From an uncultured Caryophanales bacterium (GTDB lineage Bacteria; Bacillota_I; Bacilli_A; RF39; UBA660), in contig CAMOWA010000009.1 of NCBI GenBank assembly GCA_946628005.1, positions 1-50,122 on the forward strand: DNA of 50,122 bases, read 5' to 3'. Positions 1 through 50,122 of this stretch are shown in pieces. The first letter of the stretch is position 1. Each line of letters begins with the position of its first letter. The notes under the pieces are model-generated. The model did not search any database, was not told where the DNA came from, and saw only the letters and a list, made by a program, of their open reading frames with translations. The position numbers and the translations under genes are program-made.

Positions 1-8
1 AATTTTTA

Positions 9-267
9 TTATACTAAAGATTTTTTAGTTCTCGTAACTACCAATAATAAAAGAAGCGTTTTCCCCGCACCCCTTGCGGTTCTTTTGTTTTGATTTTTTT
101 TACGATTTATATACTTTTAGTAAAAATATGGACTAAATACACCCTACAACTTACAGGTTAGACCTTCGAATTTCTTACCTTTCGTACTCCAGGTCAAAAA
201 AAGGTGAAGAAATGTCTATTAAAGTATTGACTTCTTCTTCAAAACTATAGTTGGGAGTTAAACTCTC
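9..267 (-). other. decayed minus-strand coding fragments, GC-rich patch
   Basis: No intact gene lies in the first 342 bases. On the minus strand two short open stretches (9-116 and 175-267) have coherent amino-acid content but lack starts and end in stops. The patch at about 61-79 is far richer in G+C than anything nearby and can fold as CCGCA-AGGGG-TGCGG. These could be the 3' remains of a mobile-element gene, or the complement of a structured RNA ending at the terminator at 292-316. I could not recognise either. Confidence 0.25.
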
Positions 268-291
268 TCATCCCCTGCCATTAAGTTAATC

Positions 292-316
292 AAAGTAGCC
301 TGGCTACTTTTTTTTT
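292..316 (+). terminator. rho-independent terminator
   Basis: AAAGTAG-CCTGG-CTACTTT followed by a run of nine or more T, immediately before the GNAT gene. It ends whatever is transcribed rightward from the left edge. Confidence 0.6.
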
Positions 317-342
317 GGTATAATATTATTGGGTGATAGATA

Positions 343-1170
343 ATGTATAAAAGAATAGATGGTAATAATGTGATTTTTAATGATAATGAATTTCAAAAAG
401 ATCAATACAAATTTAATATAATATTTAAAAATCTTTCAAGTCCAGAATTAGAATTATATAGTGATGAAGAAAATTATATTATATGTAGAGGATCAAAAAA
501 GTGGCCGACTTGGATTTGGACAAAAGATAATTTTGATAAAACTAAAATAAGTGAACTTGAGGAACTTATTAAAATGTATTTAACAGATAATGAAAAGGAT
601 AAATTCACTTGCAAAAAAGAATTGTACGATCTATTAGTACAAAGGGACTTTTCTAATCTTAACAAAGATGACTATTTTGAAATGGGATTTTTAATTTGCC
701 ATCAAACAATAAAGCCAAAAGAATGTGATGGAATACTTTCTAAACCTACTGAAGAGGATAGAAGCGTATTAGAACAATACTGGTATGATGACAATATTGA
801 AATGAATGGTGTTGATCCAATAACAATCGAGCAAGCAAAAAAAGATGTTGATGAGTTTTTAAAAGATGATAAATTCTATGTTTTAAGAAATCCACAAAAT
901 AAAATTGTTTGTATGGTAAGTTATGGTGTTACAGGTAACCAAGCAAAATTAAATCATGTTTATACACCTATTGAGGAAAGAAAAAAAGGATATGCTGCTA
1001 ATCTTATTTATCTAGTAACAAATGCATTACTTGAAAAAGGATTAGTTCCACTTCTATATACCGATTACAATTATATACCTTCAAATAGAGCTTATATTAA
1101 TGCAGGATATGAAGATACTGGGATTTTGATTAATTTCAGTTGTAGTAAAGAAAAAAAGAAGGTACTATAG
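343..1170 (+). CDS. GNAT-family N-acetyltransferase, two-part
   Basis: A 275-residue cytoplasmic protein. The C-terminal half (about 130-265) has the GNAT layout, including an acetyl-CoA pyrophosphate loop of the R-x-x-G-x-A type (RKKGYA near residue 210) and the late NRAYINAGYED strand typical of acetyltransferases that modify small molecules or proteins. The N-terminal 120 residues are a separate domain I do not recognise, acidic and Trp-containing (KWPTWIW). The start is supported by a GGGTGAT ribosome site just upstream. It is monocistronic between two terminators. The substrate cannot be told from sequence. Confidence 0.75.
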   Translation: MYKRIDGNNVIFNDNEFQKDQYKFNIIFKNLSSPELELYSDEENYIICRGSKKWPTWIWTKDNFDKTKISELEELIKMYLTDNEKDKFTCKKELYDLLVQRDFSNLNKDDYFEMGFLICHQTIKPKECDGILSKPTEEDRSVLEQYWYDDNIEMNGVDPITIEQAKKDVDEFLKDDKFYVLRNPQNKIVCMVSYGVTGNQAKLNHVYTPIEERKKGYAANLIYLVTNALLEKGLVPLLYTDYNYIPSNRAYINAGYEDTGILINFSCSKEKKKVL

Positions 1171-1252
1171 TAATTCATAAAAAGTTTTAAACCCCTATGA
1201 TTATCGTGCTATTTAGATTTTACTCCAATTATTGGTGTTAAAATACATGAAG

Positions 1253-1287
1253 ATGCTTGGTTTAAAACGAAAATCAAGCATTTTTTT
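1253..1287 (+). terminator. rho-independent terminator of the GNAT gene
   Basis: ATGCTTG / CAAGCAT stem with a 15-base loop and seven T. Confidence 0.65.
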
Positions 1288-1425
1288 ATTATTAACAATC
1301 GCAAAATAGTAATATTCCATTCGTTTTTTTTACACTTTTAAAAGTGTATTTATTTATAAAAAACTTGAATTTATATATATGTATAGTAAAATTAAAATAT
1401 AGATACAATAAGGATGTGTAAAGTA

Positions 1426-2643
1426 ATGAAAAAAATAAAATTAATTTTACCAATTTTGATATTAGCTCTATTTATACCTTTTATGGTAAATGCAGAAACT
1501 TGTGATATTAATAAAATAACAATTAATTCAATTACATTAGAAGAGAAGTCAGATAATGTAAAAGAGTTAGAAGAAGCTAGAGTAAATGGTAAAAATATTA
1601 ATTTAAATCTTTCAATGTCAGAAGTAGGAGATAACGTAAAATATAAAATTACTGTTAAAAATGATTCTAATGAAGGCTATGAACTAGATAAGAATAGTTT
1701 TAATCTTAATTCTGATTATATAGATTATGTATTAGAATCTGAAGATGATACAAATATAATAAAAGCAAATTCAAGTAAAACTATATATTTAAAAGTAGAA
1801 TATAAAAATGTGGTTCCGGAAGATAAATTTGAATCAGGAATTTTTAATGATAATAAAAGCTTGATAGTTAATTTGTCTACAGAAGAAATGATAAATGTAC
1901 CAGATACATTAAAAAATCCAAACACTGGAGATTCTATTTTGTTAGTGAGTTTTTTCATACTACTTATTTTGGGTATATCATTTATAATATTTAGAAAAAC
2001 AAAATATACTAAATCTATGATATTAATTGTTGGAATTATGATAATTATACCAATGAGTGTTTATGCTTTATGTAAAGTTGAAATAAAATTTGAATCAAAA
2101 GTACAAATAAAGGAAGCTTTTACTGGAAGTGTTAATCGTTCTACAAGTATGACTATAAGTAATGGGCAAAGATTGCAAAAAGAAAATTTTTGGGAAATGA
2201 TAGCTGGGGGACAAACAATAAACAAATATAAAACAAAAGAAGAATGTATGAGTAATCCTCCGTCAGTGTCTTTTGAATGTGTTAATAAAGAAGACTTTGA
2301 TTTTGGAAAGACAATTAGTCAAGAAGTTTACGTTAAACATGATATAGAAAAAAATATTGTAAAAAAAACTTATGTATGTTTTTCAAAAGATGGTGCTGAA
2401 TATTGTGTTCAAGGAGGAGAGAATTTTAATTATGAGCAAGAAAAGCAAACTTTAATTGCTGAGTTTGGTGAATCAAATTGTTCGGTTTACGATGGACATA
2501 TATATTGTGGATTTCCAAATAGTATATCGATGAAACTTTTTTCAAATGGTGAAATATTTACCAAAAAAAGTACATGTGGTCCTAGTTGTAGAATAACTTC
2601 AGATGGTGTTTCTAGTTGTGAAGAGGGAAAAATGTTCTGCTAA
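1426..2643 (+). CDS. secreted NPNTG-anchored protein fused to a Cys-rich exported domain
   Basis: The ATG at 1426 is preferred over 1414 because AAGGA lies about 11 bases upstream of it, while the 1414 ATG is inside that site. A signal peptide ending NAE is followed by an extracellular domain of about 130 residues. Then comes LKNPNTGDS, a hydrophobic helix and RKTK, which is the layout of a sortase sorting signal. The protein does not stop there: a second hydrophobic segment ending SVYALC begins a domain of about 185 residues with many cysteines (YVCF, YCVQGG, NCSVY, STCGPSC, EGKMFC) resembling exported pilin-like proteins of related bacteria. The second half looks like a separate exported protein joined in frame. 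The sorting-signal reading is family knowledge; the fusion is inference. Confidence 0.6.
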   Translation: MKKIKLILPILILALFIPFMVNAETCDINKITINSITLEEKSDNVKELEEARVNGKNINLNLSMSEVGDNVKYKITVKNDSNEGYELDKNSFNLNSDYIDYVLESEDDTNIIKANSSKTIYLKVEYKNVVPEDKFESGIFNDNKSLIVNLSTEEMINVPDTLKNPNTGDSILLVSFFILLILGISFIIFRKTKYTKSMILIVGIMIIIPMSVYALCKVEIKFESKVQIKEAFTGSVNRSTSMTISNGQRLQKENFWEMIAGGQTINKYKTKEECMSNPPSVSFECVNKEDFDFGKTISQEVYVKHDIEKNIVKKTYVCFSKDGAEYCVQGGENFNYEQEKQTLIAEFGESNCSVYDGHIYCGFPNSISMKLFSNGEIFTKKSTCGPSCRITSDGVSSCEEGKMFC

Positions 2644-2653
2644 AATTGTAATT

Positions 2654-2956
2654 ATGAAAGAATAGCATTTTGAATTTTAAATTTACTTATTTCAATTTTT
2701 ATGATTTTTAATGTTTATACCCTTTTATGTTAAAGCAAAGGAATTTTTTATTGACAATATAAAAGTAAATCAGATTTTTGAATGCGAGGATAAAATTATA
2801 GTTACAAGACAAAATGAAGAGCACTCAGATGATCAAAATACATTAAAAAATCCAAATACTGGAACTGGTACTCCAGTAATTGTATTAACAGTTATTCTAA
2901 TTGTCTGCTCTATTACATATATGGCATTCGGAAAGAAGAAAAATTATATTTTATAA
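2654..2956 (+). pseudogene. broken copy of the NPNTG surface protein
   Basis: From 2711 the frame reads FIPFYVKAK..IDNIKVNQI, matching the signal-peptide end and first residues of the upstream gene (FIPFMVNAE..INKITINSI). It then jumps to LKNPNTGTGTP, a hydrophobic helix and GKKKN. The central domain is missing. The N-terminal part of the signal peptide is destroyed by frame changes and stops between 2654 and 2710, and there is no good ribosome site. This is a decayed tandem duplicate, and it ends where the ancestral protein would end, just after the sorting signal. Confidence 0.6.
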
Positions 2957-3055
2957 TAATTGCATGATTAATATTTTAGGAGAGTGTAAAAACTTTCTTT
3001 TTTGTTATAATTAAGTTGTTTAATCAACTAATTGGTTGAAGAAAGAGGAATAGAA

Positions 3056-3344
3056 TAGGAAAAAGAAAATAGTAATTGTAGTTTAGATTCTCTTAATGAT
3101 AATTATCCTAATAATAGGTTCTGTATTGTTAGTTAGATATTCTAAATATAAATATTTTATTGGCACATATACATTAGATAAAGAATAATATTTAGATAAC
3201 TTGAAATTAAATCTAGATGACTGGTTACTTGGAAATAAAGAGGATTTAAAGTGCGATTTATGGAATTGCGAAGGATATAAATCTGGAAATAAATATTTGA
3301 TTTTAAAAAGTGATAATTTTGAAGTAATATTTAGAAAAGAATAA
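3056..3344 (+). pseudogene. decayed gene for a small membrane-anchored protein
   Basis: The 568-base gap between 2957 and 3524 holds no intact gene. From about 3097 a frame encodes a hydrophobic segment (MIILIIGSVLLV) and continues past at least one in-frame TAA near 3187 into a coherent tail (LKLNLDDWLLGN, then ..YKSGNKYLILKSDNF) that stops near 3344. It looks like a single-pass exported protein inactivated by stop codons. Edges are approximate. The short motif AAGGATGC..AATAAAAGTTGT after it recurs near 4743. Confidence 0.45.
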
Positions 3345-3524
3345 TTAAAGGATGCTCGTAAGATTAAGATATCGTGATGTTTAAAATATTGTAGACGAGT
3401 GTAATAATAAAAGTTGTGAATTTCCTACAAAATCCTGCCATTAATAAATAATTTCTAACTTATAAAAGATAGAGTTTTTTATTTATTATGTTATAATTAA
3501 ATTGTTATGTGAGGAATTTTAGAT

Positions 3525-3710
3525 ATGAAGTTAGTTAAAGAATTAGGAAAAATGATATACAGTTTTATTAAACCACATAATTTAAATGAAAAAATATTAG
3601 AAATGCCAAAGAATGTAAAAAATATGGGTATTAAAATAGAAATATTATCTTTGTCATTAACCATATTATCAATCTATGATATATTGTATATAGTAACTGA
3701 TAGCATATAA
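3525..3710 (+). CDS. hypothetical small membrane-associated protein
   Basis: A 61-residue protein with a basic first half (KNVKNMGIK) and a hydrophobic C-terminal helix (residues about 38-58). GAGGAA lies about 10 bases upstream of the ATG. I recognise no family. It stands alone between decayed genes and may itself be a remnant. A hairpin with AGTAGTT/AACTACT arms follows the stop, without a T run. Confidence 0.35.
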   Translation: MKLVKELGKMIYSFIKPHNLNEKILEMPKNVKNMGIKIEILSLSLTILSIYDILYIVTDSI

Positions 3711-3809
3711 GTAGTTTCACAACCAATAACTACTCGGGCCATTTATGATTTTTAATCGAACTATTAATATAGTTCAACGTTTTTATAATATTTTTAGGGG
3801 TGAATGATT

Positions 3810-4703
3810 ATGTATACAATAATAGAAAATGATTCTTTTTTTGAAGATATAAAAAGTCAAGAAGCAAAAGATAATTTTGATAGTTTAGTTGATTACTTAT
3901 GCTCATCTTTAGTTCCCGATGTAAATATACGGAGTATTGATAGTAGAATAATAGTTGAAGAAGAAATATTAATTGATGGGAATTATGAAGTTGAACATCT
4001 ATCATTTGCTAATGATTTTTATAGTCCTCAAAATTTAGTATTAGCAAATGAAGTGTTAAAAAACAGAACAGCATATAAGAATATTGATTCTTGCGATCCT
4101 TTTTTAATATATGGTTTTTCATATATATATGAATTAGATAGAGATAAAGTAATGGAATTGGGAACAATGAAGTTTTATAACAGCATTGCAGTAATGGAGC
4201 ATGAATTAATTCATATACTTATGGCTCTTAATAACAACAATCCTCAACCACAGCATGCAGAAGTATTAAGTATGTTTGGAGAATTATTGTCACTCATTAG
4301 TTTTAGTAAAAAAAATGATAATCCAGATATATATGAAAATGCACTTGTTAATAGATGTATTTCTAGAATGTCTTATAGAGTTTTTGCAATTGAGTTTAGT
4401 GATGAATATATTAAAGACCAAAGTAATTTTATGAATAATTCTCTTCATAATGCATATCCGTACATGTTAGGTTTTATTTATGCTAATAGGTTATTAAACA
4501 TTTATCGTGATAATAAAGAAGATGTATTATACAAAGTAAATAATATATTAAGTGGAAAAAGCACTGTTAAAGAATTACTTAGGGATTATAGTATTTCATT
4601 AACAGATAAAAATACTTGCAATGACTTTATAAGTCTATGTAATCAGTATAGAGATATAATAGAGAAAAAATATTCTTCTTCCCAATTACATAGTGTGAGA
4701 TAA
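3810..4703 (+). CDS. HExxH zinc-metallopeptidase-like protein
   Basis: A 297-residue cytoplasmic protein. The core is MEHELIHILMAL, a zincin HExxH motif at residues 131-135, followed by QHAEV with a Glu about 20 residues downstream that could be the third zinc ligand, as in gluzincins. There is no signal peptide or membrane segment. The second ATG (3810) is chosen because AGGGGTG lies 8 bases upstream of it, whereas the first ATG (3804) nearly touches that site. The rest is helical and unassigned. A peptidase role is inference from the motif; family and substrate are unknown. Confidence 0.5.
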   Translation: MYTIIENDSFFEDIKSQEAKDNFDSLVDYLCSSLVPDVNIRSIDSRIIVEEEILIDGNYEVEHLSFANDFYSPQNLVLANEVLKNRTAYKNIDSCDPFLIYGFSYIYELDRDKVMELGTMKFYNSIAVMEHELIHILMALNNNNPQPQHAEVLSMFGELLSLISFSKKNDNPDIYENALVNRCISRMSYRVFAIEFSDEYIKDQSNFMNNSLHNAYPYMLGFIYANRLLNIYRDNKEDVLYKVNNILSGKSTVKELLRDYSISLTDKNTCNDFISLCNQYRDIIEKKYSSSQLHSVR

Positions 4704-4799
4704 ATGACTGCTTGTTGAATTAATTACCTAAAAATGTTATTTAAGGATGCAAAAATAAAAGTTGTAAATTGTCATTAAAGTTTTACTATTTAGAAATAA

Positions 4800-4828
4800 A
4801 AACACTAACTTAATTGATAGTGTTTTTT
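4800..4828 (+). terminator. rho-independent terminator
   Basis: AAACACTA / TAGTGTTT stem with a T run, after the HELIH gene. Confidence 0.65.
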
Positions 4829-4924
4829 ATAATCTATTCAATTTAACTTTCTTTTGCTTAATTTCAATTATTATTAATTATTCTTCTTTAGTAAAAATAA
4901 GTAAAAGCTAATTTAGTGCTTTGA

Positions 4925-6283
4925 TTAACTACATTTATATATACTATACAACCATTCTAAAGCACTTTTATATTTCATTAATTCTTTATCATCTTTATTG
5001 TTTTCAAAGAATTTATCATATGATGTTTTTTCTTTATTGTACAAATGATTAATCATATATCTTTTAACTTCCTTTTTTCCATGATGTATTTGTTTATGAC
5101 AAGTAGGACATAAGTGAAATATATTATAATCCTCATTTACTATTTTATCTATATTTTTTATTTTTGAGTTCTGAAGTAAATTTCTTTCTACTAAATGATG
5201 TCTATCAATATAAAAGAATCCATTTTCTTCAACAAAGGTATCATGGTTGCTTCTATTTAACCTTTCTTTAGCATTTTTATCATTTTTAAACTCGCAAATA
5301 CAGTATCCATCATTAAACATTTGGCAAAAACCTTTAATACTTCTCTTTTTACCTTTAATATCATCTTTTATATCCTTTATTAAATCATGATTAAATGGTA
5401 ATGCAAATTTAGATCTAGTTGTTGTATTAATACCGTATTTTTCTTCTAATATCTTTTTTGAATATTTATTTTTATCATTAAGACATACTGGTATTACACT
5501 TAGCTTCATAAATTTATTATTTCTTATATCTTCATCTAATGATGACTCATCATTTACATTTTCATCTATAATTGATTTATTACTCTTTATATTATTTGGA
5601 TAATCTGATTCTATTACATCGGCATAATATAATATTCTATTTGATAAATCTGGTAAATTAGCATAATATACTAAACATTTATCACCTTTCATTATATTAT
5701 GCACTTTGTTTTTCATCATAATATTCCAGTAAATTACTCCTTTTTCATTTTCTGATTCAATATTTAGTGTATTAAAATATGAGTTTCTATTTTTACTATG
5801 ATTCATATTAGCTTTTAAGAAAAAGTATTTTGTATTTACAGATTCAACAATTTCACAAAGCTTATGATAACTTAATTGTTTCTTTTCACCTATTTGTCTA
5901 TTAATATCATCTATTATTTTTTGGGATTCTATTAAATATATTGATTGTGACCAACTTTTACTCTTAAATTTGTTTCTAAAATCTTTATCATACTTTATAT
6001 TATTATTATCTATTTCATAAAGACTCATTTTTATATATTTTTCGTCTTTTGTAGAATGAGTATTTGATGAAGGCTCTGGTTTTTCAACTTTACCAATAAA
6101 TAATACTCTACTAGTTCCATCTCTTAGATTATTATAATAAATTAGACATATGTCATCTTCATTAATAATTCTTCTAGTCTTCCAATATATATGGTTGCTA
6201 TTTGTTTTATAATTCTCACATAATTCATCAAAATAATTATCATCTTCACTAATATTTGCAGTTAGTAAATAGTACTTTCTCAT
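4925..6283 (-). CDS. double EVE-like plus HNH nuclease, probable modification-dependent restriction enzyme
   Basis: A 452-residue protein with two related N-terminal modules. Residues about 1-110 (YYLLTANI..HIYWKTRR..DDICLIYYNN..VLFIGKVE) and about 150-250 (KYFFLKAN..VIYWNIMM..DKCLVYYANL..ILYYADVIE) both look like EVE/PUA-type modules that read modified bases. A linker with CQMFNDGYCIC leads to a C-terminal HNH nuclease: DRHHLVER, then FHLCPTCHKQIHHG with the metal-binding Cys pair and terminal His. EVE-HNH fusions are known as stand-alone restriction enzymes against modified cytosine. The duplicated reader is less usual. No methylase lies nearby, as expected of a type IV enzyme. GGAGG precedes the ATG. 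The EVE assignment comes from motif resemblance. Confidence 0.65.
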   Translation of the reverse strand: MRKYYLLTANISEDDNYFDELCENYKTNSNHIYWKTRRIINEDDICLIYYNNLRDGTSRVLFIGKVEKPEPSSNTHSTKDEKYIKMSLYEIDNNNIKYDKDFRNKFKSKSWSQSIYLIESQKIIDDINRQIGEKKQLSYHKLCEIVESVNTKYFFLKANMNHSKNRNSYFNTLNIESENEKGVIYWNIMMKNKVHNIMKGDKCLVYYANLPDLSNRILYYADVIESDYPNNIKSNKSIIDENVNDESSLDEDIRNNKFMKLSVIPVCLNDKNKYSKKILEEKYGINTTTRSKFALPFNHDLIKDIKDDIKGKKRSIKGFCQMFNDGYCICEFKNDKNAKERLNRSNHDTFVEENGFFYIDRHHLVERNLLQNSKIKNIDKIVNEDYNIFHLCPTCHKQIHHGKKEVKRYMINHLYNKEKTSYDKFFENNKDDKELMKYKSALEWLYSIYKCS

Positions 6284-6613
6284 AATAAACCTCCATAATT
6301 AACATACCCTTACTTAAAATATTATCCTATTTAAATATAGCATATCATTCTTATTTTTACACAAATAAATTGATTTATTAATAGTTCATTTGACATTTTT
6401 TTAGTGTTTGTTTTAATGATTATTTTTTTATCAATTAAACAGTTTTTCTCCTTTTCCTTCTATTGTATAATATTTTTGTCAATAAGCAAAATGTATATAT
6501 CTTATAATGTTTATAAGTTTAGCTTATGTTTGTGAAACTTTTATATCATTTTTTTCTCTAATTAGCTATTTGTATTTTATTCTAAATTATATATTTGTAA
6601 AAAAATAGATATT
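6284..6613. other. 330-base intergenic gap
   Basis: Very AT-rich with no convincing small gene on either strand. It contains the likely promoter of the EVE-HNH gene at its left end. An ATAAG-TTTAG-CTTAT hairpin near 6510 has no T run. Confidence 0.5.
6334..6364 (-). promoter_or_regulatory. candidate extended -10 promoter of the EVE-HNH gene
   Basis: On the minus strand TTGTGT and an extended -10 TGCTATATT are 19 bases apart, about 50 bases upstream of the start at 6283. The spacing is long and the -35 weak, so this is tentative. Confidence 0.35.
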
Positions 6614-7159
6614 TTATAAAACCCCTTTATTTATCTTATTATAATAATTCATATATAATTCATAGTCCAATTCATCATAACAAACAAATTTAACTTCAAT
6701 ATTTGGATTTGAACATTGTATAATTGTATCTATCGCTATTTTGCATGCTTCATCTTTTGGATAATGATATATTCCTGTTGATATACATGGAAACCCAATA
6801 GTTATTGTTTTTAAATTATTCTCTATTCTATATTTTTCTGCTAATTCAATACATTTTCTATAGCAACTTTTTAATTTATTTGGTGCTTCTACTTTGTTTG
6901 CATAATACATCGGACCACATGCATGAATAATTTTTTTACATGGTAATTTGTATCCATCTGTCATTTTTGCTGATCCGATTTCACAGCCATTTAGCTTTTT
7001 ACACTCTTCTAGTAGTTCAGGTCCTGCTTTATAATGAATGATTCCGTCAATTCCTCCTCCACCAAGTAAAGTATGATTTGCTGCATTAACGATAATGTCT
7101 AAATTCATTTTTGTTAAATCACCATGTATTATTTCAATATTATTAATTATATTTTTCAT
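6614..7159 (-). CDS. macrodomain ADP-ribose hydrolase
   Basis: A 181-residue single-domain protein covering a whole MacroD/YmdB-type macrodomain. It starts with IEIIHGDLTKM, followed by IVNAANHTLLGGGGIDGIIH (the ADP-ribose loop, with Asn and the GGGGID stretch), KIIHACGP, and the C-terminal IGFPCISTGIYHYP loop. These proteins bind ADP-ribose and remove it from O-acetyl-ADP-ribose or modified proteins or nucleic acid. The start has GGTGATTTA upstream. It is monocistronic. An ADP-ribosylglycohydrolase and an NrtR-type regulator lie elsewhere in the window. Confidence 0.88.
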   Translation of the reverse strand: MKNIINNIEIIHGDLTKMNLDIIVNAANHTLLGGGGIDGIIHYKAGPELLEECKKLNGCEIGSAKMTDGYKLPCKKIIHACGPMYYANKVEAPNKLKSCYRKCIELAEKYRIENNLKTITIGFPCISTGIYHYPKDEACKIAIDTIIQCSNPNIEVKFVCYDELDYELYMNYYNKINKGVL

Positions 7160-7290
7160 TAAATCACCATTTCCCTACATGAAATTATATCATATTATTT
7201 GAATAATTATTTTATTATCATTTTTTTTCTGTTTTTTTGTTAAAATATAGTATAATAAACTTGTATAAGTTAATTAAAAGGAGAATATAA

Positions 7291-7677
7291 ATGTTTAAAT
7301 GTTTTCGCTTAACAAAAGGAATGGATTTAAAAAAAGAAATTGAAAAATATGCTGTAGAAAACCATATATCAGGTATAATACTTTGTTCTGTAGGATGTTT
7401 AAGTAAATTAGTAATCAGATTAGCAGATGGAGAAAGTATTCTAAAAAAAGAAGAGCCATTTGAAATAGTTAGTATTACGGGAACTTTATCCCCAGATGGA
7501 GTACATATTCATATTTCTGTTTCAGATAGTAATGGTAATACTATTGGTGGTCATTTAAAAGATGGTTGTATTATTAATACGACGGCTGAAGTATGTTTAC
7601 AAATATTTGATGATATTCAATTTAGTAGAAAATATGATCCATCAACTGGATACAATGAATTAGTAATTGATGAATAA
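7291..7677 (+). CDS. PPC/DUF296 domain protein
   Basis: A 128-residue protein covering a complete PPC (plants and prokaryotes conserved) domain: FRLTKGMDLKKEIEKYA at the start, IVSITGTL, VHIHISVSD, GGHLKDGC and a final strand (ELVI). Bacterial members form trimers and lack the AT-hook of the plant proteins; their function is largely unknown. AAAGGAG precedes the ATG and TAGTATAAT about 30 bases upstream is a plausible -10. Its own terminator follows. Confidence 0.78.
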   Translation: MFKCFRLTKGMDLKKEIEKYAVENHISGIILCSVGCLSKLVIRLADGESILKKEEPFEIVSITGTLSPDGVHIHISVSDSNGNTIGGHLKDGCIINTTAEVCLQIFDDIQFSRKYDPSTGYNELVIDE

Positions 7678-7703
7678 AGAATTGCTATTCTTAAAAGTTA
7701 AAT

Positions 7704-7734
7704 AAAACACTTACTTGATTGTTAGTGTTTTTTT
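7704..7734 (+). terminator. rho-independent terminator
   Basis: AAAACACT / AGTGTTTT stem, 12-base loop and T run, after the PPC gene. Confidence 0.65.
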
Positions 7735-7861
7735 ATATGTTTTCTGCCATAGAAAAAATATTAATCAATATTTTTTCCATCATTAATCCAACATTCCAAT
7801 CTTCAAATTTATTAACTGATATAAATAAAAGGGTTACAGCAATTACTATATCTAAAATCAT
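7733..7861 (-). CDS. possible small hydrophobic ORF or gene remnant
   Basis: A 42-codon frame with a hydrophobic start (MILDIVIAVTLLFIS) and a tail KFEDWNVGLMMEK. The same frame stays open a further 12 codons upstream without another start (YEYRNIINGYSK). The ATG has no clear ribosome site. The coherent sequence upstream of the Met suggests a fragment of a longer membrane protein rather than a real small gene. Confidence 0.22.
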   Translation of the reverse strand: MILDIVIAVTLLFISVNKFEDWNVGLMMEKILINIFSMAENI

Positions 7862-7983
7862 CTTGCTATAACCATTAATAATATTTCTATATTCATAGTA
7901 TCATCGTTATTTTATTATATTATTCTTCTTTCTATAACAGAATGATATACTTATTTGCTTTCTTTTTATATGTTTCTTCATTA

Positions 7984-8979
7984 TTATTTTGATTGTTTTT
8001 TTACATTTGTACTTATTTCATTTTTATTTATATGATCTTTCCATTCAGAAACCATTTTAGATATATTTGGTAAATCTTGTAAAGTCATATTGTTTATTAC
8101 TTGTATATTGTTTTGATATATTGGTTCTGAGATATTATATAGCTTACATTTACATATAAAATAAAATATTTCTTTTAGAATTATATTTAGGTTTTGTTCT
8201 ATTTTATTTGTTGATTGCCATAATTTATAAAATCTTATTTTATCAAATATATTATTACTAGAATTTAATATTTTTTCAATTTGTTCTAATATATCAAAAC
8301 AGTCTTTTTTTATATCATCTATTGTTCTATTTTTATGTCTTTCCTCTTCATATTCAACCAATACTTTCCATATATATTCTATCTGTTGATAAAAATCTAT
8401 TACACCATAATTACTAATACTATTATTAATATATATATTAATATTATAAGTTATACTTATTTCTTTTATTAATGAATTAATAAAGGATTTTAGATTCATT
8501 TCTTCTATTTTTAAATCATATTTACTAGGATATTTAAATTTTATAAGATAATCTGCTAAGTATTCATCACTTGGAAAATTAAAATTATGATAGTGTTTAT
8601 ATATATATCCTTTTAAGATAGATATTGAGCTTAAAATACTTGCAATCATATTAGATAAGTTATCAGGTACATCATATTTCGTATTATTACTATTGCTAGT
8701 ATTTGTTGAATGACTATCTACAACGGATGTAAATTTATTATTATTTTTATAATTAATCCATAGTCTTTCATAATCATTTCCATATGTTTCAAGTGCATCT
8801 TTAATAATTACATAAGCATTATGAATATCCAAAAATTCTTCACTTTTTGAGTTTTGCTTATTATCTGGATGATATATTTTACACAAAGTTCTATACTTTT
8901 TTTTAAAAGAAGATTCATTAAAAACAAATAAATCATCTTCAGATTTAAAATATAAATCCATTGCTTCTTTTAAATTCAT
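7984..8979 (-). CDS. J-domain protein of unknown role
   Basis: A 331-residue protein. Residues 1-65 are a DnaJ-type J-domain with the diagnostic HPD tripeptide at 37-39 (KIYHPDNKQ), so it should stimulate a DnaK-type ATPase. A Ser/Asn/Thr-rich linker (about 80-105) leads to a helical C-terminal region of about 220 residues that matches no family I know. It lacks the Gly/Phe region and the zinc-finger and substrate domains of DnaJ itself, so it is a specialised co-chaperone. AAAGGATGG precedes the ATG. The neighbouring gene upstream is broken. Confidence 0.7.
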   Translation of the reverse strand: MNLKEAMDLYFKSEDDLFVFNESSFKKKYRTLCKIYHPDNKQNSKSEEFLDIHNAYVIIKDALETYGNDYERLWINYKNNNKFTSVVDSHSTNTSNSNNTKYDVPDNLSNMIASILSSISILKGYIYKHYHNFNFPSDEYLADYLIKFKYPSKYDLKIEEMNLKSFINSLIKEISITYNINIYINNSISNYGVIDFYQQIEYIWKVLVEYEEERHKNRTIDDIKKDCFDILEQIEKILNSSNNIFDKIRFYKLWQSTNKIEQNLNIILKEIFYFICKCKLYNISEPIYQNNIQVINNMTLQDLPNISKMVSEWKDHINKNEISTNVKKQSK

Positions 8980-9002
8980 ACATTTTCCATCCTTTTATTT
9001 TT

Positions 9003-9633
9003 TTATTTATATACAATCATATTATTTAGGTCTTTTGTTTTACTTATATTTAATGATTTTGTCATTTTTACTATTTCATCTTCTGTAAATATAATATTTG
9101 TATTAAACTCTTTTTTATAATAATCTATTATTGTTGCTAAAAGAGTATTGTAGTCATCCTGATTTTCGTTATATTTTTTTCTGAAATGATTCCTTCTTTT
9201 TTATATATACATTTTATTATAAAACATGTTTGTTATAGATATAATCGTTTCTTTTATTAATTCTGTTGATATCGTTTTATTTTTTAGGGCTCCGTCTAGC
9301 TTTTTATTCATCTTTTTGTACTCACCTATCGATAAGGAATACGTATCATATCTTTTCTCTGTATGTAGAGGGTCTACTACCATTCCATAGAAAAGGTCAT
9401 TTACTGATAGCTTATAATAATATGATTTATCCATATTAAATAAAATAATTGTATAGGTTCTATTAAATTCATTATTCATGGCATATGCTAGTAATCTTAC
9501 GATGGGAACAATAAACTTATAACCACCTTTAATCTTAACTTTATTATCCATAGTGTTTTTTTATTATTTATGAAGTATACTATTAAAAATATAGTTATTA
9601 TAATAAATATTCCTATTAATAATCTTTTATCAT
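9003..9633 (-). pseudogene. frameshifted membrane-anchored protein gene
   Basis: The largest open piece is 9201-9551 (116 codons), but coherent sequence continues at both ends. Upstream, an ATG at 9633 with TGAGG ahead of it gives MIK and then shifts frame at AAAA into a transmembrane helix (RLLIGIFIIITIFLIVYF). A second shift at A7 joins it to MDNKVKIKGGYKF. One extra A in each run restores a single frame. Downstream, after the TAA at 9201, the same frame continues 65 codons (..NHFRKKYNENQDDYNT..) to a stop at 9003, with no start codon before Met at KMTK. So the original was probably a protein of about 210 residues with an N-terminal anchor. Family unknown. Confidence 0.5.
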
Positions 9634-9776
9634 ATTTTTAACCTCATTTTAATTTTAACAAATATCTATTAAAAAGTCTTTTATTTTTATTAAATAGTTA
9701 TTATCTTTCTAACATCATACTTTACAGAACTTTATTAAATCATATATAATATAGTAGTAATAATATGGAGTGTTTT

Positions 9777-10778
9777 ATGAATAATAATGTAACAAAAAAG
9801 AGAAGAGATAGAAGAGAAAAGCGAAAAAAAATATTTCTAATATTAATTATTTTATTATTAATGATTGTTTTTGGTACTGTTACTTATGCATGGTTTTCTT
9901 CGAATATGAAGTTAACTATTGATACTATGGACATTAATATAAATACAAACTCAGGTATTCAAGTTTCTGCTAATGGTCTTGATTGGAGTAATACTATAAC
10001 TAAAGATGATATCATTGGAGCAATTAAAACTTATCCAGGAGCAACTAATCAACTTCCTGAAACACTAGCTGGTTGTTCTACTGACGGAAGTGTAGATGGA
10101 AAAATATTAAATATGTACTATGGGGATACTAGATTACATGGTAATGATGGTTATTATTTAACTGCTAAAAAACAATCAGAAATAAATTGTACTGGAGATG
10201 AAGAGTGTAATGGAAAACATTATATAGCTTTTGATATATTTATATTATTAAATGAAAATGCAGATTTAGTTGTTACTGGTGAATCTTTTGTACGTAATAA
10301 AAATGATATTGTTAAAGGTGGAGAAAATAGTGCTAGAATTGGATTTGTTAATCTAGGAACTACTACTAATACTGTTGATGGAAGAAATGCTCAATATTTA
10401 GCTAATGCAACTAGTAGTATTATATGGGAACCAAATTATGATACTCATACAGAGCATGGAGTTGATAATGCTAAAAATATATACAATATAACTACTTCCC
10501 AAACTGGTGGTGCTAGACTTCCTTATAAGGGAATTAATAGCGAAATTACTGGCCGTGGAGTTTTAATATCAGCAACAGACTCCGACCCTCATTTTACATT
10601 AGTTAATCCTAAAATCTCTACTGTTAATGGTTTTTCTAATGATCAGGAATTTACTTCTATGACTCGTGGAATAACAAAATTAAGAATTTATTTTTGGTTA
10701 GAGGGACAAGATGTAGACTTAGAAAATGAAGTTAGTGGTGGAGAATTAGAATTTAAATTAGAAATAGCTATAAAATAA
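9777..10778 (+). CDS. TasA-like exported surface or matrix protein
   Basis: A 333-residue protein. A basic N-terminus (KKRRDRREKRKK) precedes one hydrophobic helix and TYAWFSSNMKL, the motif seen after the export signal of TasA/camelysin-type proteins. The body is rich in Asn, Thr and Gly with extended strands, and near the end carries LRIYFWLEGQDVDLEN, also seen in that group. TasA-type proteins form extracellular fibres or coats. The usual partner, SipW-type signal peptidase, is not in the window. The start at 9777 is chosen because GGAG lies 6 bases upstream; the ATG at 9765 overlaps that site. Assignment is by motif and general character. Confidence 0.55.
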   Translation: MNNNVTKKRRDRREKRKKIFLILIILLLMIVFGTVTYAWFSSNMKLTIDTMDININTNSGIQVSANGLDWSNTITKDDIIGAIKTYPGATNQLPETLAGCSTDGSVDGKILNMYYGDTRLHGNDGYYLTAKKQSEINCTGDEECNGKHYIAFDIFILLNENADLVVTGESFVRNKNDIVKGGENSARIGFVNLGTTTNTVDGRNAQYLANATSSIIWEPNYDTHTEHGVDNAKNIYNITTSQTGGARLPYKGINSEITGRGVLISATDSDPHFTLVNPKISTVNGFSNDQEFTSMTRGITKLRIYFWLEGQDVDLENEVSGGELEFKLEIAIK

Positions 10779-10807
10779 AAAAAGTAGATTACTCTACTAT
10801 TTTTTTT
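10779..10807. terminator. bidirectional terminator
   Basis: AGTAGA-TTAC-TCTACT with A-rich left and T-rich right flanks. It serves both convergent genes and overlaps the end of the acyltransferase gene. Confidence 0.65.
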
Positions 10808-11778
10808 ATAAATTTTATTTTTTTTAAGATAACGACTGATACTAAGCTAGATATCAATATTATAATAAAAAATAAGGGTATTCCAATTAGTGAGTTTATT
10901 GATCCATAAATAAAACTCTTAACTGTTATATCTAAGAAAATACCATGGATTAAATATACTCCAAATGATAAGTCTGATAAAGAAATTATAAAATTACTTA
11001 TTTTTTTATTATTATTTGAAACTATAATTGTAAAAAAACTAAATGTTGCAATTATAATAAATGGTGTTCTATAAGCAAAAAATAAATTATAAAACATATT
11101 ATATCTTCTTGAAAACATATAATTTAATAAGATACTTATTCCGTAAGATATTACTATTAAAATAGATAATGGTAATGTATATTTTTTTAATTCATTTTTC
11201 TTTATATACTTATATAAATAGTTTCCAATTATAAAATACCCTATGTAACAAAATATTGTAAAGTAGTTTGCTATAAAAGAAATCTTTATACTTATTGTTG
11301 AAAATAATAACCATAATATTAATAATACTATTTTTATTTTTTTATTTGATTTTTCTAGTATTATTTTTAGTAATGGTTGGATTATATAGATTATTAAAAT
11401 TGTATATAGATACCATAAATGAGCACGAAATGGTTCTAATAATAATTTATAAAAATTATTATATGTTATTCCTAAGTAATAATATTCCCATACTAAATAT
11501 ATTATGTCCCAAATAATAGTTAGTATTATAAATTTTTTTATTCGATTCAAATATTTCTTTTTATTAAAATCTCTTTCTAGTAGTAGTGCTCCACTAATCA
11601 TTAAAAATATAGGTACACTTATTCTTGAAATCGTATTAAAGATTAAAGAAAAAAGAAAAGATTTATTACTAATGATTCCATAACTTCTGGAATATACATT
11701 TGATACATGTATAATAATAACCATACACATTGATATTACTCTTAAAATATCAAATGAATATTCTCTTTTAGAATTCAT
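10789..11778 (-). CDS. acyltransferase-3 family membrane protein
   Basis: A 329-residue integral membrane protein with about ten helices. The N-terminal FDILRVISMCMVIIIHVSN holds the catalytic-type His of acyltransferase-3 (OafA/YrhL/WecH) proteins, and ISRISVPIFLMISGALLLER is the second family signature. These enzymes O-acetylate surface polysaccharides, peptidoglycan or lipids using cytoplasmic acetyl-CoA. The ATG at 11778 is chosen over 11787 because AAAGGA is at the right distance. The small anchored protein at 11795-12181 lies just upstream and may be co-transcribed. Confidence 0.85.
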   Translation of the reverse strand: MNSKREYSFDILRVISMCMVIIIHVSNVYSRSYGIISNKSFLFSLIFNTISRISVPIFLMISGALLLERDFNKKKYLNRIKKFIILTIIWDIIYLVWEYYYLGITYNNFYKLLLEPFRAHLWYLYTILIIYIIQPLLKIILEKSNKKIKIVLLILWLLFSTISIKISFIANYFTIFCYIGYFIIGNYLYKYIKKNELKKYTLPLSILIVISYGISILLNYMFSRRYNMFYNLFFAYRTPFIIIATFSFFTIIVSNNNKKISNFIISLSDLSFGVYLIHGIFLDITVKSFIYGSINSLIGIPLFFIIILISSLVSVVILKKIKFIKKIVE

Positions 11779-11794
11779 AATAATCATCCTTTCT

Positions 11795-12181
11795 CTATTT
11801 AAATAAATTTTTAAATTCTTCTAACGTATATATTTTATCCTCATTTTTATATTTTACATAAGAGTTTGCGTTATTCTTTTCTGCTATTTCAATTATTTTA
11901 TTTTTTTTCTTTATTTTTCCTTTTTTTACTATTTTTTCTTGCCAGTCTCCACTATCATAACCTTGATAACTACTGATTGTATTTATATATTTATAAGTAT
12001 ATTTTTTTCCTTTTTTCTTTTCATAATAATATGTAGTATATACTACTTCACCAGATTCTCCTTTAAATATAATTTTATAATTATCTGGGATTGTATTATT
12101 TTTATATGTTACTGTTGTTAAGATAAATATTTCTACTATAATAAATAATACTATTCCTACTACTATAGATACTTTTTTCAT
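11795..12181 (-). CDS. hypothetical membrane-anchored protein
   Basis: A 128-residue protein with one N-terminal hydrophobic segment (about 5-24) and a basic, Lys/Tyr-rich exterior domain (YTTYYYEKKKGKKYTYKY, later KKGKIKKKNK). There is no lipobox and no known family. The ATG at 12181 has AAGGGTGAT upstream; a GTG nine bases earlier is less well placed. It ends 16 bases before the acyltransferase start and is probably in the same transcript. Confidence 0.5.
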   Translation of the reverse strand: MKKVSIVVGIVLFIIVEIFILTTVTYKNNTIPDNYKIIFKGESGEVVYTTYYYEKKKGKKYTYKYINTISSYQGYDSGDWQEKIVKKGKIKKKNKIIEIAEKNNANSYVKYKNEDKIYTLEEFKNLFK

Positions 12182-12213
12182 TTTTATCACCCTTTTGTCT
12201 TAATACTATTATA

Positions 12214-13140
12214 CTATATTTCTTTTAGAAAGGTAGAAAATATCCATATTTCTTTATTATTTAAAATTAATTTTGCAGAGTTTGTTTTTATATCTATTTC
12301 TTTTACAATATAGGAATTATTATTTATTACATAGCTTTCTCCTCCATATACAATATCGTCTTGGTCTACTGGATTACCATATTTATCTGTTTCTGTCCAA
12401 TCGTTTAAGGGAATCCAGTGATAAGGCATTGCTTTTTCGTTATAATATGTATTAAAAGATACTCCTGTTAATTTTGTATTTCCAAATAAATTTGTCCCTC
12501 TTTTAATAATATCTACACTAAATATACCATCAAACATTACTTTACTACCTGGATGGATTATTTGATCAAGAGCTTCTTTACCTGATATTTCTATTACTTG
12601 AACCTTTCCGGTTGTTTTCCAATTTCCACCTTGTCCTTGAATAATATTTGTATAATCAACAAAATAGCAATCATCTAAGTCATATTCATTATTAAACTGA
12701 TAATTTCCGTATTGGTTTTTAAACCAACTTGTATCTTTGCTTTGAGATATTTGAATATGACAATGTATTCCTGTAGCATTACCTTTTTTTCCCATATTTC
12801 CAAGTTGATCTCCTTGCTCAATGATTTGTCCAATATATGCATCCATTGTATCATCGTGAGCAGTCATATATGTTGCATAATCAATTCTACCATTTGCAAA
12901 TCTTACTTTACTTAAAGATTGCCACATAACTTGACCTGATTCTTTATAAGTTTTTACACATATTGACTTACATGGAGCATAATAAGGATATCTTATTCCA
13001 GCAACACGTCCTCTAACATCATTGGCCATAATACCCCTATGAGAATATTTTCCATTACTTCCTTGAGTTATATACATATCTGTAAAGGGGCATAAAAAAT
13101 CTTCGATTCCTCCCCTTATACTTTTTTGACCTTTATACAT
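12214..13140 (-). CDS. M23-like metallopeptidase without signal peptide
   Basis: A 308-residue protein. The N-terminal half is an M23/LytM-type domain: MYITQGSNGKYSHRGIMAND gives the first His and an Asp seven residues later (H-x6-D; the classical spacing is H-x3-D), YYAPCKSICV is the following strand, MTAHDDTM the middle His, and GIHCHIQIS the final H-x-H. The C-terminal 150 residues are beta-rich, perhaps a wall-binding part. No signal peptide or transmembrane helix is present, as in phage endolysins. Cleavage of peptidoglycan cross-bridges is inferred from the family. GAGGTGAT precedes the ATG. Confidence 0.72.
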   Translation of the reverse strand: MYKGQKSIRGGIEDFLCPFTDMYITQGSNGKYSHRGIMANDVRGRVAGIRYPYYAPCKSICVKTYKESGQVMWQSLSKVRFANGRIDYATYMTAHDDTMDAYIGQIIEQGDQLGNMGKKGNATGIHCHIQISQSKDTSWFKNQYGNYQFNNEYDLDDCYFVDYTNIIQGQGGNWKTTGKVQVIEISGKEALDQIIHPGSKVMFDGIFSVDIIKRGTNLFGNTKLTGVSFNTYYNEKAMPYHWIPLNDWTETDKYGNPVDQDDIVYGGESYVINNNSYIVKEIDIKTNSAKLILNNKEIWIFSTFLKEI

Positions 13141-13256
13141 TTTATCACCTCATGTTATTTTATGATATTAAAAGTACTATAGTAATGGTAAATAGCTTAT
13201 TTCATTCCACTTGCTTTTATGATAATATATAAATGTATTCTAAGGAGATGAATGAA

Positions 13257-15596
13257 TTGGAAAAAATAAATGGTTTAACTGAAGAAGAAGCTATTGAAAG
13301 AAAAAAAGAGGGAAAGTATAATTTTTTAGTAACTCCTCCTTCAAAAACAAAAGAACAGATTATAAAAGAAAATGTCTTAACATATTTTAACTTTGTATTT
13401 TTAATATTAGCTATTCTTCTTATAATGGTTGGTTCCTTTCGAGATTTAACTTTTTTACCTGTCATTATTATTAATGCTTTGATAGGTATATTCCAAGAAT
13501 TAAAAGCTAAAAAAATATTAGATGAAATACAAATGATTAATGTTCCTACTGCTACTGTTTTAAGAGATGGGAAAGAATATCAAATATCTACTGAAGAGTT
13601 GGTGCTTGATGATATTGTTGTGTTTACTTCTGGCAATCAAATTCCAGCAGATGCTATTGTTATTGAAGGAAATGTATCTGTTAATGAGGCTTTGCTTACT
13701 GGAGAAGCTGATGAAATAAAAAAAGAAAAAGGTAGTGAGTTATTATCAGGGAGCTTCATTGTATCTGGTAAATGTTATGCTAAGTTAACTAAGGTTGGAG
13801 CTGATTCTTATATATCACAACTTACTTTACAAGCTAAAAGAGAAAAAAAAGGAGAACAATCTGAAATTATTCGTTCTTTAAATATAATTGTTCGTATAGC
13901 TGGTATTGCTATTATACCTATTGGAATTACTCTTTTTTATCAATCTTATGTAATAGCAGGAATTGGATTAAAAGATAGTGTTCAAGCAATGGTAGCATCC
14001 GTTATTGGTATGATTCCAGAAGGATTATTTTTGCTTGCTAGTGTGACACTAGCTTTAAGTGCAATGAGACTAGCACAAAAGAAAGTTCTTTTACATGATA
14101 TGAAATCTATTGAAACTCTTGCTAGAGTTGATGTTTTATGTGTTGATAAAACAGGTACTATAACAAATAATAATATGGAAGTTGTTCAATTTGAATCTAT
14201 ATCAAAATCTAGTGATGATATTTTTCAAAAAATAAGTGATTTTGCTAATGCACAGGATAAAGATAATATTACTATGAAAGCTTTTAAGGACTACTTTACA
14301 AAGCCTTCTGGGGTAAAAGCTTTAAGTGTTATTGGTTTTTCATCTGAATATAAGTATAGTGCTGTTAATTTTGATGATTGTCACTATGTTATGGGTGCTC
14401 CTGAATTTTTATTAAAAGATAATTATGATAAATATAGGGATAAAATTGAAGATTATAGCAAAAAAGGATATCGTGTTGTTTTATTTGGAGAATATCCTGA
14501 AATGATTGAAGGAAAAAAATTGCTTAAAAATGTTAAGCCATTATCATTTATTATGTTATCTAACCAGATACGGGAAAATGCAAAAGAAACATTTCAATAT
14601 TTTTATAAGCAAGATGTTGAAATTAAAGTTATATCGGGAGATAATCCGATTACCGTTAGTAAAATTGCTACAGAAGCTGGAATTAATGGAGCAGAAAAGT
14701 ATATTGATGCTACTACATTAAAGAATGATGATGAGATTTCTGAAGCTATCGAGAAATATACAGTTTTTGGTAGAGTAACGCCTGAGCAAAAAAGAAAATT
14801 TATAAAGTCTTTAAAAAAACATGGACATACAGTTGCTATGACTGGTGATGGAGTAAATGATGTTTTAGCTTTAAAAGATGCTGATTGCTCTGTTGCTATG
14901 GCTAGTGGCTCTCAAGCTGCATGTGAAGCTGCTCAAATGGTTTTATTAGAATCTGATTTTTCTAAAATGCCTGATGTGGTTCAAGAAGGAAGAAAAGTAG
15001 TTAACAATTTAGAAAGATCTGGAAGTCTATTCTTGGTAAAAAATATATTTTCTTTTTTGACTTCTATTTTGGCAATTTGTTTTGGTATTCAATATCCTCT
15101 TACTCCATCGCAAATTTCTCTTGTTAGTATGTTTACTATCGGAGTACCTGCTTTTTTCCTTTCACAAATTCCTAATAAAGATTTAATTCACGGTAGATTT
15201 ATCACAAATATCATTCGTAAAGCTATTCCTGGTGGAGTAACGGACACTATAATGGTTTGCTCCATGACCGCTTTTGGATTAGTATTCGAAGTTAGTTCTC
15301 ATGAAATATCTACTTCTTCAACTATTCTTTTATCCATAATTGGTTTAATGGTTTTATTAAGTATTAGTAAGCCTATGAATTTCTATAAGTGGATAATTTG
15401 GGGAGGATGCAGTTTCTGTATAGTTTTTTCAATTATTTATTTAAAAAACTATTTTGGTATTGCTGAGACTATGTCTTTGCAAGGAATATTACTTTGTATT
15501 AACTTTTCTATTATGACAGAGGCAATTTTTCGATATGTATCTAATTTTATGGATTTTACCGGAAAGTGTTTTTCAAAACTTGATAGAAAAGTCTAA
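13257..15596 (+). CDS. cation-translocating P-type ATPase, CtpE-like
   Basis: A 779-residue pump if translated from the TTG at 13257, which has AAGGAG nine bases upstream; the ATGs at 13233 and 13248 sit before or against that site. The actuator-domain loop is TGEADE, the membrane motif MIPEGLFLL matches the PEGL of calcium-type pumps, the phosphorylated Asp is in DKTGTIT (residue 297), and the hinge is TGDGVNDVLALKDADCSVAM. About ten membrane helices. Closest in character to the CtpE/YfgQ group, proposed calcium or other divalent-cation pumps. It lacks heavy-metal-binding Cys motifs. Monocistronic with its own terminator. Confidence 0.85.
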   Translation: MEKINGLTEEEAIERKKEGKYNFLVTPPSKTKEQIIKENVLTYFNFVFLILAILLIMVGSFRDLTFLPVIIINALIGIFQELKAKKILDEIQMINVPTATVLRDGKEYQISTEELVLDDIVVFTSGNQIPADAIVIEGNVSVNEALLTGEADEIKKEKGSELLSGSFIVSGKCYAKLTKVGADSYISQLTLQAKREKKGEQSEIIRSLNIIVRIAGIAIIPIGITLFYQSYVIAGIGLKDSVQAMVASVIGMIPEGLFLLASVTLALSAMRLAQKKVLLHDMKSIETLARVDVLCVDKTGTITNNNMEVVQFESISKSSDDIFQKISDFANAQDKDNITMKAFKDYFTKPSGVKALSVIGFSSEYKYSAVNFDDCHYVMGAPEFLLKDNYDKYRDKIEDYSKKGYRVVLFGEYPEMIEGKKLLKNVKPLSFIMLSNQIRENAKETFQYFYKQDVEIKVISGDNPITVSKIATEAGINGAEKYIDATTLKNDDEISEAIEKYTVFGRVTPEQKRKFIKSLKKHGHTVAMTGDGVNDVLALKDADCSVAMASGSQAACEAAQMVLLESDFSKMPDVVQEGRKVVNNLERSGSLFLVKNIFSFLTSILAICFGIQYPLTPSQISLVSMFTIGVPAFFLSQIPNKDLIHGRFITNIIRKAIPGGVTDTIMVCSMTAFGLVFEVSSHEISTSSTILLSIIGLMVLLSISKPMNFYKWIIWGGCSFCIVFSIIYLKNYFGIAETMSLQGILLCINFSIMTEAIFRYVSNFMDFTGKCFSKLDRKV

Positions 15597-15598
15597 AT

Positions 15599-15625
15599 TA
15601 AAAAACAGGATTGCCTGTTTTTCTT
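15599..15625 (+). terminator. rho-independent terminator
   Basis: AAAACAGG-ATTG-CCTGTTTT and T run after the P-type ATPase. Confidence 0.65.
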
Positions 15626-15633
15626 TTTCATTT

Positions 15634-16134
15634 TTATATCCATGGATCTTCTGATGATGGCTTCCTTATATCTGATAATAATCCCATAAAAGTATCACTC
15701 CAGATATAGTAATTTCCATCTTTTGCAATACGAAGTGTTATTCCTCTTTCATTATCTGCTCCTCCACTTTTTAGAAATAACTTTTTATAACCATCTTGAC
15801 TATCTGTATAAGGATTTTCTTTTATTTCTATTTGCAATGGTTCTTGTGGAGTATAGTTGTTTTCTGGTGTTGATCCTACAAAATAAGAAGCTCCAATATA
15901 AGAATATTTGTTATTTTGAATCATTCTATCTTTAATATTTTGATTCATAATGGCACTAATAGGTTGATATTTTCCAAGTAATATTTGAAGTTTTCTATAA
16001 AACTCATCACTTTTATCAGGGTGATAATCATTTATCACTTGAACTAAGGCTCCAACTACATTATATGGATTTGTTTTATCTAATTGCTGTAATTCATTTT
16101 CACTAATTGTTTTCTTTTCTATACTTATTATCAT
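15634..16134 (-). CDS. hypothetical protein (possible DUF6935-like)
   Basis: A 166-residue soluble protein without signal peptide. The N-terminal half is helical (NPYNVVGALVQVINDY); the C-terminal half has strands and a distinctive end (GITLRIAKDGNYYIWSD..LLSDIRKPSSEDPWI). I have seen this ending in a family of unknown function but cannot name it with certainty. AAGGAGG precedes the ATG. It converges on the P-type ATPase gene. Confidence 0.55.
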   Translation of the reverse strand: MIISIEKKTISENELQQLDKTNPYNVVGALVQVINDYHPDKSDEFYRKLQILLGKYQPISAIMNQNIKDRMIQNNKYSYIGASYFVGSTPENNYTPQEPLQIEIKENPYTDSQDGYKKLFLKSGGADNERGITLRIAKDGNYYIWSDTFMGLLSDIRKPSSEDPWI

Positions 16135-16256
16135 TTTTCCTCCTTTTTTCTATTATAACATATTCAATAATTTTTCTTATAAAAATACTGAAAGCTACTC
16201 TAAATATTCGTCTTTTTGTAAGTTCCATTTATTAGTTGAAAGAGCTAATAAACTAA

Positions 16257-16286
16257 TAAAAAAAGAATACATAATATTCTTTTTTA
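16257..16286 (-). terminator. terminator of the next membrane-protein gene
   Basis: On the minus strand AAAAAAGAATA / TATTCTTTTTT stem with a T run. Confidence 0.5.
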
Positions 16287-16817
16287 ATTTTCAATTGGTA
16301 TACTTTTTTCTAAATGTTTTTTTGTTGTTTTTACTTTTTCTTTCTTTGTTGAAGAAATAATAAATGTACTATTATCCTCTATATTTGTTCTTTTTTTAGG
16401 AAAGTCTTTTATTTTTATGTTAAACATTTTACAATATCTTTTAAATCTTTTTGGTAGATATATTTTATCTACTTTTGCTATACGGAATAAATCTTTTATA
16501 AGTATCATTACTGGAATTATTAAAAATACTGAGAACTGAAAAATTGTATTTATATATACTGATAAAACTATTGTAATTACTCGATAAAAAATATCCAATA
16601 ATTTATATTTCCCTTGTAATATTAAAAATAACAGTACTTCAATAGAAATAGATAATAAACCAAAAATTGTTCCTAGTATAAATGTTATATTTGTTAAGAT
16701 AGGAGATATTTGAAATGATAGTTCTTGTAGTGTTAGAGATAATCCTATACAGGTTATTCCTATTAAAAATGATAAAAATCCATAGATATTTAAATAAAAA
16801 TTTGCTCTTTTATTCAT
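16284..16817 (-). CDS. hypothetical four-helix membrane protein
   Basis: A 177-residue protein with about four hydrophobic helices between residues 8 and 112 and a basic cytoplasmic tail (KIYLPKRFKRYCK.., later KKEKVKTTKK). No known family. AGAGGTGACAT precedes the ATG. It diverges from mutY. Confidence 0.5.
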   Translation of the reverse strand: MNKRANFYLNIYGFLSFLIGITCIGLSLTLQELSFQISPILTNITFILGTIFGLLSISIEVLLFLILQGKYKLLDIFYRVITIVLSVYINTIFQFSVFLIIPVMILIKDLFRIAKVDKIYLPKRFKRYCKMFNIKIKDFPKKRTNIEDNSTFIISSTKKEKVKTTKKHLEKSIPIEN

Positions 16818-16952
16818 ATGTCACCTCTAATTGTGCTTATTATTATATTTAAAATTATAATGAATGTAAAGAATTTTACCATTATTTTCTATTTTTGCTA
16901 TTAAAATATATTAATATTTATTATTTTTTATGACTTTTTTTGATTATTTTGT

Positions 16953-16958
16953 TATGAT
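16953..16958 (+). promoter_or_regulatory. mutY -10 box, possibly leaderless transcript
   Basis: TATGAT ends 6 bases before the mutY ATG. A TATGAC-like -35 (16929-16934) is 18 bases upstream. Transcription would start at or next to the A of the ATG, and no ribosome site is visible. Confidence 0.4.
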
Positions 16959-16964
16959 GAACAT

Positions 16965-17984
16965 ATGAAAAATTGCGTAGAATTAATTATAAATTGGTAT
17001 AAAAATAATAAAAGATGTCTTCCTTGGAGAGATGGATGTAATCCTTATTATGTGTGGATAAGTGAAGTTATGCTTCAGCAAACTAGAATTGAGAGTGTTA
17101 TACCATATTATAATCGTTTCATTCATAAAATTCCCAATATAAAAGCCTTAAGTCTAATTGATGAAGATGATCTTTTGAAACTATGGGAAGGATTAGGATA
17201 TTATTCTAGAGCAAGAAACTTAAAGAAAGCCGCTTGCATTATTATGGAACGCTTCAATGGAGTTTTTCCAAGTAATTACGAAGATATTCTATCTCTTCCT
17301 GGTATTGGAGAATATACAGCTGGTGCTATTGCTTCTATCTGTTTTTCTCTAAAAGAAGTATGTATTGATGGTAATGTTATGAGAGTATTTACTCGAATTA
17401 TGAACTATGATTGGGATATTTCTGATAAGAATAATAAAAAAACAGTTAGCTTAGAATTAAAAAAAATACTTCCAGAGAATCCTGGTGATTTTAATCAAGG
17501 TATTATGGAATTAGGGGAAACTATATGTTTACCAAATGGTATTCCTAAATGTAAGGAATGTCCTTTAAAATTTTACTGTTTAGCTTTTTTAAACGGAAAT
17601 TCATCTATCATACCTAGAAAGATTAAAGCGAAAAGTAAGATTGAAGAGGAATATACAATATTTTTATTAAAATATAAAGGAAGAGTTGCTATTAGAAAAA
17701 GAGAGAATGGTTTATTAAAAAACATGTGGGAATTTCCTAATAAACAAGGATTTATTACTTATGAGCAGGTTTTAAAAGAATACCCAAATAATCAGTTTGT
17801 TGAATTGGGAATTACTCATACTCATATTTTTTCTCACAAAAAATGGTTTATGAATAGTTATTATATTGAGCTTACAAATTATATTGATTCTTTTGTATGG
17901 GTATCACTAGATGAGATTGACTCTATTTATGCTTTACCTGGAGCTTTTCAACCATTTTTTAAATACTTAAAAGAAAAAAAATAA
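16965..17984 (+). CDS. mutY: A/G-specific adenine glycosylase MutY
   Basis: A 339-residue DNA repair enzyme that removes adenine mispaired with 8-oxoguanine. It shows WISEVMLQQTR with catalytic Glu34, the helix-hairpin-helix LPGIGEYTAGAIAS (111-124), catalytic Asp135 in IDGNVMRV, and four cluster cysteines (188, 196, 199, 205). Their spacing is C-x7-C-x2-C-x5-C, one residue longer in the first gap than the usual C-x6-C. The C-terminal 110 residues are the Nudix-like 8-oxoG recognition domain (RENGLLKNMWEFPN). It is full length. Start context suggests leaderless translation. Confidence 0.93.
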   Translation: MKNCVELIINWYKNNKRCLPWRDGCNPYYVWISEVMLQQTRIESVIPYYNRFIHKIPNIKALSLIDEDDLLKLWEGLGYYSRARNLKKAACIIMERFNGVFPSNYEDILSLPGIGEYTAGAIASICFSLKEVCIDGNVMRVFTRIMNYDWDISDKNNKKTVSLELKKILPENPGDFNQGIMELGETICLPNGIPKCKECPLKFYCLAFLNGNSSIIPRKIKAKSKIEEEYTIFLLKYKGRVAIRKRENGLLKNMWEFPNKQGFITYEQVLKEYPNNQFVELGITHTHIFSHKKWFMNSYYIELTNYIDSFVWVSLDEIDSIYALPGAFQPFFKYLKEKK

Positions 17985-18011
17985 TCCACAGATTTTGTGA
18001 ATTATTTTTTA
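17980..18011. terminator. bidirectional terminator
   Basis: AATAATCCACA / TTGTGAATTATT stem between convergent genes, with T-rich sequence on the right and A-rich on the left. Confidence 0.55.
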
Positions 18012-18634
18012 TTAAAATACAAATATTTAAAACCATGTTCTTTATAAAAATCACTTGCTTTTGGTATTGGAAAAAATGGATAAAATAATAAGTTATATAA
18101 CTCATCAATTATAAATAATATTGAGATTGTTGTACTTATTATTAATACTATTTTTTCTTGTTTTATTTGACTAATCTTTATTAGTAATGGAAGTATTATA
18201 TAAATCAACAGTAGTCCAGATAGTCCAAAGAAGGTAACACTTCTTAAGCAAACAAATCCTCCTATATTTCCAAAATTTAGTATTTCTTGATTATAATCCC
18301 AACATCTAGTCCATCCTAAAACATCATATAAAATATAACCTGAACATAATTCTAGTATTCCTGTTGAAATCATACTAATAAATAATACTTGAAGAGGCTT
18401 TTTTCTTTTTTTATAAGTTAACCATATAATTAAAAATGATCCATAAGCATAAATATTAATCCATGGAAGATAATTTCCACCTCTCATATAAAATTCTTTA
18501 AACCCACTATTTATATAATAAAAGATAAATTCATATAACCATCCAAAAACTCCAGAGATGATAATTAATAAGGATCCAACTATTATTTTTTGTTTTTTAC
18601 TAAGTTGTATATCTTCTTCTAAATATTTTTTCAT
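18002..18634 (-). CDS. PF06541-type membrane protein (putative ABC transporter permease)
   Basis: A 210-residue protein with about five or six helices. The conserved SGVFGWLYEFIFYY..FYMRGGNYLPWINIYAYG stretch and the later SGYILYDVLGWTRCWDYN with GNIGGFVCLRSVTFFGLSG are the signatures of the PF06541 family, labelled putative ABC-transporter type IV though no ATPase partner is known for most members. None lies beside it here. AAAGGTGAATAG precedes the ATG. The gene for a likely secreted protein is 15 bases upstream. Confidence 0.72.
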   Translation of the reverse strand: MKKYLEEDIQLSKKQKIIVGSLLIIISGVFGWLYEFIFYYINSGFKEFYMRGGNYLPWINIYAYGSFLIIWLTYKKRKKPLQVLFISMISTGILELCSGYILYDVLGWTRCWDYNQEILNFGNIGGFVCLRSVTFFGLSGLLLIYIILPLLIKISQIKQEKIVLIISTTISILFIIDELYNLLFYPFFPIPKASDFYKEHGFKYLYFNKK

Positions 18635-18649
18635 CTATTCACCTTTTTT

Positions 18650-19507
18650 CTAAATAATTGTTCCATAATTATCAATCTTAGCTACTCCACTACTACTATC
18701 CCATTCGAGATTCCATTTTTTGGTAGTTGGATTTCCTGACGAATTATATTTGTTTGTATCTACTTCAAACTCTAAAACGTTAATTGTTCCTCCTGATTTT
18801 GCATGACCATATTTTGTATAGTTACTATCTCTTGTACTTTTTGTATCGGCAATTATACATGGTATTTCCTCTCCATTTTTTAGATGTACTGTTAAATTAT
18901 CCCCATTTTTTCCATAAGTTGGAGCTACAGCAATTAAATAATGATCTACTCCATCTACATTCAATACCGCTATGCCATTTTTATATCTAGCACCATCTGC
19001 TACCCATTTTTCGTGTACTGCTTTTTGACCTGTTCCATCAGCAATTGGAGTTCCTTTACTACTACCTCCTAAATGCCATCCATCTTCACCATAACATGTT
19101 ACAGTATATCCAGACTGATTTATATTATTAGGAATCTCTACGGATGAAATTGGGGTGCCAGAATTCGCTAAACCTTTTTGAGTAATATTAATCTTTCCGT
19201 TGCTATCAAGTGAGACAATCATATTTTTAGCTTTTTCATCTCCATCTTTATATGCAGTTGCTGTGTCAATTAAATAATTACCTAATTTAGAAAAGTTATC
19301 TGTCAATAAATCTATTCTTTTATCTACATTAGTAAAGATTTCTAGACAATTCTCACAAATAGGTCCCATAAATATAGTATCTGAATTTAATTTTGCTTTT
19401 AAATCTGCAATATTATTTTTACTAGTATCTAAATTATCATTTAAATTTTTTATACTAGCTAATCCTGTCTCAAAATCGCCGTAATCTCCTACGTTATAAT
19501 TATTCAT
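18650..19507 (-). CDS. candidate type VII substrate: WXG-like hairpin plus beta-barrel-like domain
   Basis: A 285-residue protein with no Sec signal peptide. Residues 1-97 predict two long helices with a turn at TIFMGPICENC, where F-M-G occupies the place of W-x-G; the second helix ends with YKDGD, matching the Y-x3-D/E type VII export signal. From about residue 115 a different domain begins: YTVTCYGEDGWHLGG, ADGARYKNGIAVL, YLIAVAPTYGKNGD, EEIPCIIADTKS and a final NVLEFEVD. The ..AVAP..GKNGD..IIADTKS.. order recalls double-psi barrel or 3D-type wall-acting domains. So it may be exported by the EssC system at 45-50 kb and act outside the cell. Both the hairpin and the export are inference. Confidence 0.55.
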   Translation of the reverse strand: MNNYNVGDYGDFETGLASIKNLNDNLDTSKNNIADLKAKLNSDTIFMGPICENCLEIFTNVDKRIDLLTDNFSKLGNYLIDTATAYKDGDEKAKNMIVSLDSNGKINITQKGLANSGTPISSVEIPNNINQSGYTVTCYGEDGWHLGGSSKGTPIADGTGQKAVHEKWVADGARYKNGIAVLNVDGVDHYLIAVAPTYGKNGDNLTVHLKNGEEIPCIIADTKSTRDSNYTKYGHAKSGGTINVLEFEVDTNKYNSSGNPTTKKWNLEWDSSSGVAKIDNYGTII

Positions 19508-19562
19508 AGTATAACCTCATCTCTCCTAGTATTAATTATATTATATCATGATGGAGTTAATA

Positions 19563-19599
19563 ATAAAAAAAATAAAAGCTATTTTACATGCTTTTATTT
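19563..19599 (-). terminator. terminator of the lipoprotein gene
   Basis: On the minus strand AATAAAAGC / GCTTTTATT stem with a T8 run. Confidence 0.6.
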
Positions 19600-20151
19600 A
19601 ATTTTTTCAAATTTTAATGAATTAAAGAATGCTTGTACTTGTGTGTCTGCTACAACATCTGCAACAACTATATCTTGATTAGAGTCTATTCTATCAATTG
19701 AAACAAACAAAATTTTAGCTTTATCTTCTTCTTTATCCGTTTCTAATAAAATGTTCAGATATAGTCCACTACTGTATTCTCCATAAGCATATGCTTCATA
19801 TTTCCCAAACTTATACTCCTTGTAATACTTTTGGGCTTTTCTTATTTCTTGGGTTTTTTGATAGCTATCTTGATACATATGAGTATAATACATTTGATAA
19901 CTTAAATCTAAATCCTCGTTTTTAAATGATATTTCTTTACTTCTTCCTTCATCTTCCTCTTCAACTTCAGAATAATTCTCTTCTTTATCATAGGTAAATG
20001 TTGTCTTATATCCAAATTTTTCATCTGTTAAAGTTATAGTTTTTGTATTGTTTTCTTTTGGTTTAATTTCTTGTTTTTTATCACACCCTGTTAATAGAAT
20101 ACTAAATACAGTTACCATCAATAATATTATAGCAATTTTCTTTTTTATCAT
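19594..20151 (-). CDS. lipoprotein of unknown function
   Basis: A 185-residue protein with a lipoprotein signal peptide ending LLTGC (lipidated Cys23). The mature part is very acidic and Lys-rich (EENYSEVEEEDEGRSKE) followed by a compact domain with YGEYSSGLYLNILL and a C-terminal VQAFFNSLKF. I recognise no family; the shape resembles small surface lipoproteins of related bacteria. AAGGAAGAT precedes the ATG. It is monocistronic. Confidence 0.65.
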   Translation of the reverse strand: MIKKKIAIILLMVTVFSILLTGCDKKQEIKPKENNTKTITLTDEKFGYKTTFTYDKEENYSEVEEEDEGRSKEISFKNEDLDLSYQMYYTHMYQDSYQKTQEIRKAQKYYKEYKFGKYEAYAYGEYSSGLYLNILLETDKEEDKAKILFVSIDRIDSNQDIVVADVVADTQVQAFFNSLKFEKIK

Positions 20152-20216
20152 ATAATCTTCCTTTCTAGTTTTATAATAACATAATAATTATTTTAATCAA
20201 TAATTTTAATGATTAT

Positions 20217-20789
20217 TTAAGTTAGTGGTTTACATTTATAATCATATAATAAATCATTTATTATATTTAAATTATATATTTTTTCTTTAAAACAAAAACG
20301 TATAATTAAATCATAAGTTGAGTTTTTTGGTAGTGAATAAGATGCACTTTCTAAGAAATCAACTATTTCACTCTCATTTAATTCAAGAGCTATTCCTAAA
20401 AGAATAATCGTTTCTTTGCTAGGATGATAATCTTTATTTCCTCTTATTTTACTAAATAGTCTTCTATCTATATGGACTTTATTATATACATCAGAGTCTT
20501 TTAATTCTTTCCGATCAATATAAGAAAATAATTTTGTTTGAAACGTTTCCTCATTTTTATTTTCATTTATATAATTTTCTATTCCTGCTTCTTCATAGTC
20601 ATAAAAAGAATTTGTCTTGTATGATTCATTACCATAAAAATGTTTTTTTTCTTCTAAAGGGTATTCATCCTCATCTAATAGATATTCACCGCTAAATGAT
20701 TTACTTTTCCTTTTAAAAATCTTTGATAATAAATTATTTTCTTCTTTATTATCTTTAATATATTGCTTTAATTTTTCTTTTATATCCAT
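20217..20789 (-). CDS. HTH-type regulator-like protein
   Basis: A 190-residue protein. The first 85 residues are charged and low in complexity. The C-terminal 105 residues resemble a lambda-repressor/XRE-like helical domain: FQTKLFSYIDRKELKDSDVYNKV, HIDRRLFSKIRGNKDYHPSK (candidate recognition helix), ETIILLGIALELNESEIVDFLESA. Such proteins occur beside vWA genes in related genomes, and here the vWA gene diverges from a shared 72-base region. A regulatory or adaptor role is inference. Confidence 0.5.
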   Translation of the reverse strand: MDIKEKLKQYIKDNKEENNLLSKIFKRKSKSFSGEYLLDEDEYPLEEKKHFYGNESYKTNSFYDYEEAGIENYINENKNEETFQTKLFSYIDRKELKDSDVYNKVHIDRRLFSKIRGNKDYHPSKETIILLGIALELNESEIVDFLESASYSLPKNSTYDLIIRFCFKEKIYNLNIINDLLYDYKCKPLT

Positions 20790-20861
20790 AATTTGTCTCC
20801 TTTCATGCGACCAATACGTTTTCTTTTTTTGTTACTATTATATCATGAAAGGAGAGAGAAT

Positions 20862-21461
20862 ATGAAAAGCAATCGTAAACTTGATGTTATATTTGTATTA
20901 GATAAGAGTGGTTCTATGTCAAGTAATACAGAAGAAACTATTAGTAGTTTTAATGAATATTTAGAAAAGGAGAAAAATAATAAATATGAAACTTTTGTAA
21001 CTACTATGTTGTTTAATCAAACAAATCATTTTTTACATAAATCTCAATCAATTCATAATATAAAGCCATTAACAAAAAATGATTATTATGCTCAAGGATG
21101 TACTGCTTTATATGATGCATTGGGAGATGCTATTCATTATATGGAAAATAAAAAAACAGATAAAGTTTTGTTTGTTATAATAACGGATGGATATGAAAAT
21201 GCTTCTGTAAAATATAATCAAAAAACAATTTTTAAAAAAATTAATACTCATAAAAATTGGGAATTTCTATATATAGGTGCTGATATAGATTCTTATCAGG
21301 CTGGTGGTGATATAGGAATTCGAAAAGATCGGATTGCAAATTTTAAAAAAGGAAAAACTGGAACATCAAAATTATTTAGGGCCATTGAAAATTTTGAATA
21401 TGGTTTAATGAATGAAGACGCAGATTATGATTTAGAAATGTGGAAAGATGAACTTGATTAA
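20862..21461 (+). CDS. von Willebrand factor A domain protein
   Basis: A 199-residue cytoplasmic protein that is almost only a vWA domain. The metal-ion site is complete: D14-K-S16-G-S18 in FVLDKSGSMSS, a Thr in AQGCTALYDALGD, and an Asp in FVIITDGYENAS. Such domains bind protein partners through a divalent ion. The ATG at 20862 is chosen because AAAGGAGAGA lies just upstream; an in-frame ATG at 20793 overlaps the divergent promoter region. No signal peptide. It probably works with the divergent HTH-like protein. Confidence 0.78.
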   Translation: MKSNRKLDVIFVLDKSGSMSSNTEETISSFNEYLEKEKNNKYETFVTTMLFNQTNHFLHKSQSIHNIKPLTKNDYYAQGCTALYDALGDAIHYMENKKTDKVLFVIITDGYENASVKYNQKTIFKKINTHKNWEFLYIGADIDSYQAGGDIGIRKDRIANFKKGKTGTSKLFRAIENFEYGLMNEDADYDLEMWKDELD

Positions 21462-21466
21462 TACTA

Positions 21467-21497
21467 AAAAACTAATGATTAAATTTCATTAGTTTTT
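21467..21497. terminator. bidirectional terminator
   Basis: AAAACTAATGA / TCATTAGTTTT stem flanked by A and T runs, between the convergent vWA and FtsK-like genes. Confidence 0.65.
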
Positions 21498-22373
21498 GTT
21501 TATTTCATAATAATTGCTTATTTCTTTAATTTCTTTTTCAGATATTTCAGGTACTTCTAATCTTTCTTTTTCATTCCCATGAATATATAATAAATTCCCT
21601 ATTTTGGTTATAAAGTCTAAATCTTCCTTACTTAACTGTTCATTAAGAGAAAAATCATCTTGTTCTCCAGGAGATAAAGTTAAATAAATAGAACTATCGA
21701 CTAAGTTTAATAGTTTTTTATTTAATACTTTTCTACTAGGAGTATCTGTAGTTAAAATAAAAAATACATTTTGATTTTTGGCATCTTCTAAAAGTTGTAC
21801 AATTTGAGAATAAATATTACTTTTATATGAGCAAATATCATATAAATCATCAATAATAACTAAAAGAGGCTGTTTTTCTTCTTGATTCTTTCGTCTATTG
21901 ACTTCTTTTTCTAGGTCATCTAACTCATCTAATATATCATTTGGATAACTTAGTGTATTCTTTATATAATGTGGAATACTATTAAAAGCACTTAATTCTA
22001 CAATACTTGTATCCATCGTTATTATCTTAATATCATCCTTTGTGTACTTTATAGAAAGTGAAGCAATAATATTATTTAATAATATTGATTTTCCTCCACC
22101 TGTTGTTCCAATTATTAATAAATTTGGATTTTTACATAGATTAATTGTTTTTACATTGTTTTTTTCATCTAATCCAATGGGAATAATTATATCCGAGTTC
22201 TTTTCATACTGATTTAACATATTATTAAATTTTGTTTCTGAAGACAATTCTATTTCTTTATGAGTTTTTATATCGTTTGATTTTTTTGTTTCCTTATTAT
22301 AATCATAAAATGTAAATATAAAAACTATACTAAAAATGACTAAATACAAACTGATTATTATTAAATTTATCAT
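21489..22373 (-). CDS. orphan FtsK/SpoIIIE-like membrane ATPase
   Basis: A 294-residue protein with one N-terminal membrane helix (about 3-22) and one RecA-fold ATPase domain of the FtsK/SpoIIIE/EssC kind: Walker A GTTGGGKS (about 89-96) in the typical NPNLLIIGTTGGGKS context, then IITMDTSIVEL and Walker B LLVIIDDLYD, then VFFILTTDTP. It lacks the four-helix membrane part and gamma domain of FtsK and the FHA part of EssC. Such short FtsK-like proteins take part in conjugation or type VII export. The ATG at 22373 is chosen, with AGGAG six bases upstream; no other transfer genes are near. Confidence 0.72.
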   Translation of the reverse strand: MINLIIISLYLVIFSIVFIFTFYDYNKETKKSNDIKTHKEIELSSETKFNNMLNQYEKNSDIIIPIGLDEKNNVKTINLCKNPNLLIIGTTGGGKSILLNNIIASLSIKYTKDDIKIITMDTSIVELSAFNSIPHYIKNTLSYPNDILDELDDLEKEVNRRKNQEEKQPLLVIIDDLYDICSYKSNIYSQIVQLLEDAKNQNVFFILTTDTPSRKVLNKKLLNLVDSSIYLTLSPGEQDDFSLNEQLSKEDLDFITKIGNLLYIHGNEKERLEVPEISEKEIKEISNYYEINKN

Positions 22374-22480
22374 ATACATCTCCTATAATGATATTTTATC
22401 ATATTTTAAAAAAAAATAAAAAAATAAATAAATATGTATTATAATATTATTGTAAATAAAATAATGGAGGAATAACTATA

Positions 22481-23104
22481 ATGAATACTTTCAAAAAGAA
22501 AATGAAAGAAAAAATTAAAATATATTCTAATGATCAATATTTAGATGGATATATAAACAACGAATTTTTAACAGATGATGGGGATGCTGACATATTTTTA
22601 AGACTTCATAATAAAAATGAACTATTTGATGAAAGAACAGTTGGTGATCAAAAAGAATTGTTGAATAGTGTATATGAATATATTGAACAAAAAACATCTG
22701 TACTTAGTAGTTCTGTTAAAATTCATTTACATTTTGTTGGTGTATCTTTAACTAGTAGAGAACAAGGAATAGCAAGACATATTCTTAAAGAACACTATGC
22801 TATTGAGTTATATAAAGTTCAAAAAGAATATAGTAAATATAGAAATAAAATAATTGGATTAATAATAATTGGATTTTTATCTTTATTTTCTTATTTATTA
22901 CTATATTTACATACAGATTTTAATTTTTTCTTAGAAGTATTTGGATTTTTATTTTCTTTTTCTCTTTGGGAAGCATTTGATTGCTACTTATATACTTTTA
23001 GTGATATAAAAGAAACTAGAATTGCAGTAACCCAAAACTTATTGATGGATGTTGATTTTCAAGAAATTAATATACAAAATAATAAACCCCAATTGGATAA
23101 TTAG
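22481..23104 (+). CDS. hypothetical two-helix membrane protein
   Basis: A 207-residue protein. Residues about 1-120 are cytoplasmic and charged (DDGDADIFLRLHNKNELFDERTVGDQKELLN), followed by two hydrophobic helices (about 126-143 and 147-165) and an acidic tail. I do not recognise the family. GGAGGAATAACTATA precedes the ATG. It diverges from the FtsK-like gene, with about 100 bases between starts. Confidence 0.55.
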   Translation: MNTFKKKMKEKIKIYSNDQYLDGYINNEFLTDDGDADIFLRLHNKNELFDERTVGDQKELLNSVYEYIEQKTSVLSSSVKIHLHFVGVSLTSREQGIARHILKEHYAIELYKVQKEYSKYRNKIIGLIIIGFLSLFSYLLLYLHTDFNFFLEVFGFLFSFSLWEAFDCYLYTFSDIKETRIAVTQNLLMDVDFQEINIQNNKPQLDN

Positions 23105-23116
23105 GGTTTATTATTT
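23081..23116. terminator. hairpin terminator between convergent genes
   Basis: AATAAACCC / GGGTTTATT arms overlapping the end of the upstream gene. The T run is weak. Confidence 0.45.
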
Positions 23117-23132
23117 AATAAGTTTATTGGTT

Positions 23133-23807
23133 TTAATGTTTTTTCTTTTTTTCAATGTTTAGATATTCATATAAATATGCGGCTAGTGCTCCACCAATTA
23201 GTGGTGCAACTATAAATACCCAGACTTGCTTAATAGCATCTCCCATTAAGAATATAGCTGGAGCTAAACTTCTAGCTGGATTTACTGATGTTCCGGTTAA
23301 AGGAATTCCTATTAAATGAACAAAAGTTAATGTTAAACCTATTACAATTCCAGAAACATTTGAAAATTTATCATCACTAGTAACACCTAGGATTGTATAA
23401 ACAAATACACATGTTAATACAATTTCTGTTACAAGAGCAGATACTAAACTAATATTATTTGAAGATATTTCACCAAAGGCGTTTGCTCCAAGTGAAGATG
23501 TTCCAAAACTTGTTCCAGATAAAATTAAGAATAATATTCCAGTTCCTAGTAAAGCTCCTAGTATTTGAGCAATAACATAGTATGCAAAGTCTTCTCTTTT
23601 CATTTTACCTGTAATTAGCATTGCAAGTGATACAGCTGGATTGACATGACATCCAGATATATTTCCTATTACATAAGCTTCAGCTATTATAGCAAGTCCA
23701 AATGCTAATGCAGTTGCTACTAAGTTTCCATTTGAAACAACTGCTATACCAGTTCCGAAAAATACTAATACAAATGTACCAATGAATTCAGCAACATACT
23801 TTTTCAT
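23133..23807 (-). CDS. aquaporin / glycerol facilitator family channel
   Basis: A 224-residue channel with six helices and both half-helix signatures: GCHVNPAVS in the first half and GTSVNPARS in the second. This is the MIP family, which moves water or small neutral solutes across the membrane. The compact size and the Thr-Ser-Val before the second NPA, with Arg after it, fit an AqpZ-like water channel rather than GlpF, but this is not certain. The start at 23807 (MKKYVAEFIGTFVLVFFG) is chosen because GAAAGGAG lies upstream; in-frame codons to 23858 read unusual basic residues. Confidence 0.88.
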   Translation of the reverse strand: MKKYVAEFIGTFVLVFFGTGIAVVSNGNLVATALAFGLAIIAEAYVIGNISGCHVNPAVSLAMLITGKMKREDFAYYVIAQILGALLGTGILFLILSGTSFGTSSLGANAFGEISSNNISLVSALVTEIVLTCVFVYTILGVTSDDKFSNVSGIVIGLTLTFVHLIGIPLTGTSVNPARSLAPAIFLMGDAIKQVWVFIVAPLIGGALAAYLYEYLNIEKKKKH

Positions 23808-23927
23808 TTCTATTCTCCTTTCTATTTTCATTTTATTTCTTCTAGTCCATCTTGTCAATTCCCTTTTTATTTACTTTTTTATTGTTTTTTTTGATATAAT
23901 ATGATTATATTTTTAGGAAGTGATTTT

Positions 23928-24824
23928 GTGAACTTATTAAAAAATTGTGTTATCTGCCCTCGTAAATGTGGAGTAAACCGTTATCAAGAACGTGGATTTT
24001 GTGGAGCGGATAATACTATTAAAGTTTCTTATTATAGTCTTCATATGTGGGAAGAACCTGTTTTATCTGGTAAAAATGGTAGTGGAACTATCTTTTTTTC
24101 TCATTGTAATTTAAGGTGTCTTTACTGTCAAAATAAAAAAATAAGTATAGATGGGTACGGAAAGAAGATTTCAAATAAGAAGTTAAAAGAAATAATGTTA
24201 AAATTGCAAGCAGAAGGAGCACATAATATTAATCTTGTTACACCAACTCATTATATTCCACAAATTGTTAAAATATTACATAATATTAAAGATAAAGAAT
24301 TAAAAATTCCTGTCGTATATAATACAAGTAGTTATGAAAATGTTGGTTCTTTAAAAATTCTTAATGGATTAGTAGATATTTATTTAGCAGATTTAAGATA
24401 TTATGATGATGAATTAGCTAAAAAGTATTCTTTCTGTGATAATTATTTTGAAATTGCTACTATGGCAATTGATGAGATGTTCCGCCAAACTGGAACAATC
24501 GTTTTTGATAAGGATGGAATGATGAGAAAAGGTCTTATTGTACGAGTATTAGTTCTTCCTGGTCATGTACATGATGCTAAGGAAATTATTCAATATTTAT
24601 ATCAAACTTATCATGATGATATTTATATTAGTATTATGAATCAATATACACCTATTGAAAAATATTGTTATGAAAATTTAAATCGAAAACTTACAGAAGA
24701 AGAATATGAAGATGTTATAAATTATGCTCTTACGATTGGTGTTTCTAAAGCTTTTATTCAAGAAGGAGATACGGCTCTTGAAAGTTTTATTCCTGATTTC
24801 AATACTTCTGTACTTGATAATTAA
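23928..24824 (+). CDS. PflA-like radical SAM protein
   Basis: A 298-residue radical S-adenosylmethionine protein. The cluster motif C-x3-C-x2-C is at residues 60-67 (HCNLRCLYCQN). Four further cysteines near the N-terminus (7, 10, 14, 25: CVICPRKCGV..GFCG) form the second signature of the group annotated as pyruvate formate-lyase activating enzyme homologues (COG1313). The actual substrate of this branch is not established and no pflB lies nearby. The GTG at 23928 is the start, with AGGAAGTGATTTT upstream; the frame is open to an ATG at 23901 inside the promoter region (GATATAAT). Confidence 0.8.
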   Translation: MNLLKNCVICPRKCGVNRYQERGFCGADNTIKVSYYSLHMWEEPVLSGKNGSGTIFFSHCNLRCLYCQNKKISIDGYGKKISNKKLKEIMLKLQAEGAHNINLVTPTHYIPQIVKILHNIKDKELKIPVVYNTSSYENVGSLKILNGLVDIYLADLRYYDDELAKKYSFCDNYFEIATMAIDEMFRQTGTIVFDKDGMMRKGLIVRVLVLPGHVHDAKEIIQYLYQTYHDDIYISIMNQYTPIEKYCYENLNRKLTEEEYEDVINYALTIGVSKAFIQEGDTALESFIPDFNTSVLDN

Positions 24825-24916
24825 TTTTTTATTCTTGTGAAATTTTTATGAAATATCCTTTTTTTCTATTCTTTATTTTAAAAAATTGTGTTATATTTGT
24901 TTTAGGAGGTTAGAAA

Positions 24917-25516
24917 ATGAATAAAATTAAATATTTAGTTCTTGCATTAGCTTTTTTTGTTTTTATTCCATTTGTTGCTTTTGCAGAAGATGACGTTGAA
25001 GAATCTACTACTGAAGAAGTAGAAACTACTGAAGAGGCTGGTGAGGCAAATACAAATGAAGTTAATGTATATTTTTTTAGAGGCCAAGGTTGCCCACACT
25101 GTGAAGAAGCAGAAGAATGGTTTAAGAGCATTGAAGAAGAACATGGTTCTAAATTTAAAATAGTTGACTATGAAACTTGGTATAACGAAGATAATAAAGA
25201 AATGTTTCGTAAAGTTTTAAAAGCTAGAAATGAATATGTTAGTGATGATGAATCTCTTGGAGTTCCATATATTGTTGTTGGAAATAAATCTTGGAATGGC
25301 TTTGCAGAAAACTACACCTCAGAAATACTTGATGCTATAAATTCTGAATATGCTAAGGCTGATAAAGATCGTTATGATATTATGAAATATATTGATTCAA
25401 CAAGTAAAAAGAAAGAAGACAATTCCAATAATGATGCAATTGCACTTCTATTGATATTAGTTGTTGTACTAGGTATTGGCTACGGCATATATTCTGCTAG
25501 AAAAAAAACTAGTTAA
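24917..25516 (+). CDS. membrane-anchored extracellular thioredoxin-fold protein
   Basis: A 199-residue protein with a Sec signal peptide (1-23, ending AFAE), an acidic Thr/Glu-rich linker (24-48), a thioredoxin fold (49-140) with active site C59-P-H-C62 in FFRGQGCPHCEE and cis-Pro loop GVPYIVV, and a C-terminal hydrophobic helix (about 174-191) followed by ARKKTS. It should sit on the outer face of the membrane and handle disulfides of secreted proteins. The Cys-rich exported domain at 1.4-2.6 kb is a possible client. AGGAGG precedes the ATG. Its terminator is strong. Confidence 0.85.
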   Translation: MNKIKYLVLALAFFVFIPFVAFAEDDVEESTTEEVETTEEAGEANTNEVNVYFFRGQGCPHCEEAEEWFKSIEEEHGSKFKIVDYETWYNEDNKEMFRKVLKARNEYVSDDESLGVPYIVVGNKSWNGFAENYTSEILDAINSEYAKADKDRYDIMKYIDSTSKKKEDNSNNDAIALLLILVVVLGIGYGIYSARKKTS

Positions 25517-25547
25517 AAACAAGGAAATGTATTCCTTGTTTTTTTAT
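25515..25547 (+). terminator. rho-independent terminator
   Basis: AAAACAAGGAA-ATGTA-TTCCTTGTTTT and T run after the thioredoxin gene. Confidence 0.7.
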
Positions 25548-25565
25548 TCACAAAATTTGTGGATT

Positions 25566-26536
25566 TTATAATTCATTTATAATTAATTCTTGTCCTACAG
25601 ATAATAGATTGTTTTCTATATTATTTATTCGTTTTAATTCACTTACTTCCATATTAAACTTCTTTGCTATTGACCATAATGTATCTCCTTTTTGAACAAT
25701 ATATATACTATAATCTTTACTTGTTTTTGGTACTAGTAATTTTTGATTAATTTGTAAAGTTAAATCTTTTAAATTATTTATTTTAATTAATTCTGGAACA
25801 GATATATTATTATCTCTTGCTATTTTCCATAAGCTATCTCCTTTTTGAACATCATAAATATCATATTCTTCTTCTAAAATAGGTTCTTCTTTATTTCCAT
25901 TACTTTTATTTGGTATTAATAATACTTGCCCAATGCTTAATATATTTCCAGTCAAGTTATTTTCTTTTATTATATCATCTACTTCAATATTTAAACTTTT
26001 TGCAATTGAATACAGAGTGTCTCCTTTTTTTACTGTGTATATATTGTTATCATTATTTTGTTCAATATTAGTAAGATATATTTTTTCTCCTTCTGATATA
26101 TTATTTCCGTATAAATTATTAATTTTTTTTAGACTATCAATACTTATGTTAAATCTTTTAGATATTGAGTACAGAGTGTCTCCTTTTTTTACAATATAAT
26201 AATCTTTTGCTTCACTTTCATTATTTTGGCCAGGTAAGAAGTAGTTATATCCAAGATATTCTGCAATTGCCTTTACTACTCCTTCTGCATAGTTGTCTAA
26301 ATAATTATTTAGTTTATTAGCATCTTTAGTATTATCTATAAAACCATATTCTATTAGAACCGGTTCAACATCTCCAGATTCTCTTAAAATGTAATAATAG
26401 TCTTTATTTGGATTCTCTGGTAATCTTCTTTGATATGTTTTTCTTTTTATTTGTCCTGCATTTCCTATATTTTCTAATATTAAGTCTGCTAATGCTGAAT
26501 TATTTTTTAAAGAATAAACTACTTCTGCACCTTCGG
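25566..26536 (-). pseudogene. 3' part of an N-acetylmuramoyl-L-alanine amidase with four LysM repeats
   Basis: This frame has no start of its own and begins directly at the integrated element. It reads GAEVVYSLKNNSALADL, then YQRRLPENPNKDYYYIL and EPVLIEYGF, the second half of an Amidase_3 zinc amidase including the catalytic Glu. Four LysM modules follow, each starting like YIVKKGDTLYSIS or YDVQKGDSLWKIA, which bind peptidoglycan. The missing first half, with the zinc ligands, is at 33246-33563. Joined at the 6-bp core, the two parts make one 414-codon gene. Translation of this part alone is unlikely; a TTG at 25955 would give LysM modules only. Confidence 0.85.
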
Positions 26537-26542
26537 CACCTC
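26537..26542. repeat. left attachment core CACCTC
   Basis: Crossover core at the left end of the element; reads GAGGTG on the coding strand of the amidase. It contains a GA dinucleotide, as used by TnpX/TndX-type recombinases. The exact crossover bases within it cannot be fixed from one sequence. Confidence 0.75.
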
Positions 26543-26565
26543 GTGACGGCTCTAGTGGTTATCAT

Positions 26566-27114
26566 TTATTTAGTTTTTATTCTTTTCTCATCTAATTCAT
26601 TAATATAATTGTTAAATTCTTTAAATGATAGATTAGGTTCAACTTCAAAAAACTCAGTTATTGGTCTTGATTTACCCTCAGCCATTTTTACATAATAATC
26701 ATTTATTTCATTAATAGCCTTTTCCTCATTTTCAAATTCATATATTCCAGCTTTCTCCCAATTTGGATGTTCTATTTGGTAAACCTTATCATTTAAATAA
26801 TATAATACAAAGCAATGCATATGTTCTTCTGCTTCTAAATTATTAAAGTCTTTACCCTCATATACTCTTGTACAAAACATTTTATTTTTAATGTTTAATC
26901 TATCTAATAATTTGCTCATTAAATATACTTGTTCAATACATGTTCCAATTCCGTGTTCTAATGTTTCTTCAATACTAGAAGTTCTATATAGTTTTCTAAA
27001 ATTTTTCATGTTTCCAATATGTTCTTCGTTATTTATATCTAGCCAACCATATTTTATATTATCTTTCATAAATTCTAATATATCTTCGGAAGTTTTTATT
27101 TCTTCTATCGTCAT
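26566..27114 (-). CDS. transglutaminase-like domain protein, element cargo
   Basis: A 182-residue soluble protein of the transglutaminase-like (cysteine protease fold) superfamily. The candidate catalytic Cys is in HGIGTCIEQVYLMSKLL, the His in EEHMHCFVLY, and the acidic/Asn position in IEHPNWEKAG. There is no signal peptide. It begins 25 bases after the recombinase stop and ends 24 bases from the left attachment core, so it is element cargo, probably co-transcribed with the recombinase. The reaction could be peptide cleavage, cross-linking or acyl transfer. AGAGGTGAC precedes the ATG. Confidence 0.7.
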   Translation of the reverse strand: MTIEEIKTSEDILEFMKDNIKYGWLDINNEEHIGNMKNFRKLYRTSSIEETLEHGIGTCIEQVYLMSKLLDRLNIKNKMFCTRVYEGKDFNNLEAEEHMHCFVLYYLNDKVYQIEHPNWEKAGIYEFENEEKAINEINDYYVKMAEGKSRPITEFFEVEPNLSFKEFNNYINELDEKRIKTK

Positions 27115-27139
27115 AAAGTCACCTCTTAACTAAGAACTA

Positions 27140-28810
27140 TTATACACTTTTCTTAGTTTGTTTACCATGCCTGCCATATGGATTTCTAATTGGATTTTTA
27201 TCAACATATTTAAAAGTATAATTATCTAGTATTTTATATTTAAATTTAATTGTTATATTTCTATCTTCATCTGCTTCTATTCTATCTATTATGGTAAATA
27301 ACAAGTCTCTATTTGGTTTTTCTATATTTAATAATTCTTTTATCTTTTTAGTATAATTTGGTATTTTATTAGCACTATTTTTTCTTTTTAAAATTTCAAG
27401 TTCTATTTCTTCTAATTTTTCTTTTAAATTTCTCATTTTTTGTTCGTAAGGAGATACTATTATTTTGTATGAATCTAAAGAAATATTACCATCAATTCTA
27501 TCTTGATATACTGTTTGAATATTTGAATATAATTTTAATATATCTTTTTCTATATCTTTCTTTATGTCGTCAAGTGATTTAGTACCTGAATTAGTTCTAT
27601 TAGTTATTTCTTCATTTAATTCTTTAATACTCAATCCTTTAAATAAATCAGATAATAATTTATTTAATTCTTCTAATACTTCTTCTTCAAAATAATTATA
27701 AGGAAAGAAATGAGCCTTACATCTTCCTCTAATTGGGTCTCTTGCATATCTATTACAATTAATAGTCCAATAGTCATGATTTTTTCTATATATTACACCT
27801 AATCTATTTCCACACTCTTTGCAATAGATTAATCCCTCTAATAATCTAGTTGGTCTTTGAGTTTTAACTTCAACTTTTCTATTATGATTATCTCTTTTCT
27901 TATTAATTATTCTAAATGTCTCTTTATCTACTAATGGTTCATGAGTATTCTTTACTATTACCCATAAGCTTTGATCAAGTGTTATTTTCTTTTTAGATTT
28001 ATAACTAATATTAGTTTGAGTATGTTGTACCATATCACCAGTATACATTCTATTTTGTAATATTTTTTTAACTGAATGTATTGTCCATATATCTTTTCCT
28101 TTTACTCTTGAAGATATTGGTAAATTTTTATAAGCACTTGGTGTTGGTGCTCTTAATTTAGTAAGACGAGTTGCTATTTCAGATATACCTATATCATTTG
28201 CTCTCCATTCAAACATTTGCTTAACATAAGGTGCTATATTAGGGTCTATAATTAAATGCCCTTTATCTTCTGGGTCTCTCATATAACCATAACATGGTTT
28301 ACTACCTATAAATTTACCATCTTTTCTTTTAGAATCTAATACATTTCTTATTTTTAATGAGTTTTGTTTACTATAATAATCATTACATGCAATAATAAAT
28401 GTTGATGAATCATTACTTGCTTGATTTTTCATACTATCATAGTTTTCAACAATCGATATAAATCTTACTTTATTTTCAGGGAAATATGTTTCAATATAAT
28501 AACCAGTCATTACATGATCTCGACCTAATCTAGATAAATCTTTTACTACTACAAGATTTATCTTTTTATTTTTTATATCTTCAATCATTCTCATAAATCC
28601 TGGTCTATCAAAGTTAGTTCCTGAATAGCCATCGTCTACATACTCATCTATTAAATTAAATCCATTTTTTAAACAATAGTCTCTTAATATTTCTTTTTGA
28701 TTAGTAACACTTTCACTATCTGACTCATATTTTTTATCTTTATCTTCTTGAGAAAGTCTAATATAAATACCTGCATTATAATTCATATTTGTTAAGTAAC
28801 TATAATTCAT
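27140..28810 (-). CDS. large serine recombinase of the element
   Basis: A 556-residue recombinase of the TndX/TnpX-like large serine group. The N-terminal catalytic domain (about 12-160) has GIYIRLSQED with nucleophile Ser20, YVDDGYSGTNFDRPGF, and VVKDLSRLGRDH with the catalytic arginines. A recombinase domain (about 165-290) follows, then a zinc ribbon (GLIYCKECGNRLG .. INCNRYARDPIRGRCKAHFF), a coiled-coil-rich tail (about 395-500) and a basic end (GRHGKQTKKSV). It is full length and intact. AGGAGG precedes the ATG. It should catalyse both integration and, with a directionality factor, excision of the element around it. Confidence 0.93.
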   Translation of the reverse strand: MNYSYLTNMNYNAGIYIRLSQEDKDKKYESDSESVTNQKEILRDYCLKNGFNLIDEYVDDGYSGTNFDRPGFMRMIEDIKNKKINLVVVKDLSRLGRDHVMTGYYIETYFPENKVRFISIVENYDSMKNQASNDSSTFIIACNDYYSKQNSLKIRNVLDSKRKDGKFIGSKPCYGYMRDPEDKGHLIIDPNIAPYVKQMFEWRANDIGISEIATRLTKLRAPTPSAYKNLPISSRVKGKDIWTIHSVKKILQNRMYTGDMVQHTQTNISYKSKKKITLDQSLWVIVKNTHEPLVDKETFRIINKKRDNHNRKVEVKTQRPTRLLEGLIYCKECGNRLGVIYRKNHDYWTINCNRYARDPIRGRCKAHFFPYNYFEEEVLEELNKLLSDLFKGLSIKELNEEITNRTNSGTKSLDDIKKDIEKDILKLYSNIQTVYQDRIDGNISLDSYKIIVSPYEQKMRNLKEKLEEIELEILKRKNSANKIPNYTKKIKELLNIEKPNRDLLFTIIDRIEADEDRNITIKFKYKILDNYTFKYVDKNPIRNPYGRHGKQTKKSV

Positions 28811-28825
28811 CTTCTACCTCCTCAT

Positions 28826-28858
28826 TTTATAGCACTTAACTTTCTTCGAGACAAGTGC
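28826..28858 (-). promoter_or_regulatory. recombinase promoter overlapped by a dyad
   Basis: On the minus strand TTGTCT (28849-28854) and TATAAA (28826-28831) are 17 bases apart, just ahead of the recombinase ribosome site. GCACTT (28832-28837) and AAGTGC (28853-28858) are perfect inverted arms that fill the spacer and overlap the -35, a good place for a repressor. Confidence 0.6.
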
Positions 28859-28897
28859 ATCTTACCATGATAAATAAAAATAAGCAAATCATTAGAA

Positions 28898-29011
28898 TTA
28901 TTTTTCTTCTTTAATTTGCTTTAATAAATAATTAATTATCAATTCTTTAAAAATATCTTTTTTATCTTCCTTCATAGTTAAATTTATGTCTAAAGTAAAA
29001 CTATTATGCAC
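28898..29011 (-). CDS. small ORF upstream of the recombinase, possible directionality factor
   Basis: A 37-residue frame from a GTG at 29011 that has GGTGGTGAT five bases upstream. The product is HNSFTLDINLTMKEDKKD followed by an amphipathic helix (IFKELIINYLLKQIKEEK). Small ORFs in this position are common beside large serine recombinases. It is too short for a family assignment. A different frame opening with ATG-GGT-GGT stops after seven codons and contains the ribosome site. Confidence 0.4.
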   Translation of the reverse strand: MHNSFTLDINLTMKEDKKDIFKELIINYLLKQIKEEK

Positions 29012-29048
29012 TTGAATCACCACCCATTATTTTTATTTGCACAACAAA

Positions 29049-29081
29049 AAATCCAAATAATTCTAATATTAATTGGATTTA
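29049..29081 (-). terminator. second hairpin downstream of the kinase gene
   Basis: AAATCCAA / TTGGATTT arms with a T run on the minus strand. It would stop leftward transcription before the recombinase region. Confidence 0.45.
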
Positions 29082-29251
29082 TATTGAACCTCTGGCATTT
29101 TATTACATCTTAGCACAAAAAATGTGGATAACATGGTTTATTTTGTAGAAGTTTTGTGTGGATTTTGTGTAAAAAAAATGACACCACTATAAAAAATACT
29201 AATTTCCCACAAGCATTTATATTTTATTGTTTTGGGAGCTAGGGAGCACAT

Positions 29252-29274
29252 AAAAAAGCGGTGTTATACCACTT
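29252..29274 (-). terminator. terminator of the ligase-kinase operon
   Basis: On the minus strand AAGTGGTA and CACCGCTT pair (with one G-U) around a short loop, followed by T6. It lies 29 bases after the kinase stop. Confidence 0.55.
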
Positions 29275-29302
29275 ATTTAATTTTAAAAACATATTCATTT
29301 CA

Positions 29303-31243
29303 CTAAAAATTTGAAGTAGAAAATATAATATCTAATTTTTCTTTTATTTGATCTTTACTAAATGGTTTAGCAATATAATCAACAAATCCTTCGCTTAAAT
29401 ATTTTTCTTTAGCTCCTGCAACTGCATCAGCTGTTAAAGCTATTGTTGGAATATTGAAGTTTGGATTTTCTTTTAATTTGGCCATTGCTGTTTCACCACT
29501 CATATTAGGCATCATGATATCCATTAAGATTAAATCATATTCATTACCATTTACTACATGATTTAAACATTCTTGTCCATCATAGCATTCTTCTATTTCA
29601 AAATTGAAATCTTGTAATGCCCTACGAGCAACTTTTATATTCAATTCATTATCATCAACTATTAATATCTTCTTATTATCAAAATTACTTGATGCACTAT
29701 TAACAACAGTTTGTTCTACAACAGGTTTAGGTTGTGTCATAACAACTTCTTGTATTGGCTGTTCTACAACTTGTTGTTGAATTGCTTGTCTAATTGGTGT
29801 AATATCTATTTTTACAGTTTGATCTGGATTAACCATTTGACTAATCTTTTGTGGAAGTTGTACAACAAACATAGATCCTTGTCCAAATTGTGATTGAACA
29901 TTAATCTTACCACCCATCATTTCAACTAATGCTTTTGTTATTGCAAGTCCTAATCCTGTACCTTCTGCTGTAGTATTTTTCTCTATATCTAATCTTTCAA
30001 ACTTAGTAAATAGTTTATTTATATTTTCGGCTTTAATACCTCTACCAGTATCTCTTACACTAATTATCAAATTACTTATATTATCTTTATTGATACACTT
30101 TACACTTAATTCTATTTCACCTTGCTCAGTATATTTAATTGCGTTAGTAAGCAAATTATTAACTATTTCTTTGATGTGAGTTTTATCCCCAATAAGTTCA
30201 TAAGGAATATCAGGTGCTAAATTAATTCTAAAATTAATATTCTTTTCACCAATTCTTGTTGCATCTATTCTAGCTAGTGATTCTATTTCTTCTTTAAAAT
30301 TATATTTAACTTCAGTTATCTCCATTTTATTTGCTTCAATTTTATTAATATCTAAGATATTACCTACTATTTCTAGTAATGTTTTAGATGCTTCCATAAT
30401 ATAGTTTGCATCCTCTACTATTTCAGGATCAACAATATCTTTATGGCTTTGAATATCTTCTGAAAACCCTACTATTGCATTTAAAGGTGTTCTAATTTCA
30501 TGACTCATGCTTGATAAGAAATCAGATTTAGCTCTATTTGCTTTTTCAGCCTGTTCCTTTGCTAATTCAACTTGCTTTAATAATTTTACATCAGGATTTT
30601 CAATAGTAAAATACATAAGTATTACTGCAATTGCATGGGATGGAACAATAAATAAGAATTCATGGTAAAAATATTGAATAACTATTGATATAACACCTAA
30701 AATCATACAAATAATCATAGGCAATGATTCTTTTGATTTTATTTTTTTGATATTCATAACACCAAATACTCCGATAACCGACATTCCTAATGTTACAATT
30801 ATATATTGTAAAAATGTCCCTATACCACCTGGGTAATAATAAGTATTAGTTATGGTATAATCTATTGGTAAAATTATACTTAATAAGAAAAATATAATAT
30901 AAAATACTGTTATAATGTTAAAAGCTTTTTTTATTTTACTATCATCTATTTTGTCTTTAAAAAATATAATAAAATTATATTTAACAAAGTAATACATCCA
31001 AAAAACATAATAAACATACAACGTTTTTGTAAGAATTATTAATACGTTTGAAGCTATATTAATATGATTAGTTATTAGAAAATATATTATTGCTTCTAAT
31101 AATAGACCAAAGGCAGTGACGCCAATTTGTCTTTTGAAAATGTTATTCTCAATAGTATTAATTTTTGGTTTTGAAAAATATACTAAAACTATTATAGTTA
31201 ATACTATTAAAAATGTTGTACATATTCCTACATTAACTATCAC
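29303..31243 (-). CDS. membrane hybrid histidine kinase with receiver domain, element cargo
   Basis: A 646-residue sensor. Residues 1-215 form about seven membrane helices acting as the sensor; ligand unknown. A short helix (220-240) leads to a HisKA domain with phosphorylated H248 ([10 protein letters not shown]), then a HATPase with [18 protein letters not shown] and [13 protein letters not shown] Gln/Val/Pro linker (about 470-520) connects to a receiver domain ending at 640 with acidic pair VDDNE, phosphorylated D575 (LILMDIMMP) and Lys in AKPFSK. There is no output or HPt domain, so it must signal to another protein. It starts at a GTG with AAGGTGATATA upstream, four bases after the ligase stop, so the two genes form one operon. 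Confidence 0.9.
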
Positions 31244-31247
31244 TATA

Positions 31248-33152
31248 TCACCTTCTTATCTTTATATCATCTGTATTTACAATATTTTTTACATCTTCCT
31301 TAAATACTATAGTTTTTTCTGGTTCTCTATCTGGATAATAATTTATATGATAAAAAAGATTTTCATCTAATGGTGCATAATAATCAACATTATCAGCTTT
31401 TAATTTCTTGAAATCTCTTTTTCCAGTAACTTCACTAGATTCAAATTTACTATATACTTTTATAGAATCTAGGTTATATTTTTTACATAATAATTCAACT
31501 ATTTCATCTTCTCTACCAATAAATTCATTTTTAGGAACTACCTGTCCAACTATATAGTTTTTTCCGTTACCATCTTGGAATCTAGAAATTTCCCATTCTA
31601 TAATTGGGTCTTCAGCTTCTAAAGAATATTCTATATCGAACAAATAAATAGTATTTCCATTTTCATCAACAAATGAATCATCAGCTCTTCCAAGAATATT
31701 GTATGATCCGTCTTTATTTTTAACAGCAATATCGCCGGTTACTCCCCAACGAGTTCCATTTTCATCATAATACCAACGTTTAGCAGTTGCTTCAGGGTTA
31801 TCTAAATATCTATCTGCTGCTGCTGCACTTGAAACATGTAAGAATCCTCTTTCTCCATCTTTAACAAGATTGCCATCATTATCCACTATCTTTGCTATAA
31901 TTCCAGGTTCAACTGGATGCCCTGTTTCATTTGTTTTAGTTTTTTCATCCATAAAATAACTACAAATAGTACTTGAACCATCTTCAGCAGCTCCACCACC
32001 GATAGAAAATCTTACTTTACATCCGTTCATCTTTAACCATTCATCAATTAGTTTAACATTACTTTTTGTAACAGGTTCTCCTCCAGAACTAGGTCTGGTT
32101 ACATTTTCAAATGCATTAGGAGCAATTAAACCTTGTGCAACTCCAGCTGTATAAAAACTTGGAGCAGCAGTAATCCAATTACATTTAGATTCTGCTAAAT
32201 CTTTACCAAATGTATCTTTATTATAAATTGGCTGTGGAACCATTGTTTTTCCACGAGCTAATTGTAAGTATCCACAAAATCTTTCACCTGTTGCATGAGT
32301 TAATGGAATAACTTGGAAACATCTTTCCCCAACATAGTCTTTTGTATTTACTCCTTTATGTAGTTCTATTAATGCGTTAGCAGATGACTCTTTAAATACA
32401 ATACACTTGGGGGCTCCAGTTGTACCACTTGTATATGAATAACTAACATCTCTATCAATATCAACTGGACCGCTTGAAAGTGGAGTTTTATCTTTTTTAC
32501 CAACTTCTATTATTTCCTGCATTTTGATGAAATTAACATTTCTCATTTTTCCCATTTTCTTTATAGCATCACGTTGTTTTTCGAAGTCACAAAAAATTTC
32601 TTTTAACTTCGGTGGTAAACTTGATAAATCTAGAAATATTCCTTTTTTATCTTCAGGCAAATAATCATTAAGATCTGTGATTATAACATTTTTTATGCCA
32701 CAAGGTTCTAAGTAATCAATTACAAATGGTAAATATGCATCCAATATGATTAAAGTTTTTGAACCTTTCATTTCAGTATATGTTTTAAAATCATTTCTTA
32801 AAAATAAGAAATTAGGACTATTTTGTATATTACCCAATTTATTTACTGCAAATAAAGAAAGATTATTTTCAGTAGATACTGGCATACATAAAGTTATAAC
32901 ATCATCATTAGAAATACCAACTGATTTCAAACCATTAACATATTCTTGGATTCTTTCTGGTAGTTCTCCAAATGTTATTACATTACCATAATAATCAATA
33001 GCTGGAATGTTTGGTATATTCTTAGTCCATGATATTATATTATCTAAAATACTCATATTATATATATCAATATTATTAATTGTTTTTACTACTTTCGCCC
33101 AACTTGGAAGTTCTCTCTTTAATTCATGTGTAGGGATTTTTTTGTTTTCCAT
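31248..33152 (-). CDS. AMP-forming acyl/aryl-CoA synthetase-like ligase, element cargo
   Basis: A 634-residue protein of the adenylate-forming (ANL) superfamily. The phosphate loop is [15 protein letters not shown], the acid-binding region has [15 protein letters not shown], then SSGGEPVT, the adenosine motif [21 protein letters not shown], and the hinge [23 protein letters not shown]. The C-terminal lobe carries [16 protein letters not shown] and a catalytic-type Lys in [11 protein letters not shown]. Such enzymes activate a carboxylic acid with ATP; the acid is unknown here. GGTGATTAT precedes the ATG. It is first in an operon with the hybrid kinase and may make or consume the signal that kinase senses; that link is inference. 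Confidence 0.85.
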
Positions 33153-33172
33153 ATAATCACCAACTTATACCT

Positions 33173-33178
33173 ATTATA
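33173..33178 (-). promoter_or_regulatory. candidate -10 of the ligase-kinase operon
   Basis: TATAAT on the minus strand about 20 bases ahead of the ligase start. The -35 region is A-rich and unrecognisable. Confidence 0.35.
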
Positions 33179-33245
33179 TCATTTTTTTTACATTTTTTTA
33201 TTTTTTTAGGTATATTTCTTTTTAAAATTATATTAAATGCTTAAT

Positions 33246-33563
33246 TTATTGTAAAGCCTCGAAGAAAGCTAATTTACCACTAGGGTTATCACCACCTCCT
33301 GCGTTTATGTGATTGGATATTAATAATATGTTTTTATTTGGATTTTCATTTACTATTTTATTTATTCTATTTATACGATCTGTTTTAGGAAGATATTCAT
33401 CTGATTCTCTTAATAAAATTGCTGGTATACTTAATTCTTTTAATCGATTATAAATATAACTTGCAGCTTTTAAATTTAGATTTTTTTCTTGCAATCCATT
33501 TCCTACTGCTCCACTATCTATTCCTCCATGACCAGCATCTACAATTATTAAATTATTATTCAT
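33246..33563 (-). pseudogene. 5' part of the interrupted N-acetylmuramoyl-L-alanine amidase
   Basis: A 105-codon truncated Amidase_3. IVDAGHGGIDSGAVG gives zinc His12, QEKNLNLKAA the zinc Glu26, and ISNHINAGG the zinc His85. Right after Gly90 the sequence leaves the family: 15 further codons (..DNPSGKLAFFEALQ) come from the element and end at TAA. The catalytic Glu and all wall-binding modules are on the far side of the element, so the truncated product should be inactive. AGGTGAT precedes the ATG. No signal peptide is present in this form or in the restored gene. Confidence 0.85.
33293..33298. repeat. right attachment core CACCTC
   Basis: Direct copy of the left core, falling in the same codon phase of the amidase (GA-GGT-G), which is why excision keeps the frame. 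Confidence 0.75.
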
Positions 33564-33606
33564 GTAATCACCTATAATAATTTATGCAATAATTGTTTTT
33601 GTTCTA

Positions 33607-33635
33607 CAAAAAAAATAATAGCATTACCTATTATT
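33607..33635 (-). terminator. terminator of the PnuC-to-RdgB operon
   Basis: AATAATAG-GTAATG-CTATTATT on the minus strand with a T8 run; the rdgB stop lies in the loop. Confidence 0.7.
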
Positions 33636-34205
33636 TTTTTTCTTATTTAATTTTTTTTCTAGGTCTTTAACAGCAAGAAATCGAGCACTAATTTCATTTT
33701 TCTCATTAGGAGTTAATTCTGCTAGTGTTAATCCGTTTGATAATTCAAATATTTCATCAAATCCAAAACCATTATCTCCTCTACATTCTTTTGAAATATA
33801 TCCTTCTAATATTCCTTCTCCTATAATTATATCTATTCCATCATAATAAACTAAATTACAAATTACTTTAGCACTTCTATCATCATATTTATTTACCTCT
33901 TTAATTAAATATTCATTTCTCATTCTATCTGTAGCTTCTTCTCCTAAAAATCTATGTGTCATTACTCCTGGAAACCCGTTTAAGCAATTTATACATAGTC
34001 CAGAATCATCTGCTATTGTTTCTTCATGAGAAATTTCATATATTTCTTTTGCTTTCTTCATTGCGTTACCCAAAAATGAATCTTTATCCTCTTCAACATC
34101 TGCATTTATGTTTTTATCTTTTAAAGAATAAATCTTATAATTTGTTAATATTTTTCTTATTTCTTCTAATTTTCCTTTATTATTCGTTGCTAAAATCATA
34201 ACCAT
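33624..34205 (-). CDS. rdgB: XTP/dITP pyrophosphatase RdgB/HAM1
   Basis: A 193-residue house-cleaning enzyme that hydrolyses dITP, XTP and similar NTPs to monophosphates. It has the N-terminal ILATNNKGKLEEIRKIL, IADDSGLCINCLNGFPGV (metal and base binding), GYISKECRGDNGFGFDEIF, and LAELTPNEKNEISARFLA. All signature residues are present. The start overlaps the end of the NrtR-like gene (ATG-GTT-ATG-A), with AAAGGAG upstream, so it is translationally coupled. It is last in the eight-gene operon. Besides general cleaning it may remove intermediates made by the two PurA proteins. Confidence 0.92.
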   Translation of the reverse strand: MVMILATNNKGKLEEIRKILTNYKIYSLKDKNINADVEEDKDSFLGNAMKKAKEIYEISHEETIADDSGLCINCLNGFPGVMTHRFLGEEATDRMRNEYLIKEVNKYDDRSAKVICNLVYYDGIDIIIGEGILEGYISKECRGDNGFGFDEIFELSNGLTLAELTPNEKNEISARFLAVKDLEKKLNKKKNNR

Positions 34206-34909
34206 ACATCTCCTTTTAAAGGTTTAAATCTATACCTTTGGCTTGGTCTATATCCGTTTTTTTCGTTTTTGAAAATATCAACTTTTTCACAATATTTAAT
34301 AATTTTTTTTCTAAAATTAGATTTATCCACACTGCATTCTTTTATTAATTCATATACAATTCTTACATCTTCTAAAGTGAAACTAGGACCCATAAACTTA
34401 AATATAATATCCGTACTATCAATACTATTTCTAATACGCTTATAACTTATTAATAAATTCATTAATGTTCTCTTAACTTGTTCATCTTTTATTTTTATAT
34501 CATGTATATATTCAATATTATTGTTATCTTCTAATTCAATAGTTTTATATTCATATTCTTTATTATCTAAAACAATTAAACTATTATCTTTAATTTTAAA
34601 GTCTACAAGCTTATAGTTTCCATTTAATTCACTAATATTATCAATATTTGTCACGCCTAAATAAATGATATCTATATCGTTTTTATAATCCATTGCATAT
34701 ACTTGTTCTAAATGAAAAATATTGCTACCTATAATACTAGAAATACTGTTTCTAACCTGTTTTTTTATTTCATTTCCTCCAACACTAATTATAGGCAATT
34801 CATTGTTGCTATTAACTAGTACTTTTAATTTTTTTATATCATTTTTTCTAATATTTTCATTTTTTTCACTATCTAATATGAATATACAACTTACTAGATT
34901 TATTTGCAT
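34196..34909 (-). CDS. NrtR-type regulator: degenerate Nudix domain plus winged helix
   Basis: A 237-residue protein. Residues 1-145 have the strand order of a Nudix domain (LVSCIFIL, LPIISVGGNEIKKQVRNSI, FHLEQVYAMD) but no intact Nudix box, so it is probably a binding rather than hydrolysing domain. The C-terminal 85 residues match the NrtR winged helix: FMGPSFTLEDVRIVYELIK, DKSNFRKKIIKYC, NGYRPSQRYRFK. NrtR proteins repress NAD-related genes and release DNA on binding ADP-ribose or related nucleotides. It is seventh in the operon, so self-regulation at the dyads at 39546-39613 is likely. Stop is TGA, overlapping rdgB. Confidence 0.75.
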   Translation of the reverse strand: MQINLVSCIFILDSEKNENIRKNDIKKLKVLVNSNNELPIISVGGNEIKKQVRNSISSIIGSNIFHLEQVYAMDYKNDIDIIYLGVTNIDNISELNGNYKLVDFKIKDNSLIVLDNKEYEYKTIELEDNNNIEYIHDIKIKDEQVKRTLMNLLISYKRIRNSIDSTDIIFKFMGPSFTLEDVRIVYELIKECSVDKSNFRKKIIKYCEKVDIFKNEKNGYRPSQRYRFKPLKGDVWL

Positions 34910-35447
34910 AATCTAACAACTCCTTACTAATAGTATTCGAGGTTTCTAAAAGGAAACTAGCTAAACTATCATAATTTAGGTATTTAGTTTTTCCATCTGT
35001 TTTTTGCTTTAAACATTCTATATTATATTTTAACTTTTCTTCTAAAATATTGCAATCATACTTCGTTAAGACTTTTTCTATATACTCAGTATTTAATTTA
35101 AATCTTTTTACTATTATAAAATTTAAATAATCATAATCTTTATAGATTAATCCATCTAGAAATATATTTTTATTTGGATATAAAACGCTTAAATAATCTT
35201 CTAAGTAATGTTTATCTAATAGTAAATGAGTAAGATATCCCATATGTAAATTGTTAGTAAGATCAAGTTTATTTATAAAATAATCAATATTAGGTACCAT
35301 ATAAATATCTTTTTTTATTTTATGATGACTATCTTCTAGAGCGATAATATCAGGGAGTAAATTACCTCTTATAAAGTCATCACTATTTATATTTAATCTT
35401 TTGGCTACTTCTTTTGCTACAATCATGTGTGAACTAATATTAGGCAT
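34869..35447 (-). CDS. zinc-dependent phospholipase C-like / HD-like hydrolase
   Basis: A 192-residue helical protein. MPNISSHMIVAKEVAKRL, FIRGNLLPDII, DSHHKIKK and HMGYLTHLLLDKHYLEDY give spaced His and Asp residues like those of the zinc-dependent PLC-type family; a larger relative is at 42711-43679. No signal peptide. Within a nucleotide operon a phosphohydrolase acting on nucleotides would make sense, but this is inference. The ATG at 35447 is chosen because AAAGGA lies 8 bases upstream; the open frame to 35489 overlaps the kinase gene. Its 3' end overlaps the NrtR-like start. Confidence 0.5.
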   Translation of the reverse strand: MPNISSHMIVAKEVAKRLNINSDDFIRGNLLPDIIALEDSHHKIKKDIYMVPNIDYFINKLDLTNNLHMGYLTHLLLDKHYLEDYLSVLYPNKNIFLDGLIYKDYDYLNFIIVKRFKLNTEYIEKVLTKYDCNILEEKLKYNIECLKQKTDGKTKYLNYDSLASFLLETSNTISKELLDYANKSSKLYIHIR

Positions 35448-35460
35448 ATTTATTTTCCTT

Positions 35461-35877
35461 TCAATTATTATTAATAATTTTATGAACAATTTTTTTAACT
35501 TTTTCTGTTTGTTCTTCTATAGATAGTCCAGTACAATTAACCATAAATAATTTATTGTTTAATAGATTGTTTTTTTCCATGTATAAAAATGTTTCTAAAT
35601 ATAATAGATTATATAAATATGTATATTTATCATATTCATCTATTGTATTTCTTAATTTTATTCTTCTTTCTAATTCTTCTTTATCATTATTCACTAAGAA
35701 TATTATATAATTATTATATTTTATATACTCTTTTATTTTTTTTACTCTATCAATTAGAGAAATATCGAATTCAAATAACTTACAAATATTTTTATCTCGA
35801 TCTAATAATTGATATTCCATTAAATTATTAATTACACTAGTTTTTCCTACCGCATCTGTTCCTTCTAGTACTATCAT
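35461..35877 (-). CDS. small P-loop nucleotide kinase-like protein
   Basis: A 138-residue protein. The P-loop is IVLEGTDAVGKTSVINNL, near-identical in form to thymidylate and deoxynucleoside kinases. Later YIIFLVNNDKEELERRIKLRN corresponds to the lid/arginine region and DKYTYLYNLLYLETF to the following helices. It is about 70 residues shorter than thymidylate kinase, missing most of the nucleoside-binding middle, yet the frame is intact with GGAGGG ahead of the ATG. So the substrate may be unusual. It sits between the divergent PurA and the PLC/HD-like gene. Confidence 0.65.
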   Translation of the reverse strand: MIVLEGTDAVGKTSVINNLMEYQLLDRDKNICKLFEFDISLIDRVKKIKEYIKYNNYIIFLVNNDKEELERRIKLRNTIDEYDKYTYLYNLLYLETFLYMEKNNLLNNKLFMVNCTGLSIEEQTEKVKKIVHKIINNN

Positions 35878-35892
35878 ATTAACCCTCCATTT

Positions 35893-37179
35893 CTAAAGCT
35901 TAATTAAATCTTTATCTTTTCTTCCTACTCCTATATAAGCTACTTTTTCTTTTGTTTCTTTTTCAATGTATTTTATATAATCTTTTAAAGATTGAGGAAT
36001 ATTATTCTTATTTATATTATCAATGTTTCCCCATCCTTTGAATTCCTTGTAGTGTGGTTTTAATCTTTTTAATACTTCTACATCATCAGGCATTATATAT
36101 ATTTTTTCTTTTTTATCATTTAGATAATAATCACATACTTTTACTATTTCTAAATCTTGCATAATGTCTAATTTATTTAATATTAATTTGGCATTTTTGT
36201 GTCCTAGTAATGATTTCTTTAAAGTTGGTAAATCAAACCAGCCAAGTCTTCTTTTCATATTTTCAGCATCATCAACTTCTGAATTATATTTATATAATTT
36301 GTTTGCATCATCTTTTTTCATTTCCGTTAGAAATGGTCTTTTATTTAAACAACAAAAATAGCCAGTAATTATAACGTACATTTCGTTTAAATAACAAGGA
36401 CTGATATTTGCTCCATTTAGTAGTGAATTAATACTGGTTGAAGCACTTGTTGTAAAGGGATTAAGTCCATGTAAATTATCTAACATTATACCATTACAGC
36501 CTTCAATAAGTATATTTGACTTAGTTTCTATGTTATATAAGAAATTACTATAATCTTTGCAAAATTTTCCTATTAGTTTTTCTATTTTTTTATAATCTTC
36601 TAAAAGATTTTTAGCTTCTAATGTAAAATACTCTTCATCTTTATCTTGATAGAATGAATTATCTAGTTCATAACAAGATTCTTTAATTTTATTTACTAAT
36701 GTTTCAATAGTCATAACTTTATTAATTGTATTTTGAACATCCATTAGTTTAATAGAATGTCTTGCATCTCTAGCAATTATAGCGTTTCCTGTTCCTTGAT
36801 TTGTGCTACCATATTTTTTTGAATGATTTTGTTTTTTATTTCGGTCGATATAAGGATTTATCAATAAACTAATACTAGAAGCTATTGTTACTTTGTTATA
36901 GATTTTATCTAAGTCATTTCTACTCTCTAGTTCTAATCTTAAAGCATGCAAATTTAATACTGCTCCTGGGGCTACTACAAACCTAACATTATCTTTGTCA
37001 AATACGGAAGGTAATTGTTTTGTCACAAATTGTTTGCCATTTTCTAAGATGACTGTATGTGAAGCATTAGTAGATGCATTAACTCTAAATATATAATCAT
37101 AATTCTTACCTAAATTAGAAACCACTTTTCCCTTTCCTTCATCCCCATATAGTCCTCCAACTATTACATCAACTTTCAT
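35893..37179 (-). CDS. divergent adenylosuccinate synthetase paralogue
   Basis: A 428-residue PurA homologue beside canonical PurA. Kept: the P-loop [13 protein letters not shown] with catalytic Asp, a His in NASHTVIL (canonical NNAGHT), and NKLD near 330, which resembles the guanine-recognition motif. Changed: the TTTxRxRR loop that binds aspartate is replaced by VDDAENMKRRLGWFD, GTTxRGIGP by GSTNQGTGN, and [12 protein letters not shown] by GCN..LNPFTTSAST. So it probably still uses GTP but with another amino acid, another nucleotide, or as a partner of PurA. PurZ of phages that make 2-aminoadenine is a known precedent for PurA divergence, but this protein keeps the catalytic Asp. AAAAGGAG precedes the ATG. 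Confidence 0.7.
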   Translation of the reverse strand: MKVDVIVGGLYGDEGKGKVVSNLGKNYDYIFRVNASTNASHTVILENGKQFVTKQLPSVFDKDNVRFVVAPGAVLNLHALRLELESRNDLDKIYNKVTIASSISLLINPYIDRNKKQNHSKKYGSTNQGTGNAIIARDARHSIKLMDVQNTINKVMTIETLVNKIKESCYELDNSFYQDKDEEYFTLEAKNLLEDYKKIEKLIGKFCKDYSNFLYNIETKSNILIEGCNGIMLDNLHGLNPFTTSASTSINSLLNGANISPCYLNEMYVIITGYFCCLNKRPFLTEMKKDDANKLYKYNSEVDDAENMKRRLGWFDLPTLKKSLLGHKNAKLILNKLDIMQDLEIVKVCDYYLNDKKEKIYIMPDDVEVLKRLKPHYKEFKGWGNIDNINKNNIPQSLKDYIKYIEKETKEKVAYIGVGRKDKDLIKL

Positions 37180-37201
37180 TTTTATTTCTCCTTTTCTTTT
37201 T

Positions 37202-38976
<1,775 letters not shown>

Positions 38977-38980
38977 TTTA

Positions 38981-39532
38981 TTATTGTCCTTTCATAATTT
39001 TATCCCAATTTATATAAGATCCCAGTGCCATAAATGTCCAAATGATATTTAATGCAAATAAGTATAATGCTTGATTAGGAAGAATAAAATATTCTACTGC
39101 ATAAAAAATATCATTAATAAACCAAATTATCCAAGTATCTATTTTCTTTTTTATCATATAATAAGTAGCAATTAAACTAGATATTGTTGTAAATGAATCA
39201 AGTAATGGTAATGGATCGTCTGTATTTTTAAGAACTATTCCTAAAATAATTGTACATAGAGCAATTAACAAAATGTAAATTATTCTTTCCTTTGTACTTG
39301 CCTTAGTTATTTTGTTAGAATCTTTGTTATTATTCCAAAGTATAAATCCTACTATACCCATAACTAAATAAATAATATTATTAGCAATATCTCCATATAA
39401 GTGGTTTAAAGTTGAAAATATTATTAAGAATATCATCTGTAAGATATAGAATATCCAGTTACACCTTTTATTTAGCATTACTAATATTCCTTGTATCAGT
39501 CCGAATACTGTAGCTCCTATTTCAAAAAACAT
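38981..39532 (-). CDS. PnuC-family nucleoside/vitamin transporter
   Basis: A 183-residue membrane protein with about six or seven helices. LNKRCNWIFYILQM near residue 22 and TWIIWFINDIFYAVEYF near 137 are the paired aromatic motifs of the PnuC fold, which imports nicotinamide riboside (PnuC), thiamine (PnuT), riboflavin (PnuX) or deoxynucleosides (PnuN) by facilitated diffusion coupled to intracellular phosphorylation. A nicotinamide riboside or nucleoside substrate fits the regulator and enzymes that follow. It is first in the operon, just downstream of the dyad operator; AAGGAGATGA precedes the ATG. Confidence 0.82.
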   Translation of the reverse strand: MFFEIGATVFGLIQGILVMLNKRCNWIFYILQMIFLIIFSTLNHLYGDIANNIIYLVMGIVGFILWNNNKDSNKITKASTKERIIYILLIALCTIILGIVLKNTDDPLPLLDSFTTISSLIATYYMIKKKIDTWIIWFINDIFYAVEYFILPNQALYLFALNIIWTFMALGSYINWDKIMKGQ

Positions 39533-39545
39533 CTAAATCATCTCC

Positions 39546-39574
39546 TTACATATAGTAAGTTACACTATATGTAA
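39546..39574 (-). promoter_or_regulatory. perfect 11-bp dyad operator of the nucleotide operon
   Basis: TTACATATAGT and ACTATATGTAA are exact reverse complements separated by 7 bases. The dyad begins 14 bases upstream of the PnuC-type start and covers the -10/transcription-start region expected from the TTGACA at 39580-39585. Operators of NrtR regulators in other bacteria carry TAGT/ACTA half-sites of this type (from memory), which fits the NrtR-like protein in this operon. Confidence 0.65.
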
Positions 39575-39579
39575 TCATT

Positions 39580-39585
39580 TGTCAA
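39580..39585 (-). promoter_or_regulatory. -35 box TTGACA of the nucleotide operon
   Basis: Consensus -35 on the minus strand. The -10 is not clean: candidates TGTAAC or TAACTT at 16-18 bases fall inside the dyad. Confidence 0.45.
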
Positions 39586-39588
39586 TAC

Positions 39589-39613
39589 ATTTATGGTATT
39601 TTTTACTATATGT
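39589..39613 (-). promoter_or_regulatory. second, degenerate operator
   Basis: ACTATATGT (39605-39613) is identical to 9 bases of the first dyad. With the same 7-base spacer, ATTTATGGT on the other side matches the partner half at 6 of 9. Its centre is about 41 bases from that of the first dyad, close to four helical turns, and lies upstream of the -35. Confidence 0.45.
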
Positions 39614-39619
39614 TTGTGT

Positions 39620-39645
39620 AAAAAAAAACACTTAATCTTTAAGTG
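39620..39645 (-). terminator. terminator of the ADP-ribosylglycohydrolase gene
   Basis: CACTTAA-AGA-TTAAGTG on the minus strand followed by T9. It separates this gene from the operon downstream. Confidence 0.65.
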
Positions 39646-40441
39646 ACTTTATATTCTTATATTTATTTTCAAATTCGTATAATATTTCCTTTAGATCTTC
39701 TTCTAAGAATTCTATTGCTTTGTCTCTTATTTCTCTTGGCACTCCATAGAATATTCCTGCTATTCCACCTGTAATCGCAGCTATTGTGTCACTATCTCCA
39801 CCTATTGAAATAGCATTTCTAATAGCATCTTCAAAACTGTTTGATTCAAAAAATGCTTCAAAGGCTTGAGGAACACTCCCTTGACAAGTTACATCAAAAC
39901 GATATTTTTCTCTAATTTCATCTAGTGTAAAGTCTATTTTATAATAATTAGAATCTATATATTCTCTTATTTTTTCTTTACTCCATCCAGTTTTTGCTAA
40001 AAATATGGCAACTGCTACTGATTCTGCTCCTTTTAGTCCTTCTTCGTGATTATGAGATATTTCGGTTACCTTTCTTGATAAATCTTTTGCTTCTTCTATA
40101 CTTTTTGCAACTATTCCGCATGCACTTACTCGCATTGCTGCTCCATTTCCAAAGCTATTATATGGTTCATGTTTATCTGTTAAAATCCATTTATAAAATG
40201 TTTCACCATATCCACAGCTAGGATATTTTCTTCCAATCTTAACCATGTTATTTATGGTTATTTCTTTTAGGTTTTCAAAATTATCTTTACAGTCTAATAA
40301 TGACTTAGCTACTGCTAATGTCATGACAGAGTCATCTGTAAAGCTACATTCAAATTTGTTAAATAATTCAAATTCTTTACTTTTATGATTAAATATTTCA
40401 AATCTAGAACCTACTATATCCCCTATTATTGCTCCTATCAT
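39632..40441 (-). CDS. ADP-ribosylglycohydrolase (DraG/ARH family)
   Basis: A 269-residue all-helical enzyme that removes ADP-ribose from proteins or related compounds. Metal-binding motifs are complete: GAIIGDIVGSRFE at the N-terminus, ECSFTDDSVMTLAV (TDDS), and SIGGDSDTIAAITGG (GGDSDT) near the C-terminus, with GNGAAMRVS and SHNHEEG between. Length is typical of small bacterial members. AGGAGGG precedes the ATG. It lies directly upstream of the NrtR-containing operon but is cut off by a terminator; it would yield ADP-ribose, a known NrtR ligand. Confidence 0.9.
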   Translation of the reverse strand: MIGAIIGDIVGSRFEIFNHKSKEFELFNKFECSFTDDSVMTLAVAKSLLDCKDNFENLKEITINNMVKIGRKYPSCGYGETFYKWILTDKHEPYNSFGNGAAMRVSACGIVAKSIEEAKDLSRKVTEISHNHEEGLKGAESVAVAIFLAKTGWSKEKIREYIDSNYYKIDFTLDEIREKYRFDVTCQGSVPQAFEAFFESNSFEDAIRNAISIGGDSDTIAAITGGIAGIFYGVPREIRDKAIEFLEEDLKEILYEFENKYKNIKSLKD

Positions 40442-40471
40442 TTTATCCCTCCTATTACTATTTTAGTATAA

Positions 40472-40507
40472 TAATATAAAATAATCCACATTTCTGTGGA
40501 TTATTTA
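40472..40507 (-). terminator. terminator of the HtrA gene
   Basis: AATAATCCACA / TGTGGATTATT perfect 11-bp stem with a four-base loop, T-rich on the minus-strand exit side. Confidence 0.55.
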
Positions 40508-40548
40508 CTTTACATTATTTTTTTATATTTACAGAAATATACAGTAAA

Positions 40549-41631
40549 CTATTTAAGATTCATTATAGTGTTATTTTCTTTTCCATCTCTTATATAAGTT
40601 ATTTTTATGTTATCGTTTTTTTGATGCTTAAATAGGTAATAATTAAAATAAGCTTTATTTTTTATTTCAATATTATCTATTTTTTTAATAATATCTCCTT
40701 TTTTTAAGCCAGCCTTTTCGGATATTCCTTTTTCTTTTGTATCTATTATTACTACTCCTTTTGTTATTTTTTTATCTATTTTTATTTTGCTTTTATCTAA
40801 ATTATCATTATCTATATCTACAGTTGTTGCATCAATTGATGGTCTTTCTATTTCTTCATTTTTTTCTAGTTTTTCTATATACTTTTGAGCTATTTCTATA
40901 GGAGTTGCAAAACCCATCCCTTCAATATTACTATCAACTAATTTCATTGTACATATTCCAATTACTTCTCCATTTATATTTACAAGAGGTCCTCCACTAT
41001 TTCCAGGATTAATTGGAGCATCTATCTGTATAGCATCCATAATATAATCTTCTTTTGTTGTTGATAAAGAAGTAGATACTAATCTGTTTTTTCCTGAGAT
41101 TATGCCAGATGTTACTGTACCTCTATATTCATAGCCTATTGGAGAACCTATTGTTATGATTGTATCTCCAACATTTGATTCTTCACTCTTTCCAAATGTT
41201 GCCGCTAAAAGAACTTTACTTTTATTAATTTTTAAAACAGCTAAATCTAAGTATTCATCTTTACCTATGACTTTAGCAATTTCATTTTCATTATTTGAAA
41301 AAGTTACTTTTACTTCTTTTTCATTTGTAATAACATGTTCATTTGTTAATATATATGCCTCTTTATTGTCTACTTTATATATAAATCCGGCTCCTGTTGA
41401 ATTAGATGATGTTTCATCTACATTTTCTATTAGAACAACAGAGTTATATACTTTATCAATGGCTTCTTTTAAAGAGCTTTTTTCATATACTTTTGTATTG
41501 TTTTTATTATGATAGTTATACGTTATATCTTTTCTAAGAAATGGAAAATAGCTTATATAGTACATTACCATTCCACCTATAAAGAAAGAAGAGATGATTA
41601 ATATCATTTCTTTTCTTTTTTGCTTATTCAT
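40549..41631 (-). CDS. HtrA/DegP-type serine protease with PDZ domain
   Basis: A 360-residue membrane-anchored protease. One N-terminal helix (about 8-27) leads to a trypsin-like domain with His in LTNEHVIT, Asp in YLDLAVLK and Ser in INPGNSGGPL, all intact. A short PDZ domain (about 265-360, VVIIDTKEKGISEKAGLKKGDIIKKIDN) ends the protein. It should act outside the membrane on misfolded proteins. The ATG at 41631 lies inside the last codons of the Abi-like gene (ATGAATAA), so the two are translationally coupled. Confidence 0.9.
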   Translation of the reverse strand: MNKQKRKEMILIISSFFIGGMVMYYISYFPFLRKDITYNYHNKNNTKVYEKSSLKEAIDKVYNSVVLIENVDETSSNSTGAGFIYKVDNKEAYILTNEHVITNEKEVKVTFSNNENEIAKVIGKDEYLDLAVLKINKSKVLLAATFGKSEESNVGDTIITIGSPIGYEYRGTVTSGIISGKNRLVSTSLSTTKEDYIMDAIQIDAPINPGNSGGPLVNINGEVIGICTMKLVDSNIEGMGFATPIEIAQKYIEKLEKNEEIERPSIDATTVDIDNDNLDKSKIKIDKKITKGVVIIDTKEKGISEKAGLKKGDIIKKIDNIEIKNKAYFNYYLFKHQKNDNIKITYIRDGKENNTIMNLK

Positions 41632-42577
41632 TATCAATACTCTCTCTTTCTATGTTGGCTAAATCCTTCCAATTTTTTGGAAATCCCATTCTTTCTAAAA
41701 CCTTATCTATTTTTATTGTATATAAATTATAATTTAATGTTTCTATAACATTATCTAATTCTAATGTCATATTTTTAAATTCTTCATAAGAAAGAATCTG
41801 TTTCATAATAATTATTAAGGCAAATAAATCATTTTTTCCTTGAATATATTCATCATCTTTTTTTTCTATTTTTAATAATTGATGATATACCGTATCTTCA
41901 ATACATTTTTGGGTTTTATTTTCATATAAAATATCTTCATGGGCACATAAATTTCGATAATTTGCTAAAATCGGTAAATATACTGTTAATGTTTCTGCAT
42001 CTAACTCATAGATTTTCGCAATATCTTTTTTATCTTCATCTTTTAATATTTGGAACATTTCACTTACTATACCGAATGATAGTACTTTTACTAAAATCCA
42101 TAGTGGAATATATCCATAATTAGATACATAATGTAAAGTTGCAGAGTGTTGAGAGCCATTTACTCGTATTTGTCTTTTCATTTTCTTTAATAAGTCATTT
42201 AATTGAGACTGTTTGTCTGGTCTTTGGGTAAAATTCTTTTCCTTAAGATAATCTCTTTCTCTGTATCCATATTTTTTAGATAATTGATATGATATAATAG
42301 ATTTTAAATTATTTTCAATAACTAATAAATATTTAAATATAACATTTCTAAATGAACGATCAAATAAGAATAGACTATACATTTCTTCAAATGTTGTTCC
42401 TTCCTTAAAGTGTCTATCTTCATCTGATTTTAAAAACAAATGACGATATCCATTTAAAAAGAAATAATTTTCACGTAATAACACCTTTTTTGTGTAATTA
42501 TCGTCTCTTATAATCATCCCTTTATGTTTTAATATCTCTAATTGTTCATTTAAGTTCTTAAAGTTCTTTTCTATCAT
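41624..42577 (-). CDS. Abi_2 / HEPN-like abortive infection protein
   Basis: A 317-residue helical protein of the Abi_2 (AbiD/AbiF) family: the N-terminal LEILKHKGMIIRDDNYTKKVLLRENYFFLNGYRHLF layout, FEEMYSLFLFDRSFRNVIFKYLLVIENNLKSIISYQLS, and the R-x4-H motif YRNLCAHEDILYE near residue 220, typical of HEPN ribonucleases. Such proteins stop phage growth, by RNA cleavage in studied relatives. The start at 42577 has AGGTGAG upstream; the ATG at 42592 is before that site. It overlaps the htrA-like gene by eight bases, an unusual pairing. Confidence 0.82.
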   Translation of the reverse strand: MIEKNFKNLNEQLEILKHKGMIIRDDNYTKKVLLRENYFFLNGYRHLFLKSDEDRHFKEGTTFEEMYSLFLFDRSFRNVIFKYLLVIENNLKSIISYQLSKKYGYRERDYLKEKNFTQRPDKQSQLNDLLKKMKRQIRVNGSQHSATLHYVSNYGYIPLWILVKVLSFGIVSEMFQILKDEDKKDIAKIYELDAETLTVYLPILANYRNLCAHEDILYENKTQKCIEDTVYHQLLKIEKKDDEYIQGKNDLFALIIIMKQILSYEEFKNMTLELDNVIETLNYNLYTIKIDKVLERMGFPKNWKDLANIERESIDNE

Positions 42578-42710
42578 ATTCTCACCTAACATATATTATA
42601 GCATATTCTTCGTTAAATAACTTTAAAACTTTTTATTATATAGTATAATTTACAACAACTATATTCGGTGTTAAAATATATTTAATTGTTATTTTTAGGA
42701 GGGGAAGAGT

Positions 42711-43679
42711 ATGCCATCAACAATTGTTCACTCTTATTTCGTAAAAGATGTATTAGATATATTGCCAGATAAAATAAGAACAAAACTTGATGCAGATAGA
42801 TGTAGAATGTTTGGACAGAGCGTTGATAGCTTAATGTTTTATAATCTTTTTTCTTTTTTTCCGGGTAAAAAAATAAGAAAATTTCATGATACATTTCATA
42901 CACAGAAAACAAAAGATTTTTTTATAAATCTTTTAAATATCATATCAACTAATCATATAGATGATATAGATACCTATTCTTTTTTGGTAGGATTTATTTG
43001 TCATTATGTATTAGATTCAAATGCTCATCCGTATATTTTTTATAAAACAGGTGTTTTTCATAAAAATGAAAGAAATACTTATAAATACAATAATGTTCAT
43101 GCCTTTATGGAATCTTTTTTAGATATGGATATGATTGCAAGAAGAGAAAATGTTAATCCATATCACTATAACTTTGACTCTTTTTGTTTCAATTGTAGAA
43201 AGTTTTCTGATGATTTAAATTCTATTATTGATTCTGTTTTTTTTGATACTTTCCAAATTTCTGGTATGCATAAAATCTATTTTAAATCTTTAAAACAAAT
43301 GAGAAAAGCCTTATTATTATTTCGTAGAGATCCTTATGGAGTCAAAAAAAATATTTATAAATTAGTTGATACTTTTACTCCTAAGAGATGCTATCGTTTT
43401 GAAGCAATTAGTTATCATTATCCATTAGAAGATAAACATAATTTTTTGAATAGTAATCATTCGTTATGGAGAAATCCTGTTGACTATAATATGATTAGTC
43501 ATGATTCTTTTGTGGATATTTATTTAAAAGCTGTTAAACAAGCAAAAGTTTTTATATGTGCTAGTTTTGATTTTTTAGATGGAAAGGAAATTGACTTAGA
43601 TCAAGTTTTTTTAAATACTAGTTATTGTACAGGATTAGATTGTAATATTGATAAGCGAATGAAATTTTTCGAATATTAG
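42711..43679 (+). CDS. zinc-dependent phospholipase C-like family protein
   Basis: A 322-residue soluble protein. The first residue pattern MPSTIVHSYFVKDVL, the QSVDSLMFYN stretch, KFHDTFHTQ, and LVGFICHYVLDSNAHPYIFYKTG give the spaced His/Asp residues of the zinc-dependent PLC-like family. The C-terminal 170 residues are helical without clear motifs. No signal peptide, so it is not a classical secreted phospholipase. GGAGGGGAAG precedes the ATG. It is followed 44 bases later by the SpoIID-like gene and probably shares a transcript. Confidence 0.6.
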   Translation: MPSTIVHSYFVKDVLDILPDKIRTKLDADRCRMFGQSVDSLMFYNLFSFFPGKKIRKFHDTFHTQKTKDFFINLLNIISTNHIDDIDTYSFLVGFICHYVLDSNAHPYIFYKTGVFHKNERNTYKYNNVHAFMESFLDMDMIARRENVNPYHYNFDSFCFNCRKFSDDLNSIIDSVFFDTFQISGMHKIYFKSLKQMRKALLLFRRDPYGVKKNIYKLVDTFTPKRCYRFEAISYHYPLEDKHNFLNSNHSLWRNPVDYNMISHDSFVDIYLKAVKQAKVFICASFDFLDGKEIDLDQVFLNTSYCTGLDCNIDKRMKFFEY

Positions 43680-43723
43680 TATAAAAGATTTAATTATAGA
43701 CATACTATTTTTAGGTGATTATT

Positions 43724-44761
43724 GTGTTTTACAATTATGATATTAAAAATGGTAGTCTTTTTTTATACTTAAATATGAAATATGAGTATGCTAATGAGTT
43801 TTCTATTAACAATGATATTGATCTAGCTAGAAGAGTAAAAAATTTTATTAAGAATAATAATATTCCATACCGAGGAAATCATATATATTTGGTTGTTGAT
43901 GGAGTTGTAGTTAAAAGTTTAAATTTGAAAAATATTGATTATAATACTTTTTCCTTGTCTTCTGACTATGATTGTGATTCTTTTATGATTAACATTAAGC
44001 TTAAAAATGGAGCAATTTGTGAGATGAGTCTCAGAGAGTATTTGCAAAACGTATTATGTTCCTTTTATACGTATGATTTAGAAGATGAAGTATTAAAATC
44101 AATTGGAGTTTTATATAATACTTATGCCTATAAATCTATGAAAGATAATAATTATATAGATGAAAATGATTATTTTGTACGCTTTAATTATTTGTCTTTT
44201 TATAAAGATGAAATTCCAAATTACGATAATTATTTATTAAAAATCAATTCTATAATTACAAATATTAATTGTATTTATTTAGCATATGAAAACAATTATA
44301 TTCTTCCATTTTTACATTTTTCTAACTATGGAAAAACTCTATCAAATAAACATTACAAATACTTATCAAGCGTTGATAGTATTTGGGATTTACTATCTCC
44401 TAATCTTATCACCTATAAAGATTATACATATAAACAGTTAGAAAATATATTTAATATTTCCTTTAGTAAAAATACAACATTTAGAATAATAAAAAAAGAT
44501 AATAGGCAGTTTATTTCTATTGATAATCATCTATTCACCTTGGAGGAAATAGAAAATAAACTATACTTTTGTTCTTCTAAGTATTACTTATTATTTTATA
44601 ATGATTTTTTAAGAATTATAAATGTTGGAAATGGTCATTTTTATGGACTTAGTTTATTTGGTTCTAATGAAATGGCAAAAAATGGAGTTAAATTTTATGA
44701 TATATTAAAATACTATTTTCCTAAAGTGAAGTTATTTCAATATAATAAAAAGCTTTCTTGA
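43724..44761 (+). CDS. degenerate SpoIID-like protein
   Basis: A 345-residue protein. AICEMSLREYLQNVLCSFY..DLEDEVLKSIGVLYNTYAYK mirrors the SpoIID/LytB pattern (Y-L-x2-V-x3-E-M..ALKAQAVAARTYA), and near the end GNGHFYGLSLFGSNEMAKNGVKFYDILKYYFP mirrors G-x-GHGVGMSQYGA..Y-x-x-IL-x-HYY. SpoIID cleaves glycan strands of peptidoglycan. Here the expected catalytic Glu in VxxEMP is lost (NVLCSFY) and no signal peptide or anchor is seen, so it is probably not an enzyme at the wall. The GTG at 43724 is chosen, with AGGTGA upstream; another GTG at 43715 is inside that site. Confidence 0.6.
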   Translation: MFYNYDIKNGSLFLYLNMKYEYANEFSINNDIDLARRVKNFIKNNNIPYRGNHIYLVVDGVVVKSLNLKNIDYNTFSLSSDYDCDSFMINIKLKNGAICEMSLREYLQNVLCSFYTYDLEDEVLKSIGVLYNTYAYKSMKDNNYIDENDYFVRFNYLSFYKDEIPNYDNYLLKINSIITNINCIYLAYENNYILPFLHFSNYGKTLSNKHYKYLSSVDSIWDLLSPNLITYKDYTYKQLENIFNISFSKNTTFRIIKKDNRQFISIDNHLFTLEEIENKLYFCSSKYYLLFYNDFLRIINVGNGHFYGLSLFGSNEMAKNGVKFYDILKYYFPKVKLFQYNKKLS

Positions 44762-44777
44762 TTAGAAAGCTTTTTTA
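44746..44777. terminator. bidirectional terminator between SpoIID-like gene and type VII locus
   Basis: AAAAAGCTTTCT-TGATT-AGAAAGCTTTTTT; ends both convergent transcripts. Confidence 0.7.
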
Positions 44778-44990
44778 AAGATTATTTTTTAATTCCTCTA
44801 ATGCTTTATCTGCATCTTTATATAATTCTACTGTATTATTTAGAAATTTACAATAACCTTCTATAGTTGCTGCAAAGTCTGTTAATTCATTTATATTTCT
44901 ATTTTTTATTAAGTTTTCTATTATTTGGGCTTGTTGGTGTAAATCGCTAGCAATTGCTGTTATTTCATCATATTTCAGTTTATCAATCAT
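44775..44990 (-). CDS. WXG100-like small protein carrying the YxxxD signal
   Basis: A 71-residue helical-hairpin protein, last gene of the type VII locus. It has no W-x-G, but the second helix ends LYKDADKALEEL, with Y-K-D-A-D matching the Y-x3-D/E export signal. It overlaps the preceding WXG100-like gene by eight bases, so the two are made together, probably as a heterodimer that is a substrate or co-substrate of EssC. Family placement rests on size, helix pattern and position. Confidence 0.6.
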   Translation of the reverse strand: MIDKLKYDEITAIASDLHQQAQIIENLIKNRNINELTDFAATIEGYCKFLNNTVELYKDADKALEELKNNL

Positions 44991-45198
44991 TTCCTAAAAC
45001 CTCCAAGTTATTAGACTTATTATTATCATGATTTTGAGGTGTTTTAAAAATATTAGCATTTGCTACTACTACACTTTTATACTCTTCTATGCTCTCAATA
45101 TAATTTAAGTTATCTTGATCATTCCATCCTGCTTTCATTTTATTAACGTAGTCAAAAACTTTGTTTATCGCGGTTACAAATTTATTATAATCTGACAT
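44983..45198 (-). CDS. WXG100-like small protein carrying the WXG-type turn
   Basis: A 71-residue protein. The first helix (NKFVTAINKVFDYVNKMKA) ends at GWNDQDNLNYIESIEEY, a W-x-G-like turn, and a second helix follows. The C-terminus (QNHDNNKSNN) is flexible and has no Y-x3-D/E signal; that is found on its overlapping partner. AGGAGG precedes the ATG. Third gene of the essC operon. Confidence 0.65.
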   Translation of the reverse strand: MSDYNKFVTAINKVFDYVNKMKAGWNDQDNLNYIESIEEYKSVVVANANIFKTPQNHDNNKSNNLEVLGND

Positions 45199-45206
45199 AT
45201 ATCCTC

Positions 45207-45464
45207 CTATAATAATATGATTCGTGATCCATTTTTTAAGTCTGTTTCTCTCACTGTTTGATTAACATCATATATTGTACCATTATCCTTACTATAAAGA
45301 TTTGAATCTTCTTTTATAATATAAGCATTATCAGATAATTCTGTTAAGGCTTCTTCGAGAAGCCTTTTTATTGTTCCTACTTTTTTATTAATAGGTATAA
45401 ATAAATCATATTTTTTTTCAATTAATGGTATTTCTAATTCAATTAGTATTTTATTCTTATTCAT
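45207..45464 (-). CDS. ubiquitin-like YukD/EsaB protein
   Basis: An 85-residue protein with the beta-grasp pattern of YukD/EsaB: ILIELEIPLIEKKYDLFIPINKKVGTIKRLLEEALTEL and a final RETDLKNGSRIILL. In Bacillus and Staphylococcus this small cytoplasmic protein is needed for type VII export or its regulation. Its ribosome site AGGAG overlaps the essC stop codon and it starts eight bases after that stop, so it is translated together with EssC. Confidence 0.8.
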   Translation of the reverse strand: MNKNKILIELEIPLIEKKYDLFIPINKKVGTIKRLLEEALTELSDNAYIIKEDSNLYSKDNGTIYDVNQTVRETDLKNGSRIILL

Positions 45465-45472
45465 AATTACTC

Positions 45473-48400
45473 CTATTCATCTGCCATTAGCTTTATTAGG
45501 GCAGCTTTTCCTTTATTAATTATATATCCAAAGCCAGGAGCAACTTCTGCTCTTAATATTCTAGCATTTGTTGTAACTTTTAATGTAAACTGATTTCCTA
45601 TACCATTTCCTATCCAAATACCTTCTGATAAATCGACATTGCCTTTAAACCAAGGCTCAAAATTAATACTCTTAATAGCATCAATTGTATCTGCAATTAT
45701 AAATCTTATATTTCCATTTTTCTTTGAGTCGTTTATTAATGTTGTAAATTTTTCTTTTTCTATTGTACTTAATTTATTTAACATAGAGTTTATATTAAGA
45801 CAAAAACAGATATATGTTTTTTCAGGATTGTTTTCTATAAATACACTATTTAATTTATCAATTGAATCATAACATGTATCATTACTGTATGTTATTTTTT
45901 CTTCAGAAAATTCATTTAATAAACTATTAGAATCAAATACAATACATTCTGCATTTTCAATTTGAATGAAGTTATGAATCATACCTCTTATAAAGTTTGG
46001 TTCAGATGATATGTCATCTCCTGTAATACAATACATATATTTATCTCTAAAGTTTACTTTTGCTACATCTAATGTTTCTTTTTCTACTCCGAATGGAATT
46101 GATGTTATTGTACCTAAATAATTACTTACAAATTCTCTATTTACAATATCTGGCAAGATTGGTATTTTTTGAGCTTTAAAATCACAAATATTATTTAATT
46201 TTTTAGAAATTATCCTAATATAATCACTCATTTTTTCTTCTGTATAAGCATATGCTGTTTGAAATTCATAAACATTATCTAATAATATTAATCCTCTTCC
46301 GTATACTTTAGATGGCTCTTTTTTTCTTACACCAGGGATTACGGATGAATAATCCATTGGGTCATTAAATTGTAGGCAAACATTTTGTTTGAAATTTTGT
46401 CTTAATCGGTATCTTACTGTATTAGGGCCATTTGTTGAAAATATAAATATTATTCCATATTTTAAAGAATCTCTAGTCATTTGACCAATAATTTCTTCAT
46501 AGTCATTGTATGTTTCTAAGAAGGCTTCTATATTATTAATAACTACTACAATTAATGGAATTTGTTTTCCTCCGTGATGAATGTAAAAGTCATATGAACC
46601 ATTATAGTCTATAAACACTTTTTTTCTTTCTTCTATCATAGTAGTTAACATTTTAAATAAATTAGCAATTTTTTCAGCATCTGATGATAATATTACTTCT
46701 CCTACATGTGGAGCTTTTCTAAACATGGTTAATGTTTCTGCACCAAAATCCATAATATAAAAATTTATTTCTCTAGAATCATGAGTAGTTATACATGAAT
46801 ATATTATACTAGAAAGCATTAATTCTTTTCCGTTTCCGGCCGAACCAAATACAATTGTATTACCTTCAGCCGATAAAGGAAGAGTTAAAATATATTGTCT
46901 TTGATTATCTGGATCGTCATATTCTCCAATAATTGGATTTATTACATTTTTTTGTGTTTTGTAGTGATATTTTTGCTTTAATTTATCAATATAGATGATA
47001 TCTGGTATTCTATCAAGCCATAGTTGATCAATAGATATGTTTTCTTTTTTGGCTTGTTCTACTATATATCTAATTATATTTGTAATCTCTTCTCCTTTAG
47101 ATGGCACTATTACATCGTTTTGCTTTGTATCTAAAGATTTTATTATTGATCCAACATTATCTATTATACTAATTGTTTGATCAACTTTCTTTTTTCTTTT
47201 TTCAGTAGGATAATATTGAGCACCTGCCCATGCAGCTTGCCCCATTGCAAATAATTCGTTATATCCTACTTGTAAGTAAAATCGTCCTGTTGTTTTCAAC
47301 TCTGCGGCATCTGGGCACTTTATCATATCCATACTATCAGATTTATCTTGTACTCTTAAACAAATGCGAAATTTGGAGTTAGACCATATTTGGTCATTTA
47401 CTACACCACTTGGCTTTTGAGTTGCTAAAATAAGATGCACTCCAAGGGAACGTCCTATACGAGCGGTTGATATTAGTTGATCCATAAATTCTGGTCTTTG
47501 GTCTTTTAATTCCGCAAACTCATCAGATATGATAAATAAATGAGAAATTGGTTTTTCAACTAGGCCTCTTCTGTACAGGCTTTGATATTTATATATATCT
47601 ATTGTACTTTCATCTAATTTATCTCTTGCTTCATTAAACATTCTTTGTCTTTTTCTTAATTCTGACTGAATTGATGCTAAAGAGCGATTCATTTCAACTG
47701 TATCTAAGTTTGTAATTGTTCCTGCTAAGTGAGGTAGTTTTACTCCAGTCTCTCTGTTTTCAAATGCTCCAGTTAATCCTCCACCTTTATAGTCAATTAG
47801 TATAAATGATACTTCATATGGATGATAGTTTAAGGCCATTGATAAAATATAACTAATTATAAATTCTGATTTACCAGAACCAGTCATTCCAGCAATAAGG
47901 CCGTGTGGTCCATGTGCTTTTTCATGTAAATCCAATTTAAATAATTCTCTTGATTTATCAATTCCAACGGGGGTTTGTAATGATTTTGTTGGATCATTTG
48001 TTTTCCATCTATTTAAGATATTTAATTGCTCAACCATTCCAACATTGTACATTTCCAAAAATGATACACAAGATGGTAGGCTTCTATTTTCTTTAGCTAT
48101 ATCTATTGGAATATTTGCTAATATTTTACAGCACTCTTGCATATTTAAAGTTGCATCAAAATCAGCGATGAATTCCTTTTGTTTATTTGAAACTAGTTCA
48201 TTTTCAAATACTCCGGATTTTCTGTCTCCAATACTTATAAATGTCTTACATTCATTTGGAATATTTACAAGTCTTGGACTTATTACTATTAAACTAAATC
48301 CATAATTAATTGGCATTTCGCATACATCTTTTAGCATCTCAATATCACGTAATGATTTATAATCATCCGTAATTATTAAGTAATATGGTTTATATTTATG

Positions 48401-50041
48401 ATAGTCTACTCCACTTAATTCCATTTTCCCATTATTATCTTTATATTTTCTAGATTGAATTTCTTTTTCCAATTCTAAAGATATGATCTTGGCTTCATCT
48501 AGATTTGTTGCAAAATATCTAATAGAATGATCATTACTCCAATTATGGGGAGCTGTTTTTATATAATTCCAATTTTCTTCATTTTGTTCGTTTGTTAAAA
48601 CAATAATTTTTAAATCTTCATAACTATGGTATGCAAGAGCTTGTAGCATCAATCCTTCAATTATTTGTTTTTTGTTTTCTGCAGTTCCTATAATTGCAAC
48701 TATATTTTTTTGAACAAAATTTAATGCTACTGGTACATTTTCTAATACTCTTGAAGTTGCTCCGATTGCATACACTTCTTTTAATAATTCATCGTCTTTC
48801 AAAGAAAAATGTTCTTCTGGAATACTAATTTTTCCTTTTAATTCAGCTGTTCCAACTCCAAGACGTAAATTTAGGAAATCTTCTTGATCAATTTCACGCT
48901 CCCATAAATTTCTTTTCTTTTGATAAATTATTTCTTTAATCTGAGATAATGGTAAATAATTATCAATTAATATTTGTCGTTGAATATTCATCTCAGATTG
49001 AATTTTTTCTTTTTTTTCTGCTAAATATTCTCTATATTTAGTTGTGCGCAAAGCTTCATTTTTCTTTCTTTGTTTTTTCTGATATCTGCGTTGCATGCTT
49101 GGCCATAATATCATAGTTGCCAGCATGGTTCCAGACATAATCAAAGTTGGAAGAGCTGCACTTATATCCATCGTTCCATTTAATACTCCATTAAGTGATG
49201 TAAGTCCAGTAGACATTGACATCATTGCCATTGTTAACATTGGTCCTATCGTATATATTAAAGGTGTTTTATCTTCTTCCTCTGCCCCTGGTGGAGGCTC
49301 AATTGTAATTATAGCTTCTTCTATTCCTGTTTTAAAACGTGGTGCTCTATAAAAATAATCGTCTTCTTTATAAAACTCAATATTTTCTTCATCGGGATTG
49401 TCAAATTCGGTTTGTTTTTGAACAACGCTTGCAACTGTTTGAAAAGAACCGCCATCTATTCTAAGATATGTTGGAATATTATTTAAAACTAGTGTGTCTT
49501 TCATTACAATAATTTTTAATCCCATTGTAAAAATAATATCGCCATATTCTAGTTGTTTAGCTGTAACAGCAACGTTGTTGACATATGTTCCATATTTACT
49601 ATTTAAATCCTGAATTACCCATGTTCCATTATTATATATTAGTCTAGCTTGCTGGCGAGATATAAGTGGATAGTTATAATATATTTCGGCTCTATTATCA
49701 GTTCCAATTAATATTTCTTTTTTATTTTCTACTTTCAATTTAAGAATTTCTTTTTCTATAGAAGGAGAGCAATACAAAATTACAAATTCATTATCTGTAT
49801 TTATTTTTAAAAAGTATAAACTATAATCTTTTAATATTGCTGATTCTACTTCTCTATCTCCGGCCATTATTTTTGTTTCAAAGTCGCTTTTTATTTTCCA
49901 TTGGCCTTGGTATTCTTCAACATTTATAAGGTTTCTAGCATTCCCAAAATAATCAATGTCGGTTATCCAATAGTTTCCACTTATTTTAGTGGGTAAAATA
50001 AAATTGTAAATTTTCTTTTTTTTGATCAATCTTACAATCAC
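45473..50041 (-). CDS. essC: type VIIb secretion ATPase EssC/YukB
   Basis: A 1,522-residue membrane ATPase, near the family length. It starts at GTG 50041 with GGGGTGA upstream; the GTG at 50050 lies within that site. The N-terminal region to about 190 has FHA domains (YNYPLISRQQARL..DLNSKYGTYVNN), two membrane helices fall near 262-315, and a cytoplasmic tail holds three FtsK/SpoIIIE-type domains. The first has a full Walker A (GMTGSGKS, near 718) and Walker B (LFIISDEFAEL). The second has a changed loop (GSAGNGKE, near 1066). The third has none (TGDDISSEP, near 1336), as is usual for degenerate domains. It drives export of WXG100/LXG proteins. Confidence 0.93.
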   Translation of the reverse strand: MIVRLIKKKKIYNFILPTKISGNYWITDIDYFGNARNLINVEEYQGQWKIKSDFETKIMAGDREVESAILKDYSLYFLKINTDNEFVILYCSPSIEKEILKLKVENKKEILIGTDNRAEIYYNYPLISRQQARLIYNNGTWVIQDLNSKYGTYVNNVAVTAKQLEYGDIIFTMGLKIIVMKDTLVLNNIPTYLRIDGGSFQTVASVVQKQTEFDNPDEENIEFYKEDDYFYRAPRFKTGIEEAIITIEPPPGAEEEDKTPLIYTIGPMLTMAMMSMSTGLTSLNGVLNGTMDISAALPTLIMSGTMLATMILWPSMQRRYQKKQRKKNEALRTTKYREYLAEKKEKIQSEMNIQRQILIDNYLPLSQIKEIIYQKKRNLWEREIDQEDFLNLRLGVGTAELKGKISIPEEHFSLKDDELLKEVYAIGATSRVLENVPVALNFVQKNIVAIIGTAENKKQIIEGLMLQALAYHSYEDLKIIVLTNEQNEENWNYIKTAPHNWSNDHSIRYFATNLDEAKIISLELEKEIQSRKYKDNNGKMELSGVDYHKYKPYYLIITDDYKSLRDIEMLKDVCEMPINYGFSLIVISPRLVNIPNECKTFISIGDRKSGVFENELVSNKQKEFIADFDATLNMQECCKILANIPIDIAKENRSLPSCVSFLEMYNVGMVEQLNILNRWKTNDPTKSLQTPVGIDKSRELFKLDLHEKAHGPHGLIAGMTGSGKSEFIISYILSMALNYHPYEVSFILIDYKGGGLTGAFENRETGVKLPHLAGTITNLDTVEMNRSLASIQSELRKRQRMFNEARDKLDESTIDIYKYQSLYRRGLVEKPISHLFIISDEFAELKDQRPEFMDQLISTARIGRSLGVHLILATQKPSGVVNDQIWSNSKFRICLRVQDKSDSMDMIKCPDAAELKTTGRFYLQVGYNELFAMGQAAWAGAQYYPTEKRKKKVDQTISIIDNVGSIIKSLDTKQNDVIVPSKGEEITNIIRYIVEQAKKENISIDQLWLDRIPDIIYIDKLKQKYHYKTQKNVINPIIGEYDDPDNQRQYILTLPLSAEGNTIVFGSAGNGKELMLSSIIYSCITTHDSREINFYIMDFGAETLTMFRKAPHVGEVILSSDAEKIANLFKMLTTMIEERKKVFIDYNGSYDFYIHHGGKQIPLIVVVINNIEAFLETYNDYEEIIGQMTRDSLKYGIIFIFSTNGPNTVRYRLRQNFKQNVCLQFNDPMDYSSVIPGVRKKEPSKVYGRGLILLDNVYEFQTAYAYTEEKMSDYIRIISKKLNNICDFKAQKIPILPDIVNREFVSNYLGTITSIPFGVEKETLDVAKVNFRDKYMYCITGDDISSEPNFIRGMIHNFIQIENAECIVFDSNSLLNEFSEEKITYSNDTCYDSIDKLNSVFIENNPEKTYICFCLNINSMLNKLSTIEKEKFTTLINDSKKNGNIRFIIADTIDAIKSINFEPWFKGNVDLSEGIWIGNGIGNQFTLKVTTNARILRAEVAPGFGYIINKGKAALIKLMADE

Positions 50042-50076
50042 TAGAATCACCCCAGCACTTTCCTATTCTAAGTTTT

Positions 50077-50105
50077 ATTATATCTTTTTTTTGATATTTT
50101 TACAA
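50077..50105 (-). promoter_or_regulatory. promoter of the essC operon
   Basis: On the minus strand TTGTAA (50100-50105) and TATAAT (50077-50082) with an exact 17-base spacer, about 36 bases upstream of the essC start. This implies that essC is the first gene of its transcript. Confidence 0.65.
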
Positions 50106-50122
50106 CTTATTTTATAGTTTTT

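Follow-up and report, generated by a model that had tools for sequence, protein, structure and literature searches.

Is the amidase gene of this window lost, reversibly switched or reassembled at a certain time? In the window, a stretch of 50,122 nucleotides, the gene encodes an Amidase_3 domain with four LysM modules and is found in two parts (Table 1). The initial annotation described a 6,756-bp serine-recombinase element between them, whose precise removal restores the frame. The frame of the 5' part runs into the element and then meets a stop, giving an ORF at 33246-33563. In the Pfam search the 3' part covered positions 85-173 of the Amidase_3 profile (PF01520), and both parts exceeded its gathering score of 27 with 67.3 and 36.8 bits. 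These were the only two amidase matches in the window's genome. Joining the flanks gave a frame of 1,242 nt that no internal stop interrupts, encoding 413 amino acids and a stop codon. The stop-free frame of the initial annotation was correct, and its length of 414 codons counts the stop. In intact relatives the codon at the break is read through, and because they cross this codon uninterrupted the split is real beyond chance. An intact relative from G032 was also scored against the CwlD amidase model (TIGR02883) and with 87.4 bits missed the curated cut-off of 221.55.

Table 1. Features of the interrupted amidase locus (positions in the window).
Feature	Position	Strand	Evidence or remark
3' amidase part: remaining Amidase_3 and four LysM	25566..26537	-	Pfam search, relatives
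attR core, GAGGTG on - strand	26537..26542	-	sequence, relatives
Integrated element, 6,756 bp	26538..33293	-	cut at codon boundary; crossover base within shared core
Cargo transglutaminase-like protein, 182 aa	26566..27114	-	DUF553, E 2.9e-5
Large serine recombinase, 556 aa (Resolvase, Recombinase, Zn_ribbon_recom)	27140..28810	-	Pfam, relatives
Micro-ORF, candidate recombination directionality factor (RDF)	28898..29011	-	grouped with micro-ORFs from three further elements
Cargo hybrid histidine kinase with receiver domain, 646 aa	29303..31243	-	HisKA, HATPase_c, Response_reg
Cargo AMP-binding (acyl-CoA ligase-like) enzyme, 634 aa	31248..33152	-	PF00501
attL core, GAGGTG on - strand	33293..33298	-	sequence, relatives
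5' amidase part, codons 1-90 to crossover	33294..33563	-	Amidase_3 profile 1-91; break point matches relatives
Sigma-E/sigma-K type -10 box CATAAATTA, upstream of amidase start	33578..33586	-	CATAnnnTA motif

As had been noted, CACCTC stands at both junctions (33293-33298 and 26537-26542), 6,756 bp apart and in one codon phase. By itself the hexamer is little proof, because the window holds eight copies on both strands and a third one lies within the element at 27120. An uninterrupted amidase at the site, which the initial annotation had proposed to look for, was found in 16 of the 39 genus genomes, and eight, the window's own included, carried both parts with the break at the same codon. The junction DNA of 13 intact genus relatives contained GAGGTG in three cases and GG(A/T)GG(A/T/G)G in five more, and was further diverged in five. 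GAGGTG had been expected there: the strict hexamer is missing from ten, the looser form is kept in eight, and the initial reading is not clearly refuted by this comparison. The conserved feature of the site is not the exact hexamer. Among 36 close recombinase loci, 32 were located in or beside an amidase part; L106 lies elsewhere with an intact amidase nearby, the sequences of L081 and L092 end too early to judge the amidase context and L073 runs on into a second element. The 44 less similar recombinase loci gave no amidase match at E 1e-3. These comparisons support the view that the junction is a true attachment site and has been used repeatedly. Over evolution it has been emptied and then refilled by different elements.

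Joining the ends of the element produced a dyad-symmetric attP; 13-18 of 24 positions were symmetric in the attP dyads, as counts taken without a shuffle control. Common to the elements were the attP ends, the recombinase and the micro-ORF. The complete elements compared ranged from 5.5 to 14.4 kb and their cargo differed, with defence-like genes in two relatives. A prophage origin was rejected, as Pfam assigned the four larger ORFs of the window element to a recombinase, a kinase, an AMP-binding and a transglutaminase-like protein and gave no phage genes among them. The sole close relative on a viral contig, L175, showed 60% identity, the other 37 loci at most 53%. Neither amidase part was matched in L175, which carries a VirD4/TraG-like gene, as read from its ORF list. 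The best reading is a site-specific mobile element of a non-phage kind, with its integration site within the amidase gene.

The regulation of the target gene was considered. CATAnnnTA was present upstream of the amidase in all 25 genomes examined, as against 7 of 498 control ORFs that were chosen mechanically with the first ATG taken as start. When AC at -35 was also required (spacing 15-17), as for a complete sigma-K promoter, just 11 of the 25 upstream regions matched, and we therefore restrict the claim to the -10 box. Within the genus, the amidase was detected in 25 of the 29 genomes positive for spore-sigma-like genes, of which four lacked it, and in 1 of the 10 others; the curated sigma-K cut-off was reached by the sigma matches of none of the 39. 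G180 is sigma-negative, yet has a full-length amidase. Across the family, the amidase accompanied spore-sigma-like genes in 111 of 134 genomes, compared with 2 of 20. Because of the -10 box and this co-occurrence, the amidase looks like a late mother-cell gene. The host bacteria are uncultured gut dwellers and probably form spores.

The candidate for the directionality factor is the micro-ORF, which in the window encodes 37 aa from the GTG at the listed start or 41 aa from an earlier GTG. A profile search placed its family upstream of the recombinase, with at least 28 bits, at 34 of the clade's 35 loci, compared with 7 of 31 controls with at most 10 bits, the profile being biased toward the clade by its 11 same-clade seed members. 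The one miss was L080; L078 was excluded from the count since its recombinase begins at the contig end. The profile replaced an earlier loose motif that had matched 23 of the 35 loci and 5 of the 31 controls. A CATAnnnT box preceded the micro-ORF at all 26 loci outside the recombinase subclade of the window and at none of the 9 inside. This count of 26 in 35 rests on start codons picked by the ribosome site; with the first possible start codon, the box was found within 15-60 bases in just 20 of the 35. We also scanned the window element for a mother-cell promoter of a small ORF and found no ORF of at least 25 aa with a mother-cell box and a ribosome site.

Taken together, we consider it probable that this is an intervening element similar to skin or gin, with a predicted excision in the mother cell; the skin-like programmed excision put forward initially is retained as the best reading. 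As in sporulation-intervening elements, the insertion is in a coding region, removal restores the frame and a site-specific recombinase is encoded by the element itself. Our data establish the exact site, its repeated occupation, the intact parts, the recombinase, the symmetry of attP and the promoter box, which precedes the target and in other subclades also the micro-ORF. That the element is excised, when this happens, what the micro-ORF does and that the amidase serves mother-cell lysis are inferred. The gene that holds the integration site would be sporulation-specific and encode an amidase similar to CwlC, an Amidase_3 enzyme without a signal peptide. In vegetative cells, the resident element would keep the hydrolase off. 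At the end of sporulation, the serine recombinase would recombine attL with attR in the mother cell, helped in its direction by a small factor, most likely the micro-ORF product. The element would exit and the rejoined amidase would help to open the mother-cell wall. With the death of the mother cell, the loss would not be inherited and the spore would retain the element.

An unlikely alternative is an integrative element of the ordinary kind, for which a conserved but dispensable amidase gene serves as attachment site. It would be gained and lost by chance, with no developmental control of excision. Sister species have different recombinases at the same site, and the recombinases of G000 and G035 (dS 0.21) are closer to each other than two flanking genes (dS 0.45 and 0.50). 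An old vertical descent of the element with its host was unsupported for this pair and for sister pairs such as L072/L079 and L085/L099. Since the histories of recombinase and host are discordant, each insertion could be young, and gene parts that are intact do not necessarily demonstrate a function. The variable cargo with its defence-like genes and the window's micro-ORF without a mother-cell box also fit an ordinary element. The promoter box of the amidase, its co-occurrence with the sigma genes and the boxed micro-ORFs of the 26 other loci argue against it, as do gene parts that are little decayed despite frequent occupation. In the genus, all nine 3' parts are open through LysM with 307-332 codons. 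After the junction, the median dN/dS was 0.185 between split copies versus 0.196 between intact copies in the genus, and was higher (0.266) in the wider set of split loci. Because all genus parts are open and their dN/dS is like that of intact copies, the split gene does not look dead, in agreement with the initial annotation; decayed halves across relatives, which it had named as contrary evidence, were not found in the genus.

We regard as improbable that the element is a reversible on/off switch in growing cells, by phase variation or active lysogeny, as first proposed. Seven contig pieces from six genomes end within 5 bp of the crossover, which we also count in favour of mother-cell excision, and G028 contains an empty-site contig. 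These findings suggest mixed states in some samples, but a mixture of strains or the presence of different elements would account for them just as well, and the contigs of G028 are further distinguished by substitutions. The mother-cell -10 box of the amidase points to sporulation, and with the tracking of spore-sigma-like genes the expected event would be a one-way excision in a dying cell. Least probable is that the insertion inactivated a useless amidase whose parts will decay, for which G005 (5' part alone found, no strong spore-sigma match) and the possibly decayed L090 (3' part of 123 codons with no LysM found, one of 27 3' parts) could be cited, against the open 3' parts and the dN/dS values of the genus.

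Mother-cell excision, the reading we prefer, can be compared with known systems. In Bacillus cereus, gerE harbours gin, an element of 28.6 kb with three recombinase genes that is excised in sporulation and has the 42-aa protein GirX as its RDF (PMC5595907). Like gin, the element here is non-phage, has a serine recombinase and splits a gene, in our case one with a putative role in sporulation. The target of gin is a transcription factor gene (PMC5595907); here, many diverse elements enter an amidase gene. Excision of skin in Clostridioides difficile (PMC5025042) and Bacillus subtilis (PMC4191935) restores the frame of the mother-cell gene sigK, and a similar restoration is predicted here for a putative mother-cell gene. 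The skin elements differ in being prophage-like and in their target. In C. difficile, the skin recombinase is driven by sigma-A and the small RDF CD1234 is under sigma-E; the same account gives no identified RDF for B. subtilis skin (PMC5025042), so that a small RDF does not strictly define this class of elements. SPbeta in spsM, with the 58-aa RDF SprB (PMC4191935), and yin in yabG (PMC10747680) lie within a mother-cell or sporulation gene, as is proposed here, and have a small RDF, for which we have a candidate, but they are prophages or prophage-like and have other targets (PMC4191935, PMC10747680). CwlC and CwlH are reported as late mother-cell hydrolases in mother-cell lysis (PMC517825). 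In contrast to them, the enzyme here has LysM as its wall-binding part, and its gene is frequently split.

Compared with classic skin, our analysis suggests a similar scheme in a new gene and at a far higher frequency. We know of no comparable turnover at one codon for skin, and to our knowledge the known intervening elements are cases from a few cultured spore formers. Searches of the open-licence PubMed Central literature turned up no report of an interrupted amidase, and the main text of the large serine recombinase survey PMC10083194 does not contain the word "amidase". A wider reading, for which we see even chances, is that the split amidase would be a common standing state throughout this family of uncultured gut Bacilli. 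Carriers of diverse cargo, some with anti-phage genes, would alternate at a single codon. Some species would have a second codon occupied by another recombinase family, so that three pieces would have to be joined by two excisions in the dying cell. The terminal cell would offer a safe harbour, at low cost to the host if the element can leave. With one gene, one codon, mutually replacing elements and intact relatives as natural controls, the tolerance of elements and the mother-cell control of directionality factors can be tested, and it can be asked why defence genes carried as mobile cargo come to reside in sporulation genes. The combinations of recombinase, micro-ORF and attachment site are a resource for in vitro work.

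In the family, half-genes were found in at most 58 of 106 genomes among those listed, with about one genome per genus. This is an upper figure, since 4 of the 29 half-gene genomes inspected are not shown to be split: G093 and G109 have an intact amidase cut by the contig end, G126 begins within the 3' part and G141 appears divergent and unsplit. In G040, G145 and G170 the contig ends exactly at the break, and in 22 of the 29 element sequence was present there.

In the window, a minus-strand Amidase_3/LysM gene is divided into two parts by a 6,756-bp segment. When this element was removed at the shared GAGGTG, an open frame of 413 amino acids followed by a stop was obtained, and the coordinates and codon phase given in the initial annotation were correct. 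Nothing besides these two parts matched the amidase query in the genome of the window. By sequence, the solved structures closest to the protein are those of Amidase_3-type enzymes, for example Cwp6 and CwlV. Inspected by eye, the protein begins with the catalytic domain and has no signal peptide. CwlC likewise lacks a signal peptide and has its catalytic domain first. According to PMC517825, CwlC and CwlH lyse the mother cell.

The same site was compared in 39 draft genomes of the genus, including that of the window. The amidase was matched in 26 genomes; 16 had it uninterrupted at the junction and 8 had both parts, broken after codon 90. The initial annotation had proposed looking for an uninterrupted amidase in relatives, and in uninterrupted genes the frame passes straight through the site without extra bases. 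In the junction alignment the break was identical and the element ends were of several kinds. Five of the 16 intact amidases have AGN or AGT instead of AGG at the crossover codons; such variants are possibly sites that resist integration.

Features of the split amidase gene and its elements, with positions where available
Feature	Genome or locus	Position
Histidine kinase, element cargo	window	29303-31243
Histidine kinase, element cargo	L055	2192-4156
Adenylosuccinate synthetase-like genes, two adjacent, tandem (by eye)	window	35893-37179; 37202-38464
Defence-like cargo at amidase site (IetA/IetS-like pair, methylases, restriction enzyme, Fic)	L056; L084	12133-16655; 5853-9004
Second attachment site, core CATGGAGG	L067 (G035 contig C78)	~4215, reverse strand
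Second attachment site, core CATGGAGG	L152	~1572-1640
Right end of one element adjoining left end of a different element	L073	~11880-11960
Both amidase parts, single contig	G000, G014, G015, G035, G038	
Both amidase parts, two contigs	G013, G022, G030	
5' amidase part only	G005	
Empty-site contig plus contig starting at crossover	G028	
AGN or AGT at crossover codons	L026 (G023), L032 (G019), L033 (G008), L038 (G033), L040 (G010)	
Contig ends at crossover	G040 (twice), G145, G170, G028, G035, G022	

The initial annotation had proposed that the gene may not be dead, and the reading frames agree with this. All nine 3' parts in the genus (eight split genomes and G028) are open to the normal stop over 307-332 codons. 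Open frames were also seen in the 5' parts, that of genome G035 being cut one additional time. Behind the junction, the median dN/dS in the genus was 0.185 for split-split pairs (n = 17), 0.196 for intact-intact pairs (116) and 0.177 across the two groups (102), a coarse comparison with many pairs near saturation and of common ancestry. Between split loci in the wider set the median was 0.266 (241 pairs), and 26 of 27 3' parts span 254-427 codons. The L090 3' part ends after 123 codons, and this amidase may be decayed. Judged from sequence, the split gene does not look dead.

In G035 the amidase promoter and the first codons are found on contig C39 and run up to a CATGGAGG core located at the catalytic DAG-HGG motif. 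Contig C78, which has another serine recombinase, contains the middle piece; this begins at the identical core and terminates at the first site. Since the gene is cut at both sites, it is split into three. Comparable right junctions of the second site were observed in L074, L075, L076 and possibly L083; left junctions of this site were looked for in these four loci and not found.

The amidase is preceded by CATAnnnTA, the -10 motif of mother-cell promoters. The box lies 18-34 bases 5' of the start in 25 of 25 split and intact genomes (the 26th, G018, has no upstream sequence and was not counted); of 498 other ORFs from this DNA, 7 have it. The sigma-K promoter spacing is 15 +/- 1 according to PMC517825. 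Of the 39 genomes, 29 matched the spore sigma-K profile strongly (E < 1e-70); because all 39 remained below the curated cut-off, the matched sigma is read as sigma-E or sigma-K. Spo0A was present in 37. The amidase occurred in 25 of the 29 sigma-positive genomes and in 1 of the 10 others (the lone 5' part in G005; Fisher p ~3e-5), and in the family in 111 of 134 sigma-positive genomes (E 1e-60) and 2 of 20 others (p ~2e-10), both p values assuming an independence that the species do not have. From the promoter box and the co-occurrence with spore-sigma-like genes, the amidase looks like a sporulation gene.

ORF clustering identified the recombinase as the sole larger protein common to all 13 complete elements. 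A micro-ORF, a candidate recombination directionality factor (RDF), lies 50-115 bp 5' of it in 34 of 35 clade loci, with profile scores of 28 bits or more; upstream of other recombinases the profile gave a match in 7 of 31 cases, all at 10 bits or less. Depending on the chosen start it encodes about 25-46 residues, or 56 in one longest reading. With starts picked by the ribosome site, CATAnnnT was found 18-34 bases before the micro-ORF in all 26 loci that fall outside the window's recombinase subclade, before none of the nine micro-ORFs within it, the window included, and before 11 of 498 control ORFs. In 12 of 13 elements, the joined ends (attP) make up a dyad whose centre lies two bases ahead of the codon boundary. 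A sigma-A-like promoter was recognised by eye for the recombinase. Together with the boxed micro-ORF, this is the arrangement of the C. difficile skin element, in which sigma-A drives the recombinase and sigma-E the RDF (PMC5025042). In size the micro-ORF resembles the RDF of gin, which has 42 residues (PMC5595907). We conclude that the window element would work like a sporulation gene-intervening element and regard it as a candidate rather than a proven member. No published report of an amidase as the target of such an element was found in the open-licence literature searched.

Cargo genes of the window element encode an AMP-binding enzyme, a hybrid histidine kinase and a transglutaminase-like protein; the first two types also occur in G035. 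In G038 the cargo includes a cytosine methylase together with an IetA/IetS-like pair, and in L084 a Fic protein together with a type II restriction-modification pair. That receiver-domain kinases influence sporulation signalling is speculation. The window and L055 elements appear to be mosaic, because their kinases are 94.5% identical beside the recombinase (residues 374-646) and 71% identical across nearly the full length.

In the closest pair, G000 and G035, the amidase parts have a dN/dS of 0.09-0.19 and two neighbours 0.09 and 0.10. The recombinase dS is 0.21, under half the values of 0.45 and 0.50 for two flanking genes. In sister pairs, L072/L079 and L085/L099 among them, the recombinases occupying the same site differ clearly. 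Open parts and low dN/dS on the one hand, and less diverged or different recombinases on the other, suggest that the elements come and go while the underlying amidase remains selected.

Among 45 loci, some selected for matches ending near contig ends, seven pieces from six genomes had a contig end within 5 bp of the crossover. In G035, by eye, 55 bases are common to the end of one contig and the start of the other, and the contigs diverge at the first base that distinguishes the attL junction from the empty site. Since assemblers fork where reads disagree, the samples probably contained more than one continuation at the crossover. Excised copies, empty strains and other elements would all explain the forked ends equally well.

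Species genomes were scanned with the recombinase alignment and the best 80 loci among the matches listed were retained. The 36 most similar loci have about 47% identity or more, and 32 of these are located within or next to an amidase part that is interrupted at the same codon, including L094, recognised solely by the junction motif close to a contig end. L081 and L092 end too soon, L106 is elsewhere, and L073 continues into a second element; tandem elements occupy what is probably the amidase site there. The 44 less similar of these 80 loci (39% or less) had no amidase match at E 1e-3. In the family, the amidase was matched in 113 of 154 genomes. Among the matches listed (150, from 106 genomes), it was half-length in 58 genomes, full in 59 and both in 11. 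Inspection of 29 half-gene genomes showed element sequence at the break in 22 and an end exactly there in 3; 4 were discounted. Recombinases of the same clade (E < 1e-200) were present in 28 of the 154 genomes, and 26 of these have an amidase half somewhere among the matches listed. A recombinase subclade with 69-72% identity to that of the window (L057, L058, L074-L078) is oppositely oriented within the same site.
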